DNA of 41,760 nt from NCBI RefSeq assembly GCF_003011125.1, contig NZ_PXVC01000031.1, positions 1 through 41,760 of the forward strand, read 5' to 3'. A program made the translations under genes and the position numbers. How positions within the stretch are numbered: position 1 is the stretch's first letter; each line of letters begins with the position of its first letter. The DNA is from Synechococcus lacustris str. Tous. GTDB taxonomy: Bacteria; Cyanobacteriota; Cyanobacteriia; PCC-6307; Cyanobiaceae. Positions 1 to 41,760 of this stretch are shown piece after piece. The notes under the pieces were generated by a model that was given only the letters and a program-made list of their open reading frames with translations, ran no database searches and was not told where the DNA came from.

Positions 1-1
1 G

Positions 2-1132
2 CCCCTGGCAATCCTGCATATCAGCAAAAAAGAAGAGGAGGATCGCCGCTTAAAAGAGGCTGCGGAACAAGCAGCAGTGGAAGCTAAGGCTCAAGTTGCA
101 GCCAGCAAGGTGCAGCCCAAACCAAGCTTTGAAGGGCGCAGCACCAGCAACGATATGGAGGGCCTCACCATGGCCGATCTTCTTGGTGCTGCAGAAAAGA
201 AACGGGAGCCTCAAGCCGTTAGCAGCAGCCGCAGGCAAGTTGATGATTTTGATTTTGATGAAGAAGCTTTCCTTGCCGCCCTAGACGAAAACGAACCGAT
301 CGGTGCCACCGGCGATGTAGTTACGGGCACCGTGATCGCCCATGAAAGTGATGGCATCTACGTAGATATCGGTGGCAAGGCTCCGGGATTTATGCCAAAA
401 GCCGAATGTGGCCTCGGTGTAATAACCGAGCTAAAAACCCGTTTCCCCAAAGGTATTGAGGTGCAGGTACTTGTTACCCGCGAGCAAAATGCCGATGGAA
501 TGGTAACGATTAGCTGTAGGGCCCTAGCCCTGCGCCAGGCTTGGGAAAAAGTGCGCCAGTTAGAAAAAGACGGCAAGGTTGTTCAAGTGAAGCTCACAGG
601 CTTTAACCGCGGCGGCTGCACCTGCGATCTGGAGGGGTTAAGGGGCTTTATTCCCCGCTCTCAATTAGAAGATGGCGAAAACCATGAAGCCCTTGTGGGT
701 AAAACAATTGGGGTTGCCTTCCTTGAAGTAAATCCCGAAACACGCAAGCTGGTGCTATCAGAAAAGAAAGCTTCCACCAGCGCCAAATTTGCCAACTTAG
801 AAGTGGGCCAGTTGGTGAGCGGTCAGGTTGTGAGCCTCAAGCCCTATGGCTTTTTTGTAGACCTTGGCGGCGTGAGTGGTTTGTTACACCAAAGCAGCAT
901 CACCGGTGGTGCCCTGCGCGATCTGCGGGAGGCATTTGAAACCGGTGAAACAATTCAGGCATTAATCATGGAATTGGATCCAGGCCGTGGTCGCATCGGC
1001 CTAAACACCGCCCTACTAGAAAATCAACCAGGTGAACTACTGGTTGATAAAGCAAAGGTGATGAAAGAAGCAGAAGACAGGGCTAACCGCGCCCGCAACA
1101 TGATCCGTCAAAAGGAACAATCGGCGGGATGA
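2..1132 (+). CDS. S1-domain RNA-binding protein, ribosomal protein S1 homolog (Nbp1-like), 5' end outside window
   Basis: The reading frame is open from base 2 with no stop, so the true start lies upstream. The GTG at 77 is not preceded by a convincing ribosome site. A charged N-terminal tail (acidic stretch DDFDFDEEAF) precedes three S1 OB-folds, recognisable as GDVVTGTVIAHESDGIYVDIGG, then KVVQVKLTGFNRGG, then VGQLVSGQVVSLKPYGFFVDLGG. Cyanobacteria carry a classical S1 and a second, shorter homolog (Rps1b/RpsA2, Nbp1). The acidic linker and three S1 repeats fit the second type. The role is inferred to be mRNA binding in translation. It overlaps the next gene by four bases, so the two are probably translated together. 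Confidence 0.85.
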   Translation, partial: PLAILHISKKEEEDRRLKEAAEQAAVEAKAQVAASKVQPKPSFEGRSTSNDMEGLTMADLLGAAEKKREPQAVSSSRRQVDDFDFDEEAFLAALDENEPIGATGDVVTGTVIAHESDGIYVDIGGKAPGFMPKAECGLGVITELKTRFPKGIEVQVLVTREQNADGMVTISCRALALRQAWEKVRQLEKDGKVVQVKLTGFNRGGCTCDLEGLRGFIPRSQLEDGENHEALVGKTIGVAFLEVNPETRKLVLSEKKASTSAKFANLEVGQLVSGQVVSLKPYGFFVDLGGVSGLLHQSSITGGALRDLREAFETGETIQALIMELDPGRGRIGLNTALLENQPGELLVDKAKVMKEAEDRANRARNMIRQKEQSAG

Positions 1133-1980
1133 ATAGCCTGCCGGCGGATTGGGAGCTCGATTACTACTCCCGGCCCCTTCAAGATGCCAACGGCAAAAAA
1201 CGTTGGGAATTGTTGCTGAATAGCTCCAATAACAGCTTCCGCTGGCAGCGCTTTTGCCCAGCTGAAAGCGTTAATTCCCAGTGGCTTAACCAGGCGCTCA
1301 GCGATGCCATCAGCGAAGCGAAAGCCGAGGGCATTGAAATAGCTCCACGGCTGCGTTGCTGGCGTCCATCGATGCGAACGATGGTGCAGCGGGCCGCAGA
1401 GCCCCTGGGCCTTGAGGTGATCGGCAGCCGCCGTTGCTATGGCCTAATCGAATGGATTCAAGAACGGGAGGCCGAGGTATATCCAGCCATGGAAGGCTTT
1501 TTGGTAGGTCCTTTAGCGCCACCCCCAAGCCCCATCAAGCCCTTGGCCCTGCCCCTACCGGAAGCGGTAAGGGGTGATCAATGGAGCTGGGCCAGCCTTC
1601 CAGCTGCAAGCCTGGCGGAGGCAAACCAATGGCCGATCGATTTTGCCGGCTTGATTCCCCTACCTGAGCTATCAAAAGCTGCATCGATTCCTGGCGTGAG
1701 GTTATTTAGCCCCAGCCGTGCCCTAGCCCTAGCGGGTTGGTTAAGCGGCCTTGAACCTGTGCGCTTGGAAGTTCGCGATCAACAACTAGTGCTGGAAGCA
1801 GGCATTGAGGATCGCTGGTTGGTTAGTGACCTAGCGCCAGAGGCGGCAGATGCCGCTAAGCAGGTATTGAATGAAGCCCGCAGCAATGCCGGCGGCTTGC
1901 AATTTTTGGCGGTGCAAAGCAGCGAGGCAGTGAGCAACTTTTCTGGCTTTTGGTTATTGCGAGATCTAGCCGATGGCTGA
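1129..1980 (+). CDS. Tab2/Atab2 family RNA-binding protein (DUF1092)
   Basis: A 283-residue protein opening with the family signature ELDYYSRPLQDANGKKRWEL and containing the conserved CWRPSMRTMVQRAAEPLG stretch near residue 80. This family includes Chlamydomonas Tab2 and plant ATAB2, which bind RNA and are needed for translation of photosystem I (and II) core subunits in plastids. A similar role in the cyanobacterium is inferred from the family. The ATG overlaps the stop of the S1 gene (ATGA), and the 3' end overlaps pgeF by 8 bases. Sitting directly behind an S1 protein suggests a translation-related unit. Confidence 0.85.
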   Translation: MNSLPADWELDYYSRPLQDANGKKRWELLLNSSNNSFRWQRFCPAESVNSQWLNQALSDAISEAKAEGIEIAPRLRCWRPSMRTMVQRAAEPLGLEVIGSRRCYGLIEWIQEREAEVYPAMEGFLVGPLAPPPSPIKPLALPLPEAVRGDQWSWASLPAASLAEANQWPIDFAGLIPLPELSKAASIPGVRLFSPSRALALAGWLSGLEPVRLEVRDQQLVLEAGIEDRWLVSDLAPEAADAAKQVLNEARSNAGGLQFLAVQSSEAVSNFSGFWLLRDLADG

Positions 1981-2755
1981 GGGCCCGTTTAACAAACCCG
2001 ATAAAGGTTTCAACAACATTCCCGGCTGGACCTGGATTGGCACCTACGGCGGCTACTACCTGCAATGCAACCAACTTGAGGAATTTGAACACGGCTTTTT
2101 CACGCGCCAATGGCATGGCCGCGGCCCAGAGGAGCTCGTGGGCTATGTGAGCTCTGGGGTGAGCGTGCATCGCCCCCAACAGATCCATAGCGCCTTGGTG
2201 CTCCCAGCCCCCCAGGCCAGCCAAGCGCCATGGCCGGAGGCCGATGGGTTAGTGAGCACAAAAGGAGGGCAAAGTTTGTGGGTGTGTGGTGCTGATTGCA
2301 CCCCTGTGCTGGTGGCCGATGCCGCCACTGGCCGGGTAGCCGCCTGCCATGCAGGCTGGCGTGGGGTAGCGGGCGGCATCCTCAAAGAAGCAATCCAGCA
2401 AATGGAAGCAGCCGGTAGCAAACGCAAGGATTTACTAGTGGCGCTGGGACCGGCCGTAAGCGGGCCCAACTACCAAGTGGAAAGGCAGGTGAGCAGCCAA
2501 TTGGGCGAAATTGAGCAGCTGCAGGCTATTGCTGCGGTGCTGCCAGATTCAAAGCCTGGCTGCGATCGCCTAGATATCCGTAGGGCTGCCTGGTGGCAAC
2601 TGAAGCAACTGGGCCTTACGGAAGCGCAAATCAGCAGCTGCCCCCTCTGCACAGTGGCTGAACCAGAGTTATTCCATTCCTGGCGCCGCGATCAGGTAAA
2701 AGCAGTGCAGTGGAGCTGCATCGTGAGCTCTAGCAGCGTTGAAATGCAACGGTGA
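1973..2755 (+). CDS. pgeF: Peptidoglycan editing factor PgeF (YfiH/DUF152, multicopper-oxidase-like)
   Basis: A 260-residue protein of the YfiH family, which removes wrongly incorporated residues from peptidoglycan precursors and was earlier described as a laccase or purine nucleoside phosphorylase. The metal-binding positions are visible: VHRPQQIH (His72), CGADCTPV (Cys109) and ACHAGWRG (His126). Length is typical of the family. It starts inside the 3' end of the Tab2-like gene and its tail overlaps the tail of the DUF938 gene on the other strand by 26 bases. Confidence 0.88.
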   Translation: MAEGPFNKPDKGFNNIPGWTWIGTYGGYYLQCNQLEEFEHGFFTRQWHGRGPEELVGYVSSGVSVHRPQQIHSALVLPAPQASQAPWPEADGLVSTKGGQSLWVCGADCTPVLVADAATGRVAACHAGWRGVAGGILKEAIQQMEAAGSKRKDLLVALGPAVSGPNYQVERQVSSQLGEIEQLQAIAAVLPDSKPGCDRLDIRRAAWWQLKQLGLTEAQISSCPLCTVAEPELFHSWRRDQVKAVQWSCIVSSSSVEMQR

Positions 2756-3395
2756 GGTTGTTTGCTGGCATCGGCCAACGGCCAAACAGTTCAAAACCAT
2801 GGTGCTGGGCAAGGCTGCTCACCTCCCCAAGGCAGCGAAGCCCCCAACTTGGATCTCGCTCCTGCAAGGAGTTATCAAAAGCTTGATTACTTGGGCTTAG
2901 CGGCAAGCCAACTTCACGGAAGGGGCCATAGAGCACGAGCAAATTCCCCGGCAGTAAAAGCTGCGCCCCATGGACGAACAGTCCCTCGGTGGCGGCCCAT
3001 GGGGCGATATGGATCATGTTGATGCAAAGCAGCAAAGCTGGCTGTTCGCCAAGGTTTGGCCAATGGGCCGCCATGGCATCAAGCTCAAGCGGAGCCGCCA
3101 TGGCAGCTAAACCAAAATGCTTGGCCCAAGCCGCAATGCTGGCTCGATGGGCCGGTTCAGGGTCGCTACCGCGCCAGCGCAAATCAGGGTGGCTGCTGCT
3201 AAATCGCTGCTGCAAATAGCAAAGATGTTCGCCACTGCCACTGGCGATTTCCAACACCAAACCAGCCTGCGGCAACAATGGTTCCAACACAAGCGCAATA
3301 GCTTCGCGATTACGTTCAGTTGCTGGAAAACAGAGCCGCTCAGCATCCCTAGCTTCAAAAATTCCGTTCACAATTAACTGCATCCGATTATTCAT
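2730..3395 (-). CDS. DUF938 family SAM-dependent methyltransferase
   Basis: A 221-residue Rossmann methyltransferase. The opening PATERNREAI, the SAM-binding motif EIASGSGEH (about residues 49-57), LCINMIHIAPW and LYGPFREVG are characteristic of DUF938. The substrate of the family is not established to my knowledge. The gene is monocistronic, divergent from the small membrane protein at 3404 with only eight bases between the start codons, so the two promoters must overlap the opposite coding sequence. Confidence 0.85.
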   Translation of the reverse strand: MNNRMQLIVNGIFEARDAERLCFPATERNREAIALVLEPLLPQAGLVLEIASGSGEHLCYLQQRFSSSHPDLRWRGSDPEPAHRASIAAWAKHFGLAAMAAPLELDAMAAHWPNLGEQPALLLCINMIHIAPWAATEGLFVHGAQLLLPGNLLVLYGPFREVGLPLSPSNQAFDNSLQERDPSWGLRCLGEVSSLAQHHGFELFGRWPMPANNLTVAFQRC

Positions 3396-3403
3396 TTTTC
3401 AGC

Positions 3404-3601
3404 ATGGCCCATCCCTTTTGGTCGTTGAAACCCTGGTGGTGTCAACCCTGGACAATCCTGCTCACGGGCACGGTTGCTATCACCACCAGTTGGCTAGTGC
3501 TGCACATTTGGTGGTTAACCGCTGCCATTGCCGTGCTGGTGCTGGCCTGGTGGTGCCTATTCCTCTTGATTGTTCCCAACATCACCCCCGTTGAGCAATA
3601 G
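3404..3601 (+). CDS. Small membrane protein, DUF6737-like
   Basis: A 65-residue protein with an N-terminal WSLKPWWCQPWTI motif followed by two closely spaced hydrophobic segments (about residues 17-34 and 38-58). Short cyanobacterial proteins with the same WSLKPWWCQPW opening exist; I recall them as DUF6737, but that name is from memory. Function unknown. The last 45 bases lie antisense to the 3' end of the alpha/beta hydrolase gene. Confidence 0.7.
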   Translation: MAHPFWSLKPWWCQPWTILLTGTVAITTSWLVLHIWWLTAAIAVLVLAWWCLFLLIVPNITPVEQ

Positions 3602-4177
3602 CAATGCCGCCACAGGAGCCAAGGCACCAGCTGAACTAATCAGTTGACGGTGATTCCACACGGGTAAACGCTGCACGCTGCCCACCGCTAGGGCGGCACT
3701 CCAGTAGGGCATCACCATGGCATCCAGCAAGCAATAAAAGCTGTGGCATTCCACGCCATCGAGGCAGTGCAGGTTCGCATTAAGTGAGTTGAGCAATGGG
3801 CTGCCGGGTTTCATATCGGCAATTCCCGGTAAAAGCCAACGGGGACAGGGCAGGGCCGTAATCGTGCCTTGGTGGGGGCTGCCAATGCTCACAAAACGTT
3901 TGGTGCGCTGGTGTCCCCCTAGAAGCTGCAACCAGCAACGCAGCACCAACCCACCCATGGAAAAACCCAACACATTTAGGGGTTGCTCCGCTCCATAACG
4001 GAGCTGTAATTGCTGCTCTAATTGCTCAGCTAAAGCAATTAATGGCGTGTCGCCCAAGCGATGGGGCAGGTGGGGGCAAAAAATTTCAAAATCTGCGGGG
4101 GCGAGATATGCCCTTAAACGATTAAAAACAGCGGGATGATCCCAGAGCCCATGCACAAGAACTAAAGGTGGCGCCAT
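3557..4177 (-). CDS. Alpha/beta-hydrolase, lipase-like
   Basis: Read from the ATG at 4177 this is a 206-residue alpha/beta hydrolase. The oxyanion-hole segment LVLVHGLWDHP is at residues 6-16, the nucleophile elbow GFSMGG has Ser73, and Asp152 in LLDAMV and His176 in WNHRQL are plausible remaining triad residues. GSPHQGT and PGSPLLNSLN resemble cyanobacterial triacylglycerol-lipase-like proteins. The frame is open 37 codons further upstream, but that extension would run into the divergent gene at 4244 and is not hydrolase-like, so I prefer the shorter start. Substrate unknown. Confidence 0.8.
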   Translation of the reverse strand: MAPPLVLVHGLWDHPAVFNRLRAYLAPADFEIFCPHLPHRLGDTPLIALAEQLEQQLQLRYGAEQPLNVLGFSMGGLVLRCWLQLLGGHQRTKRFVSIGSPHQGTITALPCPRWLLPGIADMKPGSPLLNSLNANLHCLDGVECHSFYCLLDAMVMPYWSAALAVGSVQRLPVWNHRQLISSAGALAPVAALLLLNGGDVGNNQEE

Positions 4178-4243
4178 CACCAGGCTGATCTGACCATCTG
4201 GAGCCCCTAACCTTAGGGGTCGTTTTGCGATAGCAATTAGGCC

Positions 4244-4630
4244 ATGGCCAATGATCACTATCTCGTATGCCTGGCCCTTCTTAATCAAAATGGCAAACGC
4301 CGCCTACCAATTGGCGGGGCATCATTGGCTGAACCCATTGCCGCTGATGCCGATCCAGGCCAACAGGGGGAGGCCTTAGCCCTCGATCTACTGCTTAGGC
4401 TCTGGCAACAAACCAACCTTGGACCAATCCAACGCCATGGTGAAGAAACTAATCTGTTATTGCTTGAGATGCCAATGGCAAAGGTATTAGAGGATTTACC
4501 TCGTTTAAAAAAAGCTTGGCTTGCCGGTGGTAGCGATGCTGATTTATATAGGGAATTAAGGCAACTAACTGAACGGGGCTGGAGTATTCAAACGGCTAAA
4601 TACAGCAAACCTAGCTTTCAAATCTGGTGA
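4244..4630 (+). CDS. Conserved-looking cytoplasmic protein of unknown function
   Basis: A 128-residue soluble protein I do not recognise. It is rich in Leu and has no membrane segment or signal peptide. It starts at the ATG at 4244, divergent from the hydrolase (66 bases between starts), and its stop overlaps the GTG start of the cytochrome c6 gene (GTGA). That coupling makes it very likely a real gene expressed together with the cytochrome. Confidence 0.65.
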   Translation: MANDHYLVCLALLNQNGKRRLPIGGASLAEPIAADADPGQQGEALALDLLLRLWQQTNLGPIQRHGEETNLLLLEMPMAKVLEDLPRLKKAWLAGGSDADLYRELRQLTERGWSIQTAKYSKPSFQIW

Positions 4631-4938
4631 ACAAATTTTTTTCTTTCCTGCTGAGCTTTCTGCTTCTAATTGCCCCCACCGCCAGCTCCGGCGAGCAATT
4701 ATTTAACCAATATTGCATCGGCTGCCACATTAATGGTGGCAACATCATTCGCCGCGCTAAAACATTAAAACTGGCAGCATTGCAAAAGAACGGCATTTTG
4801 GATGCAACTGCCATAAGCGCCATTGCAACCCAAGGCAAGGGTTCAATGGGTGCCTATGGAGCCCTTCTCGGCCCTGATGGCGCCGATGCTGTGGGCGAAT
4901 GGGTTTGGCAACAGGCTCTCACTAACTGGCCTTCATAG
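4627..4938 (+). CDS. Cytochrome c6 family protein (lumenal c-type cytochrome)
   Basis: A 103-residue precursor with a Sec signal peptide (hydrophobic residues 4-17, likely cleavage near residue 21) and one haem-binding CIGCH at 30-34. The axial methionine is probably Met74 in GKGSMGAYG. Cytochrome c6 carries electrons from cytochrome b6f to photosystem I. Aligned on GKG, the Gln that classical c6 has four residues before this motif is Ile66 here, so this may be a c6B/c6C-type variant rather than the main PetJ. The start is GTG, overlapping the stop of the gene before it. The 3' end overlaps yciI by six bases. Confidence 0.82.
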   Translation: MNKFFSFLLSFLLLIAPTASSGEQLFNQYCIGCHINGGNIIRRAKTLKLAALQKNGILDATAISAIATQGKGSMGAYGALLGPDGADAVGEWVWQQALTNWPS

Positions 4939-5205
4939 GGCTTGGATCCAGGGATAGATTTCAAAGGCAGTCCAAATACCTTGAAGCCAGTAGATATCGT
5001 TTTTGATTAGTTCTTCCACCTGGAGTTTTGTTTCAGCTTCATAGATGCCAAACACATGGCTGGTTGTTTCTGTGGGGCCAAGGGTAATCAAAATCCCTTC
5101 TTCCTTTTGACGCCTTAAACCAGCTAGATGCTGCTCCCGATAGGGGGTGCGGGCCTCAAGGGCATTGGAGCAATAGGTGCCCCAGAGCACAAAACGCATG
5201 GCCAA
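4933..5205 (-). CDS. YciI family protein
   Basis: A 90-residue ferredoxin-like alpha/beta-barrel protein of the YCII family. Typical features are MRFVLWGTYCSNA at the N-terminus, the conserved His in YREQHLAGLRRQKEEG, GPTETTSHVFGIYEAE, and a Trp-rich tail. The family is related to muconolactone isomerase-type folds; its biological substrate is generally unknown. It lies 22 bases downstream of trpA on the same strand and is probably the last gene of that transcript. Confidence 0.85.
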   Translation of the reverse strand: MAMRFVLWGTYCSNALEARTPYREQHLAGLRRQKEEGILITLGPTETTSHVFGIYEAETKLQVEELIKNDIYWLQGIWTAFEIYPWIQAL

Positions 5206-5227
5206 AAAAGAAACCGCTGCTGCTTAT

Positions 5228-6019
5228 TTAACTATCAAGGGCTGTGCGCAATTCGCTGCAGAACTGCTGGGCAGCGGCAACAGGCTCAGCCAAAGCCATG
5301 CGTTTTACCAAGGCACTACCAACGATGGCGCCATCGGCGCCCCAATCGCGCACCTGAACTGCTTGTTCCACCCCTGAGATGCCAAATCCCACCGCCACAG
5401 GGGTTGGACCTAAGGCCTTGATTTGCTGCACTAAGCCAGCAACCCTTGTTTCCATTTGGCTGCGTTCCCCCGTAACACCCGTAACACTCACCAAATAGGT
5501 AAAGCCCCTGCTGGCTGCAACGATGCGGGCCATCCGTTGCGGTGGGGTGGTGGGGGCAACTAGCAGCACTAAATCAAGCCCTGCCGCTGCTGCTATGGGT
5601 GAAAGACGCTCCGCTTCCTCCAGGGGTAAATCAGGCACCAACAGGCCCGCTGCCCCTGCCGCGGCAGCCTGTTGGCAGAAACTCTCCATTCCACAATTTA
5701 AAAGTGGATTGCTGTAGGTGAATAACACCACTGGCAGCTCCAGCTCTCCTTTAAGGCTGCTGAGCAGCTCTAAAACACCAGCAAGGGTGGTACCCGCAGC
5801 CAAGGCGCGGCCAGCCGCCGCTTGAATAACGGGCCCATCAGCCAAAGGATCGCTATAGGGGATCCCCAGTTCCACCAAATCTGCGCCAGCCTCCTGGAGG
5901 GCCAGCAGAGCAGCCCTAGTGGTGGCGAGATTTGGGTCTCCGGCGGTGAGGAACGGCATCAGGGCGCAACGACCCTCGGCCCGCAAGCGCTCAAAACAGC
6001 TGGAAATAGCAGATTTCAT
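5228..6019 (-). CDS. trpA: Tryptophan synthase alpha subunit
   Basis: A 263-residue TIM barrel that cleaves indole-3-glycerol phosphate to indole and glyceraldehyde-3-phosphate and passes indole to TrpB. Catalytic Glu50 and Asp61 lie in the signature [27 protein letters not shown] and [11 protein letters not shown] (phosphate site) are also present. No trpB is nearby; the gene sits instead behind ndhL and DUF3007 with a four-base overlap, so it appears to be expressed with an NDH-1 subunit rather than within a trp operon. Confidence 0.97.
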
Positions 6020-6339
6020 TGACCCACTTCCTTGAGCAGGGCCTGCTGCTCCTCTGGGGAAAGGCTTTCAAAACGCTCGCGCAGCTGTTCGGTAGTTAGG
6101 GCGTCGTAGGCAGTGCGATAGCGGCGCCTTTGCTCCATGAAGGTCATGCGGCCAGTAACCACCCTGAACAGGTAGCTGCCGGTCCAACCCACAACCAAAA
6201 GCACAAGAACTGCCTCTGCGGCGATACCGGCATCAATGCCCCCCAGGCCTGCGGCTTTAAAGCCCCAGTAACCCAAACCACCAAGCACAAATACCGCTAA
6301 GCAAAGCCATAGGGCACGGGCTCTGGTCATGGCAATCAA
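6016..6339 (-). CDS. DUF3007 family membrane protein
   Basis: A 107-residue protein with two transmembrane segments (about residues 9-28 and 38-58), then a charged cytoplasmic tail containing [18 protein letters not shown] and a C-terminal [15 protein letters not shown]3007 proteins occur in cyanobacteria and plastid-bearing eukaryotes; function unproven. It overlaps ndhL by four bases upstream and trpA by four bases downstream, so it is in the middle of a coupled three-gene unit. The partner suggests a thylakoid or NDH-1-related role, but that is inference. Confidence 0.85.
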
Positions 6340-6587
6340 GCCTCACCCTGACCTTGAAGGCGCAGGTTGAGGAAGGGAGCAAAAAGGATTAAGCCCGGAA
6401 AAAATAGGAACACCAAGCCGTAAACAAAAGTGCGTTCAAATTTGCCCATCAGGTGCCAGCGTTTATTCATCCAAAGAAAAAGCAGCAGCGGCACCACCAG
6501 CAGATAGGCACCAGCCAGAAGGCCATAGGCCAGAAACACCAGCAGGGTGCCTTGGGGCAGCTGGGAGAGCAGGTGCTGAAAAGGCAA
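6336..6587 (-). CDS. ndhL: NAD(P)H-quinone oxidoreductase subunit L
   Basis: A subunit of the cyanobacterial NDH-1 complex, which works in cyclic electron flow, respiration and CO2 uptake at the thylakoid membrane. The conserved run [19 protein letters not shown] and [15 protein letters not shown] are diagnostic. Two to three hydrophobic segments are visible. I chose the TTG at 6587 (83 residues): GGAG lies six bases upstream, and the longer frame to 6647 would read through the tRNA. Only 31 bases separate the start from the tRNA 3' end. Confidence 0.93.
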
Positions 6588-6618
6588 GGGGTACTCCTGG
6601 AAGAGCTGGTTTTTAAGT

Positions 6619-6694
6619 GGTGCCCGTGGCGGGATTCGAACCCGCACTGGAGCGATTTTAAGTCGCTTATCTCTGCCGTTGGATTACACGGGCA
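6619..6694 (-). tRNA. tRNA with UAA (Leu) anticodon but a short variable loop
   Basis: Minus-strand cloverleaf of 73 nt plus encoded CCA. Acceptor GCCCGTG/CACGGGC pairs over seven bases with discriminator A73; U8 and A9 are present; the D-arm is weak (ATC/GAT, loop with GG); the anticodon stem is AGCGA/TCGCT with loop CTTAAAA (anticodon at 6659-6661); the T-arm is GCGGG-TTCGAAT-CCCGC. The variable region is only CCAGT. Leucine tRNAs are normally type II with a long variable arm, and cyanobacterial tRNA-Leu(UAA) often has a group I intron; neither is seen. The anticodon says leucine, the body says type I. Confidence 0.85.
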
Positions 6695-6731
6695 GGCACA
6701 CTCAACCATCATCAACTAACGGCCTATCCCC

Positions 6732-7283
6732 ATGGCTGAGGAGCAGCTGCAACAGTTTCTAGAGAAGGTGGCACAACTCAACCAGCTGGTGGCACTGATT
6801 GAGGGCAATCCCCAACTGCGAGAACGCCTAAGCGCCTGCAGCAATCACCTGGAGGTGGTAGCCCTCGCTGCAGACCAGGGTCTACAGATCGGGCAACGCT
6901 GGGGAGAACCAATATTGCAAACAAATGCGGCTGTAAACAACCTTTGGGCCAGTGCAGCGCCGCCACCAGGCGGCGAACGGGTGCAGTTATTGCTGGAGGG
7001 CAAGGGTTTGCGCTTGGAATTAATCCATTCAGTTGCTGCCAGCACCCCTTCTGGCCAGTGGTACAACCAGCCCATGGGGGAGTGGGTTGCCCTTCTAACA
7101 GGCAGTGCGCAACTGCGTTTTGCCGATGAACCCACGGCCCGCAACCTTGGGGCAGGGGATTGGTTTTGGATCGCCCCCCACCGTTGCCATCGGGTGGAAG
7201 CTTGCAGTGGCAGCAGCGGTTGCCTATGGCTCACCCTGTTCATTGAGCCAAAATTGATGGCAATAGAACAGTTCAACCCCTAG
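6732..7283 (+). CDS. Nif11-like domain fused to a cupin
   Basis: A 183-residue two-domain protein. Residues about 3-55 match the Nif11 type (QFLEKVAQLN, NPQLRERL, VVALAADQGLQIG). Residues about 110-180 are a single cupin barrel with the motif QWYNQPMGEWVALLTGSAQL and GAGDWFWIAPHRCHRVEAC; the last motif carries two His residues usable for metal binding. Nif11-like domains are best known as RiPP leader peptides in picocyanobacteria and as a small protein of nif clusters. No lanthipeptide synthetase or nif gene is in the window, so a leader role is unlikely here. Function unknown. It is divergent from the tRNA. Confidence 0.75.
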   Translation: MAEEQLQQFLEKVAQLNQLVALIEGNPQLRERLSACSNHLEVVALAADQGLQIGQRWGEPILQTNAAVNNLWASAAPPPGGERVQLLLEGKGLRLELIHSVAASTPSGQWYNQPMGEWVALLTGSAQLRFADEPTARNLGAGDWFWIAPHRCHRVEACSGSSGCLWLTLFIEPKLMAIEQFNP

Positions 7284-7292
7284 CTTTTTGAA

Positions 7293-7691
7293 ATGAAAAT
7301 TCCCCTTTTTGCACTGTTGGCCCTTTGCTTTGCTTGCCCAGAGGTGCATGCCCAAGCGGCAAAGCAAACCATGGCAGAAGCAGCCCAGGCCATGGATGTG
7401 TGCCGCCGGGTGCCGAAGGCCGACCGCGATGAGATGGTTGGTGAACAGGTGAGCCGCGCCTGGCTTGCTACGGGCCCCAGCGCTGCAGCTGAAAAGCAAG
7501 ACAAATTAAACCTGTTGCGCAGCATGGTTGATGCCTACGCAAAAGCAATGCAGGCCGATGGCCAGCTGATCGCGATGGGATGCAGCCAAGGGGTTTTAGA
7601 TCGGGTGCAAAATTTGAATTGGAGCCCGTTTCATGCCGGTGTTCAAACGGTGCTGAAAGCAAATGGATTAGCTGATGTAATCAAGCCTTGA
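7293..7691 (+). CDS. Exported protein of unknown function
   Basis: A 132-residue protein with a clear Sec signal peptide (PLFALLALCFACPEVHAQA, cleavage after about residue 20). The mature part is mostly helical by composition with two Cys (in MDVCRRVP and MGCSQGVL) that could form a disulfide in the periplasm. I do not recognise the family. It follows the Nif11-cupin gene by nine bases and probably shares its transcript. Its last 11 bases overlap the end of psiE on the other strand. Confidence 0.65.
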   Translation: MKIPLFALLALCFACPEVHAQAAKQTMAEAAQAMDVCRRVPKADRDEMVGEQVSRAWLATGPSAAAEKQDKLNLLRSMVDAYAKAMQADGQLIAMGCSQGVLDRVQNLNWSPFHAGVQTVLKANGLADVIKP

Positions 7692-8136
7692 GTTGATTGC
7701 CACCACGGCTAATCAACCAATAGGCGGCACACAGGGCCAAGGTGCCAAGGCCAAGGCTTGCCACAAGAAGGGGCTTACCGCCCACATCCGCCGGTAAAAC
7801 AATGATCTTGCGGGCCATTGCTGTGATGGCGGTTGCCAACACCAACTCCACCTGAATCCTGTGGTCTTTTAGATAGGCGGTGATATTTTCCAGCACTTCG
7901 ATGGTGATTAACAAAGCGAGCACATCGCCCAAAACCCGCTCTAATTCAGGGCCTAACAGGGGACTATTGCCCGGTGACACCTCAGTGCCAATAACAACCA
8001 ACAGCTGGATAGTGGCAGCGATTATCACAACCACCATGGCAATGGCTAGCACCTTGGCTAGGGCCCGCTGGAAGCGGCTCAAACCCCGTTGAAAAAGTTG
8101 GTCGTTTCTAAAAAATTGGAGCAACATTTTGCTCAA
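7681..8136 (-). CDS. PsiE family membrane protein (phosphate-starvation-inducible type)
   Basis: A 151-residue protein with four hydrophobic segments (about residues 27-47, 70-85, 97-115 and 124-142) and the PsiE-family central region ALLITIEVLENITAYLKDHRI followed by VELVLATAITAMARKII. E. coli PsiE is induced by phosphate starvation; its molecular role is unknown. It overlaps the small secreted protein gene upstream by four bases. I see no recognisable Pho box near this group, so phosphate control here is not shown. Confidence 0.82.
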   Translation of the reverse strand: MSKMLLQFFRNDQLFQRGLSRFQRALAKVLAIAMVVVIIAATIQLLVVIGTEVSPGNSPLLGPELERVLGDVLALLITIEVLENITAYLKDHRIQVELVLATAITAMARKIIVLPADVGGKPLLVASLGLGTLALCAAYWLISRGGNQLKA

Positions 8137-8378
8137 TTATTGAAATAATTGGTTTGGGGCTTTGCCTGGGTGTCGCCCGCTGGATTTTCAATGCGCGTGT
8201 CGCAGGTGGTGGAACCATCTGGATTGGTAACGCAATTGACGGTTTTCAGCGTTGAGGCGGGCCCAACATTTGAACCAGGTCCCAGGAGATAACTCTCGGA
8301 TTGGGCCAAAACCGCACCAGGAATTAAAACCAACGCACCCAAGAAACTGAGTGCTAAGCGGCAAAAAATAGAAGCCAA
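8133..8378 (-). CDS. Small secreted protein of unknown function
   Basis: An 81-residue precursor with a signal peptide (LALSFLGALVLIPGAVLAQ, cleavage near residue 25) and a Gly/Ser/Asn/Thr-rich mature part of about 55 residues. It has two Cys in VNCVTNPDGSTTCDT, spaced to form a hairpin disulfide. It resembles the many short, fast-evolving exported proteins of picocyanobacteria, but I cannot name a family. Its stop overlaps the psiE start (four bases). Confidence 0.65.
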   Translation of the reverse strand: MASIFCRLALSFLGALVLIPGAVLAQSESYLLGPGSNVGPASTLKTVNCVTNPDGSTTCDTRIENPAGDTQAKPQTNYFNN

Positions 8379-8421
8379 GTTCAGTTCCTAATCAACTACA
8401 GCCACTTTGCCCCAAAAAGGT

Positions 8422-8730
8422 TCAGCTGGCGTCGTTACGAATCGATTGAAGGAGCAGATCGAGCTGGGCTAATTCCTCGCCAACTACCGGCGGGCTGTGG
8501 TGCTGCCATTCAGCCTCGATGCTGCAAAGCCTTTCGGCTAAACCCACCACACCGGCTTGCATCACCGTGCGTTGCAGCTCCTGCAATAGGGCTGGCATAC
8601 GAATCGAGCCAGCCCTAAGGGAGCGCCTTAAATCCGCCTGGGTGCGACCGCTATGGCGCAGCCAATCCTTGAGGAACAGCTCCAGCTGCTCCAGCTGATC
8701 TGGATTGAGCGTGGAAGCAGGAGGGGCCAT
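8422..8730 (-). CDS. Small protein downstream of the sigma factor, unknown
   Basis: A 102-residue soluble, Leu-rich, mostly helical protein. The stretch SGRTQADLRRSLRAGSIRMPALLQELQ looks like a helix-turn-helix or helical hairpin. It starts 16 bases after the sigma-factor stop on the same strand, so the two are probably cotranscribed. I do not recognise a named family. A regulator or partner of the sigma factor is an attractive but untested idea based only on position. Confidence 0.6.
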   Translation of the reverse strand: MAPPASTLNPDQLEQLELFLKDWLRHSGRTQADLRRSLRAGSIRMPALLQELQRTVMQAGVVGLAERLCSIEAEWQHHSPPVVGEELAQLDLLLQSIRNDAS

Positions 8731-8746
8731 TGCAGCAATTTAGACA

Positions 8747-9658
8747 TCAACCGAAAGTGCCAGTGGCTTCCACCAAACCAGATTGAATCCCGGCACGGCG
8801 CAATTTACGCAGGGACCTTTGCACCACCTGACGGCAATATTCGCGGCTGCAACCCATCTGCCTTGCCACCTCTGCCAAGGTGCGCCATTCATTGCTGCCA
8901 TCAAGGCCGAAACGCAGCATCACAACAGTGCGCTCCTTAGGGGTGAGGCTTGATTCATCGAGGAGGGTCCATACCGCCTGGGAGCGCTCATCCTGTTCAG
9001 CCCGCTCCATCGGTGGGATCTCTTCACTGGCCAATAAGTCGAGCAGTTCGGAGGGATCGGATTTTGATTTCACCACCCCCTGCAAACTAACGGTGATGCT
9101 GCGCAATTCACAGCCGAGGAGATCTTCCACTTCATCGAGAGGAAGTTTGAGGCAATCAGCCAAATCGCTGCTGGAGGGGGGCCTGCCGGTGGCTTGAAGC
9201 AAACGCGCTTTTGCCGCCCGAAGTTTGGTTAGTTTTTCATTCACATTCACCGGAATTCGAATTGCACGACTTTGGGTAGATAGGGCGCGATTTAAACCCT
9301 GGCGAATCCACCAATAGGCATATGTACTGAATCTGTGTCCGCGGGTGGGATCATATTTTTCCACCGCACGGGTGAGGCCAATGGTGCCTTCTTGAATAAG
9401 GTCGAGCAGATCTAAACCCTTGCCTTGATACCGCTTAGCCAGATTCACAACTAAACGTAAATTTGCAGTGATCATCTGGTTTTTAGCCCTTTCCCCCAAG
9501 CGCAGTTGCCGCCTTTCATCTGCGGTTAGTTCAGTTGCACTTTTTTCCAGCAGGGGAGCCATGGCCTGCACCTTGCGGCCAAGGGTTAATTCCTGTTCAG
9601 GGGTGAGTAGCTGATGCCTACCAATCTCACCAAGAAAGGCACTGAGTGAACTGCTCAT
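8747..9658 (-). CDS. Group 2 RNA polymerase sigma-70 factor (RpoD-like)
   Basis: A 303-residue sigma factor without the acidic N-terminal region 1.1. Visible regions: 1.2 ([25 protein letters not shown] by composition), 2 ([53 protein letters not shown]), 3 and 4 ([17 protein letters not shown], then the [23 protein letters not shown]). Such non-essential primary-like sigma factors mediate responses to light, nutrients and stress in cyanobacteria. The region 4.2 helix reads [18 protein letters not shown] where most paralogs have RERVRQI, marking a particular subtype. Confidence 0.93.
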
Positions 9659-9913
9659 TAGCGAACCTGGGCGGGGGCATTGATTTGAACCTAGGGGAAC
9701 TGTTTGATTTTCTAGAAACCGTCATAAAGGCTTAGTAGTTTATGTTTTATTCGTTATTGCTTCCAGCTCAAAAATCAACTAACAAATGCTTTACCATTGC
9801 AACGAAAAGCCACAAAAGATAGGCCTTAAGGCAATTGAATTCCAAAAAGTAGTGGGCTTGCTCGCAGTGGGCTTGATAAACGGTTACTGTCCCGGCGGTA
9901 TCGGATTGTTTCG
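9659..9913. promoter_or_regulatory. Divergent intergenic region between sigma factor and DUF2214 operon
   Basis: This 255-base gap is one of the longest non-coding stretches in the window. It must contain the promoters of both the sigma-factor operon (left) and the five-gene operon starting at 9914. It holds an exact direct repeat AGTGGGCTTG at 9851-9860 and 9866-9875 (period 15), 38 bases before the 9914 start. I found no convincing small ORF, RNA, HLR1 or Fur/Zur palindrome in it. Confidence 0.5.
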
Positions 9914-10384
9914 ATGGACGCTTCCGTAGTAAGCCGCGCGGGCATGGCCTACGCCCATGAACTGAGCTTCATGCTGTGTTTTGCAGCCCTCACCGCCGAA
10001 CGCTTTTTAATTCGTGCCAACCCCGATCGCAGCACCGCCACAAAATTAATCATCACCGACGTGGTTTACGGCCTTGCTGCCCTCACGCTCCTGGGCAGTG
10101 GTGTGTTGCGGGTGCTTTATTTCGGCCAAGGGGCTGATTTCTACACTGAAAATCCGCTTTTTTGGTGGAAGGTGGGTATCTATCTCAGCGCCGGTGCCCT
10201 TTCGCTTTATCCCACCATTACCTATGTGCTCTGGGCCATTCCCCTGCGCAAAGGTGAAACCCCTAACTTTTCCGCCGCCGCTGCCCAACGGATCGGTTGG
10301 GTAATAAATGTGGAGTTGCTCGCCTTTGCAACCCTGCCATTCATGGCAAGCCTCATGGCCCGTGGGGTTGGCAGCGGGGGATGA
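9914..10384 (+). CDS. DUF2214 family membrane protein
   Basis: A 156-residue protein with four predicted transmembrane helices (about 12-30, 44-66, 84-105, 130-150) and conserved HELSFMLCFAALTAE and FYTENPLFWWKVGIYL stretches typical of DUF2214. The family is widespread in bacteria and has no assigned function. It is the first gene of a tightly packed plus-strand series; its stop overlaps the ATG of the next gene (ATGA at 10381-10384). Confidence 0.82.
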   Translation: MDASVVSRAGMAYAHELSFMLCFAALTAERFLIRANPDRSTATKLIITDVVYGLAALTLLGSGVLRVLYFGQGADFYTENPLFWWKVGIYLSAGALSLYPTITYVLWAIPLRKGETPNFSAAAAQRIGWVINVELLAFATLPFMASLMARGVGSGG

Positions 10385-10980
10385 TCCCCTGCCCGCCGGT
10401 GGAGATGCGGGTTGCAGCCCCAGAGGTTGCCCCTATGGCCAGTATTTCCCCTGGCGATAGGCCAGGCTATGCAGCAGCCCTGGAACCATCGAGAAGGGGT
10501 TGGGTAACCCTGCCCTTGTGGTGCGTGTGGGTTGAACCCCCAGGCCCTGATTTATGGAGTAAGCGCTGGCATGGGGCCGTGGAAACATCATTGGCCACCT
10601 GGGCCACCCACCTGAAATTAATTCGAGTTAAAAATGCCAGCGATGCCCACCTGAGGCTGTGGCGTCGCAATCCACCCCTGCAGGGGGGCAGAGCCAGTAA
10701 TGGCAGGGCCCTGCTCAGTTTTGAACTGGTGCAAAGGGGTGGCAAAAAAATAGTTGAACCCCTTGTTGATTTGTTGATTAGCCCCGGCATCCGCCAGGAG
10801 GCAATCGAAGCCACCAGCCTGCATGAATTGGGCCATGGCTTTGGCCTATGGGGCCATAGTGATCAGCCCACTGATGTGATGGCAGCAAAACCAGGGCCCA
10901 CGCCGATTAAACAATTGAGCAAAAGGGATCGCCTCACCTTGAACTGGCTCTACAACCAACCCAGTGGGGTTAGCCCCTAG
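10381..10980 (+). CDS. Metzincin-like zinc metalloprotease
   Basis: Read from ATG 10381 this is a 199-residue protein with HELGHGFGLWGH at residues 148-159. His148 and His152 with a downstream His are zinc ligands and Glu149 is the catalytic base; DVM (Met167) supplies the Met-turn. The spacing to the third His is one residue longer than in classical HExxHxxGxxH, as in several bacterial matrixin-like proteins. There is no evident signal peptide, so location is uncertain. A longer frame from 10297 exists but lies entirely inside the DUF2214 gene. Substrate unknown. Confidence 0.78.
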   Translation: MIPCPPVEMRVAAPEVAPMASISPGDRPGYAAALEPSRRGWVTLPLWCVWVEPPGPDLWSKRWHGAVETSLATWATHLKLIRVKNASDAHLRLWRRNPPLQGGRASNGRALLSFELVQRGGKKIVEPLVDLLISPGIRQEAIEATSLHELGHGFGLWGHSDQPTDVMAAKPGPTPIKQLSKRDRLTLNWLYNQPSGVSP

Positions 10981-10986
10981 GAAGCA

Positions 10987-11949
10987 ATGGCGCAAATAGC
11001 AACCGTGTGGGCGGTGTTTCAAGGCCTATTGCTAGAGGCATTGCCATTTTTATTAATTGGCGTTGCCATTTCCAGCCTGGCAAGGGCATTGGATCCCAGT
11101 GGCCATTGGCTGCAAAAACTACCCAAGGGGGCGCTTTTGGGGCCCCTGAGTGGAGCACTGCTCGGTTTTGCTTTACCCGCCTGCGAATGCGGCAATGTGC
11201 CTGTTGCCCGCCGTTTGCTAGCTGTGGGCGCCCCCCTGGGCACAGCATTTGGCTTTTTGTTTGCGGCGCCGGTGCTCAATCCGGTGGTGCTGCTGAGCAC
11301 CTGGGCTGCCTTCCCAGATAAACCTTGGTTATTGCTGCTGAGGCCCGCCGGCAGTGTGGTGATTGCACTTGTGCTTTCAGGTTTGCTGCAACTGATATCA
11401 GAAGCAAAACTTTTAAATTCCGAATTGCTGGCGGAAAGGCGCTTAAGCCAACCATTGGCAGCGTTTTCCCTGCTGGAGCGCTCAACAGGCCTAATCGGCC
11501 AACCATTGGCGGCGCTAGCAACGGATCTAAAAGCGAGTGTTCAAAACAAACCAGCTGGGCTACTAAGCCATGGGGTAAATGAATTTCTTGAATTGGGCAG
11601 TTTGCTGGTGCTGGGTTGTGCCGTGGCTGCCTTAATTCAAACTTTGATCCCAAGGGATCTGTTCCTTGCCCTGGGCCAAGCACCCACCCTTTCAGTGGTG
11701 AGCCTGATGTTGCTGGCACTTGTGGTGAGCGTGTGCTCAAGCGTTGATGCATTCTTAGCCTTGGGTTTTGCAGATCAAGTAACCCCGGGGGCGCTGCTGG
11801 CCTTTTTATTACTCGGCCCAGTGATTGATCTAAAAAGTGTGAGCCTTCTAGGCCGGGTATTTACCTTGCGAGCCATGGGGCTTGTGCTAGCTGGTGTTTC
11901 CCTCACGGTTTTGCTAATGGGCCAGGCCTTGAATTTGCTTTTGCTATGA
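10987..11949 (+). CDS. DUF318 / UPF0718 permease
   Basis: A 320-residue polytopic membrane protein (about eight helices) with the family hallmark PACECGNVPVARRLL at residues 64-78 and a second half motif VVSVCSSVDAFLALGF. Members of this permease family include ArsP-like organoarsenic exporters and B. subtilis YcgR, which is found with YcgQ (TIGR03943). Cys66, Cys68 and the later Cys are candidate metal or thiol ligands. It starts six bases after the protease gene and overlaps the TIGR03943 gene by four bases. The substrate cannot be read from sequence; a metal or metalloid is inferred from the family. Confidence 0.85.
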   Translation: MAQIATVWAVFQGLLLEALPFLLIGVAISSLARALDPSGHWLQKLPKGALLGPLSGALLGFALPACECGNVPVARRLLAVGAPLGTAFGFLFAAPVLNPVVLLSTWAAFPDKPWLLLLRPAGSVVIALVLSGLLQLISEAKLLNSELLAERRLSQPLAAFSLLERSTGLIGQPLAALATDLKASVQNKPAGLLSHGVNEFLELGSLLVLGCAVAALIQTLIPRDLFLALGQAPTLSVVSLMLLALVVSVCSSVDAFLALGFADQVTPGALLAFLLLGPVIDLKSVSLLGRVFTLRAMGLVLAGVSLTVLLMGQALNLLLL

Positions 11950-12611
11950 AATATCTAGTGCTGGGGTTTCTCGGAGCGGTGCTGCTCAAATGTTGGCTAG
12001 ATCAACGCCTTAATTTGTTATTGCATAGCAATTTCCATAGCCTTGTTCTAATTGCTGGGCTAGTGCTATTGATGATTGCTATTGCCGGCTTCTGCTCAGC
12101 AAAAGTAAGCAACAAAGCAACTAAAATCTGGCCGCTTATTGTGCTGAGCCTCACGGCCATGGGCCTATGGATTTGGCCGCCAAAACCATCACTCTCAACC
12201 CTGGCGGCTAATCGCTCAGGCGCCCAATTAGGGCAAAGCGAACTTTCATTTCTTTCGCCACCAGAACAACGCAGCCTCACCGATTGGGTGCGGCTGCTCA
12301 ATAGCCAACCCGACCCCAATCTCTATGGGGGCGATCCCGTTCAGGTGAGTGGTTTTGTTCTTGATGTGCCGGGTAAACCGCCTGAGATCGCCAGATTGCT
12401 GGTGCGCTGTTGCCTTGCTGATGCCACACCGGTGGGTTTGGCCGTTAGGTGGCCCAAAACAAAATCCAGCAACGGCTGGCCCAAGCCAGATCAATGGCTG
12501 CAAATAAAGGGGGTGATGGCAGTGGAAAACCACCAAGGCAGCCTGCGATCGGTGCTGGTGGCAAAGCAGATCAAAGCAATAGCGGCCCCAACTAGGCCCC
12601 TGGAACCATGA
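11946..12611 (+). CDS. TIGR03943 family partner of the permease (YcgQ-like, DUF1980)
   Basis: A 221-residue protein with three N-terminal membrane segments (about 3-18, 29-50 and 63-80) and an extracytoplasmic C-terminal domain. That domain contains GDPVQVSGFVLDVP and a conserved-looking VRCCLADATPVGLAV with paired cysteines near residue 157. Family members are encoded beside DUF318 permeases and the pair is thought to act together. The four-base overlaps on both sides (with the permease and with the 446-residue gene) strongly suggest a complex or pathway. Confidence 0.85.
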   Translation: MKYLVLGFLGAVLLKCWLDQRLNLLLHSNFHSLVLIAGLVLLMIAIAGFCSAKVSNKATKIWPLIVLSLTAMGLWIWPPKPSLSTLAANRSGAQLGQSELSFLSPPEQRSLTDWVRLLNSQPDPNLYGGDPVQVSGFVLDVPGKPPEIARLLVRCCLADATPVGLAVRWPKTKSSNGWPKPDQWLQIKGVMAVENHQGSLRSVLVAKQIKAIAAPTRPLEP

Positions 12612-13948
12612 AAAAGTGGTGGCTGGTGCTAGGGGCAGGCCTTGGCCTTGCACTGCTGCAACAGCAATTGCTATTGAGGCGGCCGCCGCGATTGCTTGCA
12701 ATTGAAGCGATAGCGCCTGGCCGTAATAGCGGAGCCCTAAGCATTCGTTTTAGTCGTTTGATGGATGGGGAAAGCTTGCGGCGCGGCTTGCAACTAAAGC
12801 CGCAAGTGGCCCATCAGTTACTAGGCAATGGCAACAATTACACACTATTAATTGAAGCAAAAGGGCCAATTAAGCAGCCGTTTGAATTGCAATTAAAGGG
12901 CAAAGATATCCGCGGGGTGCAGTTTAAACAGAGCCGCTGGCTATGGGAGCTGAGGCCAACATTATTAGCCGCAAGGCCAGTGGTAGGCGGTGATCAAATC
13001 CAACGCTGGCATGATAATAGCTGGCAGCCGCTATCACCGGTGCGGGGCCTGATTCAAAGCTTTTTACCCCTAGGCAATGGCAGGGGTGTGGCTGTTGTTA
13101 ATAACCTAAAAGCAATGGATAGCCAGGTGTGGGTGCTGATGCTTTCTGCTCAGGGAACACCGCTACGGGAAAAACAAATTAATAAAAATCCATTGATTTT
13201 TGCTGCCCTTAGTAGTGACAATAAAGGTGATCTTTTAGTGCAATCTTCAAACGCAAAGGAACCGGGCAGCCGGGTGGAGTTAAGCAGATTTGAAGCTGCT
13301 GATTTACAACAACCCCAACGGCTAGCCGTGGAGGCAAGCGGGCCGATTCAGCTGGTTCCCCAGGGCCATCAGCTGGTGGTGCCACAACTTGATGGTTTAA
13401 GCCTGCAAAGCCTGCCTCCACTGCCTGCCAAAAAGGAATTGCTGCCCGGCAGCCGCGACCTGAGTAGTTTTTGCCCGCAACCAGGCCGAGCCCTTCTGGT
13501 GCGCCATTGGCCTGATTACCGCCGCTCGCTTGAACTACTGGAGCCAGGAAAAGCACCAAAACAAATTTGGCTTGGCAGTGAGGCCCTTCTGGCAACAGCT
13601 TGCGCTGGTGGCGGAGAGAGAATTTGGCTGCTCTTACTGAGTGGCATCCGCAAACCCTTACTTGAGTTAATAGAATTAAATAAGCATGGAAAATTAATGC
13701 ATAGGTTGCCACTAACTGGCAGGGAGCTTGATCCAGGCAGCAAGCTTCACTACGATTCAACACGCCAAGTGTTGCTACTTTTATTAAAACGCCAAATCAG
13801 TGATTACCAAAAATCCCTACCAGCGCAGGTTCATCTTATTGAGGTAAATAATTATTTAATGAAAGCAATTCCAGGGGCAGCCACCCATACCGGCTGGCTG
13901 CCCTCAAGGCAGTTGCAGCACCTAAACAACCAACATCCCCGTAAATAA
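12608..13948 (+). CDS. Membrane-anchored extracytoplasmic protein, unknown
   Basis: A 446-residue protein with one N-terminal hydrophobic anchor (residues about 4-22) and a large presumably periplasmic part. Residues about 30-100 look like a bacterial Ig-like domain (SGALSIRFSRLMDGESLRRGLQL resembles SbsA-type folds). The remainder has repeating beta-strand and loop character that could be a propeller. I do not recognise a named family. It overlaps the TIGR03943 gene by four bases, so it is probably the third component of the permease system. Many Leu and Gln residues; no enzyme motif seen. Confidence 0.65.
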   Translation: MKKWWLVLGAGLGLALLQQQLLLRRPPRLLAIEAIAPGRNSGALSIRFSRLMDGESLRRGLQLKPQVAHQLLGNGNNYTLLIEAKGPIKQPFELQLKGKDIRGVQFKQSRWLWELRPTLLAARPVVGGDQIQRWHDNSWQPLSPVRGLIQSFLPLGNGRGVAVVNNLKAMDSQVWVLMLSAQGTPLREKQINKNPLIFAALSSDNKGDLLVQSSNAKEPGSRVELSRFEAADLQQPQRLAVEASGPIQLVPQGHQLVVPQLDGLSLQSLPPLPAKKELLPGSRDLSSFCPQPGRALLVRHWPDYRRSLELLEPGKAPKQIWLGSEALLATACAGGGERIWLLLLSGIRKPLLELIELNKHGKLMHRLPLTGRELDPGSKLHYDSTRQVLLLLLKRQISDYQKSLPAQVHLIEVNNYLMKAIPGAATHTGWLPSRQLQHLNNQHPRK

Positions 13949-14009
13949 CCTATAGTATTGGAACCCACGCCCCCCAGCGGCCACCTCTGAGCCCTGAAAT
14001 CTCCACTTT

Positions 14010-14023
14010 AACTTTTTAAAGTT
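14010..14023. promoter_or_regulatory. Perfect AT-rich inverted repeat upstream of the DUF1611 gene
   Basis: AACTTT-TT-AAAGTT, six-base arms with a two-base spacer, ends 26 bases before the TTG start at 14050. In this position it could be an operator for the D-amino-acid module. It is too AT-rich to be a normal hairpin terminator for the operon ending at 13948. Confidence 0.3.
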
Positions 14024-14049
14024 TTAGTAACTGATCGGGCCTGGCCTTA

Positions 14050-15189
14050 TTGGCATTTACAAATCAGGTTATCAACCTGAAAGTTAATTTGTTTTCACCA
14101 CCGGTGGTAACAAAAGCTGCTTTAGTTTATTGCGAAGGCAACTTTGCAGGGCTAGACGGCAAAACAGCCCATGGTTTAGTTCGCTTCTGTGAGGCTTTCA
14201 AAATCAAGGCAGTTATCGATAGCCAATTGGCGGGTAACGATGCCGGACTGCTTCTAGACGGCATCAGCAATGGCATACCAATTGTTGCCGACCTGGCCAC
14301 GGCGTTGGCCTTAAAGGGGCCACCTGTCACCACATTTATCTACGGCATGGCCCCTGCCACTGGCCTCTATGGAGATGCCGATCGCCGGGCACTGCTAGCC
14401 GCCATGGCAGCGGGATTGGATCTGGTGAGTGGCATGCGCGAATTCCTCAATGAAGACCCCGAATTCGCAGCCGCCGCTGCCCAGCACAACGTTTCGATCA
14501 GAGATGTGCGACGTCCGCCTGATTTAAAAGATCTACACCTCTTCAACGGCTCAATCGCCACAGCAAGCTGCGTTCGAATCGCCGTACTCGGCACCGATGG
14601 CGCCATCGGTAAACGCACCACTGCCACTCTGTTGGTGCAAGCCCTTAATGAAAGTGGCATTCACGCTGTTTTGGTTTGTACAGGCCAAACAGGCCTCATT
14701 CAGGGGGGCCGCTATGGCATTCCCCTAGATGCAATTCCATCCCAATTTTGCTCAGGGGAAGTGGAGGCGGCTGTGGTTGGGGCCTATCGCAGCGAAAAAC
14801 CAGCTGTGATTGTGATTGAAGGTCAAGGGGCCCTCAGTCATCCGGCCTACCTCTCCTCAAGCTTCATCCTGCGGGGCAGCCAACCCCAAGCAGTTGTTCT
14901 GCAGCATGCCCCAGCTCGCCGCCAGCTCAGCGACTTCCCATTTATTCCCATGCCCACACCTGCCAGTGAAATTAAGCTGATTGAATCCTTTGCATCAACG
15001 CGGGTAATCGGCCTAACCCTGAACCACGAGGGGATGGATGACGCCGAGGTGAGCGCAGCAATCGCCCTTTATTCGGCCGAACTTGCAATTCCCGTAACCG
15101 ATGCTGTAAGTCGCGCACCCGCTGCCCTAGTGGCAATGGTGCTGCGGGCGTTTCCTGAATTGTGTACCCCAGCCAATCCAAAGCCTTGA
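14050..15189 (+). CDS. DUF1611 family protein, DgcN-like N-acetyltransferase/P-loop protein
   Basis: A 379-residue two-domain protein. The N-terminal half has YCEGNFAGLDGKTAHGLVR and VIDSQLAGNDAG; the C-terminal half is a P-loop domain with GTDGAIGKRTT at residues 181-191 followed by GQTGLIQGGRYG and EGQGALSHP. The DUF1611 member DgcN was reported to act on D-glutamate (N-acetylation) together with the epimerase DgcA. That function is borrowed from the family. The TTG start at 14050 lacks a good ribosome site and could lie a few codons downstream. The next gene begins at or before its stop codon, so the two are coupled. Confidence 0.82.
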   Translation: MAFTNQVINLKVNLFSPPVVTKAALVYCEGNFAGLDGKTAHGLVRFCEAFKIKAVIDSQLAGNDAGLLLDGISNGIPIVADLATALALKGPPVTTFIYGMAPATGLYGDADRRALLAAMAAGLDLVSGMREFLNEDPEFAAAAAQHNVSIRDVRRPPDLKDLHLFNGSIATASCVRIAVLGTDGAIGKRTTATLLVQALNESGIHAVLVCTGQTGLIQGGRYGIPLDAIPSQFCSGEVEAAVVGAYRSEKPAVIVIEGQGALSHPAYLSSSFILRGSQPQAVVLQHAPARRQLSDFPFIPMPTPASEIKLIESFASTRVIGLTLNHEGMDDAEVSAAIALYSAELAIPVTDAVSRAPAALVAMVLRAFPELCTPANPKP

Positions 15190-16265
15190 GCGCTCCAAGG
15201 CTAGAGATTCATCTCGAGCACCTTCAACACAACGCAAGAACGATGGTGAATCGACTTGCGAGCCAAGGCATAAAGATCACTGGTGTAAGCAAATCAACGC
15301 TGGGAATGCCTGAAATAGCACGCACCTGGGTAGCAGCAGGGGTGCATTCGATTGGAGAAGCGCGCATTGAATCAATTGAAATCCTGAATCGTTGCGAATT
15401 AGGTGTTCCCTTGCTTCTGATTCGTTCACCAATGCTCAGCCAGGTGGAGCGGGTGGTGGCCCATGCGGCCATCAGTTGCAATAGCGAACTAATCGTGCTC
15501 AAAGCCCTTGCTGCGGCGGCGGCTTGCCAGGGAGTACGCCATGGGGTGATGTTGATGGTGGAGCTTGGGGATTTGCGCGAAGGCGTCCTCGCCGCAGACC
15601 TGGAGGCGATGGTGGTGCTTACCTTGGCGCTACCAAGTTTGTTGCTGGTGGGGATAGGCACCAATTTGGGTTGCCAGCACGGGATCGCTCCTGATCCAAC
15701 CAACATGGCGGAGCTATCGCGGCTAATTAATGCCATGGAGGCACGTTTTGGCATCAAATTGGAGTGGTGTTCCGGTGGCAACTCCGCCAATCTTCCCTGG
15801 CTAGCAAGCGGTGGGAAGCCAGGCCGGATCAACCACCTGCGCCTTGGCGAGGCACTGCTACTCGGCAGAGAACCTCTCACCCGCAAGCAAATACCAGGGC
15901 TCTATACGGATGCCATAACCCTGGTAGCTGAGGTGATTGAGTGCAAGCTAAAACCAAGCCAACCGTGGGGAACACCCCACTCCACGAGCTTTTCTAATGA
16001 ACCAACAACATCACAAATAACTCCACAAATAACGCCAGCTCAACCCATGACAAGGCGAGCCCTACTTGCCCTTGGCGAGCAGGATGCAGATCCAGCGGGC
16101 CTTAGCGCAGCTCAACTCACCATTGAGGGAGCCTCCAGCGACCACCTAGTGGTTAGCGGAGCAACCATGAAACTTGGGGTTGGAGACGAGCAACGCTTTC
16201 AGATCAGCTACAGCGCCCTATTGAGGGCGATGACTTCACCATTCGTGAGCCGTTGTTTCATCTGA
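15186..16265 (+). CDS. Ornithine/alanine racemase-like PLP enzyme (fold type III)
   Basis: Read from the TTG at 15186 (TTGA overlap with the preceding stop) this is a 359-residue protein; an in-frame GTG at 15162 is an alternative. It matches the alanine/ornithine racemase group: LEIHLEHLQHNA, then Lys36 in ITGVSKSTLG as the PLP lysine, IGEARIESIEIL, MVELGDLREGV, GIGTNLGCQHG and CSGGNSANLP. A low-complexity stretch of Thr/Gln/Pro/Ser replaces part of the C-terminal domain loop at about residues 265-285. It probably interconverts L and D forms of an amino acid that the DUF1611 partner then modifies, or the reverse. The exact substrate is not determinable. Confidence 0.85.
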   Translation: MSAPRLEIHLEHLQHNARTMVNRLASQGIKITGVSKSTLGMPEIARTWVAAGVHSIGEARIESIEILNRCELGVPLLLIRSPMLSQVERVVAHAAISCNSELIVLKALAAAAACQGVRHGVMLMVELGDLREGVLAADLEAMVVLTLALPSLLLVGIGTNLGCQHGIAPDPTNMAELSRLINAMEARFGIKLEWCSGGNSANLPWLASGGKPGRINHLRLGEALLLGREPLTRKQIPGLYTDAITLVAEVIECKLKPSQPWGTPHSTSFSNEPTTSQITPQITPAQPMTRRALLALGEQDADPAGLSAAQLTIEGASSDHLVVSGATMKLGVGDEQRFQISYSALLRAMTSPFVSRCFI

Positions 16266-16285
16266 AATATTTTTAGCAGCAAAAT

Positions 16286-16846
16286 TTAATGAATAAAAGA
16301 AAGCGCTCCACCCAACACAAGCAAAGTGATCGCTGCTGTTTTTCTATAGGCAATTGCTGATTTTTTCAGCAGTAAATAAGTTCCACCGGCTATAACAGCG
16401 GAGCTAAAAAGTGCAGCACTCCACCAAATCAAACTTGTGTTGTCTTTAGGTGCTTCCAAGCCATGCAACATGGCGTGAATTGAAACCGCTGCTGCCACCA
16501 CAATGCCGCTGATTTTATTTGCGCTGAAGTTATTAGGAAATCTCCAAGACAGCAGAGAAATGCCAGCGAGCACGGATATGGCCAATGCTGCCAACAGCTC
16601 AGCTGATCCAAGCTGGAAACCTGAAAAGCCCACTGCGGCGCCAACAACAGCACCAGCAAGGGCCCACAACAGCAGCTGGGAGGAGATGGAAGCCGCTGCG
16701 GTGCCAACAGCGATCAGCATCAACAGATGATCAAAACCCAGCAACGGGTGGGTAGCACCGGCAAGGGCACCTCCGGTAGCGCTGCCGTGGGCCATGGCGG
16801 CTGATCCAACGCTGAATGCCAGCAAAAGAGCAATAAAGCGTTTCAT
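16286..16846 (-). CDS. HupE/UreJ family nickel/cobalt permease
   Basis: A 186-residue protein with an N-terminal signal-like helix and about six membrane segments. The family motif HPLLGFDHLLMLIAVG follows at residues 33-48 and a second His motif is VSIHAMLHGLE. HupE/UreJ proteins move nickel or cobalt ions, supplying urease, hydrogenase or cobalamin. No hydrogenase or urease gene is in the window, although larC (a nickel-cofactor gene) is at 29.3 kb. It stands alone on the minus strand, with a 20-base gap to the racemase gene end. Confidence 0.88.
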   Translation of the reverse strand: MKRFIALLLAFSVGSAAMAHGSATGGALAGATHPLLGFDHLLMLIAVGTAAASISSQLLLWALAGAVVGAAVGFSGFQLGSAELLAALAISVLAGISLLSWRFPNNFSANKISGIVVAAAVSIHAMLHGLEAPKDNTSLIWWSAALFSSAVIAGGTYLLLKKSAIAYRKTAAITLLVLGGALSFIH

Positions 16847-16922
16847 TGGTTTTTCTTGTTCTAGCCATTAATATAGTTGCGAAAGGCTTGATTTCACAAC
16901 CAGCCCAAAACCAGTTATCACC

Positions 16923-17159
16923 ATGCGGGACGACGATTTTTCTTTAGCAGACGATATGGCGGAAGATAATGGCCATGATGAACTTTCCTCCATAGCTGAT
17001 TTAGGTGCTGAGCACTGGCAGGAGGAGATCGAATTCTTGGAACAACGATTACGGGGAGATCAAGGTGAAATAGATAAAGACGACAGGGAAACCTGCCAAG
17101 TTGCTTTAGAAATCGCTCGGGATAACCTCCAAAACTGCCTTAAAGGCAAAAAAGATTAA
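16923..17159 (+). CDS. Small acidic protein, unknown
   Basis: A 78-residue soluble protein, very acidic in its first half (DDDFSLADDMAED) with a helical, charged second half (EEIEFLEQRLRGD, LEIARDNLQNCLKGKK). No family recognised. It starts with ATG, 76 bases from the divergent hupE start, and its last 20 bases overlap the 3' end of the photolyase gene. Size, composition and good placement support a real gene. Confidence 0.6.
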   Translation: MRDDDFSLADDMAEDNGHDELSSIADLGAEHWQEEIEFLEQRLRGDQGEIDKDDRETCQVALEIARDNLQNCLKGKKD

Positions 17160-18555
17160 GTTGGGCGGGATTTAGCGGTTTGGCCGGTTTTGCAAAACTC
17201 ACAATTGGTTTTGGGTAGGAGCTACCAATCACACAACCAACTCGATCTTGGGTTTGTGGATCCATAGTCCACGGTTGATGTAGATATACCGCTGGCACAC
17301 GGCGTAATTCAGGTAGCCATCTACGAATAAAATTGCCGGATAAATCGTGATCAAGACCTTGCTTAAGGGGGTTATATATACGCACGGTTTTATTTCCCGT
17401 GGTGCCAGATTGCATTTGGCACTGGCTCCAATGGATGCCAGGCTCATAATCAATAAATAGGCGGGCTAAATGCATGCCGCTTTCGCGCCAGGGGAGCAGC
17501 AGTTGGTAACTCGCAACGGAAATAAGCATTGCCCGCATGCGGAAATTAAGCCAGCCGGTAGCAATTAAAGAACGCATGCAGGCATCTACAAACGGCAGGC
17601 CAGTGCAACCCAAAGCCCAGGCCTTTAAACGTTTTTCATTGCTGCTGCGCTGCACAAACCTGCCGCTGTAAAGCTCTTGATATTCAAGGCTGGGCTTACT
17701 TTCAAGCTTTTGAATAAAATGGCAATGCCAGTGAAGGCGATTGTCAAAGCGCTGCAAAGATCTGCTCCAGCTGCGCTCTGCGGGGCTATCGGCAAAACAG
17801 AAACGACGCTTTCTTGTGAGTTGCACCACTTCACGCAATGAAAGGGTGCCCCAGCTCAAATGGGGGGAGAGGCGGGAGCAGCTGGCGGCCGCGGTTATCG
17901 GGCTTGAGATATCAGCCTGGTAGCGACGGCTGCGTTCAGTTAAAAAGCTTGATAGCAACTGAACAGCCTCACGGCTGCCTCCATGCTGCCTGCGTGGCAA
18001 TAAATCGGGCTCTAGGCCCAGCCCATGGGTAGAGGGAATTTCACCAATTTCTATGCCCTCCAAGGGTGTTAAGCGCTCCGGCGGCGGGGTGAGCATTTCA
18101 GCCATGCGGCCCTCCCAGCGGCGGGCCCAACCCTTGCGGTTTTTTAGCCCGCGAATAACACCGAACTGGGCAAATTCATGCCACCTAATCGAATGCCGCC
18201 TCGCCCAGGCGGCCACCCGTAAATCACGGGCGTAGGTAAAACCATTACCGGTTTCCTCATGGCTCCAAAGGCCAGCGATGCCAAATTGATGGTGGGCCCG
18301 CTCCAACACCTGTTCCACCTGGCCGCAGCGCACCACTAGGGGTTGCCCTAAACGGGCTAAGGACAACCTCAACTCCAACAAGCTTTCAGCACAGAATTGC
18401 CATTGCCTCCCAGAACAATCGCTTTGCTGCCAGTAGTGGGGTTCCACCACATAAAGGGGAAGTACCGCACCTAGCCGGCTGGCTTCCAACAGCGGTTTGT
18501 GGTCTGCAATACGCAGATCCCGCTTGAACCACACAACCTGCAGGGGGCCCTTCAC
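17140..18555 (-). CDS. Cryptochrome/photolyase family protein
   Basis: A 471-residue flavoprotein. The N-terminal antenna domain starts VVWFKRDLRIADHKPLLEA; the FAD-binding helical domain shows LSPHLSWGTLSLREV, HCHFIQKLES, GLPFVDACMRSLIATGWLNFRMR, HWSQCQMQSGTTGNKTVRIYNP and FIRRWLPELR. It most likely repairs UV pyrimidine dimers with blue light. The Asn of RIYNP is in the position that contacts flavin N5 in photolyases. The segment SGTTGNKTVRIYNP differs from the SGTDAAPYFRIFNP type of E. coli PhrB, so subclass (CPD photolyase or cryptochrome-like) is open. Start is GTG. Confidence 0.88.
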   Translation of the reverse strand: MKGPLQVVWFKRDLRIADHKPLLEASRLGAVLPLYVVEPHYWQQSDCSGRQWQFCAESLLELRLSLARLGQPLVVRCGQVEQVLERAHHQFGIAGLWSHEETGNGFTYARDLRVAAWARRHSIRWHEFAQFGVIRGLKNRKGWARRWEGRMAEMLTPPPERLTPLEGIEIGEIPSTHGLGLEPDLLPRRQHGGSREAVQLLSSFLTERSRRYQADISSPITAAASCSRLSPHLSWGTLSLREVVQLTRKRRFCFADSPAERSWSRSLQRFDNRLHWHCHFIQKLESKPSLEYQELYSGRFVQRSSNEKRLKAWALGCTGLPFVDACMRSLIATGWLNFRMRAMLISVASYQLLLPWRESGMHLARLFIDYEPGIHWSQCQMQSGTTGNKTVRIYNPLKQGLDHDLSGNFIRRWLPELRRVPAVYLHQPWTMDPQTQDRVGCVIGSSYPKPIVSFAKPAKPLNPAQLNLFCL

Positions 18556-18628
18556 AAGCTCTAGTGAACCAAAACCGCTTCTTGTTAAAAGATAGAAGAA
18601 AAAGCAAGCGATCTAACGGGAAAACTAC

Positions 18629-18802
18629 TTATTCATGCCAGCGCATGCTCTCGAGGTGTTCTAAAATATTTTTACGAACTTCCATTAATTCATTAAAGCA
18701 TTCTTGATTATGGGCACAATTGCGAAGTTTTGGATCTGGCTTTAAAACCGATTCAATAAACAGATCCAAGCCGCGATTCCACTTATCTTTTTGATCAATC
18801 AC
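18629..18802 (-). CDS. Small protein of 57 residues, unknown
   Basis: A short frame with a strong ribosome site (GGAGGG seven bases before the GTG at 18802). It encodes a charged helical protein containing WNRGLDLFIESVLKPDP, NCAHNQECFNELMEVR and a C-terminal EHLESMRWHE. Two Cys lie seven residues apart. The amino-acid pattern (amphipathic, Trp-containing, no odd composition) is that of a real soluble protein. It is 73 bases upstream of the photolyase start on the same strand and may share its transcript. Family not recognised. Confidence 0.6.
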   Translation of the reverse strand: MIDQKDKWNRGLDLFIESVLKPDPKLRNCAHNQECFNELMEVRKNILEHLESMRWHE

Positions 18803-18863
18803 CAATCAGCCCTCCAGGCTTGCACATAAAAGCAGATTTACTTTTACAAATTTGGATCCGATT

Positions 18864-19103
18864 TCAATGGTTTTGAGTTGAACTCCTAACAAGGGCGCCA
18901 TGGGAGCAAAGGGAAACTCCAGTGGCCCAAGCAGATTGGGGCAATTTACTTTCCGCCCTGCACTTATCCAATCTCATTTGCTCAGAGGCTAAGGCGCCAA
19001 GCAGAACAAAAAATGCACCGGTAATTATACTCAGCAAAGCGGATAAGGTTTTGGGGTTCGCCTGCCCGTTTAAGGCAGGCTTTACACCCTCATCACTAAA
19101 CAT
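18864..19103 (-). CDS. Possible small single-pass membrane protein
   Basis: A 79-residue frame with one hydrophobic helix (LSALLSIITGAFFVLLGALA, about residues 20-39) after a short soluble head, and a Ser/Cys-rich tail without pattern. A GGTGAG lies just before the ATG. Support is limited to the membrane helix and the ribosome site; the C-terminal half looks less protein-like, so the frame may be partly fortuitous or decaying. It sits in a gene-poor stretch (18.56-19.19 kb). Confidence 0.35.
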   Translation of the reverse strand: MFSDEGVKPALNGQANPKTLSALLSIITGAFFVLLGALASEQMRLDKCRAESKLPQSAWATGVSLCSHGALVRSSTQNH

Positions 19104-19189
19104 TGGCTCACCAGAGATTAAACATGATTAGGAGCTCAATGGCCGCAGCTTCTGTATCAAGTGATGCGAAATAACAAAACAACTTTTCA

Positions 19190-19486
19190 ATGGATTTCAG
19201 CTTGGCTAGGTTTAGGGCTTGCTTAGCTTTGCTCAAAATGGATATCCCCCTCCAAGAGCAAAATCAAAAGTGGTTTAAAAGCCACCTACTTGATCGATCC
19301 ATAGAACTTCAGGAGCTCTATGAGCTCCCCCAGGGGGAGCTCGACCTGCTTTTGGCTGAAACAGCGGAGCTGAGGAGCGACTCAGTGAATAGAGATCGCA
19401 ACCATGGCAAGTGGTGCACTGCGGGCTATTTCCTTGAGCTTGCCCGACTAATTGATCAAAGGCGGGGGCGCGAAACGAGCACCTAG
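19190..19486 (+). CDS. Small protein of unknown function
   Basis: A 98-residue soluble protein. The first 16 residues are hydrophobic and basic and may not be translated; the ATG at 19238 (82 residues, MDIPLQEQNQKWF) is an alternative start. The core is charged and helical (SIELQELYELPQGELDLLLAETAELR, then KWCTAGYFLELARLIDQRRG). Family not recognised. It lies just upstream of the hli promoter on the same strand. Confidence 0.55.
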   Translation: MDFSLARFRACLALLKMDIPLQEQNQKWFKSHLLDRSIELQELYELPQGELDLLLAETAELRSDSVNRDRNHGKWCTAGYFLELARLIDQRRGRETST

Positions 19487-19505
19487 GGGCCATAAAGGGA
19501 GGATC

Positions 19506-19523
19506 TTTACAATCCGTTACAAA
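19506..19523 (+). promoter_or_regulatory. HLR1 element (RpaB-binding site) in the hli promoter
   Basis: Two direct copies of the octamer, TTTACAAT and GTTACAAA, separated by CC, match the published HLR1 consensus (G/T)TTACA(T/A)(T/A)-NN-(G/T)TTACA(T/A)(T/A). A -10-like TAATAT follows at 19529-19534, five bases beyond the element, so HLR1 covers the -35 region, the arrangement associated with RpaB-dependent activation. The start codon of the Hli gene is 33 bases further on. Confidence 0.75.
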
Positions 19524-19555
19524 GCCTGTAATATTTCGCAACACGCAAACCAGCA

Positions 19556-19792
19556 ATGGACAACTCCGCCAGCAACAGCAAATTGTTCCAAGCCCGCGCC
19601 GAGCAGATGACCCACATGGAGCAATTGCAAAAAGTTGAGCGCTTCAATGGCCGTGCGGCCATGGTTGGCATCGTGATTGGAGTTGTTGTAGAAGGCCTCA
19701 CTGGCTTTGGCATTGCCCACCAGATTGGCCTTGGCGCGTTAGTTGATGGCTACGCCGCCTGCAGAGCTCAATTTTTACCCTTCTGTTTTTGA
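19556..19792 (+). CDS. High-light-inducible protein (Hli/SCP family)
   Basis: A 78-residue protein with one membrane helix carrying the chlorophyll-binding signature ERFNGRAAMVG (about residues 28-38) of the extended LHC family. The C-terminal QIGLGALVDGYAACRAQ tail is of the picocyanobacterial type. Hli proteins sit in thylakoids, bind chlorophyll and carotenoid, and protect photosystem II assembly intermediates under light stress. A consensus HLR1 element lies in its promoter. The last 18 bases overlap the end of the GAF gene on the other strand. Confidence 0.92.
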   Translation: MDNSASNSKLFQARAEQMTHMEQLQKVERFNGRAAMVGIVIGVVVEGLTGFGIAHQIGLGALVDGYAACRAQFLPFCF

Positions 19793-20545
19793 GTTTATTT
19801 TTGAACGATAATTATTTCTAAATTTCTCTTTTTCATCCTGCTTCCAAATTTCTAAAACCTCAGGGAATTGATCTTCCATGCAGGCATCGCAAACTCCATG
19901 GCTGAAATTGAGGCTGGATCGCTTAGATAGATACTGATCTAGATATTGCCACTGTCCATCCTCATTTTTTGCTTTGCGACAGTAGGAACAGGTGGAGATA
20001 ATATTGGGCGAGTGATCCAAACTACAATATGAATCTAGTAATCGCACAGCCCTAAGCCTTAGGTCTAAGAATGAAACCGCCTGCCGTGCAAGCGCTTCCA
20101 TAATTTTAATTTGGGATTTGTTCAAGGATTTTGGCGTTCTATCAATAACGCAGAGAGTACCAATTCGATGATCTTGATTATTCTGGAGAGGGAAACCTCC
20201 ATAAAACCTTATATTGGGTTCGCCGCAAACTAATGGATTATCGTGGAATCGTTGATCATTCAAAGCATCTTCAACAATTAAAGGCTCAAATGTGTGAATA
20301 GCATGGGCGCAAAAAGACCAATCTCTTGGTGTTTCCAACACATCAACACCAACTTTTGCCTTAAACCATTGCTTATTTTCATCCACCAAACTCATTAATG
20401 CAATTGGAGTATCACAAACCTCTGCTGCTATTAATGTTAAATCGTTATAAGACTGTTCCGGCTGGGTGCCAAGAATTCGGTATTCCTGCAGGGCGTGCAG
20501 CCGATCTGCTTCGTTGAAAGGAATGCTGGCTGCTTTCATGGCCAA
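19775..20545 (-). CDS. Single-GAF-domain protein with C-terminal Cys/His motif
   Basis: A 256-residue cytoplasmic protein. Residues about 10-165 form a GAF domain (IAAEVCDTPIALMSLVDENKQWFKAKVG, RDWSFCAHAIHTFEPLIVEDA, FYGGFPLQN, IGTLCVIDR). The tail contains CSYCRKAKNEDGQW and SHGVCDACM, a paired CxxC arrangement of a type found at the end of bacterial GAF and sensor proteins, possibly binding zinc. No kinase or cyclase output domain is present. The Cys of WSFCAHAI is not at the usual bilin-attachment position, so a chromophore is not supported. A tandem 15-base repeat lies just before the start. Confidence 0.85.
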   Translation of the reverse strand: MAMKAASIPFNEADRLHALQEYRILGTQPEQSYNDLTLIAAEVCDTPIALMSLVDENKQWFKAKVGVDVLETPRDWSFCAHAIHTFEPLIVEDALNDQRFHDNPLVCGEPNIRFYGGFPLQNNQDHRIGTLCVIDRTPKSLNKSQIKIMEALARQAVSFLDLRLRAVRLLDSYCSLDHSPNIISTCSYCRKAKNEDGQWQYLDQYLSKRSSLNFSHGVCDACMEDQFPEVLEIWKQDEKEKFRNNYRSKINSKTEG

Positions 20546-20557
20546 TTTCCCATTTGC

Positions 20558-20587
20558 TCTATCTCTAGGGGATCTATCTCTAGGGGA
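20558..20587. repeat. Two tandem copies of a 15-base unit upstream of the GAF gene
   Basis: TCTATCTCTAGGGGA occurs twice, perfectly and back to back. The block begins 13 bases from the GAF ATG (minus strand), so it lies in the 5' untranslated or promoter region. It may be a slippage product or a double operator; a ribosome-binding role is unlikely at this distance. Confidence 0.8.
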
Positions 20588-20643
20588 AATTTGTTCCTAA
20601 CAAGAATTACTCATTCAAACTTAATCTATTTTTTGTGCAGCCT

Positions 20644-21315
20644 CTAATTTTCCCTCCTGGGGGCATCCCTTCGGCCCGCCAACACCTCTTGCACCTGCCG
20701 CCAGCTAACGCCGTGATGGGCTAGGGCCACCTGAAGGTGAAATAACAAATCAGCAGCTTCTGCGGCAATTTGATCTGGGGCATTGTCTTTACAAGCCATC
20801 ACAAATTCAACGCTCTCTTCGCCAATTTTTTTAAGAATTCGATTATCACCACCCTCCAGCAATTTATTTGTGTAGCTGCCAGGTTCAGGATCCTTCAGCC
20901 GCCCCTGGATAACCCTTGCCAATTCCGTGCAGGCATCGACAGGCGGTGGCAGCGCCGCAGCACCGCCGGAGCTGATTTGGTTTCCAGAGCCATAAAAACA
21001 ACTGCGGGCACCCGTATGGCAGGCGATGCCGCCCTGCTGTTCGATGCTGAGCAACAACACATCGGCATCGCAGTCGTAGCGAATCGCCTTGAGGTGTTGG
21101 AAATGGCCACTGCTGGAGCCTTTGTGCCACAGCTCCTGGCGGGAGCGACTCCAATAGTGCACCTGGCCGCTGGCAAGGGTTTGCGCCAAGGCCTGGCGAT
21201 TCATCCAAGCAAGCATCAACACCGCCCCATCAAGCCAATCCTGGGCAATGGCAGGAATCAGGCCGTCGGGGTTAAAACGCAGCTCTTCTAGGGGTAAAGC
21301 CCAAGGAGCATTCAT
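20644..21315 (-). CDS. hisIE: Bifunctional phosphoribosyl-AMP cyclohydrolase / phosphoribosyl-ATP pyrophosphatase
   Basis: A 223-residue fusion catalysing steps two and three of histidine synthesis. The N-terminal HisI domain (about 1-120) shows [39 protein letters not shown] and [10 protein letters not shown]. The Cys and Asp residues there bind the Zn and Mg of the cyclohydrolase. The C-terminal HisE domain shows [24 protein letters not shown] and [13 protein letters not shown], with the Glu-rich NTP-pyrophosphatase motif. Length is normal for the fused form. It is divergent from the QueD-like gene. Confidence 0.96.
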
Positions 21316-21365
21316 GGCCGCAGGGGAAACTGATTAAACAAGCTTCGCAGCGCACTGGCGCACCT

Positions 21366-21821
21366 ATGTACACCTGCTCTAAGCAGTTCGAGGGATTCCC
21401 CTGCTGCCACCGCCAACCAAACCATCCTGGCCACTGCCATTTTGTGCATGGCTACAGCCGTAGCTTCACCTGTTGGTTTGGCTCAAAAGAACTAAACCAG
21501 CATGGCTTTGTGGTGGATTTTTCCAGCCTCAAGGCATTACGTCAGGTTTTGGATCAGCAATTTGATCACACCTTTTTGGCAAATGCCGATGATCCCCTGC
21601 TGCCGGAATGGCAGCGGCTGCACGAATTGGGCGCCTTGGATCTGCGCGTGATGGCAAATGTTGGCATGGAAGGCAGTGCCCACTGGGTGTGGGAACAAAC
21701 CAATGCGCTTCTCTACGCCAGGGATGCTGGCCGCAGCTGGTGCTGGCAGGTGGAAGCTCGGGAAAACAGCAAAAATGCCGCCTATTGGCAATTGCCGCCG
21801 CCTTGGGCAAACCAGCAATAG
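21366..21821 (+). CDS. 6-carboxytetrahydropterin synthase (QueD) family protein
   Basis: A 151-residue T-fold protein. The stretch FPCCHRQPNHPGHCHFVHGYSRSF supplies the zinc-binding His residues, VDFSSLKAL and FDHTFLANADDPLL are family motifs. QueD makes 6-carboxytetrahydropterin in queuosine synthesis, while related 6-pyruvoyl-tetrahydropterin synthases make pterins, which cyanobacteria also glycosylate. This cyanobacterial branch could serve either, so I give no symbol. The protein runs into a 40-base gap before the Fur-family gene, which may share its transcript. Confidence 0.85.
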   Translation: MYTCSKQFEGFPCCHRQPNHPGHCHFVHGYSRSFTCWFGSKELNQHGFVVDFSSLKALRQVLDQQFDHTFLANADDPLLPEWQRLHELGALDLRVMANVGMEGSAHWVWEQTNALLYARDAGRSWCWQVEARENSKNAAYWQLPPPWANQQ

Positions 21822-21861
21822 GAATCATTTTTACTACAGTTGCTAAGAACTGGAGTGCTCC

Positions 21862-22248
21862 ATGGTGCTGAGTTCGGCAACCAGGCAAAACCTGCTGCTT
21901 GATGTGTTGCGCAGCAGTGAGGAGGAATTAAGTGGTCAAGCCCTCCACGCCCGCATCAAAGCAGAGGGTGGTGCCATTGGCCTCGCCACCGTGTATCGCC
22001 ATCTGCGCAGCCTGCAACAACAGGGGCAAGTGCGTTGCCGTCATCTGGCCAACGGAGAAGCCCTATATGCCCCTAGGGAAAGGGATGTGCACCATCTCAC
22101 CTGCGTTGAATGCGGCAGCAGTTCAGCCCTAGCCCAATGCCCCGTGGAACAGCAGTCCCTATCAATACACACGCCAACGGGTTTCACACCCCTATTTCAT
22201 ACCCTTGAGGTATTTGGGATTTGCGCTAACTGCAAACCAGCCAGCTAA
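21862..22248 (+). CDS. Fur-family regulator, probably Zur
   Basis: A 128-residue winged-helix repressor with the recognition region GLATVYRHLRSLQQQGQV, the metal-binding DVHHLTCVECGSS and a C-terminal CANC, giving the structural Cys4 zinc site. It is shorter than the second Fur protein at 27.96 kb and is followed 42 bases later by a COG0523 GTPase, a typical Zur-controlled gene. This context is why I favour Zur over Fur or PerR; it is inference. I saw no clear Zur palindrome in the short gaps around it. Confidence 0.78.
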   Translation: MVLSSATRQNLLLDVLRSSEEELSGQALHARIKAEGGAIGLATVYRHLRSLQQQGQVRCRHLANGEALYAPRERDVHHLTCVECGSSSALAQCPVEQQSLSIHTPTGFTPLFHTLEVFGICANCKPAS

Positions 22249-22290
22249 ACCAAAACACTAAAAACCATCCACGCACCATCACCTAATTGA

Positions 22291-23061
22291 ATGACCGCCA
22301 CCCCAAACAAAAAACCGATTCCAGTAACCATTCTCACGGGCTTTCTCGGCGCCGGTAAAACCACACTGCTCAATCACATCCTCGCCAACCAGGAGGGAGT
22401 TAAAACCGCAGTTTTAGTTAATGAATTTGGTGAAATCGGCATTGACAATGAATTAATTATCAATAGCAGTGATAACACAGTAGAGCTAAACAATGGCTGC
22501 ATTTGCTGCAGCATTAATGATGAACTGCTGCAAACGGTTTACAAGGTGCTCGATCGGCCGGATCCCATTGATTACATGGTGGTTGAAACCACTGGCCTTG
22601 CTGATCCATTGCCCGTTGCCATGACTTTTCTAGGTAGTGATTTACGTGATCTCACCCGGCTCGATTCGATAATTACGGTGGTGGATGCTGAAAATTTTGA
22701 TGCTGAAGTGCTCAACACCCAAGTTGGTAGAGCCCAGGTTCTTTATGGAGATATCTTATTGCTTAACAAAACAGATCTCGTATCAGCGGAACGCCTTAAA
22801 GAGCTGGAAAACCAGCTAGCAGAAGTGAAAAAAGATGCTCGGCTGCTGCATTGTGTTAAAGGGGAGGTGCCCTTACCTTTACTGCTAAGCCGGCGTCATA
22901 TTTTTCACTTAGCCGGCAAGCGCTTTTCCATAGACGACAGCGATTGGCAAGGGGAGCGCAGCAACCAAATAGTTTTGATCGGCAGAAATTTAAATCAGCC
23001 CAAATTACTTAAGCAGCTGCAAGCCTGCGAGGCACCTGATGCAGGCAAGGGTTTTAGTTAG
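22291..23061 (+). CDS. COG0523/CobW family GTPase with an internal in-frame deletion
   Basis: A 256-residue G3E GTPase with P-loop GFLGAGKTT (17-25), NEFGEIGID, the metal-binding CICC (70-73), ETTGLADP and NKTDL. Such proteins load metal (often zinc) onto client enzymes using GTP. Known cyanobacterial members are about 100 residues longer, with a His-rich loop and a full CobW C-terminal domain. Here [10 protein letters not shown] (ending at residue 200) jumps directly to [15 protein letters not shown], the last part of that domain. The His-rich loop and the first half of the domain are missing, without frameshift. The ribosome gap after the Zur-like gene suggests cotranscription. Confidence 0.88.
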
Positions 23062-24190
23062 CGTTTTTGCCAACTTTTTAACCGGGGCCATCACCGGGCT
23101 ACTGGGTGGCTTAGTGATGGCATTGCTTGATTACCTCAGCCAATTGGCTTGGGGGCAACAGGTGCTACGCGGATTTCCCTCCCAAGCGCCTGTGGTATGG
23201 CAGTTTTTGCTGCCCTTAATTACTGGGCTTGCCATTGGTCTTTTGCGCCGTGCTGGTGCCCAACCCCTGCCGGAATTGCATGTAACCCTGGCCCAACTGC
23301 GGCAAACAAACGAACAGCAACAAAGCCTTGATCTCAGCTTCAGAGGCAGCCACCTTTTGCTGGGGCTGCTTGCCTTAGTGGGGGGTGGAAGCCTTGGCCC
23401 GGAGGCGATGCTGAGCCGGATGCTGGCCGAAATAAACCTCAACCTAAAACGAGTTCAACAATCAATAAGCCCAAAAATCAACTTAATCAAATCCCGCTGG
23501 AGCTGGCTGGCGGCGCTGCTAGGCGGAATCGCTGGCTTTGGCCTAACCCAAGGTTTCAACAGGTTTGGTGGTGGTGAACAGGGGGTTGCCTTTATTTGGC
23601 CGCAAAGCCCCAGCCAGGCGGGCTTGAACCTGCTGTGGGCCCTGGTACTTGGCCTGCTTGGCGGCTGCTTGGGCTTGTTGTTTTTGGGATTGCGGCAGCA
23701 ACTAAGCAAGCAATGGCAACGCTTCTCGGTGTCAACCCTGAACCAGGCGCTGTTCGCAGGGCTGGTGCTGGCTTTAGTAAATATTTGGCAACCGCTTGCT
23801 TTGTTTTCTGGGGAGCAACAATTGAGCCCCCTGCTCCAAGGCGCATTGATGCAGGGGCCAGGGGCACTTTTGCTGCTTGGCCTTCTAAAAATTGGCCTTT
23901 GCGCCCTCTGCCTAGAAAGCGGCTGGGTGGGCGGCCTTTTCTTTCCTTTGATAATTGGCGCTGCAGCGATCGCTTCAGGGCTTCATCAAGCCCTAGGGAT
24001 CATTCCCAACGAGGTGGCGATTAGCGCACTGGTGGCAAGCATTCAAGCTGCGATCTTGGCCCAACCACTGGTGCCCCTATTCGTAACACTGGCGGTTCTA
24101 AAGGGCCATGCCTTACCGGCGGCCCTGCTGGGCAGCTTGGTGGGATGGCAACTGGGCAAACAAGGCAAAAAAACAACAGCTCCGCCTTGA
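23039..24190 (+). CDS. CLC-type chloride channel family protein
   Basis: A 383-residue polytopic membrane protein. Two CLC landmarks are visible: [11 protein letters not shown] (about residues 119-129), the equivalent of the GREGP selectivity loop, and [18 protein letters not shown], the GxFxP loop near residue 300. In proton-coupled CLC antiporters the loop has a gating Glu (GREGP); here the aligned residue is Leu. That suggests a channel-like or non-classical member. The start overlaps the GTPase gene by 23 bases. No cytoplasmic CBS domains are present. Confidence 0.78.
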
Positions 24191-24223
24191 TCCCACTAGG
24201 GTTTCGAAAGATGAACTTTTGTA

Positions 24224-24361
24224 ATGATCGAACCGGCGCTGCTTGGGGCAATCGCTCTTGCCATCGGCATCATTCTCTACCTAAGGCCCAACTCAGACGA
24301 CGACGACTCGGGCGGCGGCATCCTGCAACCAATCCCGGTTGCCGTGAGGCGTCGCTATTGA
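24224..24361 (+). CDS. 45-residue single-pass membrane protein
   Basis: An ATG frame encoding one hydrophobic helix (PALLGAIALAIGIILYLRP), an acidic linker (SDDDDSGGG) and a short basic tail (PVAVRRRY). The hydrophobic-acidic-glycine-basic layout is highly organised for a chance frame and similar small proteins occur in picocyanobacteria as I remember them. The ribosome site is weak. It lies alone between the CLC gene and futA, in an otherwise empty 226-base gap. Confidence 0.55.
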   Translation: MIEPALLGAIALAIGIILYLRPNSDDDDSGGGILQPIPVAVRRRY

Positions 24362-24416
24362 ACATTTGTTATAGCTATTGAGAAGCACTTGCAAATAGCC
24401 CCGTTTTAGTTATAGG

Positions 24417-25448
24417 TTGAGATCAGTTCTCAACAAGCCTTTGGTTCGTTCGTTTGTTTGGCTTTATTTGCCTGCTTTTTTCTGCTTAGCCGCGGCCCCT
24501 GCCGGAGCTGAATCGATCGGGGTTTATTCGGGCCGTCATTACAACAGCGATAAGCAGCTCTACAAACTTTTTAGCCAACGCACCGGCATCGAAGTAAATC
24601 TGCTGGAAGCTAAAGATGATGCCCTCATACAGCGTTTACAGGCAGAGGGTTCCGGCAGCCCTGCCGATGTGCTCGTGCTCGTGGATGCAGCGCGGCTTGA
24701 TCGCGCCGCTGATTTAGGCCTGTTTAAACCACTTAAATCGCCCCAGTTGCTGAGGGAAGTGCCGGTTCAATATCGCGATAGCCGCGGCCGTTGGTTTGGC
24801 CTCACCCGCAGGGTGAGGGCTGTAATCGTTAACCCAAAATTGGTTTCTCCGGCTTCAATTCGCACCTATGGCGACCTGGCCAGCCCCCAATTGAAAGGCA
24901 AGCTTTGCCTAAGGGATCGTAAAAGCGTTTACAACCAATCCCTAGTGGCAGATCAATTGGTGAGCAACGGAGCTGTTGCCACCAGCAGCTGGATTAAATC
25001 GATGCAGGCAAATCTTGCCCAGCCCGTATTCAGCTCTGACACCGCCCTAACTAGGGCTGTTGCCCAAGGGCAATGCGGAGCAGCCCTGGTGAATACCTAT
25101 TACGTAGCCCGCATGCTTTCCGGAGAATCCGGGGAGGCGGATCAACGCCTAGCAAAAAATCTCAAATTGATAATGCCAAACCCAGCCCACGTGAATATCA
25201 GCGGCGCTGGTGTAACAAGCTCAGCCCGCAATCCAGAAGCAGCTCAAAAACTGATTGAATTTCTGGCTTCCCCTAGTGGCGGCAAAGGTTATGCCGAAGC
25301 CAACAACGAATATCCACTTAAAGGCTATGGCGATAACCCATGGTTGAAAAGTTTTGGCCCCTTTAAAACCAGTGGCATTTCAGCCGAAACCCTTGGTGCC
25401 AACAACAAACTTGCCGTGCAATTAATGGAAAACAACGATTGGAAATAA
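24417..25448 (+). CDS. futA: Ferric iron ABC transporter, substrate-binding protein
   Basis: A 343-residue periplasmic protein with a signal peptide (LYLPAFFCLAAAPAGA, cleavage near residue 31). The family markers are IGVYSGRHYNSDKQLYKLF near the mature N-terminus, LVDAARLDRA, GKLCLRDR and the iron-binding Tyr pair in NTYYVARM. FutA/IdiA proteins bind Fe(III) and deliver it to FutB. The TTG start at 24417 is the first possible one; others lie a few codons on. A sequence ATTGAGAA, shared with the region before the fur gene, sits about 40 bases upstream and may be part of a Fur site. Overlaps futB by 10 bases. Confidence 0.92.
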   Translation: MRSVLNKPLVRSFVWLYLPAFFCLAAAPAGAESIGVYSGRHYNSDKQLYKLFSQRTGIEVNLLEAKDDALIQRLQAEGSGSPADVLVLVDAARLDRAADLGLFKPLKSPQLLREVPVQYRDSRGRWFGLTRRVRAVIVNPKLVSPASIRTYGDLASPQLKGKLCLRDRKSVYNQSLVADQLVSNGAVATSSWIKSMQANLAQPVFSSDTALTRAVAQGQCGAALVNTYYVARMLSGESGEADQRLAKNLKLIMPNPAHVNISGAGVTSSARNPEAAQKLIEFLASPSGGKGYAEANNEYPLKGYGDNPWLKSFGPFKTSGISAETLGANNKLAVQLMENNDWK

Positions 25449-26980
25449 GGCTGCCCCCCCGTTTCAACCTGCTTGCAATCCTCAGCGGCACTGCAGCCCT
25501 CAATCTGCTGCCCCTGCTTGGTCTTTTCTTTTATTGCCTCTCAAGGCCAGGAGGCGCCTTCAGCGCCCTTGGCCGCGAAGGGTTTGAGCAACTGGGCAAC
25601 ACCCTGCTGCTTTTGTTGCTGGTGGCCATTGGTGTGGGCTGCCTTGGCACCGCCATCGGCTGGTTAACGGCATGTTGCAGGTTTCCGGCTAGGGGGCTGC
25701 TCACCATTGCCCAGCTGATACCGCTTGCCATCCCCGCCTACCTGGAAGCAGCAGTTATTACCGATCTGGGCAGTCGCCATGGGCTGCGCCTGCATGGAAT
25801 CAGCTGGGCTGCAGCGGTGTTGATCCTCAGCACCATGCCCTACGTGGTGTTATTGAGCCGCGACAGCTTTCGTCAAAGCGGTCGCCGCCACCTGGAAGCC
25901 AGCCGCAGCCTTGGTTTAGCAGCATGGGGCAGCTTCAAACGCGTGGCCCTTCCCATGGCCTTACCAGCCATTGCCAGCGGCATTGCCCTTGCAGGCATGG
26001 AAGTGGTGAATGAATTTGGCGCCGTTGAATTACTGGGGGTACCAACCCTTTCCACTGGCCTGCTGCAGCGCTGGCAGGGGGAGGGCGACCCCCAGGGTGC
26101 CACAAGCCTTGCCCTCACTTCCCTTGCCGTGGTGGCTTTGCTGGTGGCGGCGGAACGCTGGCAAAGGCGCCTTAGTCGCCGCTGGGATCAAGCCGGCCCC
26201 GGCGATCGCTTTGAGGGCTGGCAGCTACATGGCCCTAGGGCCTGGCTTGCCTCAAGCCTTTGCCTCTTGCCGCCCCTACTGAGTGGCGGTATCCCACTGA
26301 TTTGGATTTGTAGCAGTTGGGACCAGTTGCGCCAGGAAAACCTGGCTGAATTAATTGGCCTCAGCGGCCGCAGCTTGGCCCTTGGCCTTGGCGCTGCAGT
26401 GCTTGCCCTTTTTATGGCCCTGATTTTGGCCGTTGGTAGCCGTTGGTTAAAGCTGCCCTGGCTGCAGGCTTCCGTGTTTATGGCTGGCCTTGGCTATGCG
26501 GTGCCGGGGGCGGTGTTAGCCCTTGCCCTATTGCTCCTATTTGCCCCCCTTGGCGTACCACCCCTACTGCTATTGCTATGGGGATATGGCAATCGCTTTT
26601 TAGCGGTGGCAAAAGGGGGCCTGGATGCAAGTTTAGAAAGGCTGCCCCCCAGCATCGAAGAAGCGGCAGCAAGCCTCGGTAAAAACTGGCAAAGCGTTTT
26701 AACAATGGTGCACCTGCCGGTTCTGCGCAGCCCCCTGCTGCTGGCGGGTCTTTTGGTGTTTGTAGACACCGTTAAGGAGTTACCGCTCACCTTTGCCCTG
26801 CGTCCATTTAATTTCGACACCTTGGCGGTGCGGGTTTATCAATACGCCAGTGATGAAAGGCTTGGCGCTGCCCTTGCACCTGCACTTTTGATCGTTGGCT
26901 TGGGGCTTAGCTCCGCCCTAATGCTGGTGCCGCAACTGCGGGAGGAAACAACAGGGCCTTTGCCCCCGGTTGCAAACTGA
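25439..26980 (+). CDS. futB: Ferric iron ABC transporter, permease
   Basis: A 513-residue duplicated permease with about 12 membrane helices and two EAA-type loops (LEASRSLGLAAWGSFKRVALP and IEEAAASLGKNWQSVLTMVHLP) that contact the ATPase. It starts at TTG 25439, overlapping futA by 10 bases, so the two are coupled. The 3' end overlaps the 3' end of futC on the opposite strand by 74 bases. It imports Fe(III) across the plasma membrane with FutA and FutC. Confidence 0.93.
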   Translation: MEIRLPPRFNLLAILSGTAALNLLPLLGLFFYCLSRPGGAFSALGREGFEQLGNTLLLLLLVAIGVGCLGTAIGWLTACCRFPARGLLTIAQLIPLAIPAYLEAAVITDLGSRHGLRLHGISWAAAVLILSTMPYVVLLSRDSFRQSGRRHLEASRSLGLAAWGSFKRVALPMALPAIASGIALAGMEVVNEFGAVELLGVPTLSTGLLQRWQGEGDPQGATSLALTSLAVVALLVAAERWQRRLSRRWDQAGPGDRFEGWQLHGPRAWLASSLCLLPPLLSGGIPLIWICSSWDQLRQENLAELIGLSGRSLALGLGAAVLALFMALILAVGSRWLKLPWLQASVFMAGLGYAVPGAVLALALLLLFAPLGVPPLLLLLWGYGNRFLAVAKGGLDASLERLPPSIEEAAASLGKNWQSVLTMVHLPVLRSPLLLAGLLVFVDTVKELPLTFALRPFNFDTLAVRVYQYASDERLGAALAPALLIVGLGLSSALMLVPQLREETTGPLPPVAN

Positions 26981-27956
26981 TTCGGCAAAAACTACCCAGC
27001 TCCAACTCCTGCTCAAGGGGCACTTTTAGGCGCAGCAATTCGCCTTGCAATTCAAATTGATAAAGCCATTCATCACCAAGAAATTCCCGGCCCACAAGCT
27101 TTGCTGAACCGTTGGCATCAAGCTGCACCGCGAGGCAGTCTTGACGCAGCAACACATCACAATCTGGTGTGGCTGGCGCGCCGGCTACACCAAAGGCAGC
27201 GCCACCATCGGCAAGGGCTTGAATGCAACTGAGGGGCAACACATTGCCCTGCAGCACAAATCTGGCCACGAATGCCGTGGCCGGTTCAGCCACCAGCTGG
27301 CGGGGGCTGGCGTATTGATGCCAACCGCCATCTTTCATGACCGCTACGCGATCGCATACGGCGAGGGCCTCCTGGGGATCATGGGTAACCATCACCGCAC
27401 TAACGCCGCATTCAGCTAGCACTTGGCGCAGTTCACTGCGTAAGCGCAAACGCACTTCCACATCAAGGTTGGAGAAGGGTTCATCCAAAAGCAGTAATTG
27501 CGGCCCGGGCGCCAGGGCTCTCACTAGGGCCAACCGCTGGCGCTGGCCGCCGGACAGCTCATGGGGATAACGGCGCTTTAATTCATTGATACCCAATTGA
27601 ACCAATAGCCATTCAGCCCGGCGCTGATCAGCTGCAGTGCGGCAGCCAAAACTGGCATTTTGCCAAGCATCCAGGTGGGGGAAAAGGGCATAGTCCTGAA
27701 ACACCATGCCCACCCCACGCCGTTCAGGCGGCAGGCAGCGCTGGGGAGAGGAAATGAGCTGGCCGCCAAGGGAAATGCTGCCCTGAACGGGGCGTTCAAA
27801 CCCAGCAATCAGGCGCAGCAGGGTGGTTTTACCGCAGCCCGAAGGGCCAAGTAAACCGATTAATTCACCAGCTTCAAGTTCAAAACTGATATCTTCCAAG
27901 GCCCATTCCCCTGGGCTGTAGTGGTGCCAGAGGTGGGTTGCTTCTAAAAGAGCCAT
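26907..27956 (-). CDS. futC: Ferric iron ABC transporter, ATP-binding protein
   Basis: A 349-residue ABC ATPase from ATG 27956. Walker A GPSGCGKTT, Q-loop FQDYALF, signature LSGGQRQRLAL, Walker B LLLLDEPF and the H-loop VMVTHDP are all intact; a C-terminal TOBE-like regulatory domain follows. It energises FutB. It is encoded on the strand opposite to futA-futB and directly behind a fur gene (the futC start is 7 bases after the fur stop). A longer frame from 27989 exists but overlaps fur and adds non-family residues. Confidence 0.93.
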   Translation of the reverse strand: MALLEATHLWHHYSPGEWALEDISFELEAGELIGLLGPSGCGKTTLLRLIAGFERPVQGSISLGGQLISSPQRCLPPERRGVGMVFQDYALFPHLDAWQNASFGCRTAADQRRAEWLLVQLGINELKRRYPHELSGGQRQRLALVRALAPGPQLLLLDEPFSNLDVEVRLRLRSELRQVLAECGVSAVMVTHDPQEALAVCDRVAVMKDGGWHQYASPRQLVAEPATAFVARFVLQGNVLPLSCIQALADGGAAFGVAGAPATPDCDVLLRQDCLAVQLDANGSAKLVGREFLGDEWLYQFELQGELLRLKVPLEQELELGSFCRISLQPGAKALLFPPAVAAPALGRS

Positions 27957-27963
27957 TGCACTA

Positions 27964-28404
27964 TCAAACCGCAGCGGCGCAGGCCCCACACAGGCCCCTC
28001 ACTGTGAGCCTGGAGCTAAGCAAGCGAAAACCATGTTTGGCAGCGGCATCAGCGCCTGCTTGCAACACCTGGGCGCTATCAAATTCCTCCGTGCGGCCGC
28101 AGGCGGCGCAAACCAAATGGTGATGGTCGTGCTGTTCAGCACTTGCCAGTTCAAATCTGCGGCTGCCCTCAGGTAATTCCAATTCACGCAGAAGGGCCAT
28201 GGAGGCCAGCAGGCGCAGGGTGCGATAAACGGTGGCGAGGGAAACGCGCGCATCTGCCCTGAGCAACTGCAGGTGCACGTCTTCTGCGCTGAGGTGATGG
28301 CCGGCGCCAACCCGTTCAAAAAGGTCTAGAACCCTTTGCCGCTGTGGTGTTAGGCGCTGGCCACGGCCATGTAAATCGTGGCGTAAACCCCCGGATACCG
28401 CCAC
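27964..28404 (-). CDS. fur: Fur-family ferric uptake regulator
   Basis: A 146-residue repressor starting at GTG 28404. It has the Fur DNA-binding core RLTPQRQRVLDLFER and VSLATVYRTLRLLASM, the His cluster EQHDHHHLVCAACGR, and a C-terminal CGAC. Length and the His cluster fit Fur better than the shorter Zur-like protein at 21.86 kb. It is placed immediately before futC, so the regulator and an iron-transport ATPase are expressed together, which would give feedback control. Assigned as Fur mainly from context and length. Confidence 0.88.
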   Translation of the reverse strand: MAVSGGLRHDLHGRGQRLTPQRQRVLDLFERVGAGHHLSAEDVHLQLLRADARVSLATVYRTLRLLASMALLRELELPEGSRRFELASAEQHDHHHLVCAACGRTEEFDSAQVLQAGADAAAKHGFRLLSSRLTVRGLCGACAAAV

Positions 28405-28435
28405 AACAAAAGCTAACTTTTCTCAATACTAATTG

Positions 28436-29332
28436 TTATTGCGAGCGGATTGCAAGCCGTTGGTCGATTTGTGCCCCTGCTGCTGCCAATAATTCCGCTC
28501 CAACGCTGATCAAGCGATAGCTCACCAACACCGCAAGCAGTTCAGCCTCTGGAATTAAGCCCCGCAGCCGCGCTAGCAACACCAATTCGAATACACCGAT
28601 CCCGCCGGGGGCGCCAGGCACCACCAAACCCACCACCCAGGCAAGGCAAAAGGCCGCTAGCCACACCCCAAGGCCAAGGCTGGAGATACTGCTGAAAGTG
28701 GCAACGCAACAGCCAAAACCAGCAAAGCGCAGCAATAGAAACGGCAGTTCCAGCAGCAGTGGTTGCCAAGGGCTACCCAGCAATGGAGCATCACTGGAGC
28801 ATTCCTCGGCCGGGCCCAGCATTGCCCGCTTGCTGCGCAGCAAACGTTCCAGTAATGGGTTCAACCAGCAGGGCCGCAATAACAACAGTGCAAAGGGTGC
28901 AAGCAAACCAAGCCCCCACTGCAATCCACCCAGGGGCACCAGGCAAAGGGCAGCAATCATCATCAACAGCGGATCAAGCAACACCGCCAGGAGGGCCCGC
29001 CGCCCTGAAACAGCTTGGCTGCGCAGCCAGCGCAAACGGCCCAGTTGATGCCAAATGCCGCCAGGCAAATATTTGTACACATTGGTGCGTATAAACAGCA
29101 GCAAAACCTGGGGTAGTGGCAGGGGCACCCTCAACCATTGGAGCAAGGCCCACCAGGCGATGGCGTTTAACCATTGGGCCGCCACCGTGGCTCCAAGCCC
29201 AAAAAGCAATAGGGCCCAACCCTCTTGATCGGGAGCCAATTCCAAAACCTGGTTGCCATGGCGCCAAAGGGCAATGCCAAGCAGCAGCACACTCAGGGGA
29301 CCCACCAGCCAGGAAAGGCGGATTTTTTTCAT
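28436..29332 (-). CDS. UPF0104 family integral membrane protein (lysylphosphatidylglycerol synthase-like TM domain)
   Basis: A 298-residue membrane protein with about eight helices. RTNVYKYLPGGIWHQLGRLRWLR and VVPGAPGGIGVFELVLLARL are the two signature segments of this UPF0104/MprF-like transmembrane family. The function in cyanobacteria is unknown. It overlaps larC by four bases upstream and is followed by fur after 31 bases, placing it inside the five-gene minus chain. Confidence 0.85.
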   Translation of the reverse strand: MKKIRLSWLVGPLSVLLLGIALWRHGNQVLELAPDQEGWALLLFGLGATVAAQWLNAIAWWALLQWLRVPLPLPQVLLLFIRTNVYKYLPGGIWHQLGRLRWLRSQAVSGRRALLAVLLDPLLMMIAALCLVPLGGLQWGLGLLAPFALLLLRPCWLNPLLERLLRSKRAMLGPAEECSSDAPLLGSPWQPLLLELPFLLLRFAGFGCCVATFSSISSLGLGVWLAAFCLAWVVGLVVPGAPGGIGVFELVLLARLRGLIPEAELLAVLVSYRLISVGAELLAAAGAQIDQRLAIRSQ

Positions 29333-30504
29333 GGTTGATGGTTTGCCAAGGCAGAGCGCAATTCAGCCCAACCCAAGCCATGCTCCCTTGCCAGCCGCGC
29401 CAATTCATCCGCTTCCACCTTCACTCGCCCCTGGGCTTGCTTTGCCTGTACAGGCCCCCAAGGGCTGTTAAGCGTTATCGCTTGTCGGGGTAATACCCAC
29501 CGGGATTCCAACTTTTCCCTGAGGCCAAGGCTGCTGCTGTGCTGCCACCAGATCGAGCGCAGGGATTGGGCTAGTTCCGGCGGAGCCAAGCTGGTTAAAA
29601 GCACACCTGGTCGACCCTTTTTCATTTGAATCGGGGTTGCAAAAACCTCAAGGGCCCCGGCTAAACGCAACTGCTCCTGCAAAAAAGCCAAGGCTTCGCC
29701 GTCCATATCATCGATCTGGCACTCCTGCACGAGCAACGTTTCGGTGCTGGCCTGCTCTTCTTGCTTTTGAACAGTTGGTTGCCATAGGCGCAACAGGTTG
29801 GGGCGATCCAACTGTTGCTCGCCTAATCCGATGCCCACCATGGCTGGGATATGGGCTGGGGGGGCGCAAAAGCGCTCTACCCAAACACTCAAAAGCGCCA
29901 TCCCCGTTGGGGTGGTGAGTTCAGCAGCGGGAAAACCAAGGCTGCTGGCCAAGGGGATTTGGCGTTGCCTGGCGATTTCCAATACGGCCGGCACCGGCAC
30001 CGGCAACACCCCATGGGCACTGCGCACATGGCCATGGCCAGCGGGTGGCGGGCTGGCGAGCAGGTGATCTATGCCGAAATGCAACAGGCCAGCGCATACG
30101 CCCACCACATCAACCAAGGCATCAATGGCGCCCACTTCATGGAAATGCACCTGGCTTGGGCTTAAGCCATGCACCCTGGCCTCCGCCTCCGCCAACAAAC
30201 TAAAAACCTCAATCACCTTGAGGCGCAATGGCTCAGGCCAGGCGGCTGCTTCCAGCTGGGGCTTGAGCTCACGCCAAAGGCGATGGGGGGGTGATTGCTC
30301 AAGTAATTCAACTCTGAGCTTGGTGCCCCGCAGGCCGCCATTGCGGCCCTCAGCCACATGCAAACGAAATGCCTCGCCAAGGCCAAGGGCAGCAAGGGGT
30401 GCTAACACCACCTCTTGCCCTAAACCCTGGTCGAACAGGGCGGCCAGCAGCATGTCCCCCGCCACACCGGTGGGGGCATCCAAATAGGCCCAATGGGCGG
30501 CCAT
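29329..30504 (-). CDS. larC: Nickel-pincer cofactor biosynthesis protein LarC
   Basis: A 391-residue DUF111 protein: AYLDAPTGVAGDMLLAAL at the start, HFHEVGAIDALVDVVG near residue 125, HGVLPVPVPAVLEI, TPTGMALL and CQIDDMDGEALAF. LarC inserts nickel into the pyridinium dithiocarboxylate cofactor of lactate racemase and related enzymes. Here the gene is one uninterrupted frame, in contrast to species where a programmed frameshift splits it. No larB, larE or larA is in the window. It shares one base with the gene upstream. Confidence 0.92.
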   Translation of the reverse strand: MAAHWAYLDAPTGVAGDMLLAALFDQGLGQEVVLAPLAALGLGEAFRLHVAEGRNGGLRGTKLRVELLEQSPPHRLWRELKPQLEAAAWPEPLRLKVIEVFSLLAEAEARVHGLSPSQVHFHEVGAIDALVDVVGVCAGLLHFGIDHLLASPPPAGHGHVRSAHGVLPVPVPAVLEIARQRQIPLASSLGFPAAELTTPTGMALLSVWVERFCAPPAHIPAMVGIGLGEQQLDRPNLLRLWQPTVQKQEEQASTETLLVQECQIDDMDGEALAFLQEQLRLAGALEVFATPIQMKKGRPGVLLTSLAPPELAQSLRSIWWQHSSSLGLREKLESRWVLPRQAITLNSPWGPVQAKQAQGRVKVEADELARLAREHGLGWAELRSALANHQP

Positions 30505-31142
30505 TAGCGGCGGGGGCGCTTTTTAGCTGCGCCACCGCGACGATCACTGCGTTGCGGCATCGGAGCAATTACTTCCCAGTGTTCAATTTGAAGTAATTCC
30601 CCCTGTAAGCGCACGCGTAGATCAAGGAAATGGCGCAGATGTTCAAGGGGAATATTGCCCTTGAGTTGCAGCTTGAACGGTTGGGGGCGGCTGCCATCAG
30701 CGCGGGGTAATTGGCGGATTTTGATTACCAAATCACCGGTTTCAGGCTTGGTATAGATCAATTCGCCCCGCACGGAAAAGAATCCATCCCCCTCCGGCAG
30801 GGAATCAGCCAGATCCTCCCCATCACTGGCCAGGGTGCTTGGTTCCCACACACCCACCACCTGCAGATGCAATTTTTGATCATCTCTGCTGCGGGGATAA
30901 ACCACCCAGAGGTGTTCCTGCTCCAAATTGAGGTGTCGCTTCACCAAGCTCAACACCCGCCCCAGCAACACCGCATCGATGGCGCTGCCATCGGCAGTGG
31001 TGAGGTTGCCGCGGGTGAGCACATCAGTGCTGGCGGGGCAATAGGTACCCCTAACGATTCCGATCGCCCGGAACTGCAGCGGTTCATTAACCGGAGGAAT
31101 CGGGTGCTGACGCATCAGAAAGGCAGAACCGGGCTGAACCAC
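30504..31142 (-). CDS. Conserved cyanobacterial protein of unknown function
   Basis: A 212-residue soluble protein. FRAIGIVRGTYCPAST, LTRGNLTTADGSAIDAVLLGRVL, HLWVVYPRSR and a strand-rich core precede a strongly basic C-terminus (SDRRGGAAKKRPRR). It looks like a nucleic-acid-associated protein, but I cannot name a family and this is only a suggestion. An alternative start is ATG at residue 10. It begins the minus-strand chain leading through larC, UPF0104 and fur to futC. Its stop and the larC start share one base. Confidence 0.7.
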   Translation of the reverse strand: MVQPGSAFLMRQHPIPPVNEPLQFRAIGIVRGTYCPASTDVLTRGNLTTADGSAIDAVLLGRVLSLVKRHLNLEQEHLWVVYPRSRDDQKLHLQVVGVWEPSTLASDGEDLADSLPEGDGFFSVRGELIYTKPETGDLVIKIRQLPRADGSRPQPFKLQLKGNIPLEHLRHFLDLRVRLQGELLQIEHWEVIAPMPQRSDRRGGAAKKRPRR

Positions 31143-31213
31143 ATTGAAATCTAGCGATCCCCCTGACAGCGCTCGCCTTAAACGGTTTACTAGATAAAAA
31201 TCAGGCGCATCCC

Positions 31214-32017
31214 TTGCTTAATAAACCCATTGCAGCAGTGGCAGCCATTGGCCTTGCTGGCTTGGGCGGTTGGTGGCTCGGCCACACCAGCAAGCAAATC
31301 GAAGCAGCTGAAACTCCCCAAACGGCCTTTAAACAACGCCGCGCGCCCCTAGAGGCAAAGCTAAAGGGCGGCACTGCTAGTGATGCAGAGCAACTGCAGC
31401 TGCTCAAATTACGCCTAGCCCTTGGCGATAAAAGCGGTGCCCTTGGCCTACTTGAAACCCTTAGCGACCAAAGGCCAGAAAATTGGCAGTTGCGCTTGAT
31501 GTTGGCTGATCTCCGCAGGCAGCAGCAGGATCAAAGCGGTGCGGAAAGGGAAATCCGCCAGGTGCTGAATGTGAAACCACTGCAGCCAGAGGCCTGGCAG
31601 CAATTGAGCCAACTGCAGTTGAACCAAGGCAAGGGGGCCCAGCTGGAGGCGCAACTAAAAAGCAGCGCGGTGATAGCAAAAACAAAACCAGAGGGCCTGC
31701 CCCTTGGGCTATTGCTTGCTGATGTGCAGCAAAGGCGTCAGCAAAGTAAAAGTGCCGAAAACACCTACCGCGATCTGATCGGTCGCTATCCGGAGGATCC
31801 ACGGCCCCTATTGGCTTTAGCCCTGCAAAAACAGGAGGCGGGCGAAGGGGAAGCAGCTGTTGCCTTAATTAGGGAGGCGCGTCAACGGGTGCCGGAAAAA
31901 TCACGGCCCGTTTTAGATCAAGTAGCCGCCAGTTGGATGGTTAAAAGCGTGCGCCAGCAGGCTCAAGGCCCCACTGGCCGCGCCTTGGCCGCTGGGGCCG
32001 TTGGTTTATCTAATTGA
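31214..32017 (+). CDS. Membrane-anchored TPR-type protein
   Basis: A 267-residue protein with an N-terminal hydrophobic anchor (AAVAAIGLAGLGGWWLG) and four to five tetratricopeptide-like repeats from about residue 55 (LLKLRLALGDKSGALGLLETL, LMLADLRRQQQDQSGAEREI and similar). TPR arrays mediate protein interactions; the partner is unknown. The only plausible start is TTG 31214, with no strong ribosome site. Its final 55 bases overlap the end of the secreted-protein gene on the other strand. Confidence 0.75.
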   Translation: MLNKPIAAVAAIGLAGLGGWWLGHTSKQIEAAETPQTAFKQRRAPLEAKLKGGTASDAEQLQLLKLRLALGDKSGALGLLETLSDQRPENWQLRLMLADLRRQQQDQSGAEREIRQVLNVKPLQPEAWQQLSQLQLNQGKGAQLEAQLKSSAVIAKTKPEGLPLGLLLADVQQRRQQSKSAENTYRDLIGRYPEDPRPLLALALQKQEAGEGEAAVALIREARQRVPEKSRPVLDQVAASWMVKSVRQQAQGPTGRALAAGAVGLSN

Positions 32018-32274
32018 CGCAGGGCTTCATCCACAGCATCACTGGGGGAGGTGGCGCTATCCATCGAGCTGGAATTGCGCAAACGGTTCATCAACTCCAT
32101 TGGATTAGTTACATCCAGAAGTGAGTTACTCGGTTTTGTGGTGCCGTAGTTGTAGAGATTTTGCTCTTGGATGCTTTCATTTTTGGGATTTGCATGGCCG
32201 GCGCCCGATGCAATCAGGCCCAAGAGGGCTGCAGGCAGGACAACACGCAACAGGTTTGTAGCTTGATTAGGCAT
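31963..32274 (-). CDS. Small secreted protein of unknown function
   Basis: A 103-residue precursor with a signal peptide (LLRVVLPAALLGLIASGAGHA, cleavage near residue 28) and a polar, Asn/Ser-rich mature part. The last 18 codons lie opposite the TPR gene and read as Pro/Ala-rich (KPTAPAAKARPVGP), so the tail may be a by-product of a lost upstream stop. I do not recognise the family. It is divergent from xth, 41 bases apart. Confidence 0.6.
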   Translation of the reverse strand: MPNQATNLLRVVLPAALLGLIASGAGHANPKNESIQEQNLYNYGTTKPSNSLLDVTNPMELMNRLRNSSSMDSATSPSDAVDEALRQLDKPTAPAAKARPVGP

Positions 32275-32315
32275 GGATCAGCTATTAAGTGCAACAAGTT
32301 TAAAGGCCACTTTCG

Positions 32316-33134
32316 GTGCGGATCGCCACTTGGAACGTGAATTCAATTCGCAGCCGGCAGGAACATCTGCTGCGCTGGCTTGCAGCGGCCCAACCTGATG
32401 TGTTGGGGCTGCAGGAAACCAAGGTGGAGGATGGCCTTTTTCCGCAGGCAGCAATTGAAGCGGCCGGTTATGAAACAGCCATCAGCGGCCAAAAGAGTTA
32501 TAACGGCGTGGCCCTTTTAAGCCGGCTTCCATTGGAAGACGTGCGCATTGGTTTTGCTGCTCTGCTGCCGGGTGATCAAGAAGCAGAGCAATTAGGCGAG
32601 CAGAAACGGGTAATTAGCGCCTCCGTTGAAGGGGTTCGAATACTCAACCTATATGTGCCGAATGGCTCTGATTTAAAATCAGATAAATACAACTATAAAT
32701 TAGCCTGGCTGAATTGTTTAAACCGTTATCTAACGGTGCAGAGGCAACAGGGGGAACCCCTTTGCATGATGGGTGATTTCAACATTGCCCTAGAAGATAT
32801 CGATCTTGCTAACCCCAGCCGCCACAATGGCGGAATCATGGCATCAGCGCCTGAACGGCAAGCCCTAAGGGCATGTATTGGCACTGATTTAGAAGATGCC
32901 TTTCGCCTATTTGAAACTGAAGCTGGCCATTGGAGCTGGTGGGATTACCGCTCGGGGGCCTGGGATCGCGATCAGGGCTGGCGAATTGATCACATATATA
33001 TCAGTGAGGAATTACAACAGCTGGCCATGGGTTGCATGATCCATAAAAGCGAAAGGGGTGAACTTAAACCAAGCGACCACGCCCCTGTAAGCATTGATAT
33101 TGGTGATGGCGCAGAGGAGGAAGATAACTTCTAG
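32316..33134 (+). CDS. xth: Exodeoxyribonuclease III (AP endonuclease)
   Basis: A 272-residue exonuclease III-type enzyme. RIATWNVNSIRSR at the start, LGLQETKVED (catalytic Glu), YVPNGSDLKSDKYNYK, MGDFNIAL (Asp-Asn pair) and the C-terminal SDHAPVSIDI (Asp-His) are all intact. It repairs abasic and oxidised sites and trims 3' ends. The start is GTG 32316. Its stop overlaps that of glcD by four bases. Confidence 0.95.
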   Translation: MRIATWNVNSIRSRQEHLLRWLAAAQPDVLGLQETKVEDGLFPQAAIEAAGYETAISGQKSYNGVALLSRLPLEDVRIGFAALLPGDQEAEQLGEQKRVISASVEGVRILNLYVPNGSDLKSDKYNYKLAWLNCLNRYLTVQRQQGEPLCMMGDFNIALEDIDLANPSRHNGGIMASAPERQALRACIGTDLEDAFRLFETEAGHWSWWDYRSGAWDRDQGWRIDHIYISEELQQLAMGCMIHKSERGELKPSDHAPVSIDIGDGAEEEDNF

Positions 33135-34600
33135 ATAACCACCACCTCAGGCGGTAGCTCCAAATGCTGGGAGCGCCTATGGGCTTCAGCGCAGCCCACT
33201 GGCGTGGGAAATAATTTACCTGGATTAGCCCGCTGCTCGGGGTCGAACGCTTTACGCACTAATTGCATTGTTTCAAGATCGGCGGCATCAAACATCCAAT
33301 CAAGAAAACAACGCTTATCACTGCCAACTCCATGTTCACCACTGATGCTGCCACCCACATCAACGCAAAGCCGCAGGATAGCTGCCCCTAAAGCTTTCAC
33401 TCGATCCTTCACACCTAGTTCTGCGCCGTTGTAGAGAATCAATGGATGCAGGTTGCCATCACCGGCATGGAACACATTCGCCACAGGCAATTGATGCTTC
33501 TGGCTGAGTTGATCAATGGCAGCAAGCACCATCGGCAGGCTGCTGCGGGGCACTACACCATCTTGAAGGTAGTAATTGGGATATAAACGACCCAGAGCTG
33601 AAATTGCACTTTTACGACCAAGCCAGAGGCGAGCGCGATCTTCAGCAGAGGTTGCTTTTTGCACCTGGCGGGCGCCGGCTTGGCGGCAGAGCCCATCACA
33701 CAATTGCATCGCAATCTCCACCTCAGGGCCACTGCCATCGAGTTCGATTAATAAAGCTGCCGCTGCATCAACCGGATATAGCTCTTGATCGAGCATTGAA
33801 TCCACGGCGCGAATCGTGAAGTTGTCCATGATTTCCATGCCCGCCGGCAACAGGCCAGCGGCCGTAACGGCACGCACCGCTTCCCCTGCTGCTTCCATCG
33901 AGCCGAAATCAGCCAATAAAACAGCCACCGCTTCCGGCTGGCGCAGGATGCGCAGGGTGATTGAGGTGGCAATGCCGAGGGTGCCCTCACTGCCGATAAA
34001 AACACCGCGCAAATCAAGCCCTGGCATTTCCGCTAAGGGGCCGCCCAGGGTGGTGATAGTGCCATCGGGTAGCACCACCTCCAGCTCCAACACATGGTTG
34101 CTGGTAACGCCGTATTTGAGGCAATGCACCCCGCCTGAATTTTCTGCCACATTGCCGCCCACGCTGCAGGCCACTTGGCTGGAGGGATCAGGGGCGAAAT
34201 AAAAACCATCACCACTCACAGCCCGTGTTACCCAGCTATTGATCACACCCGGTTGCACGGTGATGCGTTGATTAGCGAGATCAACTGAAAGCACCTGGCG
34301 CATGCGGCTGGTGATCACAAGCAAGGCCGGTTGTTCAACTAAGGCACCACCAGACAAACCAGTGCCACTGCCCCGTGCCACAAACGGAACGCCAAGCTGC
34401 TGGCATAACTTCAAGATGGCGGCCACATCAGCGGTGCTTTCAGGCAACACCGCAAGGGGTGGTTGATGGCGTTCCATCGTGAGGCCATCGCAGTTGTAGC
34501 TGAGAAGCTCCTGCGCTTTGCTCACAACTGCTTTTGCAGGTAAAAATGCACGTAATTGCTGCTCTAGGGCTCGCCAATCAATGGCAGTGGCTGCACCCAC
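33131..34600 (-). CDS. glcD: Glycolate oxidase/dehydrogenase FAD subunit
   Basis: A 489-residue FAD-linked oxidase of the GlcD/D-lactate dehydrogenase family. FAD-binding features include PFVARGSGTGLSGGALV, PDPSSQVACSVGGNVAENSGGV and GVFIGSEGTLGIAT; the C-terminal substrate part has NVFHAGDGNLHPLI and SGEHGVGSDKR. In cyanobacteria this enzyme oxidises the photorespiratory product glycolate to glyoxylate. The other subunits (GlcE, GlcF) are not in the window. It is divergent from hemL. Confidence 0.93.
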   Translation of the reverse strand: MGAATAIDWRALEQQLRAFLPAKAVVSKAQELLSYNCDGLTMERHQPPLAVLPESTADVAAILKLCQQLGVPFVARGSGTGLSGGALVEQPALLVITSRMRQVLSVDLANQRITVQPGVINSWVTRAVSGDGFYFAPDPSSQVACSVGGNVAENSGGVHCLKYGVTSNHVLELEVVLPDGTITTLGGPLAEMPGLDLRGVFIGSEGTLGIATSITLRILRQPEAVAVLLADFGSMEAAGEAVRAVTAAGLLPAGMEIMDNFTIRAVDSMLDQELYPVDAAAALLIELDGSGPEVEIAMQLCDGLCRQAGARQVQKATSAEDRARLWLGRKSAISALGRLYPNYYLQDGVVPRSSLPMVLAAIDQLSQKHQLPVANVFHAGDGNLHPLILYNGAELGVKDRVKALGAAILRLCVDVGGSISGEHGVGSDKRCFLDWMFDAADLETMQLVRKAFDPEQRANPGKLFPTPVGCAEAHRRSQHLELPPEVVVI

Positions 34601-34702
34601 GATTTTTACAAATACACAATCTCAGCCTATAAGGCGCAAAGCTGGGGCGTTTTAGGCGAGGATAGTTGCTTGTGATCTAGCCAGATACCTGGCCCCCAAG
34701 CT

Positions 34703-36007
34703 TTGGTAACAGCTTCAGCCCTGAACACAAGCCGCTCAGAAGCATTGTTTGCAGCGGCCCAAAAGCTGATGCCGGGCGGTGTGAATTCGCCGGTGCGAGC
34801 TTTTAAATCGGTGGGGGGCCAACCGATTCTGTTTGATCGGGTGGAAGGCGCCTATGCCTGGGATGTGGATGGCAACCGCTATATCGATTACATCGGCAGC
34901 TGGGGACCGGCCATCTGCGGCCATGCCCATCCGGAGGTAATTGAAGCCCTGCATCAAGCCCTAGCCAAAGGCACCAGTTTTGGCGCCCCCTGCGCCCTGG
35001 AAAACCAGCTGGCCCAGATGGTTATCGATGCGGTGCCAAGCGTTGAGATGGTGCGCTTTGTAAATAGCGGCACTGAGGCCTGCATGGCGGTGTTGCGGCT
35101 GATGCGTGCCTACACGGGCCGCGACAAATTGATCAAATTTGAAGGTTGTTACCACGGCCACGCCGACATGTTTTTGGTGAAGGCCGGTTCAGGGGTTGCA
35201 ACCCTGGGTTTGCCTGATTCCCCTGGGGTGCCAAGTAGCACCACTGCAAATACGCTCACTGCTCCCTACAACGATTTAGAAGCAGTAAAGGAGTTATTTG
35301 CTGCTAATCCAGATTCAATCGCTGGGGTGATCCTTGAGCCTGTGGTTGGTAATGCCGGTTTTATTCCACCGGATTTTGGTTTTCTTGAAGGGCTAAGGGA
35401 ACTCACCAATGAATATGGCGCCCTGCTGGTATTTGATGAAGTGATGACTGGTTTCCGCATTGCCTATGGCGGTGCCCAAGCCAAATTTGGTGTTACACCA
35501 GATCTCACCACCATGGGCAAGGTGATTGGTGGTGGCTTACCGGTGGGTGCCTATGGCGGCCGCGCTGAAATCATGGCGATGGTGGCGCCGGCTGGGCCGA
35601 TGTATCAAGCCGGAACCCTGAGCGGTAATCCACTGGCGATGACGGCCGGCATCAAAACCCTTGAACTGTTAAAACAACCCGGTTGCTACGAACAATTGGA
35701 AGCCCGCACAAAACGGCTTTCAAATGGCATTCAAGCAGCCGCCCAGGCAGCAGGTTTACCCATATGTGGCAGCAGCATCAGTGCAATGTTTGGCTTCTTT
35801 CTATGTGAAGGCCCGGTGCGTAATTTTGAAGAAGCAAAATCAGCAGACACAACCAGATTTGCAAAATTACATCGAGCGATGTTGGAGCGTGGGGTGTATC
35901 TTGCACCAAGTGCATTTGAAGCAGGTTTTACTTCCCTTGCCCACTCAGAGGCTGATATCGATGCCACAATTGATGCCTTCCGTGAAAGTTTTGCGATTAT
36001 TGCCTAA
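34703..36007 (+). CDS. hemL: Glutamate-1-semialdehyde 2,1-aminomutase
   Basis: A 434-residue PLP enzyme, usual length. It converts glutamate-1-semialdehyde to 5-aminolevulinate, the first committed precursor of haem, chlorophyll and bilins. Visible: [17 protein letters not shown] near the start, [25 protein letters not shown] and the PLP-lysine region [18 protein letters not shown]. The start appears to be TTG 34703; no ATG or GTG is nearby in frame. The 3' end overlaps the start of the amino-acid-binding lipoprotein gene. Confidence 0.97.
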
Positions 36008-37163
36008 ATGGCTATTGCTGCTGGGGCTACTGGCTAGCTGTAGCAGCACAAATAGCAACGCACCGGTAAACCTAAAAGCTGGTTTACCGGTGGGGGCTAT
36101 TTTATCTCTCACTGGTAATGCCAATGTTTATGGGCAAGACCAACGGATTGGCCTCGAGCTAGCCCAGGCAGCATTTAAACCAGGCAGCAGCATCCCTTTA
36201 AACCTAAGCATCGAAGATGGCGGCAGTGATGAAGCAGGTGCAATAAATGCCTTTAATTTATTGATTAATCGCGGCAGCGCGGCACTTATTGGTCCCACCC
36301 TTTCGCAACAAGCCTTTGCCGCTAGCCCAATCGCGCAACGGCGTGGTGTGCCAGTGGTTGCACCTTCAAATACAGCAACTGGTATACCGGAACTTGGTAA
36401 TTTCATCAGCCGTGTATCAGCCCAAAGTTTAGTAATTGCACCGCTATCAATCGCTAAAGCATTGCAGCTAAATCCTGCCATCAAACGGGTAGCTGTATTT
36501 TATGCAAATGATGATGCCTACAGCACCTCGGAAACAGCAATCTTTCAAAAGGCAATTAAAGCTAAGGCGCTCAACACAGTTACAGTGCAACGTACGCAGC
36601 TAAATGATCAAGATTTCCTCAATCAGATCACCTCGGCATTAAGGGCGAAACCAGATATGGTTGTGTTGTCTTTGCAGGCAGTAGATGGTGGTAATTTAAT
36701 TCGTCAATTGCGGGAACTGGGCTTTAAAGGCACGATCGTTGTAGGTAATGGTATGAATACGCCTAATATTTATCCAATTTGCCAAAAAAACTGTGATGGC
36801 ATCTTGATCGCTCAGGCCTATAGCCCAGAGCTGCAAACTGATGCCAATCGCTCTTTTGTGGCCCGCTTTAAGGCGCAACAAGCTGGTGCGGTGCCACCGC
36901 AATTAACAGCCCAAGCCTATGCTGCCTACCAGGTAATTGCAGAAGCAACAGAAAGGCAAAACAAACGCCAACCATTAGAAGCCAAACCCCTACGTGAGGT
37001 GCGTATTTTGCTAAATGAAGAAATTCTTAGGGGTACTTACAACACCCCCTTAGGTAAAATCAGCTTTAGCCCTGAAGGAGAAGTAATACAAGAGAGTTTC
37101 TTTGTTGCTCAAGTGCGCATGAACCCCGATGGACGCAGCGGTAAATTTACCCTGTTGCCCTAA
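35973..37163 (+). CDS. Branched-chain/neutral amino-acid ABC transporter, substrate-binding lipoprotein
   Basis: Read from ATG 35973 (GTG 35982 is an equally good start) this is a 396-residue periplasmic binding protein of the LivJ family. It has a lipoprotein signal ([14 protein letters not shown], lipobox LASC). Family segments are [53 protein letters not shown] and FYANDDAYS. The cyanobacterial equivalent NatB binds neutral amino acids. The frame is open 83 codons upstream, but that part is inside hemL and not protein-like. The first bases overlap hemL by 35. Confidence 0.88.
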
Positions 37164-37172
37164 ATAAGTGCC

Positions 37173-38108
37173 ATGGATGGTTTATTACAGCTCTTAATCA
37201 ATGGCATATCAATTGGTGCAACCTATGCCCTCTTTGCCCTTGGCTACACGCTTGTATTTTCAGTACTTGGGGTGATTAACTTCGCCCATGGCGCCGTATT
37301 CACATGCGGTGCCTATTTCACATACCTATTACTTGGCGGTGCTGTTGGCAGCAATGGCATGTTGGCTGGCATGCATTTCCCCCTAGCCTTACCACTCTTA
37401 GTTGCATTACCGCTGGCTGGCATTGGAGCTGCAGCTATGGGCCTTCTAGTGGAAGCCGTTGCTTTTAAACCCCTGCGCCGCAGGGGTGCTGAACCACTGC
37501 TCTATCTAATAACCAGCCTTGGGGCAGGTGTTATTTTAGTGAATTTAATTCAGCTCTTAATGGGTGCTGAAGCCTACGCCTTACCTGGAAACCTACTGGG
37601 TAGATGGCCAGCAGTATTAGCACTTGGCCATGGTGTTCAAATTCGTACGGTGCAACTACTGCTTTTAATAGTTGCAGGTATAGCAATGCTTATTTTGAGC
37701 CTATGGCTTAATCGCAGCAGCTATGGCAAGGCACTTCAAGCAGTAGCAGAAGACGGCACCACAGCACGGCTACTTGGGATTAATAGCGGCGCAATAATTC
37801 AATTAGCATTTGCTATCGCTAGTTTTTTAGCAGGTATTTCCGGCGGCCTAGTAGCCCTCAGTGTAAATATTGGCGGCCCCTATTTCGGCATCGGTTATGG
37901 CCTTAAGGGGCTTGGAGTGCTCGTGCTAGGAGGCCTTGGCAGCGCGCCTGGTGCAGTGCTTGGTGGTTTAATCATTGGCATTGCCGAAGCCCTTGTGCCC
38001 GCAAAACTATCTGCTTATAAAGATGCAGTTGCCTTTGCTTTTTTATTTTTAATGTTGATCTTGCGCCCCCAAGGCCTCCTTGGTAAGCCGCCAATGGAAA
38101 AGGTTTAA
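37173..38108 (+). CDS. Branched-chain/neutral amino-acid ABC transporter, permease 1 (LivH/NatC type)
   Basis: A 311-residue polytopic permease. GISIGATYALFALGYTLVFSVLGVINFAHG is the family opening (quoted in part here: NGISIGATYALFALGYT), with KPLRRRGAEPLLYLI and the EAA-like GKALQAVAEDGTTARLLGI as cytoplasmic loops. It pairs with the second permease and two ATPases of the same operon. It starts nine bases after the lipoprotein stop. Confidence 0.9.
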   Translation: MDGLLQLLINGISIGATYALFALGYTLVFSVLGVINFAHGAVFTCGAYFTYLLLGGAVGSNGMLAGMHFPLALPLLVALPLAGIGAAAMGLLVEAVAFKPLRRRGAEPLLYLITSLGAGVILVNLIQLLMGAEAYALPGNLLGRWPAVLALGHGVQIRTVQLLLLIVAGIAMLILSLWLNRSSYGKALQAVAEDGTTARLLGINSGAIIQLAFAIASFLAGISGGLVALSVNIGGPYFGIGYGLKGLGVLVLGGLGSAPGAVLGGLIIGIAEALVPAKLSAYKDAVAFAFLFLMLILRPQGLLGKPPMEKV

Positions 38109-38115
38109 TCACACA

Positions 38116-38967
38116 ATGATTGATATTTCCCTATTTGTGTTGATGCTGCTTGGCGCCCTGCTTGCCCTGGCTGTATACCTACCCCTGCGGGCTGGTCAAC
38201 TATCCCTTGCCACTCCAGGTTTTTATACAATTGGTGGCACAGTTGCAGCATTGCTATCTACCCAATTACCAGGTTTAGGTGGAAGCGATGCTGTTTATCC
38301 ATTAACTTCACTACTATTAGAAATGATTGTTGCCATAGCTGTAGCTGGGCTACTAGCATTTTTGATTGGCAAACCAGTTCTTAAATTAAGGGGTATTTAT
38401 TTAGCAATTGCTACCATTGCCTTGGTAGAAATATTGAGGGTTGTATTACTTAGCAGCCCCTGGTTTGGAGCAGCAGTTGGCATCTTTGCTATTCCCCAGC
38501 CATTTGAAGGGCCTGAGGGATATCTAATCGCCTATGGCCTATTACTGGCAATAGTTGCATGGGCATGCGCCCGGCTCGAGCGCCAACCCCTGGGCATGGC
38601 AATGGCAGCAATTCGTGATGATGAATTAGCAGCTCGCTGCATGGGCGTAAGCACTGATCAAGTTAAATTAATTGCTTTCGTATTGAGTGCCATAGTGGCA
38701 GCTGCAGCCGGCGTATTAGCAGCCCATTATTTCAATAGTTGGAATGCACGCCAGGCAAACTTTGATGCCAGCATCACAACACTAGCCTTTGTAGTGTTAG
38801 GTGGTAGCCGCACCTGGCTAGGGCCTGTGATTGGCGGTTTAGTGTTAACGGCACTGCCGGAATTACTAAGGCCAATCGGTGATCTACGCCTCATCGTTTT
38901 TGGCCTGGTTATCCTTCTGGGGCCCATATTTATCCCCCAGGGATTAATAAAATCTAAACAATCATGA
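38116..38967 (+). CDS. Branched-chain/neutral amino-acid ABC transporter, permease 2 (LivM/NatD type)
   Basis: Read from ATG 38116, a 283-residue permease with about nine helices, starting PLRAGQLSLATPGFYTIGG. LRGIYLAIATIALVEILRVV and the coupling loop MAMAAIRDDELAARCMGVS are typical of LivM. A frame from 38080 exists, but it overlaps the first permease and adds a non-family leader. Its stop overlaps the ATPase start by four bases. Confidence 0.9.
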   Translation: MIDISLFVLMLLGALLALAVYLPLRAGQLSLATPGFYTIGGTVAALLSTQLPGLGGSDAVYPLTSLLLEMIVAIAVAGLLAFLIGKPVLKLRGIYLAIATIALVEILRVVLLSSPWFGAAVGIFAIPQPFEGPEGYLIAYGLLLAIVAWACARLERQPLGMAMAAIRDDELAARCMGVSTDQVKLIAFVLSAIVAAAAGVLAAHYFNSWNARQANFDASITTLAFVVLGGSRTWLGPVIGGLVLTALPELLRPIGDLRLIVFGLVILLGPIFIPQGLIKSKQS

Positions 38968-39686
38968 GTGCACCAACATCCACAAATAATTTATTAGAAA
39001 TAGAGCAACTAAGCGTTTGCTTTGGTGGCCTGCAGGCATTAGATAGGGTTAATTTAAGCATTAATGAAGGTGAAATTCTTGGTTTAATTGGCCCAAATGG
39101 TGCAGGTAAAACCACCCTATTTAATGTAATAACAGGCCTCACAGCCCCAAGCCATGGGAAATTGCGTTGGCAAGGTAATTCGCTAGCTGGCAAGAAACCA
39201 GAACAGATTTGCAGGCTAGGTTTAGCACGAACTTTTCAAAACCTACGCCTCTTTCGTGAATTAAGTTGTATCAATAACCTGCAAGTTGCCATGGGCAGCA
39301 ACAACCGTCGCGCCGCCCTAGAACTCTTAGCATTGGTGCAATTGCAAGAAAAAGCTGATGCTGCAGCTGCTTCCTTAGCCTATGGCGATCAAAGGAAACT
39401 TGAATTTGCTCGGGCCTTAGCAACAAAGCCAAAGTTGTTGCTGCTTGATGAAGCAGCAGCCGGCATGAATCCAATTGAAAAGCAGGATTTACAAGCGCTC
39501 GTGCAGCGGGTGCGTTGCCAATTCAAAATAACAATTTTAATTATTGAACACCATGTGCCATTAATGATGCAGTTATGTGATCGATTGGCGGTGCTTAATT
39601 TCGGCCGTTGCATCGCCCTCGGTAGCCCCGAACAGGTGCGCCGTGATCCCCTGGTGATTGAGGCCTATCTAGGCAGCCAACGATGA
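38964..39686 (+). CDS. Branched-chain/neutral amino-acid ABC transporter, ATPase 1 (LivG/NatA type)
   Basis: A 240-residue ABC ATPase: Walker A GPNGAGKTT, LARTFQNLRLFRELSCINN (the LivG hallmark around the Q-loop), signature region ASLAYGDQRKLEFARAL, Walker B LLLLDEAAAGMNP and the H-loop IIEHHVP. The signature has AYGDQRK instead of LSGGQ, as usual in LivG. Overlaps the second ATPase by four bases. Confidence 0.92.
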   Translation: MSAPTSTNNLLEIEQLSVCFGGLQALDRVNLSINEGEILGLIGPNGAGKTTLFNVITGLTAPSHGKLRWQGNSLAGKKPEQICRLGLARTFQNLRLFRELSCINNLQVAMGSNNRRAALELLALVQLQEKADAAAASLAYGDQRKLEFARALATKPKLLLLDEAAAGMNPIEKQDLQALVQRVRCQFKITILIIEHHVPLMMQLCDRLAVLNFGRCIALGSPEQVRRDPLVIEAYLGSQR

Positions 39687-40405
39687 CAGCTACTCCCTTA
39701 CTAGAGCTTAAACAACTTGGGGTGCGCTACGGCAACATTTGGGCTGTGCGGCAATTAAATCTTTCGATTGCAAGCGGTGAATGCGTAGCCCTCTTGGGCT
39801 CTAATGGTGCAGGTAAAAGCAGCACCCTAAGGGCAATATCTAGGTTGTTGCCGGCAGCAGAAGGCCAAATACTCTGGGCTAATAAATGCTTATCATCCTT
39901 TAGAACAGAATCAACAGTGCGGCTAGGCATCAGCCACTGCCCAGAGGGTAGGCGTGTGTTAGCAAAGCAAACGGTATTAGCCAACCTAGAGCTGGGTGCA
40001 TGGCTGAGGCGAAATAAAAAAGCGATTAAAATAGATTTAGATTATTGCTATCAATTATTTCCACGCTTAGCTGAAAGGCGCCTGCAATTGGCGGGTAGCC
40101 TCAGTGGTGGTGAGCAGCAGATGTTGGCGATTGCAAGGGCATTAATGGCAAAACCAAACCTATTGCTATTGGATGAACCAAGCCTAGGTTTAGCGCCCCT
40201 TTTAGTTGATGAATTGATGCAGTGCCTAGCTAAATTAAATAAAGATGGTTTAACAATGCTGCTTGTTGAACAAAATGTATATGCAGCCCTTGCAATTGCC
40301 CAGCGTGGTTATGTGCTTGAAGCCGGTGAATTGGTGCTGGAGGGCACAGCTCAGGAGCTGCGGAAAAACAGCAACCTAAGGAGGTCCTATCTTGGCGATG
40401 AGTGA
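39683..40405 (+). CDS. Branched-chain/neutral amino-acid ABC transporter, ATPase 2 (LivF/NatE type)
   Basis: A 240-residue ABC ATPase: Walker A GSNGAGKSS, HCPEGRRVLAKQTVLANLELGA (LivF hallmark), signature LSGGEQQMLAIARAL, Walker B LLLLDEPSLGLAP and the H-loop LVEQNV. It ends the five-gene operon (lipoprotein, two permeases, two ATPases). The following region is a pseudogene. Confidence 0.92.
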   Translation: MTATPLLELKQLGVRYGNIWAVRQLNLSIASGECVALLGSNGAGKSSTLRAISRLLPAAEGQILWANKCLSSFRTESTVRLGISHCPEGRRVLAKQTVLANLELGAWLRRNKKAIKIDLDYCYQLFPRLAERRLQLAGSLSGGEQQMLAIARALMAKPNLLLLDEPSLGLAPLLVDELMQCLAKLNKDGLTMLLVEQNVYAALAIAQRGYVLEAGELVLEGTAQELRKNSNLRRSYLGDE

Positions 40406-40406
40406 T

Positions 40407-41144
40407 GAATATGCTTAGCAGAAGATCTTTATTTGGCTTAGCCGGTAGTGGCCAGATTTAAGGCTTGGCCTGTTTAGCGATATCAATAGTAGCTATGGGT
40501 CTACAAACTATTTAGATACAGTAGAAGCAGGAATTAAATTTATCCTTGCAAGTAAACCAGATCAAGTGATCTGCGCTGGTGACATGATTGCAGGCCAAAA
40601 ATGCTGATCGAGCTGCAGCAAATCGTTTTTAGCAGCCAAGAAAGCATCAACTAGGCCTTAATTAAATAATATTTTTGGTTGGTTTGGGATGCATCCAGTG
40701 CCAGATATCAAACCAGCAACAAAATTGGGCCCGTGAGCAACTCGCAAGCTCAAGCGCAAGAAAGGCAAAGATACGGATTGCCCTAGAACATTTACCCCTA
40801 AGGGGTGTTAGCCGCGGCCGCGATCAACCAGGCGAGGTTCTAGATCAAGCAAACAAACTCCAGCAAATCCTTGAGATTGGTGGCGTACATGCTTATGTAA
40901 GTTGGATTTAATTCAGCTAGGGGCAACAGGTAGTGGCCCGCTTCAATTAATTGTAGACACAAACCCCCCGCGCCAAAGCATCACCCTGTTAGACGTATTT
41001 TGGCAACAACGGGAAATATCAGAAACCAGCTATAGCTTTCCCGGTGGCAAAGAAATTAATTGGGATGAGTTACCCATCAATTTACCATCACATAATGGTC
41101 CACTATTACACCGAATATCAAAGCGTAGTTCAATACTTCATTAA
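40407..41144 (+). pseudogene. Decayed metallophosphoesterase with twin-arginine leader remnant
   Basis: Pieces of one metallophosphoesterase lie in order, in different frames. (1) 40407-40460: a start with LSRRSLFGLAG, a twin-arginine-type leader that loses its frame. (2) about 40463-40603: LGLFSDINSSYGSTNYLDTVEAG and VICAGDMIAGQK, the N-terminal metal-binding blocks, ending in a stop. (3) about 40711-40911: QNWAREQLASS, RIALEHLPLRGVS and GEVLDQANKLQQI, ending HAYVSW where the family has a GHHHAY-type site. (4) 40902-41144: LDLIQLGATGSGPLQL and SITLLDVFW. Stops, at least two frameshifts and missing segments (the substrate region after GDM and the HHH metal site) rule out function. Confidence 0.8.
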
Positions 41145-41174
41145 ATTATATTTTGAAAACAAAATAAATACTTC

Positions 41175-41760
41175 CTAAGGTCGCTCTGGCAGCGCCGCCC
41201 CCTCAGATCTGCGCGGATCTGCAACACCAAGGCTGCCACCCCCAGGTATTAATTCCACACTATTGGCAGAACCCATCGCCGCTGTTTGCAACAACTTATG
41301 GCCTTTGGCTTCTAACAATCTTTGTGTATCAGGGCTGATGCCTTCCTCCATACTTAATTGATCAGGCCAAAGCTGGCTATGCACCCGTGGAACCAACACT
41401 GCACTTGCTAAATTCAAGCCATGCAGAATCCTGTTTAATATCACCTGCAACACCGTAGTAATAATCCGGCTACCGCCGGGGCTGCCGGTTGCAAGCCATG
41501 GTTCGCCATTGCTATTAAGTACAATTGTTGGTGTCATTGAACTCAATGGCCGTCTACCTGGCGCAATGGCATTGCGTTCCCCTTGTACTAATCCATAGGC
41601 ATTAGCAACACCGGGCTTGGCGCTGAAATCATCCATCTCATTATTTAGTAAGAAGCCTGCCCCTGGTACTGCAATGCCATTGCCATAGGCAAAATTAAGC
41701 GTGGTGGTTAATGCCACCAAGGAACCATGGCGATCAGCTACCGATAGATGGGTTGTGTTA
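41175..41760 (-). CDS. ggt: Gamma-glutamyltransferase, small-subunit part (5' end outside window)
   Basis: The frame is open to the window edge on the minus strand. The first residues read NTTHLSVADRHGSLVALTTTLN, so the nucleophile Thr that starts the small subunit (TTHLS here, TTHYS in E. coli) is about 190 residues from the C-terminus. NNEMDDFS, GRRPLSSMTPTIV and the substrate-site GSPGGSRIITTV follow. The enzyme cleaves glutathione and gamma-glutamyl compounds in the periplasm. It is separated from the pseudogene end by 30 bases. Its place next to an amino-acid importer suggests a role in recovering amino acids. Confidence 0.9.
   Translation of the reverse strand, partial: NTTHLSVADRHGSLVALTTTLNFAYGNGIAVPGAGFLLNNEMDDFSAKPGVANAYGLVQGERNAIAPGRRPLSSMTPTIVLNSNGEPWLATGSPGGSRIITTVLQVILNRILHGLNLASAVLVPRVHSQLWPDQLSMEEGISPDTQRLLEAKGHKLLQTAAMGSANSVELIPGGGSLGVADPRRSEGAALPERP

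Follow-up and report, generated by a model that had tools for sequence, protein, structure and literature searches.

A DUF1611 gene coupled to an Orr-like PLP racemase gene in Synechococcus lacustris Tous and its relatives: a conserved pair with a possible role in making and fixing a D-amino acid

In the DgcN-DgcA system, the DUF1611 protein DgcN is coupled to the enolase-type racemase DgcA; acylation comes first, and its product is the substrate of DgcA. In fold-III PLP racemases, the cofactor forms an aldimine with the free alpha-amine of the substrate. One account of the DgcN-DgcA route describes conversion of D-Glu to L-Glu for D-Glu utilization (PMC10845958), and another terms it an irreversible racemization pathway (PMC12363236). 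DUF1611 is still named a domain of unknown function, and the pair described here would give it a second partner chemistry besides DgcA. A search by title or abstract start, conducted without most subscription journals, found no paper on a DUF1611-racemase pair.

The window, i.e., the whole stretch of DNA analyzed (41,760 nucleotides from S. lacustris Tous), carries a DUF1611 gene at 14050..15189 on the plus strand (379 aa), whose product is a P-loop enzyme similar to DgcN and belongs to the Orr-paired clade. The gene for an Orr-like fold-III PLP racemase follows at 15186..16265 on the same strand. The racemase ORF was listed from a GTG at 15162 (15162-16265, 367 aa), and the two ORFs as listed overlap by 28 nt; the overlap is 4 nt if the racemase starts at TTG 15186. 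Residue 9 of the listed racemase ORF was a methionine in at least 90% of the 47 aligned sequences, and TTGA, the final four bases of the DUF1611 gene, was in frame with the racemase, so TTG 15186 appears more likely to be the start than GTG 15162. The likely start TTG would lie within the DUF1611 stop TGA (TTGA, 15186..15189, plus strand), a putative case of translational coupling. The DUF1611 gene ended in NTGA in 93 of the 102 paired loci (ATGA in 51, TTGA in 23, and GTGA in 19). The DUF1611 start at 14050 is uncertain, and the conserved part of the protein begins at about residue 21.

We tentatively propose, as a reading somewhat short of probable, that the pair forms one operon-coupled unit, spreading horizontally, whose products make a D-amino acid, probably a basic one, and fix it. 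The Orr-clade racemase would act on a free amino acid, most likely ornithine, lysine, or arginine, and convert its L-form to the D-form and back. The DUF1611 protein would then, like DgcN, put an acyl group, probably acetyl, on the alpha-amine of the D-form. Since a PLP racemase needs a free alpha-amine, racemization would come first and N-acylation second. N-acylation would lock the chirality, so that what is otherwise a 1:1 equilibrium would run in one direction, and capture of the D-form by the DUF1611 protein would be the most economical reading of the pair.

The DUF1611 protein was characterized by Pfam and NCBIfam scans and an AlphaFold2 model. It matched PF07755 and PF17396 with 214 and 81 bits (cut-offs of 25 and 22.6), respectively. 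The DgcN model NF041892 gave 152.7 bits, below its cut-off of 480, and gave 153.8 and 155.8 bits on other paired members. The AlphaFold2 model (pLDDT 90.2) was most similar to 2obn (DUF1611 of Anabaena) and 2g0t (TM0796 of Thermotoga maritima), with Z-scores of 41.3 and 39.1, respectively. DgcN (7xrj) matched with a Z-score of 34.4 and an rmsd of 3.1 (322 aligned), and the two-domain fold with the P-loop was present. The P-loop, a Walker A-like motif GTDGAIGKRTT, is encoded at 14590..14622 on the plus strand, and its residues G181, D183, G187, and K188 were kept in the alignment. No GNAT-fold chain was found among the 50 structural matches listed for the model, which excludes nothing.

The C-terminal half of the DUF1611 model resembled the P-loop proteins dethiobiotin synthetase, cobyrinic acid a,c-diamide synthase, and CTP synthetase (Z 14-15), and bioD was a weak NCBIfam match. 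Given this similarity of the P-loop domain to ATP-dependent ligases, the reaction may depend on ATP and not be an acyl-CoA transfer. The DUF1611 protein could then be an ATP-dependent ligase that uses its P-loop domain to activate a carboxylate and couple it to the D-amino acid product of the racemase, or that carboxylates or cyclizes a D-diamine. The P-loop residues kept in all three groups of DUF1611 proteins fit such a ligase, but a common P-loop fold does not show ATP use, and the nearest characterized relative, DgcN (7xrj), is an N-acetyltransferase by its deposited name. We consider a ligase rather unlikely, and N-acylation remains the preferred chemistry.

DUF1611 residues were compared in an alignment with 107 Orr-paired rows, 28 epimerase-paired rows from cyanobacteria, and 4 DgcN-type rows. 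The core common to all three groups comprised G181, D183, G187, K188, T211, G212, Q213, D227, and A228, together with E257, G258, Q259, H286, N325, P348, and D351. Thirty-one positions were constant in the paired group only. Six of these positions are acidic (D36, E131, E237, D295, E307, and E327) and mostly not acidic in the other rows, while R189 and H326 are basic; R189 also occurred outside the paired group, in 2g0t and in a Halorussus row. The acidic paired-specific positions, putatively located in the pocket, fit a basic substrate weakly.

The racemase matched PF01168 (Ala_racemase_N) with 82.8 bits (cut-off 24.1). Its best NCBIfam match was racem_Orr (NF040742), with 296.4 bits over nearly the full length, below the cut-off of 480. 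Both domains of the predicted model (pLDDT 93.3) matched alanine racemases (Z 29.4). Lys44, encoded at 15291..15293 on the plus strand and part of a GVSK motif, was invariant in the 47 aligned sequences, and we take it to be the PLP-binding lysine by homology to alanine racemase. The features of a fold-III PLP racemase were thus present, namely the Ala_racemase_N domain above its cut-off, the PLP lysine, and the two-domain predicted fold. The earlier note had claimed that the DUF1611 gene overlaps the gene of a fold-III PLP enzyme, and this was borne out: the overlap is real, the domains of both proteins score above the Pfam cut-offs, relatives show the same arrangement, and the two-domain model resembles alanine racemases with a Z-score of 29. 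K44 and many other invariant residues were common to the paired racemases and the unpaired Orr proteins, and R13, L32, E134, W213, and T249 were the sole positions separating the two.

Hints to the substrate came mostly from sister racemases. Ten of the 12 unpaired Orr matches in three non-cyanobacterial phylum samples were long open frames with an Orr part and a second part, and the second part was an arginase domain in all four that were scanned of these ten. Orr racemases with a fused C-terminal arginase-family domain occurred in several phyla (L206, L197, L212, L213, and L180). The unpaired Orr protein of a Shinella plasmid has an arginase domain, and its gene adjoins genes for D-amino-acid dehydrogenase and 5-guanidino-2-oxopentanoate decarboxylase. 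At the paired locus L145, an ornithine cyclodeaminase gene (592 bits, cut-off 440) lies 98 nt downstream on the same strand. These hints suggest arginine, ornithine, or lysine as the substrate of the racemase family. Within the paired clade, the basis is this one locus and residue conservation.

Trees of both proteins were obtained by quick searches with SH-aLRT support only. The racemase tree placed 101 paired rows on one side of a branch and 17 unpaired rows on the other (SH-aLRT 99), and the paired racemases were therefore not in the clade of the unpaired Orr proteins; L126, with a racemase piece of 219 aa, was left out. In the DUF1611 tree, for which paired loci were used if their DUF1611 piece exceeded 250 aa, 107 paired rows were placed opposite 38 others (SH-aLRT 99) without the two long-branch rows L217 and L220; when these were kept, the paired group needed two changes instead of one. 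The rows include some genes reached twice, e.g., L203/L174, L210/L121, and L215/L137. For 97 pairs, the pairwise distances of the two proteins were correlated with r = 0.905, whereas the highest value in 1000 permutations was 0.18; the 66 non-cyanobacterial pairs also gave r = 0.905 (permutation maximum 0.32). The DUF1611 protein and the racemase are inherited together.

A genome-collection scan with eight cyanobacterial racemases found at least 577 relatives, and among the best 80, which were examined, a DUF1611 gene lay directly upstream on the same strand in all 80. Twenty-four of these 80 closest relatives were titled cyanobacteria. According to record origins, the non-cyanobacterial relatives came from Pseudomonadota, Thermodesulfobacteriota, Myxococcota, Planctomycetota, Kiritimatiellota, Verrucomicrobiota, Lentisphaerota, Acidobacteriota, Gemmatimonadota, Actinomycetota, and Bdellovibrionota, although labels of MAG records can be wrong, as with L097, which is titled Bifidobacterium and nests among cyanobacteria. 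In 292 cyanobacterial genomes, the Orr model gave eight full-length matches (at least 287 bits), the remaining matches reaching at most 54.5 bits, and all eight adjoin a DUF1611 gene on the same strand. A further DUF1611 protein above the cut-off was encoded in seven of these eight genomes, the exception being G211. An Orr-type racemase was found in 11 of 349 Pseudomonadota genomes, paired in seven and unpaired in four, and a profile of the paired DUF1611 proteins reached at least 574 bits in exactly the seven genomes with paired racemases and at most 174.5 bits elsewhere. Chance adjacency was ruled out by the 80 relatives together with this co-occurrence in the same seven genomes. The second and third non-cyanobacterial phylum samples (198 and 194 genomes) gave six and four Orr matches, respectively, with one paired in each, namely the query genome itself.

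Among near relatives, the racemase was present in 16 of 119, and all 10 loci examined were paired, three of them counted before. Twenty plasmid records contained a racemase relative, with pairs on Vibrio and roseobacter plasmids. A plasmid of Vibrio coralliilyticus (L177) carries a paired-type DUF1611 gene without the racemase, so the link between the two proteins is not absolute. The patchy distribution hints at transfer and loss. The order and coupling of the genes are kept in about a dozen labelled bacterial phyla and on plasmids, which argues that the pair is under selection as a unit. The earlier note had regarded the pair as distinct from DgcN-DgcA and had looked to the phylogeny of both proteins and to co-occurrence across cyanobacteria; a paired clade of its own for each protein, the correlated distances, and the adjacency across relatives all agree with a conserved unit of this kind. 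The DUF1611 gene of the pair was split into two frames at L046 (6331-7379) and L107 (2842-4098), which may reflect decay or misassembly of some copies.

The source genome assembly (2.67 Mb, 305 contigs, completeness 98.59) contains a second DUF1611 gene on contig C284 (L002). An epimerase gene and this DUF1611 gene (2523-3563 and 1474-2529, minus strand) overlap, the end of the first with the start of the second. The epimerase has an MR_MLE_C domain and is best matched in NCBIfam by DgcA, with 157 bits (cut-off 400); the best match of the DUF1611 protein is DgcN, with 209 bits (cut-off 480). The earlier note had placed the PLP racemase in the window instead of the usual epimerase, and this part of its claim fails, since the same genome pairs a second DUF1611 gene with a DgcA-like epimerase gene. 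Replacement of the epimerase system in S. lacustris Tous is ruled out, and the window pair is an additional, parallel system. The note had also held that a separate DgcA ortholog would tell against a different D-amino-acid route. The C284 epimerase is such an ortholog in a loose sense; it refutes replacement and leaves the different route standing, because the paired DUF1611 proteins form their own clade.

The same findings bear on a D-glutamate route in which a different racemase has taken the place of DgcA by non-orthologous replacement. DgcN is among the DUF1611 relatives, and an Erwinia phage pairs a DgcN-like DUF1611 protein with an Alr-fold protein, as such a route would have it; against it, the genome already has a DUF1611-epimerase pair, the 31 positions constant within the paired DUF1611 clade differ from the others, N-acetyl-Glu is no possible substrate for a PLP racemase, and the associations of the racemase family are with arginine and ornithine. 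We regard this route as improbable.

A separate Alr-like ORF of 406 aa was found on contig C1 (Ala_racemase_N, 225 bits). When the window racemase was aligned with this Alr by hhalign, only the N-terminal 165 columns were covered, and the C-terminal tyrosine region lay outside. The Alr model TIGR00492 gave 23.7 bits on the window racemase against a cut-off of 168, and the low score and the separate gene ruled out its identity as the wall alanine racemase. Because a separate Alr gene exists, an alanine-only role in the wall, which the earlier note had named as refuting its claim, is unlikely. The window racemase has the alanine racemase fold, but given that score, the canonical Alr encoded elsewhere, and the DUF1611 adjacency in the 80 relatives, we give almost no credence to a wall enzyme that lies beside DUF1611 incidentally.

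At 55 non-cyanobacterial loci, no third universal partner gene was found among the 86 nearest neighbors of at least 150 aa, with those above 700 aa left out. The commonest neighbor was an M81/MlrC-like metallopeptidase gene, at nine of the 55 loci (L115, L117, L121, L123, L129, L142, L147, L155, and L157); it lies downstream on the same strand at L115 and L117 and is mostly divergent upstream elsewhere. These neighbors, the patchy distribution (16 of the 119 near relatives), and the DgcN-DgcA precedent of D-Glu utilization (PMC10845958, PMC12363236) could point to salvage or detoxification, in which scavenged D-ornithine or D-lysine re-enters the L-pool through the racemase and the DUF1611 protein removes the excess as an N-acyl form. 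However, a PLP racemase alone would be enough for conversion from D to L, M81 was absent from all eight cyanobacterial genomes with the pair, and no transporter or D-amino-acid oxidase recurred beside the pair among the first 25 of the 94 neighbor families listed. Salvage is thus unlikely in our judgment, and we continue to prefer synthesis and fixation of a D-amino acid.

HflK/HflC genes, candidate partners of the pair, lie near five loci outside cyanobacteria, in various Proteobacteria and on plasmids (L146 2-2070, L173 15364-17411, L176 14952-17035, L177 11102-13149, and L201 1547-3606), an association spotted by inspection with no proper null. The HflK-HflC genes near pairs were 68-78% identical where compared, and the L177 copy is near the lone paired-type DUF1611 gene. 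Plasmid pairs are also accompanied by NhaA, GroEL/GroES, or Hsp20 genes. In several Proteobacteria, the gene just upstream of the pair encodes a secreted, Cys-rich protein whose repeats resemble YGSGWxCxxGY (L146 2067-2864, L158 3692-4651, L174 8853-9692, L175 9935-10762, L176 9858-10712, L203, L204, and L205), and the one member scanned, that of L146, had no Pfam or NCBIfam match. From the company of these neighbor genes, a stress-related role for the pair would be a guess. In some genomes of Cyanobium relatives, an SPFH-domain-like gene, labelled by eye and likewise a candidate partner, lies downstream of the racemase; in another genome, it is upstream of DUF1611 (L081 7062-7922 and L088 1630-2643). 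Two Pontiellaceae genomes (L137 7149-8915 and L148 7130-8887) have a YcaO gene immediately after the racemase gene.

The conserved pair points to an undescribed D-amino-acid pathway and offers a clear, cheap biochemical prediction, namely a basic D-amino acid as substrate, with the racemase acting first and the DUF1611 protein second. Should this hold, cyanobacteria and marine bacteria would contain a class of metabolites, the N-acyl-D-basic amino acids, that has been overlooked. A broader reading, speculative and on balance doubtful, would be that DUF1611 is a general chirality-locking family, coupled at least twice to PLP racemases besides enolase-type epimerases, and that the unit makes an undescribed N-acyl-D-basic amino acid, possibly a protective solute on mobile stress-tolerance islands. 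The two PLP couplings in that reading would be the cross-phylum unit and, independently, Erwinia jumbo phages. In the jumbo phage pEa_SNUABM_40 (L238 2680-4646), a DUF1611 gene overlaps the gene for a 311-aa Ala_racemase_N protein by 4 nt, an asparagine-synthase-like gene follows, and the DgcN model gave 307 bits on the DUF1611 protein, below the cut-off. DUF1611 was found in 34 phage records and the phage-type racemase in 12, all from Erwinia; two other phages that were examined had no gene of racemase size between DUF1611 and the next gene.

Compared with known systems, the window pair shares with DgcN-DgcA the DUF1611 fold, the kept P-loop core, and the coupling to a racemase. It differs in its partner, which is a PLP fold-III racemase and not DgcA, and probably in the order of steps, which would be reversed. 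Furthermore, the window DUF1611 protein falls in a separate clade and below the DgcN cut-off, and a DgcN-DgcA-type pair coexists in the genome. The racemase belongs to the same two-domain PLP family as Orr (NF040742) and the Orr-arginase fusions and has many invariant residues in common with them, but it scores below the Orr cut-off and lies in a separate clade, and in every relative examined the paired clade is found beside DUF1611, with no arginase fusion seen there. The DUF1611 and dipeptide-epimerase pairs of cyanobacteria and haloarchaea (2obn type) likewise couple DUF1611 to a racemase or epimerase gene, and an epimerase gene was adjacent to DUF1611 in 25 of 30 cyanobacterial loci. Those epimerases have the enolase fold, in contrast to the PLP fold III of the window racemase; the DUF1611 clade is different, and the epimerase gene is upstream in the cyanobacterial loci listed. 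T. maritima has lysine racemase activity, its genome also matches the Orr model, and its TM0796 (2g0t) was the best PDB sequence match to the DUF1611 profile (210 bits). The pair is real, conserved, and functionally linked, and it belongs within the DUF1611-racemase theme as a variant and is not a system of a new kind.
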